This document shows, one piece after another, positions 1-64,000 of a DNA stretch of 64,000 bases. This stretch comes from Pseudomonadota bacterium. Lineage in GTDB: Bacteria > Pseudomonadota > Gammaproteobacteria > Burkholderiales > Rhodocyclaceae. Position 1 is the stretch's first letter. Each line of letters opens with the position of its first letter. The notes beneath the pieces are model-generated. The model searched no databases and was not told the origin of the DNA. It saw only the letters and a list, made by a program, of their open reading frames with translations. Position numbers and translations under genes: made by a program. The DNA lies in contig JAFEFC010000021.1 in the NCBI GenBank assembly GCA_018240785.1, positions 62,001 through 126,000 of the forward strand, written 5' to 3'.

Positions 1-1
1 G

Positions 2-913
2 CGGCGCATGGACGCCCTCGACCTGCAGCAGAACCGGCTGGTGTCCGGACCGTTCGCCGAGCTGGTGAAGGGTGCGGACGATTTCCCCCTCGCGCTATTC
101 ACGAGTCGCGACACCAGCCGCGAGCGCGCCGATGGCCCCGCCTTCCTGACTTTCGACGGGCTCGTGTCGCGCACCAGTTTCGTCGAGGACATGCGTGCGC
201 TGCTCGCCACGCTGCATGCCGCCTACGCTCATCCGGTGGAAGTCGAGTTCGCGCTCAACTTCACGCCGGGTGGCGGCTACCGCATCAATCTGCTGCAGTG
301 CCGTCCGATGCAGATCCGCAACAGCGAAGGCGCCAGCGCGGTGCAGCCGCCGGCGGGCGTGCCGCAAGTGCTGGCCGCACGCGGCGCGGTGATCGGGCCG
401 GGGCGGGTGATCCACCCGGAGCGCATCGTGCTGGTGCGTCCCGCGCAGTATGGACGCCTCGGCCAGGCCGACCGCCTCGCGGTGACGCGCGTGCTCGGCC
501 GCCTCAACCGGGCCAGCGCGGGGCGCTGCCTGCTGGTGCTGGGGCCTGGCCGCTGGGGTTCGCGCGACCTGTGGCTGGGCATTCCGGTCGTCTTCGCCGA
601 GATCAACCACGTCGCCGCGCTGTGCGAAATCGTCGCCATGCACGACAACCTGGTGCCCGACGTGTCGCTCGGCACACATTTCCTGAACGAGCTGATCGAG
701 GCCGACATGCTGTACTTCGCGCTGTTCCCGAAGCTTGCCGGCAACCATCTCGACGAGGAAGCGCTGTGTCACCTGCCCAACCGGCTCGTCGAGCTGCTGC
801 CCGATGTCGTAGGCTGGGACGGCGTGGTGCACGTGGTCGACCTCGAGCCGGGCAGGGCGACGCTTTACGCCGACGCCGAACGCCAGCGCGTCGTGCTGAC
901 GCTGGGCGGATGA
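2..913 (+). CDS. PEP/pyruvate-binding domain protein, C-terminal part (5' end outside window)
   Basis: The reading frame is open to the left edge, so the ATG at 8 is probably internal and the gene is partial. The first 100 residues look like the end of a pyruvate phosphate dikinase N-terminal (ATP-grasp, PEP/pyruvate-binding) domain, finishing in the typical VEFAL...INLLQCRP signature. About 190 further residues follow, with the block GPGRWGSRDLWLG and a GTHFLNELIEAD stretch, which I associate with large PEP-synthase-like proteins of unknown substrate rather than PpsA itself. The His swivelling domain and the C-terminal TIM barrel of PEP synthase are absent. The physiological reaction cannot be assigned from this fragment. 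Confidence 0.6.
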   Translation, partial: RRMDALDLQQNRLVSGPFAELVKGADDFPLALFTSRDTSRERADGPAFLTFDGLVSRTSFVEDMRALLATLHAAYAHPVEVEFALNFTPGGGYRINLLQCRPMQIRNSEGASAVQPPAGVPQVLAARGAVIGPGRVIHPERIVLVRPAQYGRLGQADRLAVTRVLGRLNRASAGRCLLVLGPGRWGSRDLWLGIPVVFAEINHVAALCEIVAMHDNLVPDVSLGTHFLNELIEADMLYFALFPKLAGNHLDEEALCHLPNRLVELLPDVVGWDGVVHVVDLEPGRATLYADAERQRVVLTLGG

Positions 914-981
914 TCGCGGGAGCGCGCTGCCGGTCTTGTGCCCGGGGCTGCCCGTGCGCAACGATGCAGCGTCTTGAGTAA

Positions 982-1062
982 GATTCGAGAATCCTGAAAT
1001 GATGGGCAATGGCGCTCGGCCAGATGCCGCATTGCTCTTATCCCTCCCCTTTTCGGGGGAGG
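982..1062 (+). promoter_or_regulatory. ovoA leader: small palindrome and strong hairpin
   Basis: Two inverted repeats lie between the upstream gene and ovoA. GATTC-GA-GAATC at 982-993 is perfect. CCTCCCC (1043-1049) and GGGGAGG (1056-1062) form a 7-bp GC stem with a 6-nt loop. No T-run follows the stem, so it is not a classical terminator. It sits about 28 nt before the chosen ovoA start and would be in the leader transcript. Function is inferred only. Confidence 0.35.
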
Positions 1063-1089
1063 CACTCCGCCACTATCGGGAAACGCAAG

Positions 1090-3258
1090 ATGTGCGATTT
1101 CAAAGACCCCGCCGGTTCATCCCCTGTGCAGAACGCTGCGCCGCGCACGCTTTTCCCGCGCACACCCTTCCTCGCCGGCGCTGACGTCGAGGCCAAGCGG
1201 CGCGAACTGCTCGATTACTTCCACGCCACCTTCGACCGCTATGAGTCGCTGTTCGAAGTGCTCAACGGCGACGAGGCCTACTACAGGAAGCCGATCAGCC
1301 TGCGCCATCCGCTGATCTTCTACTTCGGCCACACCGCGACCTTCTTCATCAACAAGTTCCTGCTCGCCGGCCTGATCGAGCAGCGCATCGATCCGCGCCT
1401 CGAATCCATGTTCGCCGTCGGCGTGGACGAGATGAGCTGGGACGATCTCGACGACACCCGCTACGACTGGCCCACGGTGGCCGAAGTCGCGGACTACCGC
1501 AGGAAGGTGAGGGCAGTGGTCGACCGCGTGATCCGCGAGACGCCCTTCACGCTGCCGATCGGCTGGAAGGATCCGTTCTGGGCGGTGGTCATGGGCATCG
1601 AGCACGAGCGCATCCATCTCGAGACTTCCTCGGTGCTGATGCGCCAGCACGCGCTGCAGTACGTGCAGCCGCATCCTGCCTGGCAGCCCTGCGCCGAGCA
1701 TGGCGAGCCGCCGCAGAACACGCTGGTCGCGATCCCCGCCGGCACCGTGACGCTGGGCCGTGCCTTCGACGAACCCATCTACGGCTGGGACAACGAATAC
1801 GGCCATCATCGCGCCGAGGTGCCGGCCTTCCAGGCCGCGCGCTACCTGGTCAGCAACCGCGAATACCTCAGCTTCGTCGAGGCCGGCGGCTATGCCGACG
1901 ACAGCTTCTGGGACGAGGAAGGCCTGGGCTGGAAGCGCTTCGCCCACGCCGAGCATCCCACCTTCTGGGTGCCGGCTGGCGGCGGCTGGAAGCTGCGCCT
2001 GATGACCGAAGAGGTGCCGATGCGCTGGGACTGGCCGGTGGAGGTCAACTGCCTGGAGGCCCGCGCCTTCTGCCGCTGGAAGGCGCGCGAGACCGGCCAG
2101 CCGGTACGCCTGCCGACCGAGGACGAATGGAACCGCATCCACGATCACGCCGGCTTGGCCGACGTGCCGCACGACGCCCTGGCGAACGCCAACCTGCACC
2201 TCGATCACTGGGCCTCGAGCTGCCCGGTGACGCGCTTCGCGCATGGCGAACTGTTCGACGTGGTCGGCAACGTCTGGCAATGGTGCGAGACGCCGACCTA
2301 TCCCTTCGACGGCTTCGACGTGCATCCCATCTATGACGACTTCACCACGCCGACGTTCGATGACCGCCACGGCATCATCAAGGGGGGAAGCTGGATTTCG
2401 GCGGGCAACGAATCGCGGCACGCCTCGCGCTATGCCTTCCGTCGCCATTTCTTCCAGCACGCGGGCTTCCGCTACATCGTCAGCGACGCGCCGGCGCTCA
2501 ACCCGGCCTCGACCTACGAGACCGACGCGCTGCTGTCGCAGTACGCCGAGTTCCACTACGGCGACGAGGCCTTCGGCGTGCCCAACTTCCCGAAGGCGCT
2601 CGCCGACATCGCCATCGCGGCCCAGCGCCGCTTCGGCAAGGGCAAGTTCGGCCGCGCGCTGGACCTGGGCTGCGCCACCGGCCGCGCAAGCTTCGAGCTG
2701 GCGCGCGCCTTCGAGCGCGTGGTCGGCATCGACTTCTCGGCGCGCTTTATCCAGGCCGGCGTCAAGCTCGCCGAAACCGGCGTGCTGCGCTACACCATGC
2801 CCGACGAGGGCGAGCTGGTGACCTACCACGAGCGCCGGCTCGACGCCCTCGGCCTCGCCGCAACCGCCGGCCGCGTCGAGTTCTGGCAAGGCGACGCCTG
2901 CAACCTGAAGGACGTCTTCACCGGCTTCGACCTCATCCTCGCCGCCAACCTGATCGACCGCCTGTACAGCCCGCGCCGCTTCCTCGCCGACATCGCGCGC
3001 CGGCTCAACCGCGGCGGCCTGCTGCTCCTCGCCTCGCCCTACACCTGGCTGGAGGAGCACACCAAGCGCGAGGAATGGATCGGCGGCTTCAAGAAGGATG
3101 GCGAGTCCTACACCACCCTCGACGGCCTGAAAGACCTCCTCGCCGCCGACTTCGAGCTGGTGCAGGGGCCGCAGTCCGTGCCCTTCGTGATCCGCGAGAC
3201 GCGGCGCAAGCACCAGCACACTTTGTCCGAACTGACCATCTGGAGGCGCCGCGCATGA
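1090..3258 (+). CDS. ovoA: 5-histidylcysteine sulfoxide synthase / 4-mercaptohistidine N-methyltransferase (ovothiol synthase OvoA)
   Basis: OvoA is a non-heme iron enzyme that joins cysteine to histidine C5 with oxygen, giving 5-histidylcysteine sulfoxide. Its C-terminal domain later N-methylates 5-thiohistidine to ovothiol A. Three modules are visible: an N-terminal DinB-like part with the iron-binding HxxxHxE motif (HERIHLE, His172, His176, Glu178), a central FGE-sulfatase/EgtB-like domain (about 220-460, ending GGSWISAGNESRHASRYAFR), and a SAM methyltransferase from about residue 500 with DLGCATGRASFELA. The 722-residue length fits full OvoA and distinguishes it from the shorter EgtB. I chose ATG 1090 because the upstream 27 codons look like leader and contain a hairpin. 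The stop overlaps the next start (ATGA). No OvoB lyase gene is adjacent. Confidence 0.92.
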   Translation: MCDFKDPAGSSPVQNAAPRTLFPRTPFLAGADVEAKRRELLDYFHATFDRYESLFEVLNGDEAYYRKPISLRHPLIFYFGHTATFFINKFLLAGLIEQRIDPRLESMFAVGVDEMSWDDLDDTRYDWPTVAEVADYRRKVRAVVDRVIRETPFTLPIGWKDPFWAVVMGIEHERIHLETSSVLMRQHALQYVQPHPAWQPCAEHGEPPQNTLVAIPAGTVTLGRAFDEPIYGWDNEYGHHRAEVPAFQAARYLVSNREYLSFVEAGGYADDSFWDEEGLGWKRFAHAEHPTFWVPAGGGWKLRLMTEEVPMRWDWPVEVNCLEARAFCRWKARETGQPVRLPTEDEWNRIHDHAGLADVPHDALANANLHLDHWASSCPVTRFAHGELFDVVGNVWQWCETPTYPFDGFDVHPIYDDFTTPTFDDRHGIIKGGSWISAGNESRHASRYAFRRHFFQHAGFRYIVSDAPALNPASTYETDALLSQYAEFHYGDEAFGVPNFPKALADIAIAAQRRFGKGKFGRALDLGCATGRASFELARAFERVVGIDFSARFIQAGVKLAETGVLRYTMPDEGELVTYHERRLDALGLAATAGRVEFWQGDACNLKDVFTGFDLILAANLIDRLYSPRRFLADIARRLNRGGLLLLASPYTWLEEHTKREEWIGGFKKDGESYTTLDGLKDLLAADFELVQGPQSVPFVIRETRRKHQHTLSELTIWRRRA

Positions 3259-4346
3259 CGACCCACAAGACTCTTTCCGTCGCCGATCGCGCCGCCGGCG
3301 CGCTGATGGGCGCCTTCATCGGCGATGCGCTGGCGCTCGGGCCCCACTGGTACTACGACCTCGACGAACTGCGCGCCCGCTACGGCGCGTGGATCTCCGA
3401 CTACACCGCGCCGATGCCCGACCACTACCACGCGGGGATGAAGGCGGGCGAATCCTCGCAGGCCGGCCTGCTGCTGCGCCTCACGCTGGAATCGCTGGCC
3501 GAGCGCGGCGGCTACGACGAAGCCGACTTCTGCCGGCGTATGGACGACGATTTCTTCCCGCACATCGATGGCGTGCCGATGCACGGCCCCGGCGGCTACA
3601 CCAGCCAGTCGATCCGCGAAGCCTGGCGCAAGCGCGTGCAGCAGGGCCTGCCCTGGGGCCAGGTCGCCGGCAACGCCGACACCACCGAGGCGGCCGAGCG
3701 CACGCTCGCCCTCGCGGTGCGCTACGCGCTCGACCCGGCCGCGCTCGCCGACGCGGTGACGCGCAACACCGTGCTCACGCAGACCGACGGCACGGTGGTG
3801 GCGATGACGGTCGCCTTCGGCGCGGTGCTCGGCATGCTGGTCGAGGGGCACACGCTGGACGCCTCCATCTCGGCCAAGCTGATGGCCCGCGTGAAGGCCG
3901 GCGCGCTGCCTTTCCACACCGTGACCGTTGGCAACCTGCAGGCGCCGAAGCCGGGCGCGGCCGAAGCCCCGACCGTCGGCCGCTTTCCCTCGCCGGACGC
4001 GCTGCTCACGCCCTCGGCGATTGCCCGCGCCGCGCACGACCCCGACATCCGCATCGAACCGGCGTGGAAAGTGTCGCTCGTGTATGGCATGCCCTGCGCG
4101 GTGTATCACCAGTTCCAGCCCGCCTACTACCTCGCCGCACGCTTCGCCGACGACTTCGAGTCGGCGGTGCTGCATGCGGTCAATGGCGGCGGCCAGAACC
4201 TGGCGCGGGCGATGCTGACGGGGGCGCTGGTGGGGGCGCAGGTCGGGATCGCCGGCATTCCGCAGCGCTTCATTGAAGGGCTGGAGGAGCGGGAGGCGCT
4301 GCTGGCACTGGTGGGCGGCGTCGCGGCGGAAGCGGCGGGCGCCTGA
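3255..4346 (+). CDS. ADP-ribosylglycohydrolase-fold protein, probable pseudoenzyme, coupled to ovoA
   Basis: The 363-residue product has the overall pattern of the ADP-ribosylglycohydrolase (DraG/ARH, crystallin J1-like) family: N-terminal GALMGAFIGDALALG and C-terminal GALVGAQVGIAGIPQRFIEGLEERE. The metal-binding motifs are replaced. Where family members carry TDDT there is GESSQAG. Where they carry GGDADTTG there is GGQNLARA. Binuclear Mg-dependent ADP-ribose hydrolysis is therefore unlikely, and the protein may bind a different ligand or act structurally. Its ATG overlaps the ovoA stop (ATGA), which implies translational coupling and a role tied to ovothiol. A longer in-frame ORF begins inside ovoA, but the overlap start at 3255 fits the N-terminus of the domain. 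Confidence 0.72.
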   Translation: MTTHKTLSVADRAAGALMGAFIGDALALGPHWYYDLDELRARYGAWISDYTAPMPDHYHAGMKAGESSQAGLLLRLTLESLAERGGYDEADFCRRMDDDFFPHIDGVPMHGPGGYTSQSIREAWRKRVQQGLPWGQVAGNADTTEAAERTLALAVRYALDPAALADAVTRNTVLTQTDGTVVAMTVAFGAVLGMLVEGHTLDASISAKLMARVKAGALPFHTVTVGNLQAPKPGAAEAPTVGRFPSPDALLTPSAIARAAHDPDIRIEPAWKVSLVYGMPCAVYHQFQPAYYLAARFADDFESAVLHAVNGGGQNLARAMLTGALVGAQVGIAGIPQRFIEGLEEREALLALVGGVAAEAAGA

Positions 4347-4399
4347 GGCTGTTCCTTCGAAGGCGGGCATGCGCGCTGCCGGCAGCCCGTTTCCAGCCT

Positions 4400-5644
4400 T
4401 CAGTGAGGCGGAATCCTTTTCTCCTCGATCATGAGTGCCCGCAGGAGGACCATTCCGCCAAGCATGACGACGGCCGTCACGACCAGCGCCGCGTCGTAGC
4501 TGCCCGTCGAGGTGGCGATGCAGCCAGCCATGGCCGGCGCGCAGATCTGTGCCGCGCCATAGCTGAGCGTCATGCGTGCCATGGCCTTCGCGGGATTGGC
4601 CGGGAAATGGCGCCCGATCAGCGTCAGCGTGAGGCTGACGATGCCGACGAAGGTCGCGCCGAAAAGGATCGCTCCCAGCACGTTGGGCACGGCGCCATCG
4701 GTCAACACCGGCACGATGATGGAGATCGTCTGCAGGCCGTAGGCGAGCATCAGGGCACGAATCTGTCCCATCGAACGGGCAAGGCGGTCCCACGCGAAGC
4801 AGGACGGGGCGGCGGCGAGGCCGACGATCACCCAGATCCAGCTTCCCTTGCCGGCGAGCAGGGGGCCTTTTTCAAGAATGGCGACGATGAAGGTGGCACT
4901 GACGACGTAGCCGAAGCCGGCGCAGAAGTACGCCGCGGTGAGGAGCCACAGCCAGCGCCTGCTCGGCGCGATCGGTGCGGGTGCCGGCCGGGCTGCGGCG
5001 GCCGTGGCCTGGACAGCGGCGGGTGCAGGCAGATAGCACCACGCCGGCAGGAAGAAGACGGCGCCGAGGACGCAAAGGCCCATCCACTGCTCGTCCCACG
5101 TGAGCCAGTCGACCATTGTGGCGACGGCGACGCCGGACACGACGATGCCCAGCCCGAGGCCCATGAAATGCAATCCAAGCTCCGGACGGTGGCCCTGGCG
5201 CATCAGCCAGTTGAGCACCAGGCCCGAGGCCAGCAGCAGGCCGGCCGCGCTGGAGAAACCTGCGGCGAAGCGCAACCCGGCCCAGACCAGGACGTTGTCG
5301 GTGAGGCCCATGGCCCCGGTGCTCAAGACCGCAATGACCAGGCCCAGGCGGTAAAGCATGAACTTGCGGCCAAGGTCGCTAATGGAAGCGGCCAGCAGGG
5401 CCCCCGACAGGTAACCGCCGTAGTTGACGCTTGCCAGCCAGCCACCTGCCAGAGGCGACAGGCCCGCCTGATCGCGCATGACCGGCAGCATTGGCGTGTA
5501 GGCGAAGCGTGCCAGCCCCACGGTGAGGATGAGCGCGCAGATACCGGCGAGAACGACGCGATGGCGTTCATCCTGCTCAGTCTTCGTCATGGCCGCGGCC
5601 AAGGCATTCATGGGCGTTTCGCTTGATTGAGTCACGCCGGTCAT
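4400..5644 (-). CDS. MFS transporter, YbfB/YjiJ family
   Basis: Integral inner-membrane protein of about 414 residues with roughly 12 hydrophobic segments. It contains the N-terminal LARFAYTPMLPVMRDQAGLS motif and the NYGGYLSGALLA segment typical of YbfB/YjiJ-like major facilitator proteins, whose substrate is not known. The open frame extends to 5896, but the first 84 codons are not hydrophobic and lack family character, so ATG 5644 is preferred; ATG 5611 (MNALAAAM) is possible. It converges on the ovoA pair, with 53 bp between stops. A perfect palindrome just upstream may control it. Confidence 0.8.
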   Translation of the reverse strand: MTGVTQSSETPMNALAAAMTKTEQDERHRVVLAGICALILTVGLARFAYTPMLPVMRDQAGLSPLAGGWLASVNYGGYLSGALLAASISDLGRKFMLYRLGLVIAVLSTGAMGLTDNVLVWAGLRFAAGFSSAAGLLLASGLVLNWLMRQGHRPELGLHFMGLGLGIVVSGVAVATMVDWLTWDEQWMGLCVLGAVFFLPAWCYLPAPAAVQATAAAARPAPAPIAPSRRWLWLLTAAYFCAGFGYVVSATFIVAILEKGPLLAGKGSWIWVIVGLAAAPSCFAWDRLARSMGQIRALMLAYGLQTISIIVPVLTDGAVPNVLGAILFGATFVGIVSLTLTLIGRHFPANPAKAMARMTLSYGAAQICAPAMAGCIATSTGSYDAALVVTAVVMLGGMVLLRALMIEEKRIPPH

Positions 5645-5667
5645 GCTAACGAATCTGCACGGGCCGC

Positions 5668-5683
5668 TCTTTCGATCGAAAGA
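5668..5683. promoter_or_regulatory. 16-bp perfect palindrome upstream of the MFS gene
   Basis: TCTTTCGATCGAAAGA is fully self-complementary and lies 24 bp upstream of the MFS start at 5644. It is followed by two copies of CGACATTT (from 5684 and about 5702). The 255-bp interval between the MFS gene and the Hpt gene holds no convincing gene. The palindrome is a plausible operator for an unidentified regulator. Confidence 0.4.
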
Positions 5684-5899
5684 CGACATTTGTCGATGAA
5701 ACGACATTTCCGCGTCGATGTGCGGGCTCATGTCGCGAAAGAGCGCCCAAGCCACCATGGGGAGTGATCTCGGAGCAAGCCTGGAACGATCTGCGGCTGG
5801 TGGTCGCACATGATCGGAAACCGACGAAGGCCTGACCAGCAACATCAGCACGGAATCCGGTGAGGGCGAGAACGAGACGGGTGGAACGGACGCCAACAG

Positions 5900-6268
5900 T
5901 CAGGACGCTGATGAGGACGATTCTTCGATCCGCCCGATCTGCTCTCTGACCCATTTCAGCGCGGCATCGGCGGATTCCAGCAATGAGGGCAGCAAAGCTT
6001 CCATGCGCTTCACATCACCACAGTCCGCCGCATCCTCCATGCTGGCGCAGAGATCGCCGAGTGCAATCGCACCCACCATGTAAGATGACGATTTCAGCGT
6101 ATGTGCGGACGCCTTGATCGCCACCAGTTCGCCCCGCGATACCACAGCCTCGAGCTTCGCCATGCTTTTCGCGCAGGTGTCGAGATACAGGCGGTAGACG
6201 CGGCACAGGCGGACAGGATCCCTGCCGAGAAGGGCGGGAAGAGCATTTTCATCCAGGGCGGGGCTCAT
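5900..6268 (-). CDS. Hpt (histidine phosphotransfer) domain protein
   Basis: Single-domain protein of about 122 residues containing the phosphotransfer signature AHTLKSSSYMVGA, where the His is the expected phosphorylation site and the following Lys and Ser residues are conserved in Hpt domains. It would relay phosphoryl groups between the hybrid kinases encoded upstream and a response regulator. I prefer ATG 6268, 20 bp after the end of the EAL gene. A start at 6319 would add 17 residues and overlap that gene. It is the last gene of the minus-strand signalling cluster. Confidence 0.8.
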   Translation of the reverse strand: MSPALDENALPALLGRDPVRLCRVYRLYLDTCAKSMAKLEAVVSRGELVAIKASAHTLKSSSYMVGAIALGDLCASMEDAADCGDVKRMEALLPSLLESADAALKWVREQIGRIEESSSSAS

Positions 6269-6288
6269 TTCATTCAGTTGCGACGGGA

Positions 6289-7542
6289 TCAAGTCACGCC
6301 GTACCGTTCGCCCATCCACCTCAGGGTCGCCTCGCCCGTCATCGGGCGCGCAATGTGAAAGCCCTGCGCCAGGTGGCAGCCGATGTTGCCCAGAAAGCCC
6401 AGAACCTCGGCCGTCTCCACGCCTTCGGCAACAGTCCTGAGGCCCAGGCTCCGACCGAGATCAACGATCGACTTGACGACCGTGCGCGACTCCTCGGAAT
6501 GCATCGCCGTCATCACGAAGGACTTATCGACCTTGATCTCGGAAAACGGCAGTCGGACGAGCTGCAGGAGCGAAGAGAAACCGGTACCGAAATCATCGAT
6601 CGACAGGTGGAAACCCTTCATCCGCAAGCGCGTGAGAAGGTCGAGGGACGCCATCGGGTTGTCCATGGCGCTGGTCTCGGTGAGTTCGAAGATCAGGCGT
6701 GCAGGTGCGAGCTGCAGCCGGGTACAACGTTCGACCAGCCTGTCGATCAGATCGAGGTCGTTCAGCGTCTTCGCCGAAATGTTCACCGAAAGGCTCAAGT
6801 CGATCCCCGCGGCGGCCGAAAGCGCCGCCACGGGATGACGGGTCGCTTCGCTGCAGAGCGGCGCAAACCATTCCAGGGCGAGATCGAGCACCTGTTCGGT
6901 GAGCGCGTCGATCAACCCGTGTTCCTCCGCAAGCTGGATGAAGCTTGCGGGCCAGATCGGCCCGTAGTCGGGGTGAACCCACCGCACAAGTGCCTCGAAA
7001 CCCGACAGAAGGCCGGACTCACATGCGATCTTGGGTTGGTAGACGACACGAAACTCGCGCCGCGAGAGCCCTTGCCGGATGTCGGCGAGATCGATGTCCA
7101 GTCCCGGTGCAGCGGCTGCGGTTGTCGCCGGTGAGCTTCCCGCCGGTGCAGGGGCCGTGGAACCGACCAGTAGCCGGCGAAGTTCGCCGGCGGTGAAGGG
7201 CTTCGACAGCACCCCGACGATGTCCAGCCCGCGCTCGATCGCCGAGCGGCCGGCTGCGTCCAGGACCCGGGCGCCGACACCGCTTGTGATGATGAGCCTT
7301 GCCTTGCAGCCGTTGTCGGCGAGCTGCTTCATGACCTGCACGCCGTCCATGTCCGGCATGATCAGGTCCACGGCGATGTGCGTGGGAGCCCAGAATTCGA
7401 GCGCCTCGAAAAAATCCGCCGGGCTGTTCGTCAAGCGGGTTTCCAGACCCAGGTCTTCCGCGATGAACTGCATCGTCTGGCCGACCAGCGGGTCGTCGTC
7501 AAGAATGAGGAAGCGATGCGTGGGGTGCATGGGGGTGGTCAT
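6289..7542 (-). CDS. Response regulator with EAL c-di-GMP phosphodiesterase domain
   Basis: Residues 1-130 form a receiver domain (acidic pocket LDDDP, phosphoacceptor DLIMPD, Lys in SKPF). Residues about 150-410 form an EAL domain with FEALVRW, VNISAKTL, ELTETS, DDFGTGFSSL, KVDKSFV and VAEGVET, so the metal-binding and catalytic residues look intact. The domain order matches VieA/RocR-like regulators, in which phosphorylation controls cyclic-di-GMP hydrolysis. It is the likely output of the adjacent hybrid kinases and Hpt protein. Confidence 0.88.
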   Translation of the reverse strand: MTTPMHPTHRFLILDDDPLVGQTMQFIAEDLGLETRLTNSPADFFEALEFWAPTHIAVDLIMPDMDGVQVMKQLADNGCKARLIITSGVGARVLDAAGRSAIERGLDIVGVLSKPFTAGELRRLLVGSTAPAPAGSSPATTAAAAPGLDIDLADIRQGLSRREFRVVYQPKIACESGLLSGFEALVRWVHPDYGPIWPASFIQLAEEHGLIDALTEQVLDLALEWFAPLCSEATRHPVAALSAAAGIDLSLSVNISAKTLNDLDLIDRLVERCTRLQLAPARLIFELTETSAMDNPMASLDLLTRLRMKGFHLSIDDFGTGFSSLLQLVRLPFSEIKVDKSFVMTAMHSEESRTVVKSIVDLGRSLGLRTVAEGVETAEVLGFLGNIGCHLAQGFHIARPMTGEATLRWMGERYGVT

Positions 7543-7781
7543 TGTGTGCTCTGCGGCGCTTTGTGGTCGATCGGTGTGCCTCGCACAGGCCCAGCCGCGG
7601 CGTCGAGCATGTGACTCAATCTTGCCGCGAGCGCCTTTTGCCGGTAGGGCTTGTTGATGAGCTGCATGTCGCGCGGGATGTGGCCGTCGCCGGCGAGTGA
7701 GTTCTCGGCGTAGGCCGAAGTGAGCAGCACCTTCAGGCCGGGGCGCAGATCCCGCGCAGCATTGGCAAGTTCCACGTTCAT
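7539..7781 (-). pseudogene. Separated C-terminal half of the upstream hybrid kinase receiver domain
   Basis: This 80-residue frame (MNVELANAARDLRPG..., TSAY, INKPY) is the second half of a receiver domain and contains the conserved Thr/Ser and Lys positions. The first half, with the phosphoacceptor Asp (FTDVMMP), ends the kinase frame at 7778. Restoring one G in the CCGGTGGC sequence near 7783 rejoins them as MMPGGMNVELA. The ATG overlaps the kinase stop (ATGA), so a separate peptide could be made by translational coupling. Its end overlaps the EAL gene start. Confidence 0.65.
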
Positions 7782-9895
7782 GCCACCGGCATCATGACGT
7801 CGGTAAAGAGCAAGTCGAAAGTGCGGTCCCTGAGCACCTTCAGCGCTTCACTCCCGTTGCGTGCGCTCACGATCGAATAGCCCAGGCGGCGCAAAAGGCT
7901 GCACACGTGGGTAAGCACGAGCTCGTCGTCCTCGACGACAAGGATGCTTGCCGTGCGCCTCGACGGTTCCGCCGCGGGCGGAGACAGGTCGCGCCTTGCC
8001 GGTGCTGGCGCCGAACGGGGCAAGCAGATCCGCACCACGGTACCGGCGCCAGGTGAGGATCGAATGTCGATGTGGCCGCGTGATTGCTTGACGAATCCGT
8101 AGACCATGCTCAGCCCGAGGCCGCTGCCTTTGGCGCTGTCCTTGGTGGTGAAGAACGGGTCGAAGGCGCGCGCGAGAGCAACCTCATCCATGCCGCTGCC
8201 GTTGTCGGCAATGGTGAGCAACACGGCCTCGCCCGGGACGATCGCCGCGTCGTTCATGTCGTTCGGGCACGCCCCGACGTTCTGCGCTTCAATGCGGATC
8301 ATGCCGCCCTGGGGCATCGCATCCCGCGCATTGATGCACAGATCGAGCACGGCGTTCTCGAGCTGGGCGGGATCGATCAGGGCGGGCCACAAGTCATCGG
8401 CAGCCGTCAGCACGATGTCGATCTGTTCGCCGAGCGCGCGTTGCAGCAGGTTCTTCATGCCGGCGAGCAATGCGCCAATGTCCGTAGGCTGCGGGTCGAG
8501 CGCCTGTCGTCGAGCGGAGGCCAGCAGCCGATGCGTCAGTTGGGCGCCGCGCTCAGCCGCGGTGCGCGTCATCTTGGCCAATTCGCGCAGCCGGGGTTGC
8601 TCGGTCAGTTGATCGACGAGCAGCTCGGAATTGCCGAGAATGACCTGCAGCAGATTATTGAAATCGTGCGCGATGCCACCGGTGAGCTGGCCCAACGACT
8701 CCAGCCGCTGGGACTGACGCAACTGCTGCTCGAGAGCATGTTGCTGCGTTACGTCGCGGAAGCTGAGCACCGCGCCAAGGATCTTGCCGCGCGCGTCCTT
8801 CATCGGACTGCAGTTGAAATCCACCAGCATCGGTGTGCCATCGCGGCGAAAGAAGGTCTCTCCCTCAGCATGGCATGCAATCCCGTCGCGCAAGACGCGG
8901 TGGATCGGACACTCCTCGACGGGGTAGACCGAGCCGTCAGCACGATGATGATGAATGAGTTCGTGCGCCTTTCTCCCCTGCATGTCCTGCAAGGTCCAGC
9001 CCAGCAATCGAACCGCGGCAGGGTTTTCGAAGGTGACTCGCCCGTGGACGTCGAGCCCGTGTATGCCCTCTCCAACCGCATTCAGGATCAGGGTGGTTTC
9101 GCCTTGCAGACGCTCGAGGGCATCTCGCGACCGCCGCAGCTCGCCGATGTCCTGCAAGCCACCCTGCAGCCGCCGAACGCTCCCGTCCGCGGCACGCACC
9201 GACTCGCCGACGACGCGCACCCAGGCCCGGCGTCCGGCCCCAGTCGAAAGTTCGCAGATCTCGTCGAAGGGCGCGCCCTCGCGCGCGCAGCGCTCGACTG
9301 CGTGCCGCAGGGCTGCGCGCCATTGGGGCAGGCAGCACGAGAACGCTTCGCTCATCGATCGACGCAGACCGGCAGGAAGGCCCAGAACATCACAGGCTTC
9401 GTCGGACAAGGTGATGGTCTGTGTCTCGAGGTCGAGCTCCCAGCCACCAAGACGAGCGGCGCGAGCGCCGATACGCGCCAGACGTTGAGTGCGCAACAAC
9501 TCGTCATGAGCGGACTCGACGCGGTCGCGCTCCTGGATGAGGGCACCGAAATAGCGGAGGATGTTGCGTGCGAGTATGGCGACGACGGCGATGGCGGCTG
9601 CCGATACGCAACGATTCAGGATGACGTAGGACAGCTCGAACCCGGGCGGCGAGATCAGCATGCCGGCACCGATCGCCAGGGCGGCGGACATCGCCACACG
9701 TTCGACGAAGCGGGTGTCGAGGCTCAGCGTGGCGAGCAGAACGGGCAGCAGATACAAGGTTCCATGCGCGAAACCGAGCGGTGTCAGTATGTCTGCCGCG
9801 AAGATGGCCATGAGCAGCCCCGCGCTTGTCACCTTCCATGTGGGTGGCGGCAAGCGTCTGGCCGCGGTAAGAACTCTCCCCGGGATGAACTGCAT
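7778..9895 (-). CDS. Membrane-bound PAS hybrid histidine kinase, receiver truncated by frameshift
   Basis: The 705-residue product has four or so N-terminal hydrophobic segments (about 25-115), two PAS domains (about 145-265 and 270-385), a HisKA region with GGIAHDFNNLL (His410), a HATPase domain (DNGSGMD, FFTTK, GSGLGLSMVYGF) and the first half of a receiver (ILVVEDDE, FTDVMMP). Translation then stops at TGA because one base is missing compared with intact family members. The start overlaps the stop of the upstream kinase (TGATG). The kinase core is complete, so autophosphorylation is plausible, but intramolecular phosphotransfer is probably impaired. Confidence 0.82.
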   Translation of the reverse strand: MQFIPGRVLTAARRLPPPTWKVTSAGLLMAIFAADILTPLGFAHGTLYLLPVLLATLSLDTRFVERVAMSAALAIGAGMLISPPGFELSYVILNRCVSAAAIAVVAILARNILRYFGALIQERDRVESAHDELLRTQRLARIGARAARLGGWELDLETQTITLSDEACDVLGLPAGLRRSMSEAFSCCLPQWRAALRHAVERCAREGAPFDEICELSTGAGRRAWVRVVGESVRAADGSVRRLQGGLQDIGELRRSRDALERLQGETTLILNAVGEGIHGLDVHGRVTFENPAAVRLLGWTLQDMQGRKAHELIHHHRADGSVYPVEECPIHRVLRDGIACHAEGETFFRRDGTPMLVDFNCSPMKDARGKILGAVLSFRDVTQQHALEQQLRQSQRLESLGQLTGGIAHDFNNLLQVILGNSELLVDQLTEQPRLRELAKMTRTAAERGAQLTHRLLASARRQALDPQPTDIGALLAGMKNLLQRALGEQIDIVLTAADDLWPALIDPAQLENAVLDLCINARDAMPQGGMIRIEAQNVGACPNDMNDAAIVPGEAVLLTIADNGSGMDEVALARAFDPFFTTKDSAKGSGLGLSMVYGFVKQSRGHIDIRSSPGAGTVVRICLPRSAPAPARRDLSPPAAEPSRRTASILVVEDDELVLTHVCSLLRRLGYSIVSARNGSEALKVLRDRTFDLLFTDVMMPVA

Positions 9896-11994
9896 CAGTC
9901 CGGCTCCCCGACGTCATCCAGCACCGCGCGCAGCTTCATCGCCAGTTCCTGGCGTCGATAGGGCTTGCTCAGAAGCTGCGTCCCAGGTTCCAGCCGGCCG
10001 TTGTGCACCAGTACGTTCTCCGCATATCCGGAGGTGAACAGCACGGGCAGGCCGGGACGTGTCATGCGCAATCTGGCGGCAAGGTCGTGGCCATTCACGC
10101 CGCCGGGCATGATGACGTCGGTCAGGAGCAGATCGATGTCGGCGTGCCGAGCGAAGTGATCGAGCGCTTCGATCCCGTCGCGTGCGATGACGATGCGATA
10201 ACCGAGGCCTTCGAGCAGATTGGCGACGTGGGCAAGGACCAACTCGTCGTCTTCCACCAGCAGGATGTTCTCGCCGCGTCCGCGTAAGAGGGGGCCGCGC
10301 TCGCCGGCGAGGTCGGGGGCGACCTCGATGGTGGGTGCGATTGGCGCGCGGGGCAAGTAGAGCCTGACGATAGTGCCTTCGGCAGGCCGGGAGTCGAGAC
10401 TGACATGTCCTTCGGATTGCTTCGCGAATCCATACACCATGCTCAAGCCCAACCCCGTGCCTCCACCGGGCGCTTTGGTGGTGAAGAAGGGCTCGAATGC
10501 CCGTGCGAGGACCTCGGCATCCATGCCGACACCGGAATCGGTGATCGTGACTGCCACGTAGTCACCGGCTGCAAGTTCCGTCTGCTCAGCCGCAGCCTTG
10601 GCGTCCATGCTGACGTTCGCGGTTTCGATGTCGAGACGACCGCCGGCAGGCATGGCGTCGCGCGCGTTGATGCAGAGGTTGAGGACCGCGCTTTCGAACT
10701 GCGTCGGATCAATGATTACCGGCCACAGTCCGTCACCGGGGCTGAAGGTCAAACTGACCTGTTCGCCGAGTGTGCTGCGCAGCAGCTCTGTCATCCCGCG
10801 CAGCAGGTCGTTGATGTCCGTCGGTCGTGGTTCGAGCGGCTGGCGGCGTGAGAACGCCAGCAGCCGACGGGTCAGCTCTGCGCCCCGTTCGGCCGCGGTG
10901 CGAATCAGCACCGGCAGGGTGGCAAGGCGCTCGTGTGCGGCGAGCTGCTCGACAAGCAGGTCCGCGCTGCCGAGGATCACCTGCAGCAGGTTGTTGAAAT
11001 CATGCGCGATGCCGCCGGTAAGCTGCCCTACCGCTTCGAGCCGCTGTGCCTGGCGCAACTGCGCTTCCAGGGCGACGCGATCACCAATGTCGGTGGTGAT
11101 CGCGATGATCGACTGCGGTGCGCCGCTGGCGTCTCGCACCAGCGTCCAGTTGCTCTCCACGAGCACGTCTTCGCCATTGCGGCAAGATTGCTTGAATCGT
11201 CCGTGCCACTTGCCGGTCGCCCACGTGAGTTCTGCCGCCCGGCGAAAATCGGGGACGCTCGTCTTCAGCAATGTGTCCACATCGCGCCCCAAGGCTTCAT
11301 CCCTGCGCCACCCGTAGAGGCGCTCGGCACCGCGGCTCCAGTACGTGAGTTGTCGCCTCATGTCCCACACCAGGATGGCATCCTTCGCCTGGTCCAGGAT
11401 GGTGGCCTTTTCCTTCAGCCGCGTGGCCGCCTGCCGCTGGGCCGTGATGTCGAGGTGCATGACCACCACACCGCCGCGGCGGGGTAAGCCGAGCGGCGTG
11501 ACGTGCAGCGAGAACCACCGCATCGTTGTGGGCGAGTGACATGGGTACTCGAGATCAAAGCTGTCGCTGCGGCCTTCCACGACGGCGCGAATGCCCGCCG
11601 CCGCCTCTCGCGCCGCCTCGGCGCCCAACCCCGTCGCGCCATCGCATACCTGCAGGTAGTTCTGACCAATGGCGAAGTCTGCCCGCGGCAGACCATTCTC
11701 CCGAGCGAATCTGCGCCAGGCCTCATTGACGGCGACGATGGCGCCGTCCGGCGCGAGCAGCGCGATATTTGCGGGCAGCGCGTCGAGAATGGCACGGCGA
11801 TCATGACTTGAAGACGTGGCGCTGGCATGCTGCGACAACTCTTCATTGAGGCTGTTGAGCAAGCGGGCCAGTTCGCCATCCGGATCCAGTTCAACTGCAG
11901 CCGGTCCGGCAAGTCGGGCTTGCAGATTGCGCAGGTTGCGGAGCAGCGCGACCTCCACGCCTTCGCTGCGATGCGCACAAAGTGCGTCCCTCAT
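9895..11994 (-). CDS. Cytoplasmic PAS hybrid histidine kinase with C-terminal receiver
   Basis: A complete 699-residue hybrid kinase: two PAS domains (about 65-190 and 195-310), HisKA with GGIAHDFNNLLQVILG (His331), HATPase with DSGVGMD, PFFTTK and GTGLGLSMVYGF, and a receiver domain (LLVEDDE, LTDVIMPGG, FTSGYAEN, SKPYRR) at about 575-695. No membrane segments are visible. Its ATG overlaps the stop of the upstream receiver gene (ATGA) and its stop overlaps the next kinase start. It is the only undamaged hybrid kinase in the cluster and serves as a reference for the lesions in its neighbours. Confidence 0.87.
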   Translation of the reverse strand: MRDALCAHRSEGVEVALLRNLRNLQARLAGPAAVELDPDGELARLLNSLNEELSQHASATSSSHDRRAILDALPANIALLAPDGAIVAVNEAWRRFARENGLPRADFAIGQNYLQVCDGATGLGAEAAREAAAGIRAVVEGRSDSFDLEYPCHSPTTMRWFSLHVTPLGLPRRGGVVVMHLDITAQRQAATRLKEKATILDQAKDAILVWDMRRQLTYWSRGAERLYGWRRDEALGRDVDTLLKTSVPDFRRAAELTWATGKWHGRFKQSCRNGEDVLVESNWTLVRDASGAPQSIIAITTDIGDRVALEAQLRQAQRLEAVGQLTGGIAHDFNNLLQVILGSADLLVEQLAAHERLATLPVLIRTAAERGAELTRRLLAFSRRQPLEPRPTDINDLLRGMTELLRSTLGEQVSLTFSPGDGLWPVIIDPTQFESAVLNLCINARDAMPAGGRLDIETANVSMDAKAAAEQTELAAGDYVAVTITDSGVGMDAEVLARAFEPFFTTKAPGGGTGLGLSMVYGFAKQSEGHVSLDSRPAEGTIVRLYLPRAPIAPTIEVAPDLAGERGPLLRGRGENILLVEDDELVLAHVANLLEGLGYRIVIARDGIEALDHFARHADIDLLLTDVIMPGGVNGHDLAARLRMTRPGLPVLFTSGYAENVLVHNGRLEPGTQLLSKPYRRQELAMKLRAVLDDVGEPD

Positions 11995-12455
11995 GGCTTG
12001 CCCCCGCCAGTTCGCATCGTCCCTGGGGGCGGCCCGTCGAGGACGCTGCGCACCTTGGCAGCGAGTTCCTGTCGCCGATACGGTTTGCTCAGCAGGCTGA
12101 CGCCCGGCGCCAGTCGCCCCTGGTGCGAGATTGCGTTCTCCGCGTAACCCGACGTGAATAGGACCCGCAAGGAAGGACGCCGTCGCCTTGCGGTGTCGGC
12201 AAGCTCGCGACCGTTCATGCCGTGCGGCATGACGATGTCGGTGAACAGCAGGTCGACCTCGTCGCCCAGTAGTTCCAGTCGATCCAGCGCTTCGTGCGCA
12301 TCACTGGCATCGACGACGCGATAGCCGAGAGTCTTCAACTGCGCGGTCACGTGCTCGCGCACGAGGTCGTCATCTTCGACAACCAGGATCAGCTCGCCGT
12401 CGCCGCACGCGTCCTGAGCCGCTTCCGCCGACGTCGCGGCCAGAGCGCCTGTCAT
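11991..12455 (-). CDS. Receiver domain protein, remnant of a hybrid kinase
   Basis: A receiver domain (LVVEDDDLV, FTDIVMPHG, FTSGYAEN, SKPYRR) starts about 20 residues after Met 12455. Upstream in the same frame, at about 12470-12500, lies GEGTTVRLILPRA, the end of a HATPase domain as in the neighbouring kinases (compare EGTIVRLYLPRA). The sequence before that belongs to the PAS gene in another frame. This is therefore the tail of a hybrid kinase whose HisKA and ATPase core has been deleted. It could still be made as a stand-alone receiver from ATG 12455 and receive phosphate through the Hpt protein. The start is uncertain. Confidence 0.6.
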   Translation of the reverse strand: MTGALAATSAEAAQDACGDGELILVVEDDDLVREHVTAQLKTLGYRVVDASDAHEALDRLELLGDEVDLLFTDIVMPHGMNGRELADTARRRRPSLRVLFTSGYAENAISHQGRLAPGVSLLSKPYRRQELAAKVRSVLDGPPPGTMRTGGGKP

Positions 12456-12475
12456 CGCACGCGGCAGGATCAGCC

Positions 12476-14764
12476 TTACCGTCGTTCCCTCCCCCCATTC
12501 GCTGTATTGCGCTCGGTGATGTCTCGCTCCACGGCGACCCAATGGGTGTGACGACCGCCTGCATCCAGGATGGGGATCATGTCGATCTCGAGCCATAGCT
12601 CCTCACCGTCCCGTGTGTAGTTCAAGAGTTCGGCGCGAACGGGCTCCTTGTTCAACAGTGCGTGGCGGATGCGGGCCAGTTCCTCCGCTTGGGTGCCCGG
12701 TCCGTGCAGAATGCGCGGCGTGTTGCCGATTGCCTCCTCGCGGCTGAAGCCGGTGAGGCGCACGAACGCGTCATTGACATAGACGATGCGCATCGCCGCG
12801 TCATGCAGAGGCTCCGTGTCGGTAATGATCACGATGTCGTTGAGACGTGACACCGCTGTCTCCAGGAGGCGCAACTGCTCCTGTTCTGCGCGCCGACTGG
12901 TGACGTCCCGCAAGTAAACCGCCAGACCGTCGGACGAGGGATAGGCCTTGACCTCGAACCACTTCGCGAGCGGCGGATAGTACTCGGTGAAGAAGACCGT
13001 GACTCGTTCCGACACCGCCTTGCGATACTGTTGCCCGAAAGTCGCGTCGCGCGCCTCGGGGAAGACCGCCCAGATTTCTCTGCCAAGCAGTTCCGCCTCG
13101 CCATGCTTGAGGGCACGAGTGGCCTCCTTGTTCAGGTACGAGAACCGCCAATCGTGATCGAGCAGGAAAAAGGCATCGCTGATGTTATCCAGAGTTGCAT
13201 GAAGTCTTTCGGCGAGCTTCTTCGCCCCTTCGCGTTCGCGCACGAACTCGTCGATGTCCTGAACGCCACCGTGGACTGCGACGATGTTGCCGCATGCGTC
13301 GCGCTCAGCCTCGCCCACCACACGCACCCAGACGCGCCTGTTTCTGGCCGTTATCAACTGCACGGTTGCGTCGAAGGAGTCGCCCGCAAGGCAGCAAGCT
13401 TCGAACGCCGCCGAGACGCGCTGCCGAGCCTCCGGCGCAATGTACTTCAGCGCTTCGTCGATCGAGGGCGAGGTTCCTGGTGGCAGGTCGTGAATCGCGG
13501 CGGCCTCGTCCGACCAGGTGACACGCGGGCTGGCCAGGTCGATCCGCCAGCCACCGAAACGCGCGGTGTGGCCGGCCATGCGCAGCAATCCAGCCGTTTC
13601 GACGGCGCGCCGGCGGCTGAGCTCGATCTCGGTAATGTCCTGAATGATGCCGGCCAGGCGCCCAGGCGCGACCCGTTCCCCGATCTCCCTCACATAGCGG
13701 ATCTCGCCATTCGGACGACAGATGCGGTGCAGATGTTCGACGGGAAGTCCGTCGGCAACCGCACGGTCCTTTGCAAGCCGGAGCGCGTCGATGTCGTCGG
13801 GGTGGACGCGATCAAGGAAGCTCGCGAGGCGACCGTCGAAGGCATCACGACTCACGCCGACGATGGCATGGACTTCGTCGGACCAGATAACCGTGTCGGT
13901 GTCCAGATCAAGCTCCCAGCGTCCCATGCCGCCGATGCGCAGGGCGTCCTGCAGCGCCTTCTCCTTGAGCTTCAACCGCTCGTTGGCACTTTGGAGTTCG
14001 CGGGCGCGCAGAAGGACGTCCAGCTCGAGCAGTTCGGTTTCGTCAGAGAGGCTCTGCACGGCACCGGAACGGCTGCGGACGTAGTCGGTGACGTCCTCCA
14101 CTCGGTGGATGATGAAACGGATCTCTCCGTCGGGGCCGCGCACCGGCGTGTTGACCGCGCTCCAGTAGCGCTCCACGAAACCGCCCCCCTGGTTCGCCGG
14201 AAGGCGGATCGGGTGGCGCTCGATGTCCATGATGTCGGTGCGCCCTGTCTCTCTGACACGGTCGAACGAAGCAAGCAGCTTGCTTGGCGCGGCGCTGTCG
14301 GCTTCGCCTGATGCGTTGGGAGACATGTCGAACAGCTTGCGTCCGACAATGTCATCCCTTTGCGTCGTCGTGGTCTGCAAGTAGGCGTCGCTTACCGACA
14401 CAATTCTGTAGTCTTCCGCGTCGAGCACGACGAAGCGGCCGGGTAGCGTTTCGAACAACGACTGGTAATACCGAGCCGCAGCCTCCGCTTCATGCCGCGC
14501 CATCTTCTCTCGCGCCAGAAGCGCGTTCCGTTCTTCCTCCAGTGCGATGAGCCGTGATACGTCACGCGCAACGACCCATGCGGCGTCGTGCCCCAGGTGT
14601 CTTATGTTGCGGGAGCGGATGTCGACGCGTCGTTCCACGCCGTCTTTTGTGCGGTGCGTCCAGATCCCCCACGTTTCGTTGCTTGCTTCCAGCTCGCGAA
14701 GTGCGCCGGCCAAGCGTGACAGTTCGCCTGCAGGGCGGATATCAGCGCATCGTGGGACCGACAC
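12476..14764 (-). pseudogene. Multi-PAS protein truncated at both ends, kinase core lost
   Basis: The 762-residue frame holds five full PAS domains (about 95-225, 275-380, 390-505, 510-620 and 630-755) and ends just after the last PAS linker, WVAVERDITERN, with nine residues of unrelated frame. In sister genes that linker is followed by HisKA and HATPase domains. Here it runs straight into the last strand of the ATPase domain, out of frame. The N-terminus begins inside a PAS domain: residues 10-65 match only its second half. The GTG start at 14764 is only 14 bp from the divergent gene start. It could still be expressed as a PAS-only protein, but it looks like decay. Confidence 0.62.
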
Positions 14765-14778
14765 CTTCAGGAACAGCC

Positions 14779-15714
14779 GTGAATCCCAATGCCAAGATTC
14801 TGATTGCCACCGACAACGCCACTGACGGCAATCTCGTTCGACGGCTTCTCAGCGTCGAATTCGACGATGCCACCGTTTCCGCTTATTCCGAGCGTCACCT
14901 CGCCGATTTCGAGCGTTGCAAGCCCAACGTGCTGGTGCTGGCCTTCGACAGCCTGGAGAAGGCGGAACGCTATTATCTCGGCCTCTACCGCAATAGCACG
15001 GTCGTGCACGCGCTCCCCCACAGGACACTCATCCTGTGCAAACAGGACGACTTGAAGGACGTCTTCGAGTTGTGCAAGACGCAGCACTTCGATGACTACA
15101 TCCTGTTCTGGCCGATGGTGCATGACACGCCCCGCCTGCCAATGGCGGTCATTCAAGCTTTGCGCCAGATGACTGAGGCCTCGACGGGCGTGCCCCTTGC
15201 ACGCGAGCTCGCCGCTCAGGCGCGCCGTATCGCCGAGCTGGAGCAGGTGCTTGTCGACTATGCCGCGCAGGGTGAGCAGCATCTTGAGCATGCGAACAAA
15301 TCCCTGCTGCAGACGAATCGAGAAATCAATGCCGCCTTCGTCGATCTGTCGGCGAGGGTGGTGAGCGCCGGCACAGTCGAGACGCGTGACCCCTCCGTCC
15401 TGCAACATGAATTCGAGCGCTTCCGCGAGCGGGAGATCGACCAGCGATTTGCGGCCCTCGGAGCGGCGGTGAAACCGCTCGATGTCTGGATCGACTCGTT
15501 CGACGACCTTCTTGCTCCCCAGTTGGAAGCCGTACAACAGCTCCAGTCCATAGCAGCAAAGGTTTTGCCGTTGATCCTCGTGGTCGACGACGATGAGTTA
15601 CAACGCGAGGTGCTCAGCCAGCTGCTGAGTGAGGTCGGGGCCGAGCTGATGTTCGCCAAGGGGGGGCGGAGGCATTGCGCGCCGCGCATCGACATCCGCC
15701 TGACTTGGTGTTGA
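14779..15714 (+). CDS. Response-regulator-like protein with coiled coil, receiver broken by frameshift
   Basis: Starts at GTG 14779 with AGGA 7 bp upstream. Residues 1-130 resemble a receiver fold (ILIATDN, VLVLAFDS) without clear conservation of all phosphorylation residues. Residues about 140-260 are helical and likely coiled coil (ELAAQARRIAELEQVL). A genuine receiver begins at about 270 (LILVVDDDELQREVL). The frame then runs through a run of seven G at 15660-15666 and ends shortly after in unrelated residues. One additional G restores the rest of the receiver in the frame ending at 15929. Confidence 0.68.
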   Translation: MNPNAKILIATDNATDGNLVRRLLSVEFDDATVSAYSERHLADFERCKPNVLVLAFDSLEKAERYYLGLYRNSTVVHALPHRTLILCKQDDLKDVFELCKTQHFDDYILFWPMVHDTPRLPMAVIQALRQMTEASTGVPLARELAAQARRIAELEQVLVDYAAQGEQHLEHANKSLLQTNREINAAFVDLSARVVSAGTVETRDPSVLQHEFERFREREIDQRFAALGAAVKPLDVWIDSFDDLLAPQLEAVQQLQSIAAKVLPLILVVDDDELQREVLSQLLSEVGAELMFAKGGRRHCAPRIDIRLTWC

Positions 15715-15929
15715 TGGACGTGAACTTGCCCGACATGAACGGCATCGAGGCCACCCGCAGACTGCGCGAGACGATACATGGTCGAGACACGCCAGTCATC
15801 ATGATCACCGGCCACAGCCACAAGGACATCGTGGTCGAGAGCCGCAGGGCTGGCGCGGTCGACTTCGTCGTGAAACCCTACGACCCGCAATTGCTGCTCG
15901 GAAAAGTCAAGGCGTCCCTGAGGCGTTGA
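15665..15929 (+). pseudogene. C-terminal receiver fragment separated by G-run frameshift
   Basis: This frame continues the receiver domain of the preceding gene: EALRAAHRHPPDLVLMDV with phosphoacceptor Asp in MDVNLPDMNG, then IMITGHSHKD and the conserved Lys in FVVKPYDP. An in-frame ATG reading exists inside it, but no ribosome-binding site is evident. It is best read as the separated end of one 14779-15929 gene. Confidence 0.62.
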
Positions 15930-16238
15930 GAGGCACGAAGGGCGCGTTGTCTCGATGGCCGGCGGCATCCGGATCTGCTCCCGAGTAGCCCTGCATCCGA
16001 TCATCGCGGTCTGGCCAGATGACGCTCCCAGCCGGGAGTTGCCGCCGCCCAAGGCGATGCCACCACCACCGATAGGGCCAGCACCAAGGCAGCCCCCTCT
16101 CAGCCTTCTGCACCCGTGCGCACCTTGGCGGGGGTGAGTGCCTGTGCCTTCCCGAGCTGCAAGGAACCGCGGCTTCCCAAAGGGAAACCGGCGATAATGG
16201 CGGCCAATTCGTCTTGAACGCCATCCCTGGATTCCCGC
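15930..16238. other. Intergenic region without recognised features
   Basis: About 310 bp between the broken receiver gene and the OsmC-YcaO gene. No conserved ORF, RNA gene or clear terminator was recognised. The promoter of the downstream gene presumably lies here, but I cannot place it. Confidence 0.4.
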
Positions 16239-18443
16239 ATGGAAATTAAGGTCAATTTTCTCGACAAGCTTCGTCTTGAAGCCAAGTTCGACGACTTCAC
16301 GGTGGTGGCCGATCAGCCCATCCGCTACAAGGGCGATGGCTCGGCGCCGGGCCCGTTCGATTACTTCCTGGCGTCGTCTGCCTTGTGTGCGGCGTATTTC
16401 GTGAAGTTGTATTGCGAGACGCGCAATATCCCGACCGACAACATCCGCCTGTCGCAGAACAACATCGTTGATCCGGAGAATCGCTACAAGCAGACCTTCA
16501 AGATCCAGGTCGAGTTGCCGGAAGACATCTCCGCGGCTGACCGTCAGGGCATTTTGCGTTCCATCGAGCGGTGCACGGTCAAGAAGGTGGTGCAGACCGG
16601 GCCCGAGTTCGTCATCGAGGTGGTGGAGAATCTGGATGCGGATGCTCAGGCCCTGCTGACGCTGAATCCTGAGTCTGAAGCCCGCACCTATATCGTCGGG
16701 AAGGATCTGCCACTGGAGCAGACCATCGCCAATATGTCGCAGGTGCTGGCGAACCTGGGCATCAAGATCGAGATAGCGTCGTGGCGCAATCTTGTTCCCA
16801 ACGTGTGGTCACTGCATATCCGCGACGCGCACTCGCCGATGTGTTTTACCAATGGCAAGGGCGCAAGCAAGGAAAGCGCGCTGGCGTCGGCGTTGGGTGA
16901 ATTCATCGAGCGCACGAGCTGCAATCATTTCTACAACGACCAGTTCTGGGGGGAGGAGATCGCCAACGCGCCGTTCGTGCACTATCCGAACGAGCGCTGG
17001 TTCAAACTCGGCCCGGATGATTCCTTGCCCGTCGAGATTCTCGACGACTATTGCCTGGGGATCTACGACCCGGATGGTGAGCTGCGTGGCTCGCATTTGT
17101 ACGACACGAATTCCGGCAATGTGGAGCGCGGCATCTGTTCATTGCCGTATGTCCGTCAGTCCGACGGCGCGGTGGTTTATTTTCCGTCCAATCTGATCGA
17201 CAACCTGTTCCTCAGCAACGGCATGAGTGCCGGCAACACGCTGGCCGAGGCAAAGGTGCAATGCCTGTCGGAGATCTTCGAGCGGGCGGTGAAACGCGAG
17301 ATTCTGGAAGGCGAGCTCGCGCTGCCCGATGTGCCGCAGGAGGTGCTGGCGAAGTATCCGGGGATTCTGGCCGGCATCGAAGAGCTGGAAAGGCAGGGTT
17401 TTCCGGTGCTGGTGAAGGATGCGTCGCTGGGCGGGCAGTTTCCGGTGATGTGCGTCACCTTGATGAACCCGCGCACGGGCGGTGTGTTCGCCTCGTTCGG
17501 CGCGCACCCGAGCCTGGAAGTCGCGCTCGAACGCAGTCTGACCGAGTTGCTGCAGGGGCGCAGTTTTGAAGGCTTGAACGATCTGCCACCGCCCACCTTT
17601 GAAAGTAACGCCGTCACCGAGCCCAACAACTTCGTCGAACACTTCATCGACTCCAGCGGTGTGGTGTCGTGGCGCTTCTTCAGTGCCAAGTCCGATTTCG
17701 ATTTCGTCGAGTGGGACTTTTCCGGCCACGGTGAAAACTCCAACGCCGACGAAGCCGCGACCCTGCTCGGCATCCTCGAGGACATGGGCAAGGAAGTATA
17801 TATGGCGGTGTACGACCAGCTCGGCGCCACGGCCTGCCGCATCCTGGTGCCGGGATATTCCGACGTCTATCCGGTGGAAGATCTGATCTGGGACAACACC
17901 AACAAGGCGCTGCTGTTCCGTGACGATATCCTGAACCTGCACCGCCTCGACGATGCAGGTCTGGAAGCGCTCCTTGAGCGTCTGGAAGAGAGCGAGCTCG
18001 ATGATTACATCGACATCATTACCTTGATCGGCATCGAGTTCGACGAGAATACGGTGTGGGGGCAGTTGACGATTCTCGAGTTGAAGCTGCTGATCAATCT
18101 CGCCCTCAAGCAGTTCGAGGCGGCGAAGGAGCGGGTGGAGGCTTTCCTGCAATACAACGAGAACACGGTGGAGCGCGTCCTGTTCTACCAGGCCTTGAAC
18201 GTGGTGCTGGAAGTGCTGCTGGACGATGAACTGGAACTCGACGACTACGAGGTCAATTTCCGCCGGATGTTCGGTAATCCGCGGATGGACGCGGTGTTGG
18301 GGTCGGTGGACGGCAGCGTGCGTTTCTTCGGCCTGACGCCGACGAGCATGAAGCTGGAAGGGCTCGACAGGCACCAGCGGCTGATGGACAGCTACAAGAA
18401 GCTGCACGCGGCGCGCGCCAAGGCGGCGGCTCTGTCCGCTTAG
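16239..18443 (+). CDS. OsmC domain / YcaO domain fusion protein
   Basis: Residues about 1-140 are OsmC-like, with the two cysteines expected of that fold (SALCAAYF and IERCTVKK). Residues about 150-550 are a YcaO domain with the ATP-binding architecture (ASKESALASALGEFIER, EAKVQCLSEIFERAVKREI), and the C-terminal 180 residues are an acidic helical extension like that of E. coli YcaO. YcaO proteins activate amide backbones with ATP. The E. coli protein is linked to RimO-dependent methylthiolation of ribosomal protein S12. The natural OsmC fusion is a known family whose redox role is not established. It is monocistronic, converging with the YkgJ gene. Confidence 0.88.
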   Translation: MEIKVNFLDKLRLEAKFDDFTVVADQPIRYKGDGSAPGPFDYFLASSALCAAYFVKLYCETRNIPTDNIRLSQNNIVDPENRYKQTFKIQVELPEDISAADRQGILRSIERCTVKKVVQTGPEFVIEVVENLDADAQALLTLNPESEARTYIVGKDLPLEQTIANMSQVLANLGIKIEIASWRNLVPNVWSLHIRDAHSPMCFTNGKGASKESALASALGEFIERTSCNHFYNDQFWGEEIANAPFVHYPNERWFKLGPDDSLPVEILDDYCLGIYDPDGELRGSHLYDTNSGNVERGICSLPYVRQSDGAVVYFPSNLIDNLFLSNGMSAGNTLAEAKVQCLSEIFERAVKREILEGELALPDVPQEVLAKYPGILAGIEELERQGFPVLVKDASLGGQFPVMCVTLMNPRTGGVFASFGAHPSLEVALERSLTELLQGRSFEGLNDLPPPTFESNAVTEPNNFVEHFIDSSGVVSWRFFSAKSDFDFVEWDFSGHGENSNADEAATLLGILEDMGKEVYMAVYDQLGATACRILVPGYSDVYPVEDLIWDNTNKALLFRDDILNLHRLDDAGLEALLERLEESELDDYIDIITLIGIEFDENTVWGQLTILELKLLINLALKQFEAAKERVEAFLQYNENTVERVLFYQALNVVLEVLLDDELELDDYEVNFRRMFGNPRMDAVLGSVDGSVRFFGLTPTSMKLEGLDRHQRLMDSYKKLHAARAKAAALSA

Positions 18444-18522
18444 GTGAAGGCGTCGCTCCTTCGGCAACCGCAAGGCTGACCGGGTGGCGCCGCATGTGCG
18501 CGGCTAACGCCAGGTTCGACGC

Positions 18523-19080
18523 CTATTCGGCTTGTAGCTTGATGTCGTCCGCGAACCATTCCGTCAGCGGCCGCGCCTCGCCGAGCGTGCCGAGCGCGTG
18601 GTCTACCGCGTCGTGATTGCCCCACACCACGTCGGCAAGTTCGCCGCCCCCGACGCGCGCCTCGATGTCGCCGCAATAGAGCCCGAGTTCGCGCTGCACG
18701 TAGAAGCCGTAGGTGCGGCAGGCCACCGGGCGCTGGGCATAGACCGGGCAGGCGCCTTCCATTTCGTCCAGCATCGGGCAGACGATCGGACGTGATTGCG
18801 CGGCGGCAAGCCGGGCGACCTTGCCGCGGATCTCTTCCAGCCGCTGAGGCGGCAGGGCGGCGAGGCCTTCCTTGAGCAGCGCCCATTCCGCCGCTGTCAG
18901 CCGTGGAATATCGGCCAGTTGGCGGCAGCAGGTGGCGCAGCCGCGCGCGCACTGCCAGTCGGGGTGCGCTTCACGGATGGTGGCGACACGGGTGTCGATG
19001 TCGGCGTGCAGGCGAAGGAGCGGGGCCGGGGTGGCGTCGCGCATCCGGGGTGGAACGTCGTCTTGAGGGAAGGGCTTCAT
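18523..19080 (-). CDS. YkgJ family cysteine-cluster protein
   Basis: 185-residue protein with the CxxxCxxCC cluster (CARGCATCCRQL) and further cysteines in CPMLDEMEGACPVYAQRPVA and RTYGF contexts, as in the YkgJ/UPF0153 Fe-S or zinc-binding family of unknown reaction. It is the last gene of the minus-strand glycogen operon, 25 bp after the glgP stop, which may only reflect read-through. Confidence 0.82.
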   Translation of the reverse strand: MKPFPQDDVPPRMRDATPAPLLRLHADIDTRVATIREAHPDWQCARGCATCCRQLADIPRLTAAEWALLKEGLAALPPQRLEEIRGKVARLAAAQSRPIVCPMLDEMEGACPVYAQRPVACRTYGFYVQRELGLYCGDIEARVGGGELADVVWGNHDAVDHALGTLGEARPLTEWFADDIKLQAE

Positions 19081-19104
19081 GTTGCGGCGGGCTCGGTTCA
19101 GGCT

Positions 19105-21576
19105 TCAGGTCATGCTCACCGGCGGCGTGTGCCAGATCGTGCTGGCGTACTCGGCGATGGTGCGGTCCGACGAGAACGCGCCCATGCCGGCCACGTTGAG
19201 CAGCGCGCGCCGGCTCCAGTCCTCGGCGTCGCGGAAGGCGGCATCGACCCTTTGCTGGGCCGCGACATAGCTGGCGTAGTCGGCCAGCAGCAGGTAGTGG
19301 TCGCCCCAGTTCACCAGGACGTCGAACACCTGCTGGTAGCGACCAGGATCGCCGGGGCTGAAGACGCCGTCGCGGATGGCGTCCAGCGCCGCCTTCAGCG
19401 CCGGGTCGCTGTCGTAGTAGCTGCGCGGCGGGTAGCCGCGTGCGCGGATGTCGGCGACCTCGTCGGTGGTGTGGCCGAAGATGAAGATGTTGTCCGCGCC
19501 GACCTGCTCGCGAATCTCGACGTTGGCGCCGTCGAGCGTGCCGATGGTGAGTGCGCCGTTCAAAGCCAGCTTCATGTTGCCGGTGCCCGAGGCCTCGGTG
19601 CCGGCGGTCGAGATCTGCTCGGAGAGGTCGGCCGCGGGGATGATCCGTTCCGCCAGGCTGACGCGGTAGTTGGGCAGGAACACCACCTTCAGGCGGTCGC
19701 CGATGCGCGGATCGTTGTTGATCGTGGTGGCGACGTCGTTGATCAGGTGTATCACCAGCTTGGCGAACTGGTAGGCCGAGGCCGACTTGCCGGCGAAGAT
19801 CACCACGCGCGGCACCCAGTCCGCGGCGGGGCGGGCGAGGATGGCCTGATAGCGGGTGACGACGTGCAGCACGTTGAGCAACTGGCGCTTGTATTCGTGC
19901 ATGCGCTTCACATGCACGTCGAACAGCGCGTCGGGATTCAGCTCGATGCACAGGCGCTCGCTCACGTAGCGGGCGAGGCCTTCCTTGTTCTGGCGCTTCA
20001 CCGCACGGAAGCGCTGCATGAAGCCGGCGTCGTGCTGGTATTCGCGCAGCGCCGCAAGCTGGTCGAGGTCGCGGCGCCAGGTCGGACCCAGGCGTTCGTC
20101 GATCAGCGCGGCGAGGCCGGGGTTGGCCTGGGCCAGCCAGCGCCGCGGCGTGACGCCGTTGGTCTTGTTGTTGAAGCGCTCGGGCCACAGGCGCGCGAAG
20201 TCGGCGAAGATCGACTCCTTCATCAGGTTCGAGTGCAGCGCCGACACGCCATTCACCGAGTGCGAGGCGACCACCGCCAGGTAGGCCATGCGCACGCGGC
20301 GCTCGCCGTGCTCGTCGACCAGCGACAGCCGGCGCATCAGCTCGATGTCGTGGCCGTGGGCGGCGGTGACGCTGGTGAGGAAGTCGGCGTTGATGTCGAA
20401 GATGATGCGCAGGTGGCGCGGCAGCACGCGGCCGAGCATGTCCACCGGCCAGGTCTCGAGCGCCTCGTGCATCAGCGTGTGGTTGGTGTAGGAGAACACC
20501 TTCTGGCACAGCGCCCAGGCGCGCTTCCAGGGCACGCCGTGCTCGTCGACCAGCAGGCGCATCAGCTCCGGAATGGCCAGCACCGGATGGGTGTCGTTGA
20601 GGTGCAGGCTCACCCTGTCCGGCAGGGCGTCGAAGCTGTCGTGGTTGAAGAGGTAGCGGCGCACGATGTCCTGCAGGCTGGCCGACACGAAGAAGTATTC
20701 CTGGCGCAGGCGCAGCTCGCGGCCCGACAGCGTGGAATCGTCCGGGTACAGCACGCGCGACACGTTCTCGGAGTGGTTCTTGCCTTCCACTGCGCCGAAG
20801 TAGTTGCCGCGGTTGAAGGCCGAGAGGTCCATCTCCTCGGTGGCTTTCGCCGACCACAGGCGCAGCGTGTTGACGACCTCGGTGCCGTAGCCGGGAATCA
20901 TCTGGTCGTAGGCCATCGCCAGCACGTCGTCGGTGCCGACCCAGCGCACCTCGTCGCCGTGCTCCTCGAGGTGGCCGCCGTAGCGCACCAGCACGCGGAT
21001 CTCGGGGCGCTGGAATTCCCACGGGTTGCCGTGGGTCAGCCAGTAGTCGGGAACCTCAACCTGCCGGCCGTCGATGATGCGCTGGCGGAACATGCCGTAG
21101 TCGTAGCGGATGCCGTAGCCCATGCCGGCGATGTCGAGCGTCGCCATCGAGTCGAGGAAGCACGCCGCCAGCCGGCCGAGGCCGCCGTTGCCCAGCGCGG
21201 CGTCGGGTTCGAGCTCGAGCAGCGCGTCGGGGTCGACGTCGAGCTCGCGCAGCGCCTGGCGCACGATCGGCATCAGGTCGGCGGCCAGCATCGCGTTGGT
21301 GAAGGTGCGGCCGATCAGGAACTCCATCGACAGGTAGTACACCCGCTTCACGTCCTGCTCGTAGCAGGCGCGGATGGTCTTCATCCAGCGCTCCACCAGA
21401 TGGTCGCGCACCGCGTAGGAGACGGCGTGCAGCCAGTCCTCGGTACGCGCGGACTCCGGATTCTTGGCGATCTGGTACATCAGCTTGTTCGAGATCGCGC
21501 GCTTGAACGCGGCGACGTCGCGCGACAGGTGGTCGTAGTGGTGCTCGAACTGCTGCAGATCCATGGGCGGGTTCAC
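19105..21576 (-). CDS. glgP: Glycogen/alpha-glucan phosphorylase
   Basis: The 823-residue enzyme releases glucose-1-phosphate from alpha-1,4-glucans using pyridoxal phosphate. The PLP-binding block [15 protein letters not shown] is intact (Lys669), and [19 protein letters not shown] and [12 protein letters not shown] are typical of GT35. Length matches bacterial GlgP. It is the breakdown arm of an operon that otherwise encodes synthesis, 71 bp downstream of glgA. Confidence 0.95.
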
Positions 21577-21647
21577 GATGCGAAGGCCGGTGGTCGAAGG
21601 AGTTGGGAAGGAGAGGGAAGTCGGTGCGGGCGCGGGGCGACGACGGG

Positions 21648-23108
21648 TCAGCCGCCGACCTGCCGGTAGAGTGCCAGATAGCGCGCGGCGGCGACATCCC
21701 AGCCGTAGGGCTGCGCCATCGCGCGCTGCTGCACCTGACGCCAGTCGCCCGCGCGGCGGTACAGCGCCAGGGCCCGTTCCGCAGCCTGCAGCAGGCCGGC
21801 GGCGGAGAAGTCGTCGAAGACGAAGCCGGTGGCATCGGTGTCCAGCGTCTCGAGCCGGGTATCGGCCACGGTGTCGGCCAGGCCGCCGACCCGGCGCACC
21901 AGCGGCAGCGTGCCGTACTTGAGGCCGTAGAGCTGGGTGAGGCCGCAGGGTTCGTAACGCGACGGCACCATGATCACGTCGCTACCGGCGATCAGGCGAT
22001 GGGCGAAGGCTTCGTCGTAGCCCAGCCTGACCGCGACCGAATCCGGGCTGGCTTCCGCGGCGGCGCGGAAGGCGGCCTCGAGGCCTGCGTCGCCGCTGCC
22101 CAGGAGGGCGAATTGCGCGCCGCTGGCGACGAGTTCCGGCAGCGCCTGCAACACCAGGTGCAGGCCCTTCTGCTCGGTGAGCCGGCTCACCACGCAGAAG
22201 ATCGGCGACGCGGCGGCGACCTGCAGGCCCAGCTCGCGCTGCAGTGCGGCCTTGCAGCCGGCCTTGGTCTCGAGGCGGGTGGCGTCGTAGCGGGCGGCCA
22301 GCAGGCGGTCGGTGGCCGGGTTCCAGACCGCGTCATCGACGCCGTTCAGGATGCCGGACAGGTCCTGCGCGCGGCCGCGCAACAGGCCGTCGAGTCCGCA
22401 GCCCTGTTCGGGTTGCTGGATCTCGCGCGCGTAGCTGGGGCTGACAGTGGTTATGCGGTCGGCGTAGTACAGGCCGGCCTTCATGAAGTTCACCTGGCCG
22501 TGGAATTCCACGCCGTGCATGGCGAAATAATGCGCCGGCAGGCTGAGCTCGGCGAAATGGCGGGCGTCGAACAGGCCCTGGTAGGCGAGGTTGTGCACCG
22601 TGTAGATGCTGCCTGTCGGCTTCCGTCCGCTGGCTTCGGCAGCCGCGCGCAGGTAGGCCGGCGCGAGCGCCGCATGCCAGTCGTGCGCATGCACCACCTG
22701 CGGCGTCCAGGCAGCATCCCGGCCCTCGGCCAGGGCGGCGGCGGTCCAGCCCAGCAGCGCGAAGCGCAGGTGGTTGTCGGCGTAGGGCTGGTGCTGCGCG
22801 TCGGCATAGGGGCCGCCGCTGCGGTGGTAGCAGGCGGGCGCGTCGATCACGTAGGCATCGACGTCGCAGACCGGCAGATGGCCGCGCAGCAGGCGGGCGC
22901 CGCCGGGTGCCAATGCCGCGGGAGGCGACAGCTTCGCCACTTCCTCCGCGCTCTGCAGCCCGTCGAGGATGGGCGGGAAACCGGGCAGCAGCACGCGCAC
23001 GTCGGCGCCCAGCGCGCGCAAGGCGGGGGGCAGGGCGCCGGCCACGTCGGCCAGGCCGCCCGTCTTCAGCAGCGGAAAGATCTCGGCACAGGCCTGCAGC
23101 ACGCGCAT
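21648..23108 (-). CDS. glgA: Glycogen synthase (ADP-glucose)
   Basis: GT5 glycosyltransferase that transfers glucose from ADP-glucose to glycogen. The KTGGLADV motif at residue about 15 binds ADP-glucose, and the C-terminal [18 protein letters not shown] block is the usual catalytic region. I chose ATG 23108 ([18 protein letters not shown]). An alternative GTG at 23123 overlaps the glgC stop (GTGA) and would add five residues, either being compatible with coupling. Confidence 0.93.
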
Positions 23109-23119
23109 GGTCGCCGTCC

Positions 23120-24394
23120 TCACAGTGCATCCAGCATCTGCTGGGTCACGAGCACGACGCCGCCTTCGGTGCGATGGAAGCGCTGCGCGTCGAGCGCCGC
23201 GTCCTCGCCGATCACCAGGCCATCGGGGATCTTGCAGCCGCGGTCGATCACCACCCGGCTGAGCCGGCAGTGGCGGTTGATCTGCACGTCGGGCAGCACC
23301 ACCGCCTGGTCGATCTCGCAGAAGGAGCGCACCAGGATGTTGGAGAACAGCACCGAGTTGCGCACCACCGAGCCCGACACGATGCAGCCGGCCGACACCA
23401 GCGAGTTGATCGCCTCGCCGCGGCGCCCCTCCTGGTCATGCACGAACTTGGCAGGTGGCAGTTGCTCCTGATAGGTCCAGATCGGCCACTCCTTGTCGTA
23501 CATGTTCAAGGCCGGCGTGGTCGAGGCCAGATCGAGGTTGGCCGCCCAGTAGGCATCCACCGTGCCGACGTCGCGCCAGTAGGGGCCGGAGAAAGGCGGC
23601 GTGGCGATGGCCGACATCGAGAAGGGGTGCGCCTGCGCCTGATGCTCGGCCACCGCGCGCGGGATGATGTCCTTGCCGAAGTCGTGGCTGGAGTCGGGGT
23701 CGCGCGCGTCGTCCTCGAGAAGCCGGTACAGGTAGTCGGCAGTGAAGACGTAGATGCCCATGCTGGCCAGCGACATCTCCGGGTTGCCCGGCATCGGCGG
23801 CGGGTCGGCTGGCTTCTCGATGAAGCCGGTGATGTGGCGCTGCGCGTCGATCGCCATCACGCCAAAGGCGCTGGCTTCGCTGCGCGTCACCTCGATGCAG
23901 CCCACCGTGACGTTGCGGCCGCTGGCGACATGGTCGGCGAGCATGATCAGGTAATCCATCTTGTACACATGGTCGCCAGCCAGGATCAGGATGTACTCGG
24001 GCGGCCGCGGGTTGGTGCGGATGATGTCGAGGTTCTGGAAGATGGCATCCGCCGTGCCCTGGTACCAGTGCTCCTCGTCAATGCGCTGCTGTGCCGGAAG
24101 CAGGTCGAGGAACTCGTTCATCTCGTTGCGCAGGAAGCTCCAGCCGCGCTGCAGGTGACGCAGCAGCGAGTGGCTCTTGTACTGGGTGATGACGCCCATG
24201 CGGCGGATGCCCGAGTTCAGGCAGTTGGACAGCGCGAAGTCGATGATGCGGAACTTGCCGCCGAAATGAACCGCCGGCTTGGCACGGACGTTGGTGAGGT
24301 CGCGCAGCCGCGAGCCGCGACCGCCGGCCAGCACGAGTGCGATCGAGCGTCGTGCCAGGGCGCGGCCGTCTGCACTGTTGCCGTTGATGTGCAT
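23120..24394 (-). CDS. glgC: Glucose-1-phosphate adenylyltransferase
   Basis: Produces ADP-glucose, the committed step of glycogen synthesis. It contains the nucleotide-binding [28 protein letters not shown] and the sugar-phosphate region FIEKPADPP, plus the left-handed beta-helix C-terminus. The 424 residues match E. coli-type GlgC. It lies 56 bp after pgm and overlaps the possible glgA GTG start. Confidence 0.95.
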
Positions 24395-24450
24395 GAGTTT
24401 CTCCCTATCCAGATCCTGTGCGCGGTGCTTGGGCTGCGGGCTGGCCCGCT

Positions 24451-28326
<3,876 letters not shown>

Positions 28327-28334
<8 letters not shown>

Positions 28335-30567
28335 CGCATACCAGCATCAGGGTCGCAAGCGGCGGCAGCGTCAACGCCACCGACTGCGCGCGGCCGTGCC
28401 AGGCGACAGGCTCGCTGGCGAGCGGCGCGTTGCTCACGCCCGAGCCGCCGTAGATGGTGGCGTCGGTGTTGATGATCTCGCGCCACAGGCCGCCCTGCGG
28501 CACACCGATGCGCCAGCCTGCGCGTACCACCGGTGTCAGGTTGCAGACCACCACCACCGCGCGCCCTGCGGCGTCGCGGCGCTCGAAGGCGATGATCGAA
28601 TGCGCGGCATCGTCATGGCTGATCCACGCGAAGCCCTCGGCCGAGACGTCGAGCTGGTGCAGCGCCGGATAGTGGCGCATCACCGCGTTGAGATCGCGCA
28701 CCAGGCGCTGCACGCCCGCATGCGGCGCCTGGTCGAGCAGATGCCAGGGCAGGGCCGCATCCGCGTTCCATTCGTCCCACGGCGCGAACTCGCAACCCAT
28801 GAACAGCAGCTTCTTGCCCGGATGCCCCCACATGTAGCCGTAGTACGCGCGCAGGTTGGCGAAGCGCTGCCAGTCGTCGCCCGGCATCTTGCGCAGCAGC
28901 GAGCCCTTGCCGTGCACCACCTCGTCGTGCGACAGCGGCAGCACGAAGTTCTCGCTGAAGGCATACATCAGCGAGAAGCGGATCTGGTCGTGGTGGTGCT
29001 TGCGATGTACCGGGTCTCGCGCGAAATAGGCCAGCGTGTCGTTCATCCAGCCCATGTTCCACTTGTAGTGGAAGCCCAGTCCTCCCCCCCGCAGGTCGGG
29101 CGCGGGCGGGCGGGTGACCTGCGGGAAGGCGGTCGATTCCTCGGCGAAGGTGATCGCCTCCGGACGCTGGGTGCCGACGATGTGGTTCATGCGGCGCAGG
29201 AACTCGATCGCCTCCAGGTTCTCGCGACCGCCCTCGCGGTTCGGGATCCATTCGCCCGCCTTGCGGCTGTAGTCGCGATACAGCATCGAGGCCACCGCGT
29301 CCACGCGCAGGCCGTCGATGCCGAAGCGCTCGATCCAGTAAAGCGCGTTGCCGATCAGGTAGTTGCGCACCTCGGCGCGGCCGTAGTTGTAGATCAGCGT
29401 GTTCCAGTCGCGATGGAAGCCTTCGCGCGGGTCGGCGTGCTCGTACAGGTGCGTGCCGTCGAAGCGGGCGAGGCCGTGCGCGTCGGTGGGGAAGTGGGCC
29501 GGCACCCAGTCGAGGATCACGCCCAGCCCGGCAGCACGCGCGGCCTCGACGAAGGCGCGGAATTCCGCCGGGGTGCCGAAGCGCGAGGTGGGCGCGTACA
29601 GCCCGGTGGGCTGGTAGCCCCAGGAGCCGTCGAACGGGTGCTCGTGCACCGGCATCAGCTCGATATGGGTGAACCCGAGGTCGCGCACATAGGGCAGGAG
29701 CTGCTCGGCCAGCTCGCGATAGCCGAGCCATTCCCCGTGCGCGTTGCGTCGCCACGAGCCCGGATGCACCTCGTAGATGCTGATCGGCGCGTCGAGCGCA
29801 TTGGCCCGCCTGCGCGCGTCGTCGCTCGCCAGGCCGGGCAGCAGGCGCTGCACCACCGACGCGGTCTGTGGCCGCATCTCGGCGCGGAAGGCGAAGGGGT
29901 CGGACTTGATGCGTACCTCTCCATCGCCGCCGAGGATCTCGAACTTGTACAGATCGCCTTCGCCCACCTGGGGCACGAAGAGCTCCCACACGCCGCATTC
30001 ATGGCGCAGCCGCATCGGATGGCGCCGGCCGTCCCAGTTGTTGAAGCCGCCCACCACGGCCACGCGGCGGGCCGCCGGCGCCCATACGGCGAAGCGCGTG
30101 CCGGCGACGCCGTCCACCACGTTGAGGTGCGCGCCCAGCCATTCATACGGGCGGTGGTGCGTGCCCTCGGCGAGCAGCCACACGTCCAGGTCATGGATCA
30201 GTGGCGGAAAGCGGTAGGGGTCGTCGATCTCCGAGGTGTGGCCGGCTGATCCGTCGGCCCCTGCCCATTCGACGCGCAGCCGGTACGCGAACGGCTTGCG
30301 GCGGCGCGGAATGACGGCGGTGAACAGCGCGCTGTCTGTCTGGCGCTGCAGACTTGCGACGCGTCGCGCATGCGAGTCCACCACCGCGACGCTGCGGGCC
30401 CCCGGCAGCAGCGCGCGGACGACGACGCCGTCCTGGGTGGAGTGCATGCCGAGCACCGCGAACGGGTCGCCGTGCGTGGCCTGCATGAGGGCATCGAGTG
30501 TCCCGGGATCGATCTGCCCGCCGGCGTCAAGGGGAGGGCACGAGGCCTCGGGAGGTGGCTTTGGCAT
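28327..30567 (-). CDS. glgB: 1,4-alpha-glucan branching enzyme
   Basis: GH13 branching enzyme with an N-terminal GlgB domain ([11 protein letters not shown]), CBM48 ([18 protein letters not shown]) and catalytic barrel: [17 protein letters not shown], the nucleophile in [18 protein letters not shown], the acid in FAEESTAFP and the [12 protein letters not shown] motif. About 746 residues from ATG 30567; a TTG at 30618 would add 17 unlikely residues. It is the first gene of the glg operon and is divergent from pgsA, with about 300 bp between starts. Confidence 0.94.
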
Positions 30568-30822
30568 ATTGGGGCACCGCTTGAGCGATGGATCAGGGGT
30601 GCAGATTCCGGGAGGCAATGTCAGGAGACGTGAGACGTGGTGGTTGCATCTGGCATCGGTTCCAATGTTCGCGCAAATCCGCCTCGATGTGGGGTCTATC
30701 GCTTGTGCAGGCGTGGATTATTCGCGTCCGCAAGTGCGAAGCCCGTCTGCGCGTCGGCGTGCGGATGCGACCCGCGGCGCATCCTGCCCTCCTCGTGGGA
30801 GGATGCGGACCGTGGCCACTGA

Positions 30823-30828
30823 TATACT
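30823..30828 (+). promoter_or_regulatory. Possible -10 element for pgsA
   Basis: TATACT lies 38 bp upstream of the pgsA start. A matching -35 is not clear. The rest of the 300-bp glgB-pgsA intergenic region has no recognised gene. Confidence 0.3.
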
Positions 30829-30866
30829 GCGCGCCAAAACCCGGAAGAGAATCCGCGCTGCGCCGC

Positions 30867-31445
30867 ATGCCACTCAATATCCCCAATTCGCTGACCTGGG
30901 CGCGCATCGCGCTGATTCCGCTGTTCGTCGGCATCTTCTACCTGCCCGAAAGCTGGATGACGGTGAAGCATCGCAACGAGCTCGCGACTCTGTTCTTCGT
31001 CGTGGCGGCGGTCACCGACTGGTTCGACGGCTATCTCGCGCGGGCGCTGAAACAGACGTCGGCCTTCGGCGCCTTCCTCGATCCGGTGGCGGACAAGCTG
31101 ATGGTGGCGGCCGCGCTGATCGTGCTCGTCCAGCTTGCCCGTGTGGATGCCATCATCGCGGTGGTGATCATCGGCCGCGAGATCACGATTTCGGCGCTGC
31201 GCGAGTGGATGGCCAGGGTGGGGCGCTCGGCGAGCGTCGCCGTCGCCTACGTCGGCAAGCTCAAGACCGCTGCGCAGATGGCTGCCATTCCGCTGCTGCT
31301 GTTCGACGCGCCGGTGCTGTCGTTCGACGTGCGCCTGCTCGGCGGCATCCTGATCTACATCGCGGCCGCGCTCACGCTGTGGTCGATGGGCTACTACCTG
31401 CATCGCGCGCTGCCCTTGCTGACGCAGCACGATGCCGAGCAATGA
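30867..31445 (+). CDS. pgsA: CDP-diacylglycerol-glycerol-3-phosphate 3-phosphatidyltransferase
   Basis: Membrane enzyme that makes phosphatidylglycerol phosphate. The CDP-alcohol phosphatidyltransferase signature DG-x2-AR-x8-G-x3-D-x3-D is complete in DGYLARALKQTSAFGAFLDP followed by VADK. 192 residues with about five hydrophobic helices. ATG 30867 (MPLNIPNSLTWARI) is the family start; the open frame upstream is not conserved. Its position beside tRNA-Gly is common in betaproteobacteria. Confidence 0.94.
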   Translation: MPLNIPNSLTWARIALIPLFVGIFYLPESWMTVKHRNELATLFFVVAAVTDWFDGYLARALKQTSAFGAFLDPVADKLMVAAALIVLVQLARVDAIIAVVIIGREITISALREWMARVGRSASVAVAYVGKLKTAAQMAAIPLLLFDAPVLSFDVRLLGGILIYIAAALTLWSMGYYLHRALPLLTQHDAEQ

Positions 31446-31467
31446 TCGATCCGGAACGAATGCCGGG

Positions 31468-31495
31468 TTGACATGGATGCGTCGCTGTCTATAAT
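31468..31495 (+). promoter_or_regulatory. Sigma70 promoter of tRNA-Gly
   Basis: TTGACA at 31468-31473 and TATAAT at 31490-31495, both perfect consensus with a 16-bp spacer. They are placed so that transcription would begin a few bases before the tRNA at 31511. Confidence 0.8.
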
Positions 31496-31510
31496 TGCGG
31501 TCTTTCCCGA

Positions 31511-31586
31511 GCGGGAATAGCTCAGTTGGTAGAGCGCAACCTTGCCAAGGTTGAGGTCGCGAGTTCGAGACTCGTTTCCCGCTCCA
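31511..31586 (+). tRNA. tRNA-Gly (GCC anticodon)
   Basis: A 76-nt tRNA with acceptor stem GCGGGAA/TTCCCGC, D-loop AGCTCAGTTGGTAGAGC, anticodon loop CTTGCCAAG (GCC at 31544-31546), T-loop GTTCGAGAC and encoded CCA. Its 3' end is the insertion site of the downstream element and remains functional after insertion. Confidence 0.97.
31569..31586 (+). other. Probable attachment-site core (attL) at tRNA-Gly 3' end
   Basis: The last 18 bases of tRNA-Gly, GACTCGTTTCCCGCTCCA, correspond to the segment that ICEclc-type elements use as the recombination core. The integrase gene begins 227 bp downstream and points away from the tRNA. The matching copy (attR) should lie beyond the window. Confidence 0.65.
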
Positions 31587-31633
31587 GATAGTGATCTACA
31601 GACTTCTACTGACGTCTGTAAGTCGTTGAAAAG

Positions 31634-31654
31634 AGGGGCTTTGGCCCCTTTTTT
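31634..31654 (+). terminator. Rho-independent terminator after tRNA-Gly
   Basis: AGGGGC and GCCCCT form a 6-bp stem with TTTG loop, followed by a T-run. It lies inside the element if the attachment core is at 31569-31586, so it would terminate tRNA transcription before the integrase. Confidence 0.75.
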
Positions 31655-31785
31655 CATTCCAGCGAGCGCCACGGAAATCCACCCACAGCTACCGTTTTTG
31701 AGTGACCAATTGAGGCACAAGAATACGGTTGGGACGGCTACCGGATAGTTGCTGGGGCTGAGCGGGAACCATGACGAGCATTAGG

Positions 31786-31805
31786 CCTAAGTCATAACTT
31801 AGGAG
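31786..31805 (+). promoter_or_regulatory. Inverted repeat overlapping the integrase ribosome-binding site
   Basis: CCTAAGT (31786-31792) and ACTTAGG (31797-31803) are perfect complements around CATA. The right arm contains the first part of the Shine-Dalgarno AGGAG (31801-31805), 7 bp before the integrase ATG. It could be an RNA hairpin masking the ribosome-binding site, or a protein operator. Confidence 0.45.
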
Positions 31806-31812
31806 CCTCGAA

Positions 31813-33756
31813 ATGGCACTCTCTGATCTGACAGTCCGGCAGGCAAGAACCACCGGCAAGCGCTACACCCTCTCCGATAACGACTGCCTGGGCCTGATGG
31901 TCTCTGCCGCAGGCGGCAAGTCGTGGATCTTCCGATACTACTGGCTGGGCAAGCAAAAGCGCATGTCCCTGGGTGGCTATCCCGCCCTCAGTCTGCGCGA
32001 GGCCCGCGCCGAGCGGGACAAGGCTCAGGTTCTGCTCGCCAAGGGCATTGATCCCCAAATCGAACGCGACCAGCGCCGGCACGCGGCCAAGCTGGCGGGC
32101 GAATACACCTTCAAGAACGTCTTCGATGCTTGGGTCGAGCATCGCCGCAAGGAACTCAAGGAAGGCCGTCAGAGCACGCTTTCGCAGATCCTGCGCATCT
32201 TCAACAAGGACGTGCTGCCTACCCTGGGGAAGATGTCGATCTACGACATTCGACGGCCCCAGCTCGTGGGCGTCGTGGCGGCGATCGAGAAACGCAAGGC
32301 GTTCACCACCGCCGAGAAGGTCCGCACCTGGTTCAACCAGATGTTCCGCTATGCCCTGGTCATCGCCGAAGGGCTGGAAGTCAATCCGGCCGCGGACCTG
32401 GACGTGGTGGCCGAGCCCAAGCCCCCGGTGGCCCACAACCCCTATCTGCACCTGCCCGAGCTGCCCGAGTTCCTTCAGAAGCTCCGGCGCTACAACCCCC
32501 GGGGCTGGCAGACCCAGCTTGGCGTCCGGCTGCTGTTCCTGACGGGGGTGCGCACGGGCGAGTTGCGCCTGGCCGAGCCTGAGCAATTCGACCTCGACCG
32601 CGGCTTGTGGATCATCCCGCCGCAGGTCGTCAAGCAACTCCAGGACGAAATGCGCAAGGCCGGCAAGCGGCCGCAGGACGTGCCGCCCTACATCGTGCCC
32701 CTGTCCCTGCAGGCCATCGAGATCGTGCGCTATCTCCTGGGCGTGATGCGTCCAGCGCAGAAGTACCTGCTGTCGCATCGCAGCGAACTCAAGAAGCGCA
32801 TCAGCGAGAACACCCTCAACAAGGCCGTGCAGCTCATGGGCTACGAGGGGCGCCTGACCGGCCACGGCATCCGCGGCACCATCTCGACCGCGCTCAACGA
32901 GATCGGATACCCGAAGATTTGGGTGGACGCTCAGCTTTCGCACTCCGACCCCAACAAGGTGAGTTCGGCCTACAACCACGCCAAGTACGTGGAGCCTCGG
33001 CGTCGCATGATGCAGGACTGGGCAGACCGTCTTGACCTGCTCGAACAGGGTGAAGTCGAAGCCGCGAGCGCGCATCTGACCATCCGTATCGACGGGGTGC
33101 CGGCAATGGCGGAAGTGGAGGAAGTGGTGGGCGCGGTCTCCACGACTGCTGAGCCTGTTGTCCCCGGCGTGCCGCCCGTGGTGGCCACGCCTATCGTCGT
33201 GACCCCCAACAGCGGCGGAATCATGTTCCAGCGGCTGTCGCAGGTGCCGCCGCCTCCGGTGCATGCCCCGGAGCCGGAAGTCTCCGCGATCCAGCGCGAG
33301 CGCGAGGAAATGCTGGCCATCTACGAGTCGCCGAACAATCTGCCGGTCCCGCTGTTCGGCAAGCTGGCCGGGAAGTCCAAGGACCAGATCAACCGCGAGC
33401 TGAAGGCGGGCAAGCTGCTGTCGATCAGCCTGGGCAACCGGGGGCAGCGGGTTCCCGACTGGCAACTGGTGCCGCTCAAGCACAAGCTGGCCCAAGTGCT
33501 CATGAACCAATGCCCGCACGCCGATTCGTGGGACCTGTACCGCATGCTGACCCAGCCTCACCCCGACCTGGGTGATCGTGCGGCCATTGATGCGGTCACG
33601 CCAACGAACGTGCCCGCAATCATCCGGGTTCTCATGGGCGACTACCAGCACCATGCGGATGTGCCCGAGGCCGTTGCCCCGCGGCCCATCCCCGAGGACG
33701 TGCGGCAGAGCGTCCGCCGACTGGTGGACAGCGCAGCGGTGCTTGAAGGGGTCTAG
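31813..33756 (+). CDS. int: Tyrosine recombinase/integrase of ICEclc type
   Basis: The 647-residue P4-like site-specific recombinase has an N-terminal DUF4102-type arm-binding domain (GLMVSAAGGKSWIFRY, MSLGGYPALSLREARAERD) and a catalytic domain with Arg in FLTGVRTGELR, the HGIRGT box, a second His in LSHSDPNK and the Tyr in SAYNHAKY. About 220 residues follow the catalytic domain, as in integrases of ICEclc relatives, which insert at tRNA-Gly and are longer than P4 integrase. It would insert and excise the element. AGGAG precedes ATG 31813. Confidence 0.92.
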   Translation: MALSDLTVRQARTTGKRYTLSDNDCLGLMVSAAGGKSWIFRYYWLGKQKRMSLGGYPALSLREARAERDKAQVLLAKGIDPQIERDQRRHAAKLAGEYTFKNVFDAWVEHRRKELKEGRQSTLSQILRIFNKDVLPTLGKMSIYDIRRPQLVGVVAAIEKRKAFTTAEKVRTWFNQMFRYALVIAEGLEVNPAADLDVVAEPKPPVAHNPYLHLPELPEFLQKLRRYNPRGWQTQLGVRLLFLTGVRTGELRLAEPEQFDLDRGLWIIPPQVVKQLQDEMRKAGKRPQDVPPYIVPLSLQAIEIVRYLLGVMRPAQKYLLSHRSELKKRISENTLNKAVQLMGYEGRLTGHGIRGTISTALNEIGYPKIWVDAQLSHSDPNKVSSAYNHAKYVEPRRRMMQDWADRLDLLEQGEVEAASAHLTIRIDGVPAMAEVEEVVGAVSTTAEPVVPGVPPVVATPIVVTPNSGGIMFQRLSQVPPPPVHAPEPEVSAIQREREEMLAIYESPNNLPVPLFGKLAGKSKDQINRELKAGKLLSISLGNRGQRVPDWQLVPLKHKLAQVLMNQCPHADSWDLYRMLTQPHPDLGDRAAIDAVTPTNVPAIIRVLMGDYQHHADVPEAVAPRPIPEDVRQSVRRLVDSAAVLEGV

Positions 33757-33779
33757 TCCGGTCTAGTCCCATGCTGCAA

Positions 33780-33814
33780 CCTATGGCCGGGATGAGACGG
33801 CTCCGGCCTATAGG
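33780..33814. terminator. Hairpin between convergent int and LysR-like gene
   Basis: CCTATGGCCGG (33780-33790) pairs with CCGGCCTATAGG (33803-33814) with one bulged base. It lies between two convergent stops, suggesting a bidirectional terminator, although no long T-run is present. Confidence 0.45.
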
Positions 33815-33822
33815 AGTGCCTG

Positions 33823-34464
33823 CTACAGGGCGCCTGCCTCGGCGATCTGCAGCGCCCTGCGCTCGAAACGCTTGGCAGCAGAATCTGCTTGCGCGTGGGG
33901 CCGTTGGAGGTACGTCACGATCTCATAGGGGCCATCGGCGAGCGGTCGCATGCTTACCCCCCATTGATGGGCACGCTCGATGCGCGATTGCGCGCATACG
34001 CCGATGCCGTAGCCGGCTGAAACCCACAGCGCCATCATCTCGAATGAAGTTGCAGGCAGGATGTTCTCTTGGTCCACTGGCATCAGGGAGGCCAACCTCT
34101 CGTCCAGCAAGGGACAAGCCTCCGCCTGCCAGCGATAGATTGGATAGTCCTGAAGATCGGAGATGGTGAGCTTCGCCTGATCAACCAAACGGAACCGCGG
34201 TGGTATCGCGACGGCCATGCTTTCGCACCACAGCCTCCGGCTACTCGTCAGGTGATCCCCCGCACTGCTAAGAGATAGCCCCGCGTCGTAGCGGCCCTCA
34301 TGCAGGCCCGTTACCAGCTCTTGATCCGAAACTTCACGCACGGCGATCGCGACACCCGGCTCGTGCGCTCGCTGCAGTGCAAGCAGCGCCGACAGCCGTG
34401 AAGACGGCACACCTGGCGCTATGGCGAGTGTGAAATTCGGGGACGGTCTGATGGCGTTGTGCAT
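33823..34464 (-). CDS. LysR-type effector-binding domain without DNA-binding domain
   Basis: The 213 residues match only the periplasmic-binding-protein-like effector domain of LysR regulators (FTLAIAPGVPSSRLSALLALQ, YDAGLSLS, VSAGYGIGVCAQSRIERA). The N-terminal winged helix is missing. It is related to the effector half of the full LysR protein at 34889-35782. ATG 34464 is preferred over an upstream TTG. It is divergent from the XRE gene with a palindrome between them. Either a truncated pseudogene or a stand-alone ligand-binding partner. Confidence 0.6.
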   Translation of the reverse strand: MHNAIRPSPNFTLAIAPGVPSSRLSALLALQRAHEPGVAIAVREVSDQELVTGLHEGRYDAGLSLSSAGDHLTSSRRLWCESMAVAIPPRFRLVDQAKLTISDLQDYPIYRWQAEACPLLDERLASLMPVDQENILPATSFEMMALWVSAGYGIGVCAQSRIERAHQWGVSMRPLADGPYEIVTYLQRPHAQADSAAKRFERRALQIAEAGAL

Positions 34465-34522
34465 GGATGCCCCCAAGAGGCAACGGGATCGAAAAGAGCA
34501 GCCGACATCATACTCAAGAGAT

Positions 34523-34543
34523 ATCTTTAACGTGGTTAAAGAT
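34523..34543. promoter_or_regulatory. Perfect 9-bp inverted repeat, probable operator
   Basis: ATCTTTAAC and GTTAAAGAT are perfect complements separated by GTG. The site lies between the divergent starts at 34464 and 34554, so it could control both genes. XRE repressors commonly bind such dyads in their own promoters. The sequence also satisfies the loose T-N11-A LysR box. Confidence 0.6.
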
Positions 34544-34553
34544 CAGTGATTCC

Positions 34554-34862
34554 ATGACGCTTCTGCGAATGCAGAAGCGCACTATTCGGCCTGGACGGCC
34601 CGCCGGAGTAACCACCTATGAGTCCGCACCGGCGTTGGCGTTCGGGCAAGCGGTGCGAGCCGCTCGCCTGGCTCAGGGGATTGCTCAGGATGAGTTCGCG
34701 GGCTTGGCGGGGATCGCGCGCTCGCACATGGGCAAGATTGAGCGCGGCGAGCACATGCCGACACTCGCTCTCATTCTAAAAATTTCCCTGGCTCTCAAGA
34801 TCAGCTCGGCCGAACTGATGACGGCCACGGAGCGCAACCTCTACCTTCAGGGCGATGCGTGA
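34554..34862 (+). CDS. XRE-family helix-turn-helix regulator
   Basis: A short protein (102 residues from ATG 34554; ATG 34569 is also possible) with a Cro/C1-type HTH at about 25-85: GQAVRAARLAQGIAQDEFAG, then IARSHMGKIERGEHMPTL. The basic N-terminus (MQKRTIRPGRPAG) may contact DNA. Probably autoregulated through the palindrome at 34523-34543. Such small regulators are common near the integrase end of these elements. Confidence 0.8.
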   Translation: MTLLRMQKRTIRPGRPAGVTTYESAPALAFGQAVRAARLAQGIAQDEFAGLAGIARSHMGKIERGEHMPTLALILKISLALKISSAELMTATERNLYLQGDA

Positions 34863-34888
34863 CGCCGGATGTGGCGCAGGCGTCGTAG

Positions 34889-35782
34889 CTAATCGCTCTT
34901 TGGCGAACGCAAACGCTCGATGAAGCGCTCTACGGGTGCGGATAGTCCGCTACCGCCTTCGGGCCGAAGCAGGTAGGTGATGATGACGGCCGAATCGAGC
35001 GCCAACGGCCGGATCACCACGTCGGGACGTTGACACGCCGCGATTCGGGTCGCCGTTGCGAAGCCGATGCCGTAACCAGCTCCGACCAATGTGAGCATCA
35101 TGTCCAGCGACGAGACATGCTCAACGATGGTGGACTCGCGCTCCAGGGGATGTAGCAGCCGGGTCAATTCGCGGCAGTAGCCCTCGCAAAGCTGCGGATC
35201 GCACATCACCAGCGGGTAACTCACGAGTTCACGTAGCGACACTTCCTTGTGGGCCAGCAACGGGTGCCGGATCGGCACGGTCACCACCAGCGGGTCCTGC
35301 CAGATGGGCTCCGTCACCAGTCCGTCGCCGACGTCCGCGGTGTGTGCGAAACCGATCGCGAAGTCGCCGGATCGCAGTCCCCGCAACTGTTCCGCCAGGG
35401 TGACCTCGGAGAGCCGTATTTCGATCTCCGGCTCCTCCTGGCGGCACAGGGCAAGAAGTGCAGACAGCCGCGGGTCGATGGCGCCATCGGAGATGGCGAT
35501 GCGCACGCTGCCTCTTAGGCCTGCGGCGATCGCCCTGACGTTTTCTCGTGCCTGCTCCAGGTTGGTGAACAGCCTGCGAATGTCCTGAAGGAAGGTGGTG
35601 CCCGCTGGCGTCAACCGCGTTCCCCGCCGATCGCGGTCAAAGAGCAGCACCCCCAGTTCGTCTTCCAATTCCTTGATCGTGCGGGACAGCGGCGGCTGCT
35701 CGATGTGCAAGCGCTCCGCAGCACGGGTGAAATGCAGCTCTTCGGCGAGAGCCACGAAGCAGCGCAAATGACGAAGTTCCAT
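34889..35782 (-). CDS. LysR-family transcriptional regulator
   Basis: Complete LTTR of 297 residues: HTH at 1-65 (MELRHLRCFVALAEELHFTR, EQPPLSRTIKELEDELG) and an effector domain with GYGIGFATATRIA. ATG 35782 has AGGA upstream and is the family start; an upstream TTG would add six residues. The target is unknown. The 300-bp region upstream contains no divergent gene, only AT-rich sequence with a palindrome, so any former partner gene may be lost. Confidence 0.88.
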   Translation of the reverse strand: MELRHLRCFVALAEELHFTRAAERLHIEQPPLSRTIKELEDELGVLLFDRDRRGTRLTPAGTTFLQDIRRLFTNLEQARENVRAIAAGLRGSVRIAISDGAIDPRLSALLALCRQEEPEIEIRLSEVTLAEQLRGLRSGDFAIGFAHTADVGDGLVTEPIWQDPLVVTVPIRHPLLAHKEVSLRELVSYPLVMCDPQLCEGYCRELTRLLHPLERESTIVEHVSSLDMMLTLVGAGYGIGFATATRIAACQRPDVVIRPLALDSAVIITYLLRPEGGSGLSAPVERFIERLRSPKSD

Positions 35783-35916
35783 GGGCACGTCCTTCAGCAA
35801 TCCTGGTCATTGGGTTGGCCACGGCGCATTGCTGCCGAAGTGCGCTTAGAGGGGGCGACGTAGTGCTGGGTCCCTCTTCAGGGCGAGGAAAAAGGCCATC
35901 GGTGTATCTGAATAAG

Positions 35917-35936
35917 AATACATATGTTCATGTATT
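35917..35936. promoter_or_regulatory. AT-rich palindrome in the gap upstream of the LysR gene
   Basis: AATACAT and ATGTATT flank ATGTTC. The core TTCATGTAT resembles the right halves of the ArsR-type dyads at 52-54 kb. The surrounding interval, 35783-36102, holds no recognisable gene. Confidence 0.35.
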
Positions 35937-36102
35937 AACTCAAGTCAAGGGCGGTAGCAACTGTTTCGGAACGTGACGCCGAAGCCAACCCGCTCAATGC
36001 TTGAGCGGCTAAGGCAGTACTGACGCCAAAGTAGCGCGAGCCCACAGAGGGGCTCGCGAGATGTAGGACTGAAGGCGCTCTGCCTTCATGGAAAGGCCCA
36101 AA

Positions 36103-36700
36103 TCAGGCCGGGTTGATTTCCAACGAGCCACGGTTGATCTGGTCGCGTTCCATCGACTCGAACAAGGCACCGAAGTTTCCTTCGCCGAAGCCCTCGCGGT
36201 AGTTGCCCTTGCGCTCGATGAACTCGAAGAACACCGGGCCAAGCAGCGGCTCGGAGAATATCTGCAGCAGCAGGCGGGGCTGGCCGCCTTCGGTCGTGCC
36301 GTCGAGCAGAATGCCGCGCGCCTGCAACTCGGGTACGGGCTGGCCATGGCCGGGCAGGCGCTTTTCCAAGTTTGCGTAATAGATGTCGTTGGGGGCGGTC
36401 AGCAGCGGGATACCGGCCATCTGCACGCGGTCGAGCGCATCGAGTAGGTTGTCGCACAGCAGGGCGATGTGCTGGATGCCCTCGCCGCTGAACTGCATCA
36501 AGAATTCCTCAATCTGGCCGCCGCCCTGGCGTGCTTCCTCGTTCAGCGGGATGCGGATCAGGCCGTCCGGCGCGCTCATCGCCTTGGAGGCTAGGCCGGT
36601 GTACTCGCCGTTGATGTCGAAGTAGCGGATCTCTTGGAAGTTGAAGAACTTCGTGTAGAAGTCGGCCCAGTACTCCGACTCGCACAAGCGCAATCCCATG
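36103..36700 (-). pseudogene. hpd: 4-hydroxyphenylpyruvate dioxygenase, C-terminal fragment
   Basis: About 195 residues match the C-terminal catalytic half of [44 protein letters not shown] (second metal-ligand His in QHIA) and [20 protein letters not shown]. The N-terminal half, with the first iron-ligand His, is absent. The frame reads upstream only into the opposite-strand lrp remnant. A nonfunctional remnant of tyrosine catabolism, probably left by a deletion. Confidence 0.82.
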
Positions 36701-36916
36701 GACGTGTTCCGCGCGTCTGTCCAGAACTGGCCAGAGGTTGTGGAGTGCCATGCGCTGACCGGCGACATGGACTATCTGCTGCGGGTGGTCGTCATGGACA
36801 TGGCTCACTACTCCCGCTTCGTGCTCGACACGCTGCTCAAGCACCCCAGCGTGCAGGACTGCAAGACCAGCTTCGTGCTGGATCGCGTAAAGAGCACCAC
36901 GGCCTTGCCCCTATGA
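36690..36916 (+). pseudogene. Lrp/AsnC-family regulator, C-terminal fragment
   Basis: About 70 residues match the RAM effector domain of Lrp ([20 protein letters not shown], then HPSVQDCKTSFVLDRVKST) and end at TGA 36914. The N-terminal HTH is missing. Its 5' end abuts the 5' end of the hpd fragment on the other strand. Intact genomes commonly carry hpd and lrp divergently, so one deletion appears to have removed both 5' halves. Confidence 0.75.
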
Positions 36917-36955
36917 GCATTCGGCCGGTTGGTGTGGCGGGGATGCAAATAGCGA

Positions 36956-36986
36956 TTGACCTTCCAACGGTGGCAAGGAGCACACT
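36956..36986 (+). promoter_or_regulatory. CueR-type promoter of the small copper chaperone
   Basis: TTGACC (36956-36961), a 19-bp spacer carrying the dyad ACCTTCC/GGCAAGGA, then CACACT (36981-36986). The overlong spacer and CCTTCC...AAGG dyad are typical of MerR/CueR-activated promoters. It lies 30 bp before the HMA gene. Confidence 0.7.
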
Positions 36987-37016
36987 TCAAACACCCCAAC
37001 CCGAAAGGAGTTTTCC

Positions 37017-37211
37017 ATGCAATTCCATCTCGAAGACATGACCTGCGGCGGCTGCGCCCGCACTGTGACGAAAACGATCCAAATGATCGACCCCAACGCC
37101 AAGATCGTCACGGACCCGCCGACCCGCCGTGTCGAGGTCCAGACCTCGGCCTCGCAAGAGCAGATCGCCGCGGCCCTGAGCGAAGCTGGCTTCCCGCCGC
37201 GCGCGCAGTAA
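37017..37211 (+). CDS. Heavy-metal-associated domain protein, CopZ-like copper chaperone
   Basis: A 64-residue ferredoxin-like HMA domain with the metal-binding loop DMTCGGCARTVT. Strong ribosome-binding site AAAGGAG. It probably carries Cu(I) to CopA, encoded 2 kb away on the opposite strand, and its promoter has a CueR-type dyad. The GGC in MTCGGC (instead of the usual xxC alternatives such as ASC) is within family variation. Confidence 0.85.
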   Translation: MQFHLEDMTCGGCARTVTKTIQMIDPNAKIVTDPPTRRVEVQTSASQEQIAAALSEAGFPPRAQ

Positions 37212-37285
37212 CACCGCATCGTGGCCGGCATGCACACAGGACGGCCGATGCGAGCACGTGCGCTGCGCCGTACCTGGCGCGGCGC

Positions 37286-38022
37286 TCAGTGCATCCCAAG
37301 GTAGGCCGACCTTGGCCACAGGGCCATCGCCACCATCATCAGGTTCTCGGTCAGGGACACGAAGCCCAGCGGCACGTTGCTGTCCCCGCCCACGCAGGCG
37401 CACTTGAGTTCCCGGCGATCGACATAGACCGCCTTGAAAACCGACACGGCCCCGACGGTCCCGATGAACAGCGCCAACGGAATCGACACCCACATCCCCA
37501 CGCCCGCGACCATCTGGACGCCTGCGATGGCCTCCGCGAACGGGTAGAAATAGGCATACCGAACCCAGCGCTTGGCCAGCAGGTCGTCGCGAAGCCGTCC
37601 ACGTCCTTGAGCTTCTGCAGCGCCAGGAGGCACATGGCAAAGGCCACGAACCACTCTGCCGCCTGAATGCTCTAGACTTGGCCGAAGGCCGCCCAGCTCG
37701 CCGCCAGCGCCATTGCGGCCGCCGTGGCGAACAGCGCGATCACAGGGGTCTAGGTCACGGCGTTCTTGTCCTTCACGGACATGCCGAAGAATTTGCGTAG
37801 GTCGTCGTAGCCGCCCACGCGCCGCCCGTTTATGAAGACCTGGGGCGTGGTCTCGATGCCATGCTCCTTCTTGAACGCATCCGTCTGCTCGCGGCTTGCC
37901 AAGTGTTTGTCCTCGACCTCGTAGCCCTTGCGGTTGAGCAGATCGAGCGACTTCAGCCCGTAGGGGCAGGTATGGCCGGGCATGACCATTCGGTAGAGCG
38001 TGGCTAGCTTGGGCGCAGACAT
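37286..38022 (-). pseudogene. Glutaredoxin-MauE/DoxX-like redox membrane protein, disrupted
   Basis: The first 90 codons encode a glutaredoxin-like domain (LYRMVMPGHTCPYGLKSLDL, TTPQVFINGRRVGGYDDL). A TAG at about 37752 interrupts it. The frame continues as a membrane segment (VIALFATAAAMALAASWAA), meets a second TAG at about 37675, and near 37590 shifts frame into LLAKRWVRYAYFYPFAEAIA, followed by ELKCACVGGDSNVPLGFVS and a final hydrophobic helix. Intact homologues join all these parts in one protein. Start ATG 38022 has AGGAGAAG upstream. The glutaredoxin portion alone could still be made. Confidence 0.75.
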
Positions 38023-38245
38023 GCAGGACTTCTCCTGTGGGACTTTCCATGGGCCGGCCGTCACGGATTTAAGGACGTTGATGACCTTTCCAGCCTAACC
38101 GACGACCGTGCAAAGGGAGTGTAGACACCTGGCTCGCGGGTTGGTCTGGCCCACGGGTTGGTTATCTGGCGGCAATGCCGTCAGTCCTCCATCTGCCAGA
38201 GCAACCCTGCCGCAGGCCGGTGCGCCTGAGGCAGCACGCAGGCTC

Positions 38246-38584
38246 CTAGTGGTTCTCCTTGGCATGGTTGATCGTGTACTTGGGGATCTCGACGGTCAGG
38301 TCTTCGGTCGCAACGATGGCCTGGCAGCTCAGCCGCGACTGCGCCTCCAGTCCCCAGGCCCGGTCGAGCAGATCGTCCTCGCATTCCTCGACTTCGTTTA
38401 GAGAATCGAACCCCTTGCGCACGATGCAGTGACAGGTCGTGCAGGCACAGCTCATGTCGCAGGCATGCTCGATCTCGATGCCGTTGTCCAGCAGGGCCTC
38501 GCAGATCGAAGTGCCTGCTGGCACGTTCAGTTCGGCTCCCTCAGGCGCCAGTTCAGGATGGGGCAAGACGGTGATTTTGGGCAT
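38246..38584 (-). CDS. fdx: ISC-type [2Fe-2S] ferredoxin
   Basis: A 112-residue plant/adrenodoxin-like ferredoxin with cluster ligands in ACDMSCACTTCHC and a fourth Cys in RLSCQAIV. The sequence closely resembles Fdx of the iron-sulfur cluster assembly system. It starts 15 bp after the cueR stop with AGGAGAG, so it is the third gene of a copA-cueR-fdx transcript. An accessory copy here may support Fe-S repair under copper stress. Confidence 0.9.
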   Translation of the reverse strand: MPKITVLPHPELAPEGAELNVPAGTSICEALLDNGIEIEHACDMSCACTTCHCIVRKGFDSLNEVEECEDDLLDRAWGLEAQSRLSCQAIVATEDLTVEIPKYTINHAKENH

Positions 38585-38599
38585 ATCTCTCCTGGCTGC

Positions 38600-39079
38600 T
38601 CAGTGCGCACACGGCTTTTTTCCTGCTGCGTTGGCTCGCGCGCGGCGCGGCACTGCGCCAGTGCGCGCTTCGGGCTTGTTGTCACTGATATCGGGCTGCT
38701 CCAGCGTGTGCAGGATCGGGCAGTCGGGCCGTTCGTCGCCGGCGCAACACCGGATCAGCGCCTTGAGCGTCGCGGCCATCTCCAGCATGCTCTCGATGCG
38801 CCGGTCCAACTCGTCGATGTGTTGCTGGGCCAGACGCTTTACATCAGCACTCTGGCGCGACTTGTCATTCCACAGTCCCAGCAAGTCCGTGATCTCGGCC
38901 ACCGAGAAGCCGAGGTCGCGCGAACGCCGGATGAAATGCAACCGGTGAACGTCGTCCTGGGTATAGGCGCGGTAGCCCGAATCGGTGCGGTCAGCCGGAG
39001 GGATCAGACCGATTTGCTCGTAGTAGCGGATCATTTTGGCCGAGACCTTCGAGGCCTTGGATGCTTCACCGATGTTCAT
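38600..39079 (-). CDS. cueR: Cu(I)-responsive MerR-family regulator CueR
   Basis: The 159-residue MerR protein has an N-terminal winged HTH (MNIGEASKASKVSAKMIRYY), a long dimerisation helix and the metal-binding loop CCAGDERPDCPIL, with the two cysteines spaced as in CueR. The C-terminal extension (about 20 residues) is basic. It likely activates the promoters at 41627-41657 and 36956-36986. Strong AGGAGG ribosome-binding site. It lies 15 bp downstream of copA. Confidence 0.92.
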   Translation of the reverse strand: MNIGEASKASKVSAKMIRYYEQIGLIPPADRTDSGYRAYTQDDVHRLHFIRRSRDLGFSVAEITDLLGLWNDKSRQSADVKRLAQQHIDELDRRIESMLEMAATLKALIRCCAGDERPDCPILHTLEQPDISDNKPEARTGAVPRRARANAAGKKPCAH

Positions 39080-39094
39080 GGTGTTCCTCCTTTC

Positions 39095-41590
<2,496 letters not shown>

Positions 41591-41626
41591 GGTGTGCTTC
41601 CCATAGTTGAAATTCGACATGGAGGG

Positions 41627-41657
41627 AGCTTAGGGTTTACCATCGTGGGAAGGTCAA
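41627..41657 (-). promoter_or_regulatory. CueR-type promoter of copA
   Basis: On the minus strand TTGACC (41657-41652), a 19-bp spacer starting TTCCCACGATGG, and TAAGCT (41632-41627). The long spacer with the CCTTCCC dyad is the classical CueR/copA arrangement. Confidence 0.85.
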
Positions 41658-41825
41658 GCGCTTTTTCGGATGCTGTCAGGTTTCAGAAATGACCCGGTGC
41701 ACGGGGAACGGAGGCCTTGCCTGCCAGGCTCGCACTGGTTCTTTGCTGCGCGCGCCTAAGCGGCCGCTGCCTTGTTAATTCTGAAGGGCGAAAACAGCCA
41801 TTCGAGGTTAGGAAATATTTTAAAA

Positions 41826-42182
41826 ATGAATACAAGTAAGCCATTCAGTACCCCACCGAAGGGTCCCAGCGCCGATTTGGAATCGCTGTCACAGAATGAC
41901 GTGACCATCTTGGCTGAGACATTCCGCCTCCTGGGTGACCCGTCCCGGCTGAGAATCATGCTGTGCTGCATGAAAGGCTCTTCCTCGGTCGGGGACATCG
42001 CTGAAACCCTCGAACTCTCGCAGTCGCTGGTGAGCCACCACCTGCGGCTGCTGCGCGGTGCTCGCCTGGTCAAGGGCGTGCGCCAAGCCAAACAGATCTT
42101 CTATGAGGTGGCGGACAAGCACGTGAACCAGGTGCTGCTGGATATGGCCACCCACATCGCGGAAGACCACAACGACGAGTAA
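41826..42182 (+). CDS. SmtB/CzrA-like ArsR-family metal sensor (first copy)
   Basis: 118-residue winged-helix repressor: ETFRLLGDPSRLRIML, then the recognition region LELSQSLVSHHLRLLRGARL. The C-terminal helix has D-K-H-x10-H-x2-E (DKHVNQVLLDMATHIAE), the alpha5 zinc/cobalt site of SmtB and CzrA. The alpha3 CVC motif of arsenic or cadmium sensors is absent. It is closely similar to the protein at 53524-53901. ATG 41826 is preferred to 41772. It lies convergent with lpd, so its regulon may be the RND or lpd genes or distant sites. Confidence 0.85.
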   Translation: MNTSKPFSTPPKGPSADLESLSQNDVTILAETFRLLGDPSRLRIMLCCMKGSSSVGDIAETLELSQSLVSHHLRLLRGARLVKGVRQAKQIFYEVADKHVNQVLLDMATHIAEDHNDE

Positions 42183-42291
42183 CTGTTGGGCATAGCATGC
42201 CGTTGCGGCGTGGCCTACGTTCCATGGCGATATGCGCCCCACCGCCCGCAGCTGCGTTCGGTGAGGTGGTTTGGATGCCGCTTCCGATCAA

Positions 42292-43719
42292 TCAGAAGTT
42301 GAGCGCGCGCTTGTCCACGGCCAGCGAGGCCTCTTTGAACGTCTCGGAGAGGGTCGGATGGGCAAAGCAGATGCGGGCGATGTCTTCGCTGCTGGCCTTG
42401 AACGCCATGGCGATCACGGCCTCGGCCACCAGTTCACTGGCCTGCGGGCCGACCACATGCACGCCGAGTATCTCATCAGTGGCAGGATCGGCGATCACCT
42501 TGACGAGGCCCGGCGTGTCGCCCAGCGCACGCGCGCGGCCATTGGCCATGAACGGGAAGGAACCGATTCGATAGGCGGTGCCCTGCTCTTTGAGCTGCTG
42601 CTCGGTGCGGCCTACCCAGGCAATCTCTGGGCTGGTGTAGATGACGTTGGGGATCGTATTGAAATCGACGTGACCGTGCTGGCCGGCAATGCGCTCGGCC
42701 ACTGCGACACCTTCCTCTTCCGCCTTGTGCGCCAACATCGGGCCACGCACCACGTCACCGATGGCCCAGATGCCGGGCACACTGGTGCGGCATTCATCGT
42801 CCACCAGCACGGCGCCGCGCTCATCCAGTTGGAGTCCCACGGCGGCCGGATTCAGGCCTTCGGTGTTGGGCACACGGCCGATAGCCACGATCACTTTGTC
42901 TGCCTGCAAGGACTGCGTCTGGCCCTGGCTGTCGGTGTAGTGAATAGTCACGCCAGCCTCGGTTGCATTGACTTCGCGAACCTTCGCACCTAGTTCGATC
43001 TTCAGGCCTTGCTTGTCGAACGCCTTCTTCGCCTCCTTGGCGATGGCTTGGTCGACGATTGGCAGGAAGCTGGGCAAGCCTTCGAGGATCGTGACATCCG
43101 CCCCCAGGCGGCGCCAAACGGAGCCCAGCTCCAGGCCGATCACGCCGGCACCGATGACGGCCAACCGATCGGGCACGGCCGCGATGTCCAGCGCGCCGTC
43201 GTTGGAGAGCACGACCCGCTCATCGAACGGTAGGTTGGGGAGTGGCCGCACGTTGGAGCCTGTGGCAACGATGATCTGCTTGCCCACCAAGGTAACAGCC
43301 TCATCGGCGGCGACGCTCACCTCGAAGCCACCATCGACAGTCCTGGTGAAAGACGCCAGGCCGTTGAAAAACTGGACCTTGTTTTTGCGGAACAGATAAA
43401 GGATGCCTTCGTTGCTGGACTTCACGACCTGATTCTTACGTTCCAACATCGTGGTCACATCCATGCGCAGATCACCCGTGGAGATGCCGTGCGTGCCAAA
43501 GTGGTGCTTGGCTTGTTCAAAGTTCTCTGACGACTGCAGTAGCGCTTTCGAAGGGATACAACCGATGTTGTTGCAGGTGCCGCCAGGTGCTGGCTTTCCG
43601 TCCTTGTTCTTCCAGGCATCTACACAAGCGACCTTCATGCCTAATTGGGCAGCGCGAATGGCCGCGATGTATCCGCCTGGGCCGGCACCGATAACAATGA
43701 CGTCGAAATGCATTTCCAT
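42292..43719 (-). CDS. lpdA: Dihydrolipoyl dehydrogenase-like flavoprotein
   Basis: The 475-residue FAD/NAD disulfide oxidoreductase has the N-terminal FAD motif VIGAGPGGYIAAIRAAQLG, redox-active CNNIGC in GGTCNNIGCIPSK, NAD motif VIGAGVIGLELGSVWRRLGA, GDVVRGPMLAHKAEEEG and the C-terminal HPTLSE catalytic motif, so it is an intact E3. No lipoyl domain or E1/E2 genes are nearby. Its placement at the end of the metal RND cluster suggests recruitment for thiol redox or metal stress. GGAG lies upstream of ATG 43719. Confidence 0.9.
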   Translation of the reverse strand: MEMHFDVIVIGAGPGGYIAAIRAAQLGMKVACVDAWKNKDGKPAPGGTCNNIGCIPSKALLQSSENFEQAKHHFGTHGISTGDLRMDVTTMLERKNQVVKSSNEGILYLFRKNKVQFFNGLASFTRTVDGGFEVSVAADEAVTLVGKQIIVATGSNVRPLPNLPFDERVVLSNDGALDIAAVPDRLAVIGAGVIGLELGSVWRRLGADVTILEGLPSFLPIVDQAIAKEAKKAFDKQGLKIELGAKVREVNATEAGVTIHYTDSQGQTQSLQADKVIVAIGRVPNTEGLNPAAVGLQLDERGAVLVDDECRTSVPGIWAIGDVVRGPMLAHKAEEEGVAVAERIAGQHGHVDFNTIPNVIYTSPEIAWVGRTEQQLKEQGTAYRIGSFPFMANGRARALGDTPGLVKVIADPATDEILGVHVVGPQASELVAEAVIAMAFKASSEDIARICFAHPTLSETFKEASLAVDKRALNF

Positions 43720-43824
43720 GATTTACATCTCCAAAGTTTTTGAGGAAATAGTGAGCGCCTATGTCGCGCCTTTTGTCAGGTGGTCGCCAGATTACAGCTC
43801 GTTCCCTGACGATCACGTTGAACA

Positions 43825-44223
43825 CTACGGCAGAACGAACCGGGCGCTCGCGGTATTGCCCCCACGTTCGACTTGGACGACGGCCTTCGTGCCCTTGGCT
43901 GCGGCGAAGGTCCCGCTGCCTTCGAGGCGGCTTCCGTCCGCGGCAGGCGTGAGTTGCACCTCCTGCTTTTGTGAGCCGGTCAACAGTGTGAGCTTGGCTT
44001 TGGTGTTGCTTACATTGACCTGCTTGCCGTGGTCGCGCAGGTAGAGTTGCGCTGCTGCGGGCTGAACGACCAACTCGTAGTCCACGTCCCGGACTTCGGT
44101 CACGACGCCACCATGCAGCGGCTTGTGGTCATGCGCGTGGTCATGGTCGCCTGCGGCGAAGGCGGTGACGGATGCCAGGGCGAGGGCGGTGCCGGCCGTG
44201 AGGGAACGAAATCGAACAGACAT
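43825..44223 (-). CDS. Small periplasmic His-containing protein linked to metal RND efflux
   Basis: The 132-residue product has a signal peptide (RFRSLTAGTALALASVTAFA) followed by GDHDHAHDHKPLHGGVV and a beta-rich domain of about 90 residues with no recognised catalytic motif. The His cluster suggests metal binding in the periplasm, possibly delivering metal to the RND pump encoded just upstream. ATG 44223 has AGGAG upstream and a proper signal sequence. An ATG overlapping the pump stop (TGATG, 44277) would place 18 residues before the signal. Confidence 0.68.
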   Translation of the reverse strand: MSVRFRSLTAGTALALASVTAFAAGDHDHAHDHKPLHGGVVTEVRDVDYELVVQPAAAQLYLRDHGKQVNVSNTKAKLTLLTGSQKQEVQLTPAADGSRLEGSGTFAAAKGTKAVVQVERGGNTASARFVLP

Positions 44224-44276
44224 GAAAGCTCCTATAGGGTTACGGTGGTTGAAATCGGGTGACAGAAGGCGTTGCA

Positions 44277-47200
44277 TCAGAATGCCTCCGCGTCGCGGTC
44301 GTCCAGCAGGCGTTCGGCAGGCTTGCGGCCGAACAGCCAGAACATGGCGGGTGTAAGGAAGGTGTCTAGCAGCGTGGAGCTGACCAGCCCCGAGAAGATC
44401 ACCACCGCGACGGGGTGCAGGATCTCAGTACCGGGTCGGGACGCCTCGAACAGCAGCGGGGCCAGCGCGAAGGCCGTGACCAGCGCGGTCATCAGAACCG
44501 GGGAAAGCCGTTCGAGCGAGCCACGCACGATCATCTTCTGGTCGAAGTCCTCGCCCTCCATGCGCATGAGGTTGAGGTAGTGGCTCACCTTCAGGATGCC
44601 GTTGCGCACAGAAATACCCGCGAGCGTGATGAAGCCGACCAGGGCGGCCACGGACAACGGCTGGCCAGACAGCCACAGCCCCAACACGGCGCCGACCAGG
44701 GCCAATGGAATGTTCACCATGATGAGCGCTGATAGGACGACCGACTTGTAGCGCGTGTACAACACCACGAACATGAGCGTCAGGGAGACGATGGACAGCA
44801 GGCCCACCAGTCGCGAGGCTTCCTCTTGTGCCTGGAACTGGCCGCCCAGCGTGATGAAGTAGCCTTCGGGCAAGCGCACTTCTTGGACGACGCTGCGTAT
44901 GTCGGCCACTACTTCGGACAGCGGCCGTCCCTGAGCGTTGGCCGACAAAACTATGCGTCGACGGCCATCGTCGCGGCTGACCTGGTTGGGGCCGTCGCTG
45001 TCTTCGATGGTGGCAAGGCGCGACAACGGGACCCGACCCATGGGCGTGTCGATGAGGATGCGGCTCAAGCCCTCAATCGACCGCGCCTGCTCGGGCAGGC
45101 GAACCACCAGCGCGAAGCGGCGGTTGCCCTCGATGACCTCGGTGATCTTTTCGCCTTCGACCAGGCTTTGCAGCGTGGACAGAATTTGCGGTGCGGCCAC
45201 GCCGTAGCGTCCCGCCGCCGCATAATCCACGCGGATTTTGATCTGCGGCGCTAGGACCTGCTTTTCGATCTCCAGGTCAGCAAGCCCCGGAATTCCGGCC
45301 AGCTTGGCGCGCAGCAGATCCGCCTGCCCGCGCAGGACGTCCAGGTCCTCGCCGAACACCTTGATGGCGATCTGCGAGCGCACCCCCGACAACATGTGGT
45401 CGATGCGGTGCGAGATCGGCTGGCCAATGCCGATGGAGCCGGGCAAGTGAGCCAGACGCGAACGGATGTCGGCGGTGATCTCCTCCATGGAGCGCTTTAG
45501 CTCCGAGGCGGGCAGCAGGCCCACGTCCAGCTCGCTGACATGCACGCCTTCGGCATGCTCGTCCAGCTCGGCCCGTCCGCTGCGCCGGCCCACGTGCTGC
45601 ACCTCTGGCACCTGCGCGACCAGCAGCTCGGCTTGCTGGGCAAGCGCCGAAGATTCGGCCAGCGTCACACCGGGATTCAGGCGCAGGCCCACCAGCAACG
45701 TTCCTTCATTGAACGGGGGCAGGAACGTGGTCGGGAAGAATGGCACCGCGGCGACAGCCAGTGTGACAGCCACAGCGGCCATGCCAAGGGCGGCACGCGG
45801 CCGCTGCAAGACCCGCTGCAGGCCGCCCTGATAGCGCGTCTTCAACCAGGCTAGAAGCCGAGTGTCGCCATGGTCCAGCGTCCTCATCTTGGGCAGCAGG
45901 TAGTACGAAAGCACCGGAGTGACCGTCACAGAGACCAGCAGCGAGGCCAGCGTGGAGACGATGAAGGCGATGCCCAGCGGCACGAACAAGCGCCCCTCCA
46001 TCCCCGGCAGCGCGAACAGGGGCAGGAACACCAGCACAATGATCATCGTGGCGTAGAGAATCGCCGAGCGAACCTCCATCGAGGCCCTGGCAACGATGAC
46101 CAGGGGCGTCAGCCGGTTCTCAGGGTGGCGGGTGCGGTCCTCCTTGAGCCGCCGCATGATGTTCTCCACATCGACCACAGCATCGTCCACGAGACCGCCG
46201 ATGGCGATCGCCAGCCCACCGAGCGTCATGGTGTTGATTGATAGGCCGAAATAGTGGAACACCAGCCCGGTCACGAAGATCGAGGCAGGAATCGCGGTCA
46301 ACGCGATCACCAGGGGGCGCAAAGTGCCCAGGAAGAAGAACAGGATCACCGCCACGAAGACCGATGCGCCGATGAGCTTGCCTTGCAGCGTGCTGATGGA
46401 CGCCTCGATGAAGTTGGCTTGTCGGAAGGTCACCTGTGGCTCGGCCATGCCAGCCGGCAGTGAGCCCTTCATGTCCGCCAACGCTGACTCGATCGAGCGG
46501 GTCAGTGCAATCGTATCGGCCGTGGGCTGCTTTTGGATGCCCAGGATCACGGCTGGCAGGCCCTCGAAGCCCGCATCGCCGCGCTTGATGGCTGGCGCAA
46601 ACTGAACATCGGCGACCTGGTGGAGCAGGATGGGTTGGCCCGCACGCACCGCGAGAGGCAGGTTACGCAGGTCGTCGAGTCGGGACGTGCGGCCCAGGTT
46701 GCGGATCAGGTACTCGCGGCCATTGATCTCCAGGAAGCCGCCGGAAGTGTTCGCGGAGAAGCCCTTGAGAGCCGCATCCAGATCGGACGCAGTCACGCCC
46801 AGCTCTGACATTCGCGTGGTGTTGGGCTGGACCTGGAACTGACGGACCTCGCCTCCGATCGGGATGACTTGGGCAACACCAGGTATGGCCATCAGCCGGG
46901 GGCGTAGCACCCAGTCCGCGTACTCGCGAGTGTCCATGGCCGACAGCGGCGGGGCTGCGTTCTTCTGCCCTGAGGGCTTGGCACCGATGGGGATTGCAAT
47001 CTGCATGATCTCGCCCATCACTGAGCTGATTGGCCCCATAGTGGGCGTCACGCCCGGGGCTAGCCCTTCCTCCATGGACGTCAGGCGTTCGGAGACCATC
47101 TGGCGCGCCCGGAAGATGTCGGTCTTCCAGTCAAATGTCACGTAGATGAAGGAAAGCCCGGCGCTGGAGACCGAGCGCACGCTTTCGACGCTGGGCAGGC

Positions 47201-47423
47201 CGTTCATGGCCGTTTCGAGCGGGAACGTGATGAGTTGCTCGACTTCTTCGGCAGCCATGCCGCCAGCCTCCGTCATGAGAGTGACGGTCGGCTTGTTGAG
47301 ATCGGGAAAGACATCTACCGGCGTGCGCGTCAGGGTGAACGCGCCATACGCCATCAGCACCAGCGCCCCGATGATGACCAGGAGCCGGTTTCGTAAGCTA
47401 TTTTCGAGAAGCCACTTGAACAT
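44277..47423 (-). CDS. Heavy-metal efflux RND permease (CzcA/CusA family)
   Basis: The 1048-residue inner-membrane proton/metal antiporter has the HME-RND start (RNRLLVIIGALVLMAYGAF, TPVDVFPDLNKPTVTLMTEA) and two repeats of six helices. The TM4 motif reads AIGGLVDDAVVDVENI. The first Asp of the CzcA-type DFG...D motif is Ala, while the later Asp and Glu remain, closer to CusA-like permeases. Substrate (monovalent or divalent metal) is therefore open. It lies 13 bp after the adaptor gene. Confidence 0.88.
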   Translation of the reverse strand: MFKWLLENSLRNRLLVIIGALVLMAYGAFTLTRTPVDVFPDLNKPTVTLMTEAGGMAAEEVEQLITFPLETAMNGLPSVESVRSVSSAGLSFIYVTFDWKTDIFRARQMVSERLTSMEEGLAPGVTPTMGPISSVMGEIMQIAIPIGAKPSGQKNAAPPLSAMDTREYADWVLRPRLMAIPGVAQVIPIGGEVRQFQVQPNTTRMSELGVTASDLDAALKGFSANTSGGFLEINGREYLIRNLGRTSRLDDLRNLPLAVRAGQPILLHQVADVQFAPAIKRGDAGFEGLPAVILGIQKQPTADTIALTRSIESALADMKGSLPAGMAEPQVTFRQANFIEASISTLQGKLIGASVFVAVILFFFLGTLRPLVIALTAIPASIFVTGLVFHYFGLSINTMTLGGLAIAIGGLVDDAVVDVENIMRRLKEDRTRHPENRLTPLVIVARASMEVRSAILYATMIIVLVFLPLFALPGMEGRLFVPLGIAFIVSTLASLLVSVTVTPVLSYYLLPKMRTLDHGDTRLLAWLKTRYQGGLQRVLQRPRAALGMAAVAVTLAVAAVPFFPTTFLPPFNEGTLLVGLRLNPGVTLAESSALAQQAELLVAQVPEVQHVGRRSGRAELDEHAEGVHVSELDVGLLPASELKRSMEEITADIRSRLAHLPGSIGIGQPISHRIDHMLSGVRSQIAIKVFGEDLDVLRGQADLLRAKLAGIPGLADLEIEKQVLAPQIKIRVDYAAAGRYGVAAPQILSTLQSLVEGEKITEVIEGNRRFALVVRLPEQARSIEGLSRILIDTPMGRVPLSRLATIEDSDGPNQVSRDDGRRRIVLSANAQGRPLSEVVADIRSVVQEVRLPEGYFITLGGQFQAQEEASRLVGLLSIVSLTLMFVVLYTRYKSVVLSALIMVNIPLALVGAVLGLWLSGQPLSVAALVGFITLAGISVRNGILKVSHYLNLMRMEGEDFDQKMIVRGSLERLSPVLMTALVTAFALAPLLFEASRPGTEILHPVAVVIFSGLVSSTLLDTFLTPAMFWLFGRKPAERLLDDRDAEAF

Positions 47424-47436
47424 GGAATGGTGCCCC

Positions 47437-48552
47437 TCAACGAACTTGATTGATCAGGGACGCGCCCTCGACAACCACGCGGTCGCCGTCCGCCAGGCCC
47501 GAAGTGACAGCGATGGATGCACCATCCAAAGGAGTGATGTTCACGACACGCGGCTCGAAGCGCTCGGCCTGGTCTTTGACCCAGACGATGTTCTGGTTGG
47601 CAGGGTTCTTCATCAGCGCACCGGAAGGCACGCGGTAGCCAGGTACCGTCGTCGCCTCTTGCACGAAGACCACCACCGGCATACCGACCGCCAAGCGCGA
47701 GAGGCTTTCGCTGGTGCCCTTGAACAGCATGGGCAGGGCCTGCTCGCGCAGGCTGCTGGCGGCACCGACGAAGCTCAGCGGCACCTTCTGACCGCCTACT
47801 GCGAGTGCAGCACCGGCCAGGTTCTGTGCCATTGCCGGATCGTAGGCAAGCGCCTCGATGCGCAGTTGGGTCGGATCGACCACCTCAAACACCAGTTCGC
47901 GCGCATCCACGACCTGCCCGGCAACTGCGGGGCTGGATGCGATGACGCCGCTGACTGGGGCCTTCAGTACGTCCCTGCCGGCGAGGCCCCCGCTCAAGGC
48001 GCGGGCGCGTTCGGTCAGGCTGTTCACTTCGCTTTCGGCTGCTTCGATCTCCTTGCGGGGCACGGTCTCCGACAGCTCGCGCAGCCGGGCCAAGCGCTTC
48101 TGCGCGAGCGCTTGGCCCGCACGCAGCTCGGCAACCTGGGCCATCTGGCCTGAGCGCTCCAGCACACCGCTGGCCGGTTCGATGTAAGCCAGCACCTGGC
48201 CCTTGCGCACGGATTGGCCGATCTGCGGCAGACCATCCGGCCCGGGCACCAGCCGGCCCATTACCATTGCCTGGACCTTGCCGCCTGTCGTCGGGTCCAT
48301 GATTACTTTGCCAGCCAGTTCATGGCTGCGGGCCAAGGGCTCCTGCTTGATCAGCTGGGTGCGTACACCGATCTGACGTTGCGACGGTTTCGGAAGAAAC
48401 ACGCTGCCATCAGGCTGGCGCTGGGGGCCATTGGAAGACGCAGCCGGCGCTTCGTCGCCGTGGTCATGGCCGTCGTGAGCGAACGCGGGAGCAGCCAGAG
48501 CCAATGCAGCCGCCATGGCCGTCGTCATTAGGAAACGGAAGTTGCGCTTCAT
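47437..48552 (-). CDS. RND efflux periplasmic adaptor subunit (CzcB-like)
   Basis: 371-residue membrane fusion protein with signal peptide (MKRNFRFLMTTAMAAALALA), His-rich start after cleavage (AHDGHDHGDE), barrel-sandwich segments and a helical hairpin (ELRAGQALAQKRLARLRELS). It would link the CzcA-like permease to the outer-membrane factor. The ATG at 48552 overlaps the upstream stop (ATGA). Confidence 0.88.
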   Translation of the reverse strand: MKRNFRFLMTTAMAAALALAAPAFAHDGHDHGDEAPAASSNGPQRQPDGSVFLPKPSQRQIGVRTQLIKQEPLARSHELAGKVIMDPTTGGKVQAMVMGRLVPGPDGLPQIGQSVRKGQVLAYIEPASGVLERSGQMAQVAELRAGQALAQKRLARLRELSETVPRKEIEAAESEVNSLTERARALSGGLAGRDVLKAPVSGVIASSPAVAGQVVDARELVFEVVDPTQLRIEALAYDPAMAQNLAGAALAVGGQKVPLSFVGAASSLREQALPMLFKGTSESLSRLAVGMPVVVFVQEATTVPGYRVPSGALMKNPANQNIVWVKDQAERFEPRVVNITPLDGASIAVTSGLADGDRVVVEGASLINQVR

Positions 48553-49100
48553 GCTGCACCTCGCAGTGCACCGTTGGTGCGTGTACGTCTGCGCAGCGCC
48601 CACGCTAGGACACCGACGCCGAGGACTGCGGCACCGCCACCTAGTACGACCACACGGCCGGATGCGACGGCATGCTCGTGTTCGGCGTCTTCGCTATGAA
48701 CATCGAGAACGCCCGTCAACAGGTCCGATTGGCCCTGCGCAGTAATAGTGGCCATGATTGAGGTCTCGCCATCGGATAGCGGCTCAGTCAGATCGGCCTC
48801 GAACTCTCCAACCCCGTGTGAGCTGACCTTTACCTGTTGACCACCCAGCTCGAGGGTCAGCTCGCCATCGGTCACCGGCCGGTTGTCGGCAGCATGGTCG
48901 AGGTAGAGTGTGAGACGCTGGCCGTTCAGCACACCCACCAGTTCGAAGTCATCGGAAACTGCGGCAAAGCGCGGAAGCGCGGCCGCTGCGGGGGCAGGAG
49001 CGGCTTCGCCATGGTCATGGCCGTCGCCGGCCCACGTTGCGCTACTGCCAAGCAGGAGGCTGGACAAGGCAGCTGCACGCCAGAAAGAGGATTGCGACAT
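48549..49100 (-). CDS. Secreted His-containing protein with C-terminal membrane anchor
   Basis: 183 residues: signal peptide (MSQSSFWRAAALSSLLLGSS), GDGHDHGEA, a beta domain (LVGVLNGQRLTLYLDHAADN) and a C-terminal hydrophobic helix followed by RRRTRT. Not a known enzyme. Similar genes accompany HME-RND operons, where they may bind metal in the periplasm. It sits between the outer-membrane factor and the adaptor, coupled to the latter. ATG 49100 fits the signal peptide; the longer frame is unlikely. Confidence 0.65.
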   Translation of the reverse strand: MSQSSFWRAAALSSLLLGSSATWAGDGHDHGEAAPAPAAAALPRFAAVSDDFELVGVLNGQRLTLYLDHAADNRPVTDGELTLELGGQQVKVSSHGVGEFEADLTEPLSDGETSIMATITAQGQSDLLTGVLDVHSEDAEHEHAVASGRVVVLGGGAAVLGVGVLAWALRRRTRTNGALRGAA

Positions 49101-49134
49101 TTCTAAGGTTCCAGGATGGTTGAGCGCGCGCCGA

Positions 49135-50463
49135 TCAGCGCGTGCCGGAGATGTCAGTGAAAGTCTCGGTCGGCTGCGGCAGCGTGCCTTGTGCCTGCAA
49201 CAGGGACGAGATGGCCGCGGCATGCTCCACCTTGGCGAGCAGCGCCGCGCGCTCGGCCTCGGTGGCCTCCTGCTCGATGCGAAGGCGTGTCGGCATGTCC
49301 GTCTCGCCCATCGCGAACGACTTTTGGTAGAAGGTGCGCGTTTGTTGGGCTAGTCGCTGGCGCTCCGAAGCGGCCTGCATCTGGGTGCTGGTTGCCAGTT
49401 CGCGCGATTGGGCAGTTCGAATTTCCGAGAGTAGCCGGGTGCGCTGGGCCGCGAGTGCCGACTCAGCCTCCAGTGCCTGCGCATTGGCGCTGGACAATTG
49501 CTCGGTATGACGGCTACCCGTACCGAAGGGAATGCGCACACCCACCGTGATCGTCTGGTTGTAGCGTTCGCCGTAGCCGCCCCGATCCCGCGTGGTCGCC
49601 AGGGTCAGTTCGGGGTTGGCGTACTTCTGATGGGACACCAGTTCCGCAGAGCGGCGGGCCGCCAGCGCCTTGTGCTGCAGTTCCAGCAGCGCAGGGTGGT
49701 TACCCAACAACGCGCCGGACGGCTGTGCCGATGCCGGTTGAACTCGGACACCTGACTGCTCCGGCTGCGCGGAATCGGCCTGCGACGGGATACTCTCGAT
49801 GCCGGTCAGTGCCAACAACGCCTCGCGCTGCGTGATTTCTTCGGCCTGAGCAATGGCCAGGGCACTACGAGCCGACGCCAAGGCGCCATCGGCCTGGTTT
49901 CTGTCGGCTTGCGCCAGGTCGCCCGCGCGAACCCGGCGAGCCACATCTTGCGCCAACTCGTCCGCGCTGCGGGTGCGATCCTGCGCCGCCACCAATTCGG
50001 CCTGGGCACGCTGCCATGCCCACCATGCCTGGCGAACCTGTCCGGCCGTGCGTAGCTTGGCGGCCAGCATCCGGCTGGATAGCGCGAGGCTTTCCGCGTC
50101 CGCCCAGCGTGCCGACGAGGCGCGCTCACCAGGCATCCAAAGGGGAATAGCCACCCCGACTTCATATTCGCGCTGTCCGTTGCGGTTGTTGAACCGATCA
50201 GTTTTGGTGGAGGCTTCCAGCGCCATCGGACCTGCCACCCAACTGCCGGCCGTCTCTTGGCGTGCTTGGGCGGCCTGCTGCCAGGCGCCTTCTCCAGCGG
50301 CTTCTGGCTGCCGCTGCCAAGCTGACTCCCACAATTGGGCGACCATGTGGCTGTCTGGTCTGGATGGGACGTGAGGGGCGGCTACTGGCTGGGCTAGCAC
50401 GGTGCCGGCCCAAAGCGTGGATACCGCCCATATCCATCCCTTGCGTATGTCTTTGCGAAGCAT
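49135..50463 (-). CDS. Outer-membrane efflux protein, TolC family (CzcC-like)
   Basis: 442-residue outer-membrane factor with signal peptide (WAVSTLWAGTVLAQ) and two TolC-type repeats rich in Ala, Gln and Arg heptads. First gene of the CzcC-X-CzcB-CzcA-like operon on the minus strand, providing the exit duct. An AT-rich dyad lies about 100 bp upstream. Confidence 0.87.
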   Translation of the reverse strand: MLRKDIRKGWIWAVSTLWAGTVLAQPVAAPHVPSRPDSHMVAQLWESAWQRQPEAAGEGAWQQAAQARQETAGSWVAGPMALEASTKTDRFNNRNGQREYEVGVAIPLWMPGERASSARWADAESLALSSRMLAAKLRTAGQVRQAWWAWQRAQAELVAAQDRTRSADELAQDVARRVRAGDLAQADRNQADGALASARSALAIAQAEEITQREALLALTGIESIPSQADSAQPEQSGVRVQPASAQPSGALLGNHPALLELQHKALAARRSAELVSHQKYANPELTLATTRDRGGYGERYNQTITVGVRIPFGTGSRHTEQLSSANAQALEAESALAAQRTRLLSEIRTAQSRELATSTQMQAASERQRLAQQTRTFYQKSFAMGETDMPTRLRIEQEATEAERAALLAKVEHAAAISSLLQAQGTLPQPTETFTDISGTR

Positions 50464-50562
50464 TCAATTCTCCATCGGTGTTGCATCAGTACTTACCCCC
50501 GGCTGGGTGTTCTCTTTCCGAGCAAGTGCTTGTCGTTGAAAAGCCACTGTTCACTGGCTTAG

Positions 50563-50590
50563 ATATGAACAATTGTATATCTATTCATAT
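50563..50590. promoter_or_regulatory. AT-rich dyad upstream of the CBA efflux operon
   Basis: ATATGAA (50563-50569) and TTCATAT (50584-50590) form a 7-bp inverted repeat with 14-bp spacing, in a locally AT-rich segment 100 bp upstream of the TolC-like gene. Half-sites resemble those of ArsR-family operators elsewhere in the island, but the spacing differs. Confidence 0.35.
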
Positions 50591-50714
50591 GAATGGGAAA
50601 GAAAACCTTACATCCTTTGAGCACCAATCGCCTTAGAGAGGGCGTCGGGCGCAAGACATCGAGAGGCGAGGTGGGGCTAATCCACTGCGCAAACAGCTAT
50701 GCAGACTCCTTGAG

Positions 50715-50738
50715 CATATCCCCCGGGGGGGGGATATG
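50715..50738. promoter_or_regulatory. CsoR/RcnR-family operator
   Basis: Arms CATATCCCCC (50715-50724) and GGGGGATATG (50729-50738) are perfect complements around GGGG. AT ends with a central G-tract are typical of CsoR/RcnR/FrmR-family operators. It lies 8 bp before the start of the repressor gene, ideally placed for autoregulation. Confidence 0.8.
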
Positions 50739-50746
50739 ATTGCTGC

Positions 50747-51004
50747 ATGAAAGAGATGCACAAGCACACCAGCCACCCAGATCTCGTGAAACGGCTCAAG
50801 CGCGCCGAGGGTCATCTGCGACACGTCATCGGGATGATCGAAGGAGAAGAAACCTGCCTGGACATCGCTCGCCAGCTCGCTGCGGTGGAGAGCGCCGTCA
50901 CAGCGGCCAAGCGCGTCCTGATCCATGACCACATCGACCACTGCCTATCTCATGATGAGGACTCCGTTCTAGCCGAAATGAAGGCGCTAACCAGACTGCT
51001 CTGA
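50747..51004 (+). CDS. CsoR/RcnR-family metal-sensing repressor
   Basis: An 85-residue all-helical DUF156 protein. Metal ligands visible are Cys37, His62 and Cys66 (HIDHC), giving the CsoR-like Cys-His-Cys pattern, together with an N-terminal His cluster (His5, His7, His10) reminiscent of nickel/cobalt sensors such as RcnR and InrS. The neighbouring exporter with His-rich tail favours nickel or cobalt. It precedes the MFS gene by 9 bp. Confidence 0.85.
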   Translation: MKEMHKHTSHPDLVKRLKRAEGHLRHVIGMIEGEETCLDIARQLAAVESAVTAAKRVLIHDHIDHCLSHDEDSVLAEMKALTRLL

Positions 51005-51013
51005 GGTCTCTCG

Positions 51014-52324
51014 ATGCTCTCCGTCCTAAAGAACCGCACCTACCGCCACCTGTTCACCGCGCAGGTGATCGCACTCGTCGGCACAGGCCTGATGACGGTA
51101 GCGCTCGGCCTACTTGCCTACGAGCTGGCCGGGGCCGATGCAGGTGCGGTGCTCGGGTCGGCGCTGGCTATCAAGATGCTGGCCTATGTGGGAGTCGCTC
51201 CAGTCGCACAGGCCTTCGCCGACCAGTTCCCGCGACGGTCATTGCTCGTAGCGCTGGACCTGGTACGAGCGGTTGTCGCGATCTGTTTGCCCTTTGTCAC
51301 CGAGGTCTGGCAGATCTATCTGCTGATCTTTGTCCTGCAAGCGGCATCCGCCGGCTTCACGCCGACTTTCCAAGCCACTATCCCGGACATCCTTCCCGAT
51401 GAAGAGGACTACACGAAGGCGCTGTCGCTGTCCCGGCTGGCCTATGACCTGGAAAGCCTGATTTCCCCGATGCTGGCTGCTGCGCTGCTGACCGTCATCA
51501 GCTTTCACAACCTGTTCGCGGGAACAGTGCTCGGTTTCCTCGTTTCAGCCGCGCTCGTGGTCAGCGTGCGGTTGCCCACAACTATTCCCGGACCGCGCCG
51601 CGGCATTTGGGATCGCACGACCCGCGGCACACGCATCTATCTCGCTACGCCACGCCTGCGGGGCCTGCTGGCGATCAGCTTGGCCGTCTCGGCGGCGGGC
51701 GCCATGGTGATCGTGAACACGGTGGTTCTCGTGAAGGCGCGCTTTGGCCTAGGCGAGGTCGAAGTGGCGTCGGCACTGGCGGCATTCGGAGGCGGTTCGA
51801 TGGTGGCAGCCTTCGTTCTGCCATCCTTACTGGAAAAGGTGGCCGACCGAACCGCGATGCTCACCGGCGCTACCGTACTGGTCGTGGGCACGGGGATCGG
51901 CGCACTGCTGCCGAGCTATGCATTGTTGCTGCCGCTGTGGTTGATCATCGGCTTTGGCTACAGCGTGGCGCAAACGCCATCCGGCCGTCTTCTGCGCCGC
52001 TCGGCCCATGCCGAGGACCGTCCTGCGATCTTCGCGGCACACTTCGCGCTGTCGCACGCCTGTTGGCTCATCTGCTACCCACTTGCCGGCCGCTTCGGCG
52101 CGGTCATGGGCTTGCCATCGACCTTCATTGTCATGTCCCTGGTCGGCTTGGCCGGCGTGGCGCTGACGCTCTGGCTGTGGCCGGCCAGCGACCCTTCTGA
52201 CGTGGCGCATGACCACCCCAGCTTGCCGCCGGATCACCCTCATTTACGCACACACGCAGACCAAGGCAGGCACCATCACCAGCTGATTCTGGATGACCTG
52301 CACCGTATCTGGCCGAAAGGATAG
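51014..52324 (+). CDS. MFS exporter with His-rich C-terminus, probable nickel/cobalt efflux
   Basis: 436-residue, about 12-TM major facilitator protein of the MFS_3 type (LFTAQVIALVGTGLMTVALG, ADQFPRRSLLVALDLVRA). The cytoplasmic tail contains HDHPSLPPDHPHLRTHADQ and HHH, as in NreB/NrsD nickel exporters. Co-transcribed with the CsoR/RcnR-like repressor. The substrate is inferred from tail and partner. Confidence 0.78.
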   Translation: MLSVLKNRTYRHLFTAQVIALVGTGLMTVALGLLAYELAGADAGAVLGSALAIKMLAYVGVAPVAQAFADQFPRRSLLVALDLVRAVVAICLPFVTEVWQIYLLIFVLQAASAGFTPTFQATIPDILPDEEDYTKALSLSRLAYDLESLISPMLAAALLTVISFHNLFAGTVLGFLVSAALVVSVRLPTTIPGPRRGIWDRTTRGTRIYLATPRLRGLLAISLAVSAAGAMVIVNTVVLVKARFGLGEVEVASALAAFGGGSMVAAFVLPSLLEKVADRTAMLTGATVLVVGTGIGALLPSYALLLPLWLIIGFGYSVAQTPSGRLLRRSAHAEDRPAIFAAHFALSHACWLICYPLAGRFGAVMGLPSTFIVMSLVGLAGVALTLWLWPASDPSDVAHDHPSLPPDHPHLRTHADQGRHHHQLILDDLHRIWPKG

Positions 52325-52386
52325 GCACATTTTCTCGTTGCGGCATCACAACGCATGGCTTCGGAGGCTGAGAAGGGTGAGCGAAA

Positions 52387-52420
52387 ATATATCACATGAA
52401 CACATATTCATGTGTTATAT
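52387..52420. promoter_or_regulatory. ArsR/SmtB-type operator upstream of the CDF gene
   Basis: ATATATCACATGAA (52387-52400) and TTCATGTGTTATAT (52407-52420) are complementary except for one base, with a 6-bp spacer. The ACATGAA...TTCATGT core matches the general SmtB/CzrA operator pattern. It lies 38 bp before the CDF start, overlapping the probable promoter. Confidence 0.75.
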
Positions 52421-52457
52421 TTCGCCATAGTCAAACACTCAACCAGCAGAGGCGCCC

Positions 52458-53480
52458 ATGTCCCAATCCAATGCACATGACCATGGTCACGACCATGATC
52501 ACGACCACACCCCCACAGTGACGAGCGCCAACGAGCGCAAGGTTCTGGTTTCCTTCTTCCTGATCTTCGGCTTCATGCTCGTGGAAGCTGTCGGCGGCGT
52601 GCTGTCGGGCTCGCTAGCCCTACTTGCCGATGCTGGCCACATGCTGACCGACGCCGTGGCACTTGCCCTGGCTTACGCTGCCTTCCGATTCGGTCGCCGC
52701 GCAGCCGACAGCAAACGCACATTCGGTTACCTGCGCTTCGAGGTCATCGCCGGCTTCCTGAACGCCGTGACCCTGTTCGCGATCGTCGCATGGATCGCCT
52801 ACGAGGCGTGGGAGCGGCTGCAGGCGCCGCCCGTCATCCTCGCCGGCCCGATGATGATCGTCGCCGTGCTCGGCTTACTGATCAACGTCCTCGTGCTGTG
52901 GATCATGACCCGCGGCGAAACCGATCACGTCAATGTGAAAGGTGCCATCCTCCACGTGATGGGTGACCTGCTCGGCTCTGTCGGCGCCATCGTTGCAGCG
53001 ATCGTCATCTACTTCACCGGCTGGACTCCGATCGACCCCATCCTGTCGGTTCTAGTAGCGGCGTTGATTCTGCGCAGCGCCTGGAAGCTCCTGGCCAAGT
53101 CGATCCATATCCTGTTGGAGGGTGCGCCAGAGGACGCTTCGCCGGAAAAGGTGGAACAAGGCCTGATGAGCACTGTGCCCGGCCTGGCGGCTGTCAGCCA
53201 TGTTCACGTGTGGCAACTCACTTCCGGTCGCACGATGGCCACGCTACACGTTCGACCCAACGTGGACGAGGAGGCGCGAGCTGTGGTCAAGCGCGTCGAG
53301 GCGGTGCTGCGAGAGCAGTTCAGCATCGAACACGCCACAGTCGGAATCGACTGGAACTCGGAGGCTGACGAGAACATCTGCAGCCTGCAACCCACGACAG
53401 GCCGTCAGGACCACAGCGGCCACGACCACAGTGAGCACAATCATGACCATGACCACTCCGCTCCCGGTCACAAGCATTGA
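52458..53480 (+). CDS. Cation diffusion facilitator, CzcD-like zinc exporter
   Basis: 340-residue six-TM CDF with the metal-site motifs LADAGHMLTD (TM2) and ILHVMGD (TM5), and a C-terminal ferredoxin-like domain (SHVHVWQLTSGRTMATLHV). Both ends are His-rich (HDHGHDHDHDH and GHDHSEHNHDHDH). It exports Zn, Cd or Co from the cytoplasm. Followed by the second ArsR gene 43 bp downstream, so sensor and pump likely share one transcript. Confidence 0.92.
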   Translation: MSQSNAHDHGHDHDHDHTPTVTSANERKVLVSFFLIFGFMLVEAVGGVLSGSLALLADAGHMLTDAVALALAYAAFRFGRRAADSKRTFGYLRFEVIAGFLNAVTLFAIVAWIAYEAWERLQAPPVILAGPMMIVAVLGLLINVLVLWIMTRGETDHVNVKGAILHVMGDLLGSVGAIVAAIVIYFTGWTPIDPILSVLVAALILRSAWKLLAKSIHILLEGAPEDASPEKVEQGLMSTVPGLAAVSHVHVWQLTSGRTMATLHVRPNVDEEARAVVKRVEAVLREQFSIEHATVGIDWNSEADENICSLQPTTGRQDHSGHDHSEHNHDHDHSAPGHKH

Positions 53481-53523
53481 GGCCGTGCTAGACGGTTCGC
53501 AGTTCACTTGAGGGTTTGAATCC

Positions 53524-53901
53524 ATGACATCCCGCAAAACCACCAGCGCCGCTATTGTGCAATGTTCGACCTCTAACCACGGCACGACCACTGATGTCCT
53601 CGCACTATCGCAAAGTGACGTCGCTGTTCTGGCAGAGACCTTCCGCCTGCTGGGCGACCAATCGCGATTGAAAATCCTGTTGCAGTGCATGCGCGGATCG
53701 GTCGCAGTGGGCGACATTGCTGGCTCGCTAGACCTGTCGCAGTCCTTGGTCAGCCATCACCTGCGCCTGTTGCGCGGCGCGCGCCTCGTGCGCGGCGAGC
53801 GCCAAGCCAAGCACATCTTCTACGGCATTGCCGACCAGCACGTCAGCCAGGTACTCCAGGACATGGCGGTTCACATTTCGGAGGACGGACACGACGATTG
53901 A
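53524..53901 (+). CDS. SmtB/CzrA-like ArsR-family metal sensor (second copy)
   Basis: 125-residue winged-helix repressor strongly similar to the protein at 41826-42182 (ETFRLLGDQSRLKILL, DLSQSLVSHHLRLLRGARLV). The C-terminal helix has D-Q-H-x10-H-x2-E, the alpha5 Zn/Co site; the alpha3 Cys motif is absent. It most likely represses the CDF operon and the DUF4148 and ZntA genes through the dyads at 52387, 54032 and 54773. Confidence 0.87.
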   Translation: MTSRKTTSAAIVQCSTSNHGTTTDVLALSQSDVAVLAETFRLLGDQSRLKILLQCMRGSVAVGDIAGSLDLSQSLVSHHLRLLRGARLVRGERQAKHIFYGIADQHVSQVLQDMAVHISEDGHDD

Positions 53902-53923
53902 CTGAACATGTGAGTGCGCGCCG

Positions 53924-53953
53924 GCCTACGCCTTCAAGGGGTAGGCTTTTTTT
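53924..53953 (+). terminator. Rho-independent terminator after the CDF-arsR operon
   Basis: GCCTAC and GTAGGC pair, extended inside by CCTT/AAGG, followed by seven T. Located 23 bp after the arsR stop. Confidence 0.85.
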
Positions 53954-54031
53954 GGCTATTAATCTAGAGAGACACCGGCGCGCCTTGCTGAATGCCTAGA
54001 AGACCCCAAGCAAAAAGCACTCTAAAAATAA

Positions 54032-54063
54032 ACACTTGAACATATCTTCATGTGTGTTATTAT
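54032..54063 (+). promoter_or_regulatory. ArsR-type operator and promoter of the DUF4148 gene
   Basis: ACACTTGAA (54032-54040), 6-bp spacer, TTCATGTGT (54047-54055): one mismatch from a perfect dyad and the same geometry as the CDF site. A promoter is embedded: TTGAAC (54036-54041), 16-bp spacer, TATTAT (54058-54063). Repressor binding would block RNA polymerase. Confidence 0.7.
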
Positions 54064-54130
54064 TTGTCTACGGGGTATCCGAAAGGCGTAAGGACCACGC
54101 CATTATTTTTAACGTCAAGGAGTATTGACC

Positions 54131-54700
54131 ATGTCCAAGAAAATTCGCTTTGCTGTTCTGCTTTCCGCACTTTTTGCTGCTGGAGTAAACGCTCAACCGT
54201 TCGCCGCAGATATGACACGGCAACAGGTCCAGGAGGATCTGGCTGCTTGGAGGCAATCTGGGTTGGAAGCGTTGTCTCGCGGCGAAAGCGGCCCGGATAC
54301 GTTCAGCCCTCAATACCAGGCTGCCTTTCAGCGCTACTTGCAATTGACCCAAGGTGATATGTATCAGGCGCCCTCAGCAGGAAAGACTCGTGCTGAAGTG
54401 ATGGCTGATTTGGAACTGTGGAAAATCTCCGGCATGCACGCGTTCACCTCGCGCGGAATCACCACCGCTTCGCACACCCAAGCCTACCAACAAGCCTACG
54501 AGAGCTATCTCCAGCTCAAGCTGGGTGCGGCTTACAAGGCTCCGGTGGCATTGACTCGTGCTCAAGTAAAGAGTGATTTGGCAGATTGGCAGGTTGCGGG
54601 AATGGCTGGATTCTGGGCTGGTGAGCAGACGCCTGATACCTATAGTGATGCCTACCGCACCGCATTTGAAACCTACCAGATGCTGCGCAACAAAAAATGA
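54131..54700 (+). CDS. Periplasmic DUF4148-type triple-repeat protein, probably metal-induced
   Basis: 189-residue protein with signal peptide (KIRFAVLLSALFAAGVNA) and three consecutive repeats of about 50 residues, each starting TR-x-x-V-x-x-DL-x-x-W and ending in a Y-x-x-A-[FY]-x-x-Y helix. DUF4148 proteins are small secreted proteins, mostly in Betaproteobacteria, of unknown function. No Cys or His cluster is visible. ATG 54131 has AAGGAG upstream. The ArsR-type operator upstream places it in the zinc/cadmium regulon. Confidence 0.78.
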   Translation: MSKKIRFAVLLSALFAAGVNAQPFAADMTRQQVQEDLAAWRQSGLEALSRGESGPDTFSPQYQAAFQRYLQLTQGDMYQAPSAGKTRAEVMADLELWKISGMHAFTSRGITTASHTQAYQQAYESYLQLKLGAAYKAPVALTRAQVKSDLADWQVAGMAGFWAGEQTPDTYSDAYRTAFETYQMLRNKK

Positions 54701-54772
54701 CTTAATGGCAGCTGCATAAAGCAGCGGTCGGATGGTTCAGCCAGAAAGAGATTCTTTCTTTTTTTTGAATAA

Positions 54773-54796
54773 ACATACAAACAAGTGTTCATTTGT
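54773..54796 (+). promoter_or_regulatory. Degenerate ArsR-type operator upstream of the ZntA-type ATPase
   Basis: Right half-site TTCATTTGT (54788-54796), 6-bp spacer, left half-site ACATACAAA matching the complement at six of nine positions, with outer bases AAACA/TGTTT complementary. Same geometry as the two stronger sites, 70 bp before the ATPase start. Confidence 0.5.
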
Positions 54797-54866
54797 TTGC
54801 ATAACATTCCGATCGCTGATTTGTGCGTCCTGCCACGGCGATTACTCAGAGAACCAGGAGATTGAT

Positions 54867-57581
54867 ATGTCTTTGGAAACATTGGACGGCACAGGAGCGC
54901 AGGACGAACAACTGGGCTTTCGGGTCGAAGGTATGGATTGCGCCAGTTGCGTCGGCAAGATTGAAACAGCGCTTGGTCGAATTGATGGCGTATCAAATGT
55001 ACAGGTTAATTTTACAAATGAGACGCTGACGTTGACGCGCAGCACAAGTAGCCGAAATACTGCACGCGACATTGCCAAGAAAATCCGGTCCCTGGGCTTC
55101 GACGTGCAGGCACTGCCCGCGTCCGAAATGTCCGCAGCACCTGCACCGTGCCATGCGGCCCACGCGCATGACCACGCCGGCTGCGGCGGCCACCATGACC
55201 ATGGGCATGCCCACGACCACGGGCACGATCATTCGCACGGCAAAGCGTGCGGTGATGACCATGGGCATGGCCATGCTCACGGCCATGCCCATGCCCATGA
55301 CCACGGTCACGATCACGGGGCCTGCAGCGGGCATGACCATGCGCCGGCCTCTGCCTCCCGTGGAGCACCCAGCACGCCCCCCAACGTGTCCATGCGCGTC
55401 GAGGGCATGGACTGCGCCAGTTGCGTCGGCAAGATCGAAACGGCGCTCGCTCGCATGGATGGCGTGTCCGATGCCCGCATAAACTTCACCGCAGAAACGC
55501 TGGAATTGACGCTCGCGTCTGGCGGCCCCACGCAGCTCGGCCACATCGAGAAGACCATCAAGAGCCTGGGCTTCGGCGTCTCCGACGTGCGCCGCCATGA
55601 TGGCTCAGCACCCGCGGCCCCAGCAGCAGCATCGACGGCGCGCCATCAGCGCTGGTGGCAGACGAAGAAAGGCAAGCACGTGCTGGGCCTGGGCGGCCTG
55701 ATGGGCTCGGCCTACGCGATCGCGCAGTTCGTTCCTGGCTACGCTGAATGGATCTTCGCCGCTGCGGTGATCGCGGGCGTGCTGCCGTTCGCTCGCAAAG
55801 CCTTCGCGCTGGCTGTGTCAGGCTCGCCGTTCTCTATCGAAACGCTGATGGTCGTCGCCTCGCTGGGCGCGCTCGTGATAGGCGAGGCCGAGGAAGCTGC
55901 TGCCGTGGTGTTCCTGTTCGCGATCGGCGAGCTGCTGGAAAGCGTGGCCGCCGGCCGCGCGCGCGCCGGCATCAAGGCGCTGGCCTCCCTGGTGCCTAAG
56001 ACGGCGGTACTGCTCGATGCCGCGGGCGGGCAGCGCGAAGTGCCCGCCGCTTCCCTGCGCGTGAGCGACCGCGTGCTGGTGCGCCCTGGTGACCGGGTGC
56101 CTGCGGACGGCAAGATCCTCCGCGGTGAAAGCAGCCTGGACGAGTCGCCTATCACCGGCGAGTCCGTACCGCGTCAAAAGGCTATCGGTGCCGACGTGTT
56201 CGCCGGCTCCATCAACGTCGATGGCGTGCTCGAAGTACAAGTCGAGAAGACGGCATCGGACAACACCATTTCTCGCATCATCCAACTGGTGGAGCAGGCG
56301 CAGTCCTCCAAGGCGCCCACGGCTCGCTTCATCGAAAAGTTCAGCCGCTACTACACCCCTGCCGTCATGGCCATCGCGGCGTTGATCGTGGTGGTTCCGC
56401 CACTTGCCATGGGTGGCGACTGGGGTACCTGGCTGTACCGCGGCCTCGCACTGCTGTTGATTGCCTGCCCATGTGCGCTGGTGCTCTCCACACCGGCGGC
56501 CATCGCCTCGGGCCTTGCGGTGGCCACGCGACGGGGCCTGCTGATCAAGGGTGGCAACGCGTTGGAAACCATCGGCCGCGTGCGCGCCATTGCCTTCGAC
56601 AAGACTGGCACGCTGACCGAGGGCAAGCCGCGCATCACCGAGGTCCTGCCCTTCGGGCTGTTCAAGCATCAACAGGTCCTTGCGCTTGCCGCCGCTGTCG
56701 AGTCCGGCTCAAACCATCCCTTGGCGAAGGCCATTGTCGCCCATGCCAAGAGCCTGGACGTGGCGATTCCCCAGGCCACGGGCGCATCGGCCATTGCCGG
56801 CAAGGCGGTGCGCGCCACCGTGAACGGCAGTGCGCTCGCTGTCGGATCGCCCGCCCATGCGGAACAGACGGCCACGCTGACAGCCGCGCACCGCAGGGAA
56901 ATCGACAAGCTGGAGGATGGCGGCAAGACCGTGGTGGTCCTGTTCGACGAAGCCAGCAAGAACGTTCTGGGCCTGCTGGCCCTGCGCGACGAGCCCCGCC
57001 GCGACGCGCGCGAAGGCGTGGCCCAGCTCAACGCCATGGGCGTGCGCTCGGTCATGCTGACCGGCGACAACCGCCGCACCGCGCAGGCGATCGCCGGCAA
57101 GCTGGGCATCGAGTGGGAGGCCGAGCTGCTGCCGCAGGACAAGCTGCGCTTGGTCAACGAGATGAAGCGTGATGCCAAGGTGGCGATGGTCGGCGACGGC
57201 ATCAACGACGCGCCGGCCCTGGCGACCGCCGACGTGGGTATCGCCATGGGCGGCGGCACGGACGTGGCGCTGGAAACCGCCGATGCCGCGCTGCTCAAGA
57301 GCCGCGTCACGGACGTGGCCCACCTGGTGGCCCTGTCGCGGGCGACGATGGCCAACATTCACCAAAACGTCGTATTCGCCATTGGCCTCAAGGGCTTGTT
57401 CCTGGTCACCACCGTGTTGGGTATCACCGGCTTGTGGGTTGCCGTGCTGGCCGACACCGGCGCCACGGCCCTGGTCACGCTGAACGCACTGCGCCTGCTG
57501 CGCTTCAAGGGCGCGCCGGAGGCCAACCACGGCGACGACGCCGGGCGTCCCACCACCTTGCCCGTGCCGTCTGCCCGCTGA
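54867..57581 (+). CDS. zntA: Zn/Cd/Pb-exporting P-type ATPase with two HMA domains and a His-rich linker
   Basis: 904-residue P1B-2 ATPase. Two HMA domains (about 15-85 and 170-240), each with GMDCASCVGKIETAL, flank a linker of about 70 residues made largely of His, Gly, Asp and Ala (CGGHHDHGHAHDHGHDHSHG and more). The core has [30 protein letters not shown] and [10 protein letters not shown]. The final helices with GLKGLFLVTT and VLADTGATALV carry the Lys and Asp characteristic of Zn/Cd/Pb specificity. ATG 54867 has AGGAG upstream; the longer frame includes promoter DNA. Confidence 0.93.
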   Translation: MSLETLDGTGAQDEQLGFRVEGMDCASCVGKIETALGRIDGVSNVQVNFTNETLTLTRSTSSRNTARDIAKKIRSLGFDVQALPASEMSAAPAPCHAAHAHDHAGCGGHHDHGHAHDHGHDHSHGKACGDDHGHGHAHGHAHAHDHGHDHGACSGHDHAPASASRGAPSTPPNVSMRVEGMDCASCVGKIETALARMDGVSDARINFTAETLELTLASGGPTQLGHIEKTIKSLGFGVSDVRRHDGSAPAAPAAASTARHQRWWQTKKGKHVLGLGGLMGSAYAIAQFVPGYAEWIFAAAVIAGVLPFARKAFALAVSGSPFSIETLMVVASLGALVIGEAEEAAAVVFLFAIGELLESVAAGRARAGIKALASLVPKTAVLLDAAGGQREVPAASLRVSDRVLVRPGDRVPADGKILRGESSLDESPITGESVPRQKAIGADVFAGSINVDGVLEVQVEKTASDNTISRIIQLVEQAQSSKAPTARFIEKFSRYYTPAVMAIAALIVVVPPLAMGGDWGTWLYRGLALLLIACPCALVLSTPAAIASGLAVATRRGLLIKGGNALETIGRVRAIAFDKTGTLTEGKPRITEVLPFGLFKHQQVLALAAAVESGSNHPLAKAIVAHAKSLDVAIPQATGASAIAGKAVRATVNGSALAVGSPAHAEQTATLTAAHRREIDKLEDGGKTVVVLFDEASKNVLGLLALRDEPRRDAREGVAQLNAMGVRSVMLTGDNRRTAQAIAGKLGIEWEAELLPQDKLRLVNEMKRDAKVAMVGDGINDAPALATADVGIAMGGGTDVALETADAALLKSRVTDVAHLVALSRATMANIHQNVVFAIGLKGLFLVTTVLGITGLWVAVLADTGATALVTLNALRLLRFKGAPEANHGDDAGRPTTLPVPSAR

Positions 57582-57595
57582 GGCAACAAGAGGGC

Positions 57596-57626
57596 TTGAC
57601 CTTGCCGTCGTTGTAACGCCTAGCCT
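57596..57626 (+). promoter_or_regulatory. MerR-type promoter of the multidrug RND operon
   Basis: TTGACC (57596-57601), a 19-bp spacer containing the palindrome CGTTGTAACG (57609-57618), and TAGCCT (57621-57626). The overlong spacer suggests activation by a MerR-family protein; one is encoded at the end of the operon. Confidence 0.55.
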
Positions 57627-57692
57627 CCACACAAATGTCTGCAGAGCGCTTCGGAAGGGCCGGAGTCCTGCATCCAAGAAAGGGTCACTTCC

Positions 57693-59000
57693 ATGCGTAA
57701 AAAAATCAGAATCATTGTGGTGGCAGGCGTCATCGCAGCCGTCGGGGGGATAGCGATCGCTGCCCGCGACGCCAAGGACGAGGGCAAGGCCGCGGCGCCC
57801 CCGGCGGGCGCGCCGATGGCGCCGCAGGTGCCCGTGGCCGAGGTCATTACCCGCACGGTCGCGCCATCGGCCGAGTACACCGGCTTCCTGGCCGCGCCCA
57901 AGACCGTCGAGCTGCGCTCGCGGGTCGGCGGCGCCGTCGATGCGGTGAGCGTTCCCGAAGGTAGCCTCGTGCGCAAGGGCCAACTGCTGTTCCAGATCGA
58001 CCCGAGGCCGTTCCAGGTTGCGCTCGACACGGCCGTGGCGCAACTGCGTCAGGCCGAGGTGCTGGCCAGCCAGGCCCAGGCCGACTTTGACCGCGCCGAG
58101 CGCCTGGTGGCGACCGGCGCCGTCGCGCGCAAGACCTATGACGATGCCGCCTCCGCACGCAACGCGCGCCAGGCTCAGGTGCAGGCGGCTAAGGCCGCCG
58201 TTGCTGCGGCTCAGCTGGACCTGTCCTACGCCCGCGTCACTGCGCCCATCGCCGGGCGCGTCGACCGCGTGCTCGTGACCGAGGGCAACTTGGTCAGCGG
58301 TGGCGGCGCCGGCGCGGCCACGCTGCTGACCACGATCGTATCCATCGACCCGTTGCACGTGTACTTCGACATTGATGAGGCCACCTATCTCAACGTCGTC
58401 AGCCGCTCGCGGCCCGCTGCGGGCGCCGGTAGCAAGGCTTCGCTGCCCGTGCAGCTCGGGCTGACCACGGACAAGGGTTTCCCGCACAAGGGCGCGCTTG
58501 ACTTCGTCGGCAACACCATTGACCGAAGCACCGGCACGATCCGCGCGCGCGCCGTTGTGCCCAACCCGGATGGGCGCATGGCACCCGGCATGTTCGCCCG
58601 GGCCAAGCTGTCCACCGGCGCGGCGCGCGAGGCCGTCCTGATCGACGATCAGGCCGTGGGCACCGACCAAGGGCGCAACTACGTGCTGGTTGTGGGCGAG
58701 AACAACCAGGCCCAGTACCGGCCCATCGAACTGGGGCCGGTGGTGGACGGGCTGCGCGTCATCAACGGCGGCCTGCAGGCCGGTGAGAAGATCATCATCA
58801 AGGGCCTCGTGCGCCCCGGCATGGCGGTCACGCCGCGCATGGTGCCCATGCAGGCGCCCGCGGCACCGGCCGCCGGCGCGGCCGGCGCGACCAAGGCTGC
58901 GGCAAACGCTCCGGCTCCCGCTGCGGCGCCTGCCAAGGCCGGTGGCGCGGACCCCGCCAAGGCTGACGGCGCGGCCGGCTCGGCGGAGGCCCGCAAATGA
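57693..59000 (+). CDS. RND efflux periplasmic adaptor subunit (MexE/AcrA-like)
   Basis: 435-residue membrane fusion protein with an N-terminal anchor or signal (IIVVAGVIAAVGGIAIAA), lipoyl-like halves (GGAVDAVSVPEGSLVRKGQL), alpha-hairpin and beta-barrel domains, closest in style to MexE/BpeE of HAE1 systems. The last 60 residues are a low-complexity Ala/Pro/Lys tail. The stop overlaps the pump start (ATGA). Confidence 0.9.
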   Translation: MRKKIRIIVVAGVIAAVGGIAIAARDAKDEGKAAAPPAGAPMAPQVPVAEVITRTVAPSAEYTGFLAAPKTVELRSRVGGAVDAVSVPEGSLVRKGQLLFQIDPRPFQVALDTAVAQLRQAEVLASQAQADFDRAERLVATGAVARKTYDDAASARNARQAQVQAAKAAVAAAQLDLSYARVTAPIAGRVDRVLVTEGNLVSGGGAGAATLLTTIVSIDPLHVYFDIDEATYLNVVSRSRPAAGAGSKASLPVQLGLTTDKGFPHKGALDFVGNTIDRSTGTIRARAVVPNPDGRMAPGMFARAKLSTGAAREAVLIDDQAVGTDQGRNYVLVVGENNQAQYRPIELGPVVDGLRVINGGLQAGEKIIIKGLVRPGMAVTPRMVPMQAPAAPAAGAAGATKAAANAPAPAAAPAKAGGADPAKADGAAGSAEARK

Positions 59001-62000
59001 ATTTCCCCCGCTTCTTCATCAACCGGCCGATCTTCGCCATCGTCCTGTCGGTGCTGATGCTGATCGCAGGCGCGATCAGCTACTTCCAGCTGCCGCTGAG
59101 CGAATACCCGCAGGTCACGCCTCCCACGGTGCAGGTCACCGCTAGCTATCCCGGTGCCAACCCGCAAGTGATCGCCGATACCGTGGCATCACCGCTGGAG
59201 CAGGCGATCAACGGCGTAGAAGGCATGATGTACATGCAGTCTCAGATGTCCACCGACGGGAAAATGGTGCTCACCGTCTCCTTCGAGCAGCATATCAACG
59301 CCGACATTGCGCAGATCCAGGTGCAAAACCGGGTCTCGCGGGCGTTGCCGCGCCTACCGCCTGAAGTTCAGCGCATCGGTGTTGTCACCGAGAAAACGTC
59401 GCCGGACGTTCTCATGGTGGTGCATTTGCTTTCGCCTGGAGGTCGATATGATCCGCTGTACGTCTCCAACTACGCCACACTTCATGTGAAGGATGAGCTG
59501 GCTCGTACGCCAGGCGTCGGCGATGTCCTAGTCTGGGGCGCCGGGGAGTATTCGATGCGGGTCTGGCTCGAACCCGCCAAGGTCGCTGCTCGTGGGCTGA
59601 TCGCGAGCGACGTGGTTGCCGCCATCCGCGAGCAGAACATACAGGTTGCCGCTGGTTCGGTTGGTCAGCAGCCGGATGCCTCGGCGGCGTTCCAGGTCAC
59701 GGTCAACACTCTGGGCCGACTGTCGAGCGAGGAGCAATTCGGCGAGATCGTCGTGAAGACGGGCGCCGACGGCCAGGTAACTCGCCTGCGGGATGTCGCC
59801 CGCATCTCGATGGGGGCCGATTCCTACTCTTTGCGCAGCCTGCTCAATGGCGAGCCGGCGGTGGGGATACAGATCATCCAGAGCCCGGGCGCGAACGCGC
59901 TGGATGTGTCTAGCGCGGTGCGCGCGGCAATGGACCGACTTCAAGCCAAGTTCCCCGACGGCATTGAGTATAGCGTCGCCTACGACCCCACGGTCTTCGT
60001 GCGCGCCTCGCTCCAGTCCGTCGCCGTCACGCTGCTGGAGGCCATCTTCCTGGTGGTGATCGTGGTGGTGCTGTTCCTGCAATCTTGGCGCGCGTCGATC
60101 ATTCCACTGATCGCCGTGCCGGTCTCGCTGGTCGGCACGTTCGCGGTGATGCACATGTTCGGCTTCTCGCTGAACACGCTGTCGCTGTTTGGCCTCGTGC
60201 TCTCCATCGGCATCGTGGTGGATGACGCCATCGTGGTGGTGGAGAACGTGGAGCGCCACATAGCGCTGGGCGAATCACCCAAGGACGCGGCGCGCAAGGC
60301 GATGGATGAAGTGACTGGCCCGATCCTGGCCATCACCTCGGTGCTGGCAGCGGTCTTCATCCCCTCGGCGTTCCTGTCGGGGCTGCAGGGCGAGTTCTAT
60401 CGCCAATTCGCGCTAACCATCGCGTTCTCGACCATCCTGTCGGCGATCAACTCGCTTACGCTGTCGCCAGCGCTGGCCGCCATCCTGCTCAAGCCGCACC
60501 ACGGCGCGGCCAAGCCCGATCGTCTCACGCGCATCATCGACGGCGTGTTCGGCGGCTTCTTCCGCCGCTTCAACCGCTTCTTCGATCGCGCCTCGAATTC
60601 CTACGTCGGGGGCGTGCGCCGCGCGGTGCGCGGCAGCGCCATCGTGCTGCTGCTCTACGTCGGCTTCCTGGGCCTGACCTGGCTGGGCTTCCACAAGGTG
60701 CCTGCGGGCTTCGTGCCGGCCCAGGACAAGTACTATCTCGTGGGCATCGCCCAGCTTCCGACCGGCGCCTCGCTGGATCGCACCGAGGCGGTCGTCAAGG
60801 AGATGACCAAGATCGCACTGGCTGAGCCGGGCGTCGAGAGCGTGGTGGCCTTCCCGGGCCTGTCGGTCAATGGACCGGTGAACCAGCCGAACACCGCGCT
60901 GATGTTCGCCATGCTCAAGCCCTTCGATGAGCGCAAGGACCCGTCGCTGTCGGCCTTCGCCATCCAGGGCAAGCTCATGGGCAAGTTCAGCCAGATCCCG
61001 GACGGCTTCGTTGGCATCTTCCCGCCGCCGCCGGTGCCGGGCCTGGGTTCGATGGGCGGCTTCAAGCTGCAGATCGAGGACCGGGCGGGCCTGGGTCCCG
61101 AGGCGCTTGCGCAGGCACAGGGCCAGATCATGGGCAAGGCCATGCAGGCGCCCGAGCTGGCGAACATGCTCGCCAGCTTCCAGACCAATGCGCCGCAGTT
61201 GCAGGTGGACATCGACCGGGTGAAGGCCAAGTCGCAGGGCGTATCGCTGACCGAGGTGTTCGACACCCTGCAGGTCAACCTTGGCTCGCTCTACGTCAAC
61301 GACTTCAACCGCTTCGGTCGCACCTACCGGGTCATGGCCCAGGCCGATGCGCAGTTCCGCATGCAGGCTGAGGACATAGGCATGCTCAAGGTGCGCAATG
61401 CAGCGGGCGACATGATCCCGCTGAGCGCGATCGCGACCATCGAGCGCAGTTCCGGCCCCGACCGGGTGATGCATTACAACGGCTTTCCCTCGGCCGACAT
61501 CAGCGGCGGGCCAGCGCCGGGCTACTCGTCCGGCCAGGCCACCGCCGCGATTGAGAAGATCGTGAGCGAATCGCTGCCGGACGGTATGACCTACGAATGG
61601 ACGGACCTGACTTTCCAGGAAAAACGGGTTGGCAACACGGCGATCTACATCTTCGCGCTGGCGGTGCTGCTCGCCTTCCTGTTCCTGGCGGCCCAGTACA
61701 ACAGTTGGTCGCTGCCGTTCGCTGTGCTGCTGATTGCACCCATGGCGCTGCTCTCGGCGATCGCCGGCGTCTGGCTCTCTGGGGGCGACAACAACATCTT
61801 CACGCAGATCGGTTTCGTGGTGCTGGTCGGCCTGGCTGCCAAGAACGCGATCCTGATCGTGGAGTTCGCCCGCGCGAAGGAAAGCGAAGGGGCCGATCCG
61901 CTGGCAGCCGTGCTCGAAGCCGCGCGCTTGCGGCTGCGCCCGATCTTGATGACGTCGTTCGCCTTCATCGCTGGCGTGGTGCCGCTGGTGCTGGCCAGCG

Positions 62001-62173
62001 GTGCGGGCGCCGAGATGCGCCACGCCATGGGCATCGCGGTGTTCGCCGGCATGCTGGGCGTGACGGTATTCGGCCTGGTGCTGACGCCGGTGTTCTACGT
62101 TGTGGTGCGCAAGCTGGCGCTGCGCCGCGAAGCGCGCCATGCCCGTGGCGGCATGACCGACCAGCACGCATGA
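58997..62173 (+). CDS. HAE1-family multidrug RND permease (MexF/AcrB-like)
   Basis: 1058-residue inner-membrane drug/proton antiporter. It begins MNFPRFFINRPIFAIVLSVL, with SEYPQVTPPTVQVTASYPGA, and TM4 carries GIVVDDAIVVVENVER with both essential Asp residues. The TM10-11 region (GLAAKNAILIVEFA) is typical of HAE1. It has no metal-type HME motif, so organic compounds are the expected substrates. Middle gene of a three-part efflux operon. Confidence 0.93.
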   Translation: MNFPRFFINRPIFAIVLSVLMLIAGAISYFQLPLSEYPQVTPPTVQVTASYPGANPQVIADTVASPLEQAINGVEGMMYMQSQMSTDGKMVLTVSFEQHINADIAQIQVQNRVSRALPRLPPEVQRIGVVTEKTSPDVLMVVHLLSPGGRYDPLYVSNYATLHVKDELARTPGVGDVLVWGAGEYSMRVWLEPAKVAARGLIASDVVAAIREQNIQVAAGSVGQQPDASAAFQVTVNTLGRLSSEEQFGEIVVKTGADGQVTRLRDVARISMGADSYSLRSLLNGEPAVGIQIIQSPGANALDVSSAVRAAMDRLQAKFPDGIEYSVAYDPTVFVRASLQSVAVTLLEAIFLVVIVVVLFLQSWRASIIPLIAVPVSLVGTFAVMHMFGFSLNTLSLFGLVLSIGIVVDDAIVVVENVERHIALGESPKDAARKAMDEVTGPILAITSVLAAVFIPSAFLSGLQGEFYRQFALTIAFSTILSAINSLTLSPALAAILLKPHHGAAKPDRLTRIIDGVFGGFFRRFNRFFDRASNSYVGGVRRAVRGSAIVLLLYVGFLGLTWLGFHKVPAGFVPAQDKYYLVGIAQLPTGASLDRTEAVVKEMTKIALAEPGVESVVAFPGLSVNGPVNQPNTALMFAMLKPFDERKDPSLSAFAIQGKLMGKFSQIPDGFVGIFPPPPVPGLGSMGGFKLQIEDRAGLGPEALAQAQGQIMGKAMQAPELANMLASFQTNAPQLQVDIDRVKAKSQGVSLTEVFDTLQVNLGSLYVNDFNRFGRTYRVMAQADAQFRMQAEDIGMLKVRNAAGDMIPLSAIATIERSSGPDRVMHYNGFPSADISGGPAPGYSSGQATAAIEKIVSESLPDGMTYEWTDLTFQEKRVGNTAIYIFALAVLLAFLFLAAQYNSWSLPFAVLLIAPMALLSAIAGVWLSGGDNNIFTQIGFVVLVGLAAKNAILIVEFARAKESEGADPLAAVLEAARLRLRPILMTSFAFIAGVVPLVLASGAGAEMRHAMGIAVFAGMLGVTVFGLVLTPVFYVVVRKLALRREARHARGGMTDQHA

Positions 62174-62193
62174 CGGCCAGGAGGACATACGAC

Positions 62194-63699
62194 ATGAAAA
62201 CATCTTTCGCATTCACACGACCCGCCAGGACGCTGGCGCCGCTCGCCCTCGCGGCGGCGCTGGCTGGCTGCTCCATGGCACCGAAGTATGACCGGCCCGC
62301 AGCGCCGATCGACACGGCCTATCCCTCGGGCGCGGCCTATGTGGAACTGGCGGCCGCGACGCCCGACGACGCGATCACGGCCGAGATCGGTTGGCGGGAC
62401 TTCTTCCGCGACCCGCTGCTGCAGCAGTTGATCGGCATTTCGCTGGAGAACAACCGCGACATGCACAAAGCCGCGCTCAACGTGGAGGCGGCTCAGGCGC
62501 TGTACCGTATCCAGCGTGCCGAGATGCTGCCGAACCTGGGCGTTTCCGCCCGCGGCGCGTCAGAGCGCGTACCGGCCGACCTCAGTACCACGGGGCAAAG
62601 CGACGTGCTCCGGCGCTACGACGTGGCCGGGGTGACGGCCGCCTGGGAGCTGGACCTGTGGGGCCGCATCCGCAGCCTCAACGACCGGGCGCTGGCGTCC
62701 TACCTGGCCCTCGACGAGACCCGCATCGCCACGCAGATGAGCCTGGTGTCCGAGGTGGCCAGCGCCTACCTCACGCTGCGCGCCGACCAGGAACTGCTGC
62801 GCCTGACGAGCGACACCCTCGCCACACAGAAGCGCTCCTATGACCTGACCACCCAACTGGTGGAAGCGGGAAATTCCACGCAGCTCGACCTGCGCCGCGC
62901 GGAGATCGCGCTGCGCACCGCCGAGGCCAACCGCGCCGCCTACACGCGGCAGGCGGCCAAGGACCGCAACGCGCTGGTGCTGCTGCTGGGCCAGCCGCTG
63001 ACGCCGGAGCTGTCCCGGCAGCTTGACGAGGCCGTGGCGCTGCCGGACGACATCGTGCCGACCGACCTGCCGAGCGGCCTGCCGTCCGAACTGCTCGCGC
63101 GTCGGCCGGACATCCGCGCCGCCGAGCAGATGCTGATCGGCGCCAACGCCAACATCGGCGCGGCGCGGGCCGCGTTCTTCCCGACGATTAGCCTCACGGG
63201 CTCGGCGGGCACGGCCAGCGCTTCGCTGGACGGCCTGTTCGATTCGGGCTCGCGGGCCTGGAGCTTCCTGCCGCAGATCACGCTGCCCATCTTCCGCGGC
63301 GGCGCGTTGCGAGCCAATCTGGACGTGGCACAGGTACAAAAGAGGATCGAAATCGCCAACTACGAGAAGTCTATCCAGGCGGCCTTTGCTGAGGTGGCTG
63401 ACGGCTTGGCGGGCAAGCGCACGCTTGATGAGCAGATCCGCTCGGAGCAGCTCCTGGTAGCGGCTAGCCAGAAAGCCTACCAACTAGCCGAGCAACGCTT
63501 CCAGGAAGGCGTGGACGACAACCTCACCTTGCTCGATGCGCAACGCACACAGTACGGTGCGCAGCAGACCCTGGTGCGCACGCGCCTGACGCGGCTGAAC
63601 AACCTCATCCACCTCTACAAGGCGCTGGGTGGCGGCTGGACTGAGCACACGGTGCAATCGGGCGCCACCGGGCAACCATCCGCCCGGTCGCCGGGATAA
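62194..63699 (+). CDS. Outer-membrane efflux lipoprotein, NodT/OprM family
   Basis: 501-residue outer-membrane factor with a lipobox (LAAALAGC) and NodT signatures (WELDLWGRIRSLNDRALASY, LLARRPDIRAAEQMLIGANA). ATG 62194 has AGGAGG upstream; an ATG overlapping the permease stop (62170) is also possible but weaker. It supplies the exit duct for the preceding adaptor and permease. Confidence 0.92.
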   Translation: MKTSFAFTRPARTLAPLALAAALAGCSMAPKYDRPAAPIDTAYPSGAAYVELAAATPDDAITAEIGWRDFFRDPLLQQLIGISLENNRDMHKAALNVEAAQALYRIQRAEMLPNLGVSARGASERVPADLSTTGQSDVLRRYDVAGVTAAWELDLWGRIRSLNDRALASYLALDETRIATQMSLVSEVASAYLTLRADQELLRLTSDTLATQKRSYDLTTQLVEAGNSTQLDLRRAEIALRTAEANRAAYTRQAAKDRNALVLLLGQPLTPELSRQLDEAVALPDDIVPTDLPSGLPSELLARRPDIRAAEQMLIGANANIGAARAAFFPTISLTGSAGTASASLDGLFDSGSRAWSFLPQITLPIFRGGALRANLDVAQVQKRIEIANYEKSIQAAFAEVADGLAGKRTLDEQIRSEQLLVAASQKAYQLAEQRFQEGVDDNLTLLDAQRTQYGAQQTLVRTRLTRLNNLIHLYKALGGGWTEHTVQSGATGQPSARSPG

Positions 63700-63748
63700 G
63701 GGCTATGCGCAACGGCGGCGTTCCCCATCGTTGCGCACGGAGAACCGG

Positions 63749-64000
63749 ATGAGGATCGGTGAACTTGCGCGCTTGACGGGCACCCCCCCGGAGAACATTC
63801 GGTTCTACGAGCGGGAGGGCCTGTTGCAAGCCCCGGAGCGGTCACGCAACAACTATCGGCGCTATGGCCCGGCCCATGTCGAACGGCTTCACCTGATTCG
63901 CAACTACCGTGCCTCGGGAATCGGCCTGGATGACGTGCGCCGCCTACTGGGTTGGGCACATGAGGGGTTCCTGGAACCTGAGCTGCTAAGGCAGGCTGTC
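63749..64000 (+). CDS. MerR-family regulator, N-terminal part (cut by window edge)
   Basis: 84 residues are visible: winged HTH MRIGELARLTGTPPENIRFY, EREGLLQAPERSRNNYRRYG, and the second helix pair RLHLIRNYRASGIGLDDVRR. The pattern resembles CadR/PbrR-type divalent-metal sensors, but the C-terminal ligand region is outside the window. It starts 49 bp after the RND operon in the same direction. The 19-bp-spaced promoter at 57596 is a possible target. Confidence 0.85.
   Translation, partial: MRIGELARLTGTPPENIRFYEREGLLQAPERSRNNYRRYGPAHVERLHLIRNYRASGIGLDDVRRLLGWAHEGFLEPELLRQAV

Follow-up and report, generated by a model that had tools for sequence, protein, structure and literature searches.

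The gene that follows ovoA in a 64,000-nucleotide Thauera-like stretch (the window) of a 4.7 Mb assembly encodes a protein of the ADP-ribosylglycohydrolase (ARH) fold in which, as judged by alignment with intact members of the family, the active site has been rebuilt with other residues rather than eroded or lost. At the level of sequence it belongs to a new variant of the ARH fold that is widely distributed. The link between this variant and ovoA is real, and in most cases it exists without adjacency of the two genes. We propose, tentatively, that these are neofunctionalised ARH-fold proteins with a putative chemistry directed at 5-thiohistidine species, and not Mg-dependent ADP-ribosylhydrolases. 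The evidence for this reading comes from the fold, the loss of the ligands, the strictly kept replacements and the tie to ovoA seen at both genus and class level; against it stand the weak link in Desulfobacterota, the carriers that lack ovoA, the 10 class genomes, out of 19 with ovoA, that are devoid of the ARH gene and one broken copy of the latter.

The ovoA-ARH locus

Profile searches identify the protein encoded upstream as OvoA, with both of its halves scoring above the respective cut-offs (Table 1), in agreement with the earlier note. Because homology is first seen from residue 52, translation of ovoA may in fact begin at an internal ATG close to position 1090. The ATG of the ARH gene (3255-3257) overlaps the TGA of ovoA (3256-3258), and the coordinates, frame and overlap that had been claimed for this junction are correct. 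This ATGA overlap suggests that the ARH gene of the window is probably translationally coupled to ovoA. The same ATGA start is found in all nine gene-bearing genomes of the genus, one of which (G009) was judged by identical surrounding bases, its ovoA frame not being displayed. It is not universal across Thauera, since in two T. aminoaromatica loci (L057 and L058) ovoA stops about 4 kb ahead of the ARH gene. Among the best 80 of 417 relatives, the closest named relative of the ARH protein is that of Thauera sp. 2A1 (95%).

Table 1. Features of the ovoA-ARH locus in the window
Feature	Position	Strand	Basis
ovoA, 5-histidylcysteine sulfoxide synthase with C-terminal methyltransferase domain	1009..3258	+	TIGR04344 699 bits, TIGR04345 338 bits
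GGAGG, Shine-Dalgarno-like, 8 bases 5' of the ARH start	3242..3246	+	sequence
ATGA overlap of ovoA stop and ARH start	3255..3258	+	sequence; ATGA in 9/9 genus carriers
ARH-fold protein with replaced active site, 363 aa	3255..4346	+	ORF matching PF03747
H31 codon, replaces flap glutamate (DraG Glu28, ARH3 Glu41)	3345..3347	+	alignment with intact paralogues
S68-Q69-A70-G71 codons, replace metal-binding TDDT	3456..3467	+	alignment
GGQNLAR codons, residues 312-318, replace metal-binding GGDADTT	4188..4208	+	alignment

An ARH fold with a replaced active site

The window protein has the alpha-helical ARH fold, matching PF03747 over profile positions 1-287 of 287 with a score of 179.2 bits (cut-off 26.2). 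Its score with the DraG equivalog TIGR02662 is 34.9 bits, below the cut-off of 337.05. We set the register of the motifs against two intact paralogues (L210 and L211), DraG and MJ1187. Compared with the intact ARHs, TDDT has become SQAG, GGDADTT has become GGQNLAR and THNH has become TQTD in the window protein. The earlier note was right that TDDT is lost, but the GESSQ that it gave as the replacement starts three residues early, the residues in register being S68-Q69-A70-G71; its placement of GGQNLAR at the GGDADTT site holds in the alignment with the intact paralogues, DraG and MJ1187. The flap glutamate has likewise been replaced, by H31, a further loss that was absent from that note.

Neither the metal ligands of TDDT and GGDxDT nor the flap glutamate is present in the window protein or in any of its 67 aligned relatives. 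The canonical ligand positions are instead occupied by neutral or basic residues, the one exception being a Glu at the variable position 316 in two of the 67, and the alignment thereby bears out the proposed loss of the canonical metal ligands. PMC7050489 describes ARH enzymes as being activated through a binuclear metal centre and the flap Glu of ARH3 as crucial. Since the metal ligands and the flap Glu that are needed according to that text have been replaced, the window protein probably does not function as an ADP-ribosylhydrolase of any known type. It might still be argued from the shared fold that the protein hydrolyses ADP-ribosyl linkages through other residues or metals; however, the binuclear-metal and flap Glu positions, as given in PMC7050489, are replaced in all 67 relatives and THNH is now TQxD, and we regard such a retained activity as very improbable indeed.

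Conservation of the replacement residues

The residues H31, H59, S68, Q69, D142, E145, E148, R149, Q176 and D178, along with H221, D248, C281, H285, N310, G311-G313, Q314, N315 and R318, are identical in all 67 aligned relatives; 57 of these rows came from a scan for the peptide patterns YGMPCA[IV]Y and HA[VI]NGGGQ, and C281 and the NGGGQ stretch were thus partly selected for in them. Position 70 is A or S in all 67, and G71 is kept in 66 with an A in the remaining row. The last motif reads GGQN-x-A/S-R throughout, with x being Glu in two of the 67 and L, M or Q in the others.

Because the pattern scan included C281 and NGGGQ, we also examined a pattern-free set of 16 sequences, made up of ten rows from genome searches and six Desulfobacterota sequences found by profile. 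In all 16 the residues H31, H59, S68, Q69, D142, E145, R149, D178, D248, C281, N310-G313, N315 and R318 are retained, while Q314 and E148 are present in 15 and Q176, H221 and H285 in 14. The exceptions are the diverged Desulfobacterota sequences G477 and G667, both from genomes in which ovoA was not detected. Allowing for the selection by pattern left our weighing of the explanations as it was. The constancy of H31, S68, Q69, N315 and R318 in both sets (67/67 and 16/16) argues that the replacements are not due to chance, and a replaced site that is constant in all 67 aligned relatives agrees with the earlier description of a repurposed fold. Across the 38 genomes with both genes, the mean pairwise identity is 72% for the ARH protein and 64% for the N-terminal half of OvoA, the former being the more conserved of the two in 636 of the 703 pairs.

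Association with ovoA across genomes

The 13 genomes of the genus divide into nine with both ARH and an ovoA match over the cut-off and four with neither (two of these four being 68% and 89% complete), without a single mixed case (Fisher P 0.0014). For the class we surveyed 369 genomes drawn evenly, calling ARH at E 1e-10 and ovoA over its cut-off. ARH is found in 9 and ovoA in 19 of these, and all nine ARH carriers also have ovoA (hypergeometric P 2.9e-13; 5.7e-12 when the window genome is left out). The nine carriers span 8 genera and 8 families; in six of them ARH and ovoA lie on different contigs or more than 200 kb apart, and in one, G171, the ARH copy is broken, being split between frames. 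There are also 10 ovoA genomes among the 19 that have no ARH gene. The ARH-positive genomes are scattered across the OvoA tree, and therefore the pattern is not the inheritance of one clade.

We also looked at the named relatives, where the peptide-pattern scan found 417, the best 80 of which were kept. The flank examined contains ovoA in 13 of the 80 loci; it adjoins ARH in 11 of these and lies some 4 kb away in L057 and L058. From the remaining 67 loci, 49 were tested (the 18 omitted being 11 titled Zoogloea and others that are metagenome contigs), and in 41 of these further carriers without ovoA in the flank the gene is present elsewhere in the genome. In the other eight of the 49, G420 included, ovoA was not detected; seven of the eight are titled as metagenome-assembled, seven have Desulfobacterota-type titles and one, the Azonexus MAG L111, is from the window's own class. 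Hence, the linkage to OvoA that had been surmised is recovered both as adjacency in several arrangements and as co-occurrence without adjacency in other genomes. The idea that the protein serves OvoA as a dedicated partner or chaperone loses weight, with the genes lying apart in most carriers examined and several carriers having no detected ovoA. More generally, a non-catalytic partner, namely a pseudoenzyme whose direct contact with OvoA serves to stabilise, activate or regulate the latter, would be in line with the ATGA start in all nine genus carriers and with the lost catalytic ligands. However, the location of ovoA in the examined flank of only 13 of the 80 named loci, the ARH carriers without ovoA, the ARH-less 10 of the 19 ovoA genomes in the class and the placement of the fixed residues at former catalytic and substrate positions all count against it, and we consider such a partner improbable.

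The link is weak in Desulfobacterota, a group in which an OsmC fusion recurs next to ARH. Here, 247 genomes contain ARH in 7, ovoA in 9 and both in 2, one of the latter being the centre of the survey, which was picked for having both genes; the P value for co-occurrence is 0.023 with this chosen centre and 0.18 without it. The 13 genomes of the Geobacter family comprise five with both genes (two of them chosen beforehand as carriers), two with ARH only, three with ovoA only and three with neither (P 0.59), and absences in this family, as in Desulfobacterota, were counted in genomes of unstated completeness. No ovoA was detected in the ARH carriers G686, G690, G470, G477, G420, G644 and G667, yet G470, G420 and G644 retain every listed fixed residue. 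Thus, while the statement that ARH implies ovoA fits the class survey, it is no universal rule because of the Desulfobacterota and Geobacter-family carriers without detected ovoA. The Desulfobacterota figures would also suit a view in which adjacency and co-occurrence are merely an accident of shared lifestyle or ancestry; against this speak the class result over 8 genera against a 5% background, the several gene arrangements and the scatter of ARH-positive genomes on the OvoA tree, making it the least likely of the explanations considered.

The C-S lyase step

We inspected 20 ovoA neighbourhoods, two of them from order members and 18 from the class, where they represent all 19 ovoA genomes but the window's. 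In at least 14 of the 20, ovoA is immediately followed by a PLP-type gene, with G212 and G300 counted by position. Four of these PLP-type genes were scanned with profiles: those of G343 (545 bits) and G027 (472 bits) are PatB-family C-S lyases over the cut-off, and the genes of G086 and G159 are of another PF00155 type; the other PLP genes following ovoA were assigned by sequence similarity or by the genome PatB search. A PatB match over the cut-off adjoins ovoA in the ARH-positive genomes G343, G027, G178, G212, G289 and G300. By their position and family, these PatB lyases are presumably OvoB. The ARH protein is no general substitute for OvoB, because six of the nine ARH carriers in the class also have such a PatB-type lyase beside ovoA; the earlier proposal that it replaces a missing OvoB step is accordingly unsupported as a general role, though it may hold for the window's species.

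In a search of 24 genomes, no PatB-family match was found in G000, G001, G003, G007, G171 and G365, all of which have ovoA and ARH and one of which is the window's genome, and no EgtE-type lyase was over the cut-off in any of the 24, the window's species included. The ARH protein itself has no match to a PLP-enzyme profile (PF00155 or TIGR04350) at E values up to 1. A role in place of OvoB, with 5-histidylcysteine sulfoxide being cleaved to 5-thiohistidine without PLP, might account for the six genomes lacking a PatB match and for the absence of EgtE-type lyases from all 24. Nevertheless, the adjoining PatB lyase in six of the nine class carriers and the ovoA-lyase-ARH row in G027 are at odds with it, and we are not aware of any C-S lyase built on the ARH fold. 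We consider this role very unlikely.

Gene arrangements and OsmC neighbours

The two genes are found in diverse arrangements: the ATGA overlap in Thauera; same-strand neighbours in Rhodocyclus purpureus L092, the MAG L119 and G171; the order ovoA-lyase-ARH in G027; and adjoining genes on opposite strands in T. phenolivorans L121. Across 112 loci, OsmC is the sole recurrent functional neighbour seen besides ovoA. A fusion of an alpha/beta hydrolase with OsmC lies directly downstream of ARH in six of these (L095, L099, L100, L103, L105 and L200), the match in L100 being short and partial. Four of the six, L095, L099, L103 and L105, have Geobacter-type titles, and all six genomes encode ovoA elsewhere. 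An OsmC-YcaO fusion also occurs downstream of ARH, at a distance of 0.3 kb in L071, 1.4 kb in L060 and 3.7 kb in L102, and the window has a homologue 12 kb downstream. OsmC, a peroxide-reductase family, hints weakly at thiol/peroxide chemistry.

These neighbours raise the possibility that the repurposed ARH fold is a general thiol or peroxide-stress protein that frequently accompanies ovothiol without being tied to it. Both the OsmC fusions downstream of ARH, together with the homologue 12 kb away in the window, and the Desulfobacterota carriers without detected ovoA, three of which (G470, G420 and G644) keep all the listed residues, would be consistent with such a function. The presence of ovoA in all nine class carriers and in all six OsmC-linked genomes argues against it, and on balance we see it as unlikely, albeit an explanation to be taken seriously.

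A proposed function in thiohistidine metabolism

The preferred reading, in which the protein acts on a 5-thiohistidine species, would have the following form. Three features of the intact relatives, namely the binuclear metal site, the flap glutamate and the THxH motif, have given way to a new fixed set, consisting of H31, H59, S68-Q69, D142/E145/R149, D178, D248, C281, NGGG.N and R318, to which E148, Q176, H221, H285 and Q314 also belong except in two diverged members. The refitted pocket may hold a 5-thiohistidine species such as a conjugate or the disulfide of ovothiol, which it would process by a route other than the Mg/Mn chemistry typical of the family. The protein would be a small-molecule enzyme of thiohistidine metabolism working beside OvoA and the C-S lyase, with a binding protein as the less likely alternative. 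We prefer an enzyme over a scaffold because of the many fixed catalytic-type residues at former substrate and metal positions, and we see it as a good candidate for an ovothiol-related enzyme because such ARH proteins mostly occur in genomes with ovoA. A reaction that deconjugates or regenerates ovothiol would suit both the hydrolase fold and the OsmC neighbours. The more specific proposal of an ARH-fold ovothiol enzyme, with a metal-free or differently metallated site of fixed His, Cys, Asp/Glu and NGGG.N residues, that uses, regenerates or deconjugates ovothiol, is one that we hold still more tentatively.

If true, few proteins with a known dependence on a 5-thiohistidine would precede these, and they would offer an example of an ADP-ribose fold converted to another use. 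As far as is known, no ARH fold acting on anything but ADP-ribose compounds would have come before. As a conserved protein tracking ovoA across families of the class, it lends itself to tests in Thauera, Zoogloea, Nitrosomonas and Geobacter.

Relationship to known proteins

A Pfam match would name the protein an ADP-ribosylglycohydrolase, a name that the missing ligands contradict. With DraG, ARH1 and ARH3 (PF03747) it shares the fold, length, domain order, the GDA. and GG. loops and the C-terminal helices; unlike them, it has replaced metal ligands, His in lieu of the flap Glu, TQxD in lieu of THNH and an insert bearing H221 and D248. To our knowledge, human ARH2 has no link to ovothiol; this vertebrate protein is set beside the window protein by description. 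It too is an ARH-fold protein, suspected in PMC7050489 to be catalytically inactive.

The ovoA-ARH link was not found in the open-access literature, where the only ovoA-associated accessory enzyme that we met, in PMC12631010, is 5THNAT. Like the ARH protein, 5THNAT was found by genome neighbourhood as an accessory protein associated with ovoA; per PMC12631010, it differs in being a GNAT-type acetyltransferase, mostly of Bacteroidota, whose product is known. The OvoB or PatB-type C-S lyases are likewise frequently found directly after ovoA but are PLP enzymes of an unrelated fold, and they co-exist with the ARH protein. A second noncanonical ARH paralogue, encoded by G343 (L219), has a flap reading HWLYD, a TDDT site replaced by AGDSSGYGE and GR in the last motif, as shared traits; it differs in that it keeps GGD in the last motif, lacks most of the H221 insert and scores 51.7 bits against the family profile.

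Arrangement and divergence of the ARH genes

At two Thauera loci (L057 and L058), a gap of about 4 kb separates ovoA from the gene for the ARH-fold protein with the replaced metal site, and in Thauera phenolivorans (L121:3738-7059) the two genes adjoin on opposed strands, with no overlap. In the class genome G171 the ARH gene lies directly 3' of ovoA and is broken across reading frames (L166:9440-10700), pointing either to a gene in decay or to assembly errors.

Two diverged members of the family come from Desulfobacterota (L199 and L203, from genomes G477 and G667, respectively): they have a histidine at position 176 of the window ARH protein and none at 221 and 285, and no ovoA was detected in either genome. 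These proteins perhaps constitute a second functional subgroup of the family. A second noncanonical ARH group is represented by L219 from G343, a genome with both genes, and displays the motifs HWLYD, AGDSSGYGE and GGDSCGR; its score of 51.7 bits with the family profile was the best among the four paralogues compared.

Distribution of ovoA and its neighboring PLP enzyme

Zoogloea oleivorans encodes three copies of ovoA in a single genome (G392, locus L064). OvoA, an oxidative-coupling enzyme, is also present in genomes of Geobacter and other Desulfobacterota, groups known chiefly as anaerobes. In two genomes (G086 and G159; loci L164 and L165), ovoA is adjoined not by a PatB lyase but by a different PLP enzyme, whose nearest NCBIfam model, GntC, scores below cut-off; this enzyme is possibly a second type of OvoB.

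Other genomic associations

An alpha/beta hydrolase-OsmC fusion is encoded directly 3' of the ARH gene at six loci (L095, L099, L100, L103, L105 and L200), for the most part in Geobacter-type genomes. At L071, L060 and L102, the ARH gene is followed, at distances of 0.3, 1.4 and 3.7 kb, respectively, by a gene for a homologue of the YcaO-domain protein of the window, and in the L071 homologue an N-terminal OsmC domain was scored.

Further along the window, a run of metal-transport-like genes comprises a heavy-metal P-type ATPase and two RND pumps, and the region looks like a metal-resistance island integrated at a tRNA.

Additional features of the window
Feature	Position	Strand	Remarks
YcaO-domain protein	16239-18440	+	12 kb 3' of the ARH gene
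Putative island	31511-63483		tRNA gene, then integrase and metal-transport-like genes
Phage-type integrase	31813-33753		After the tRNA gene
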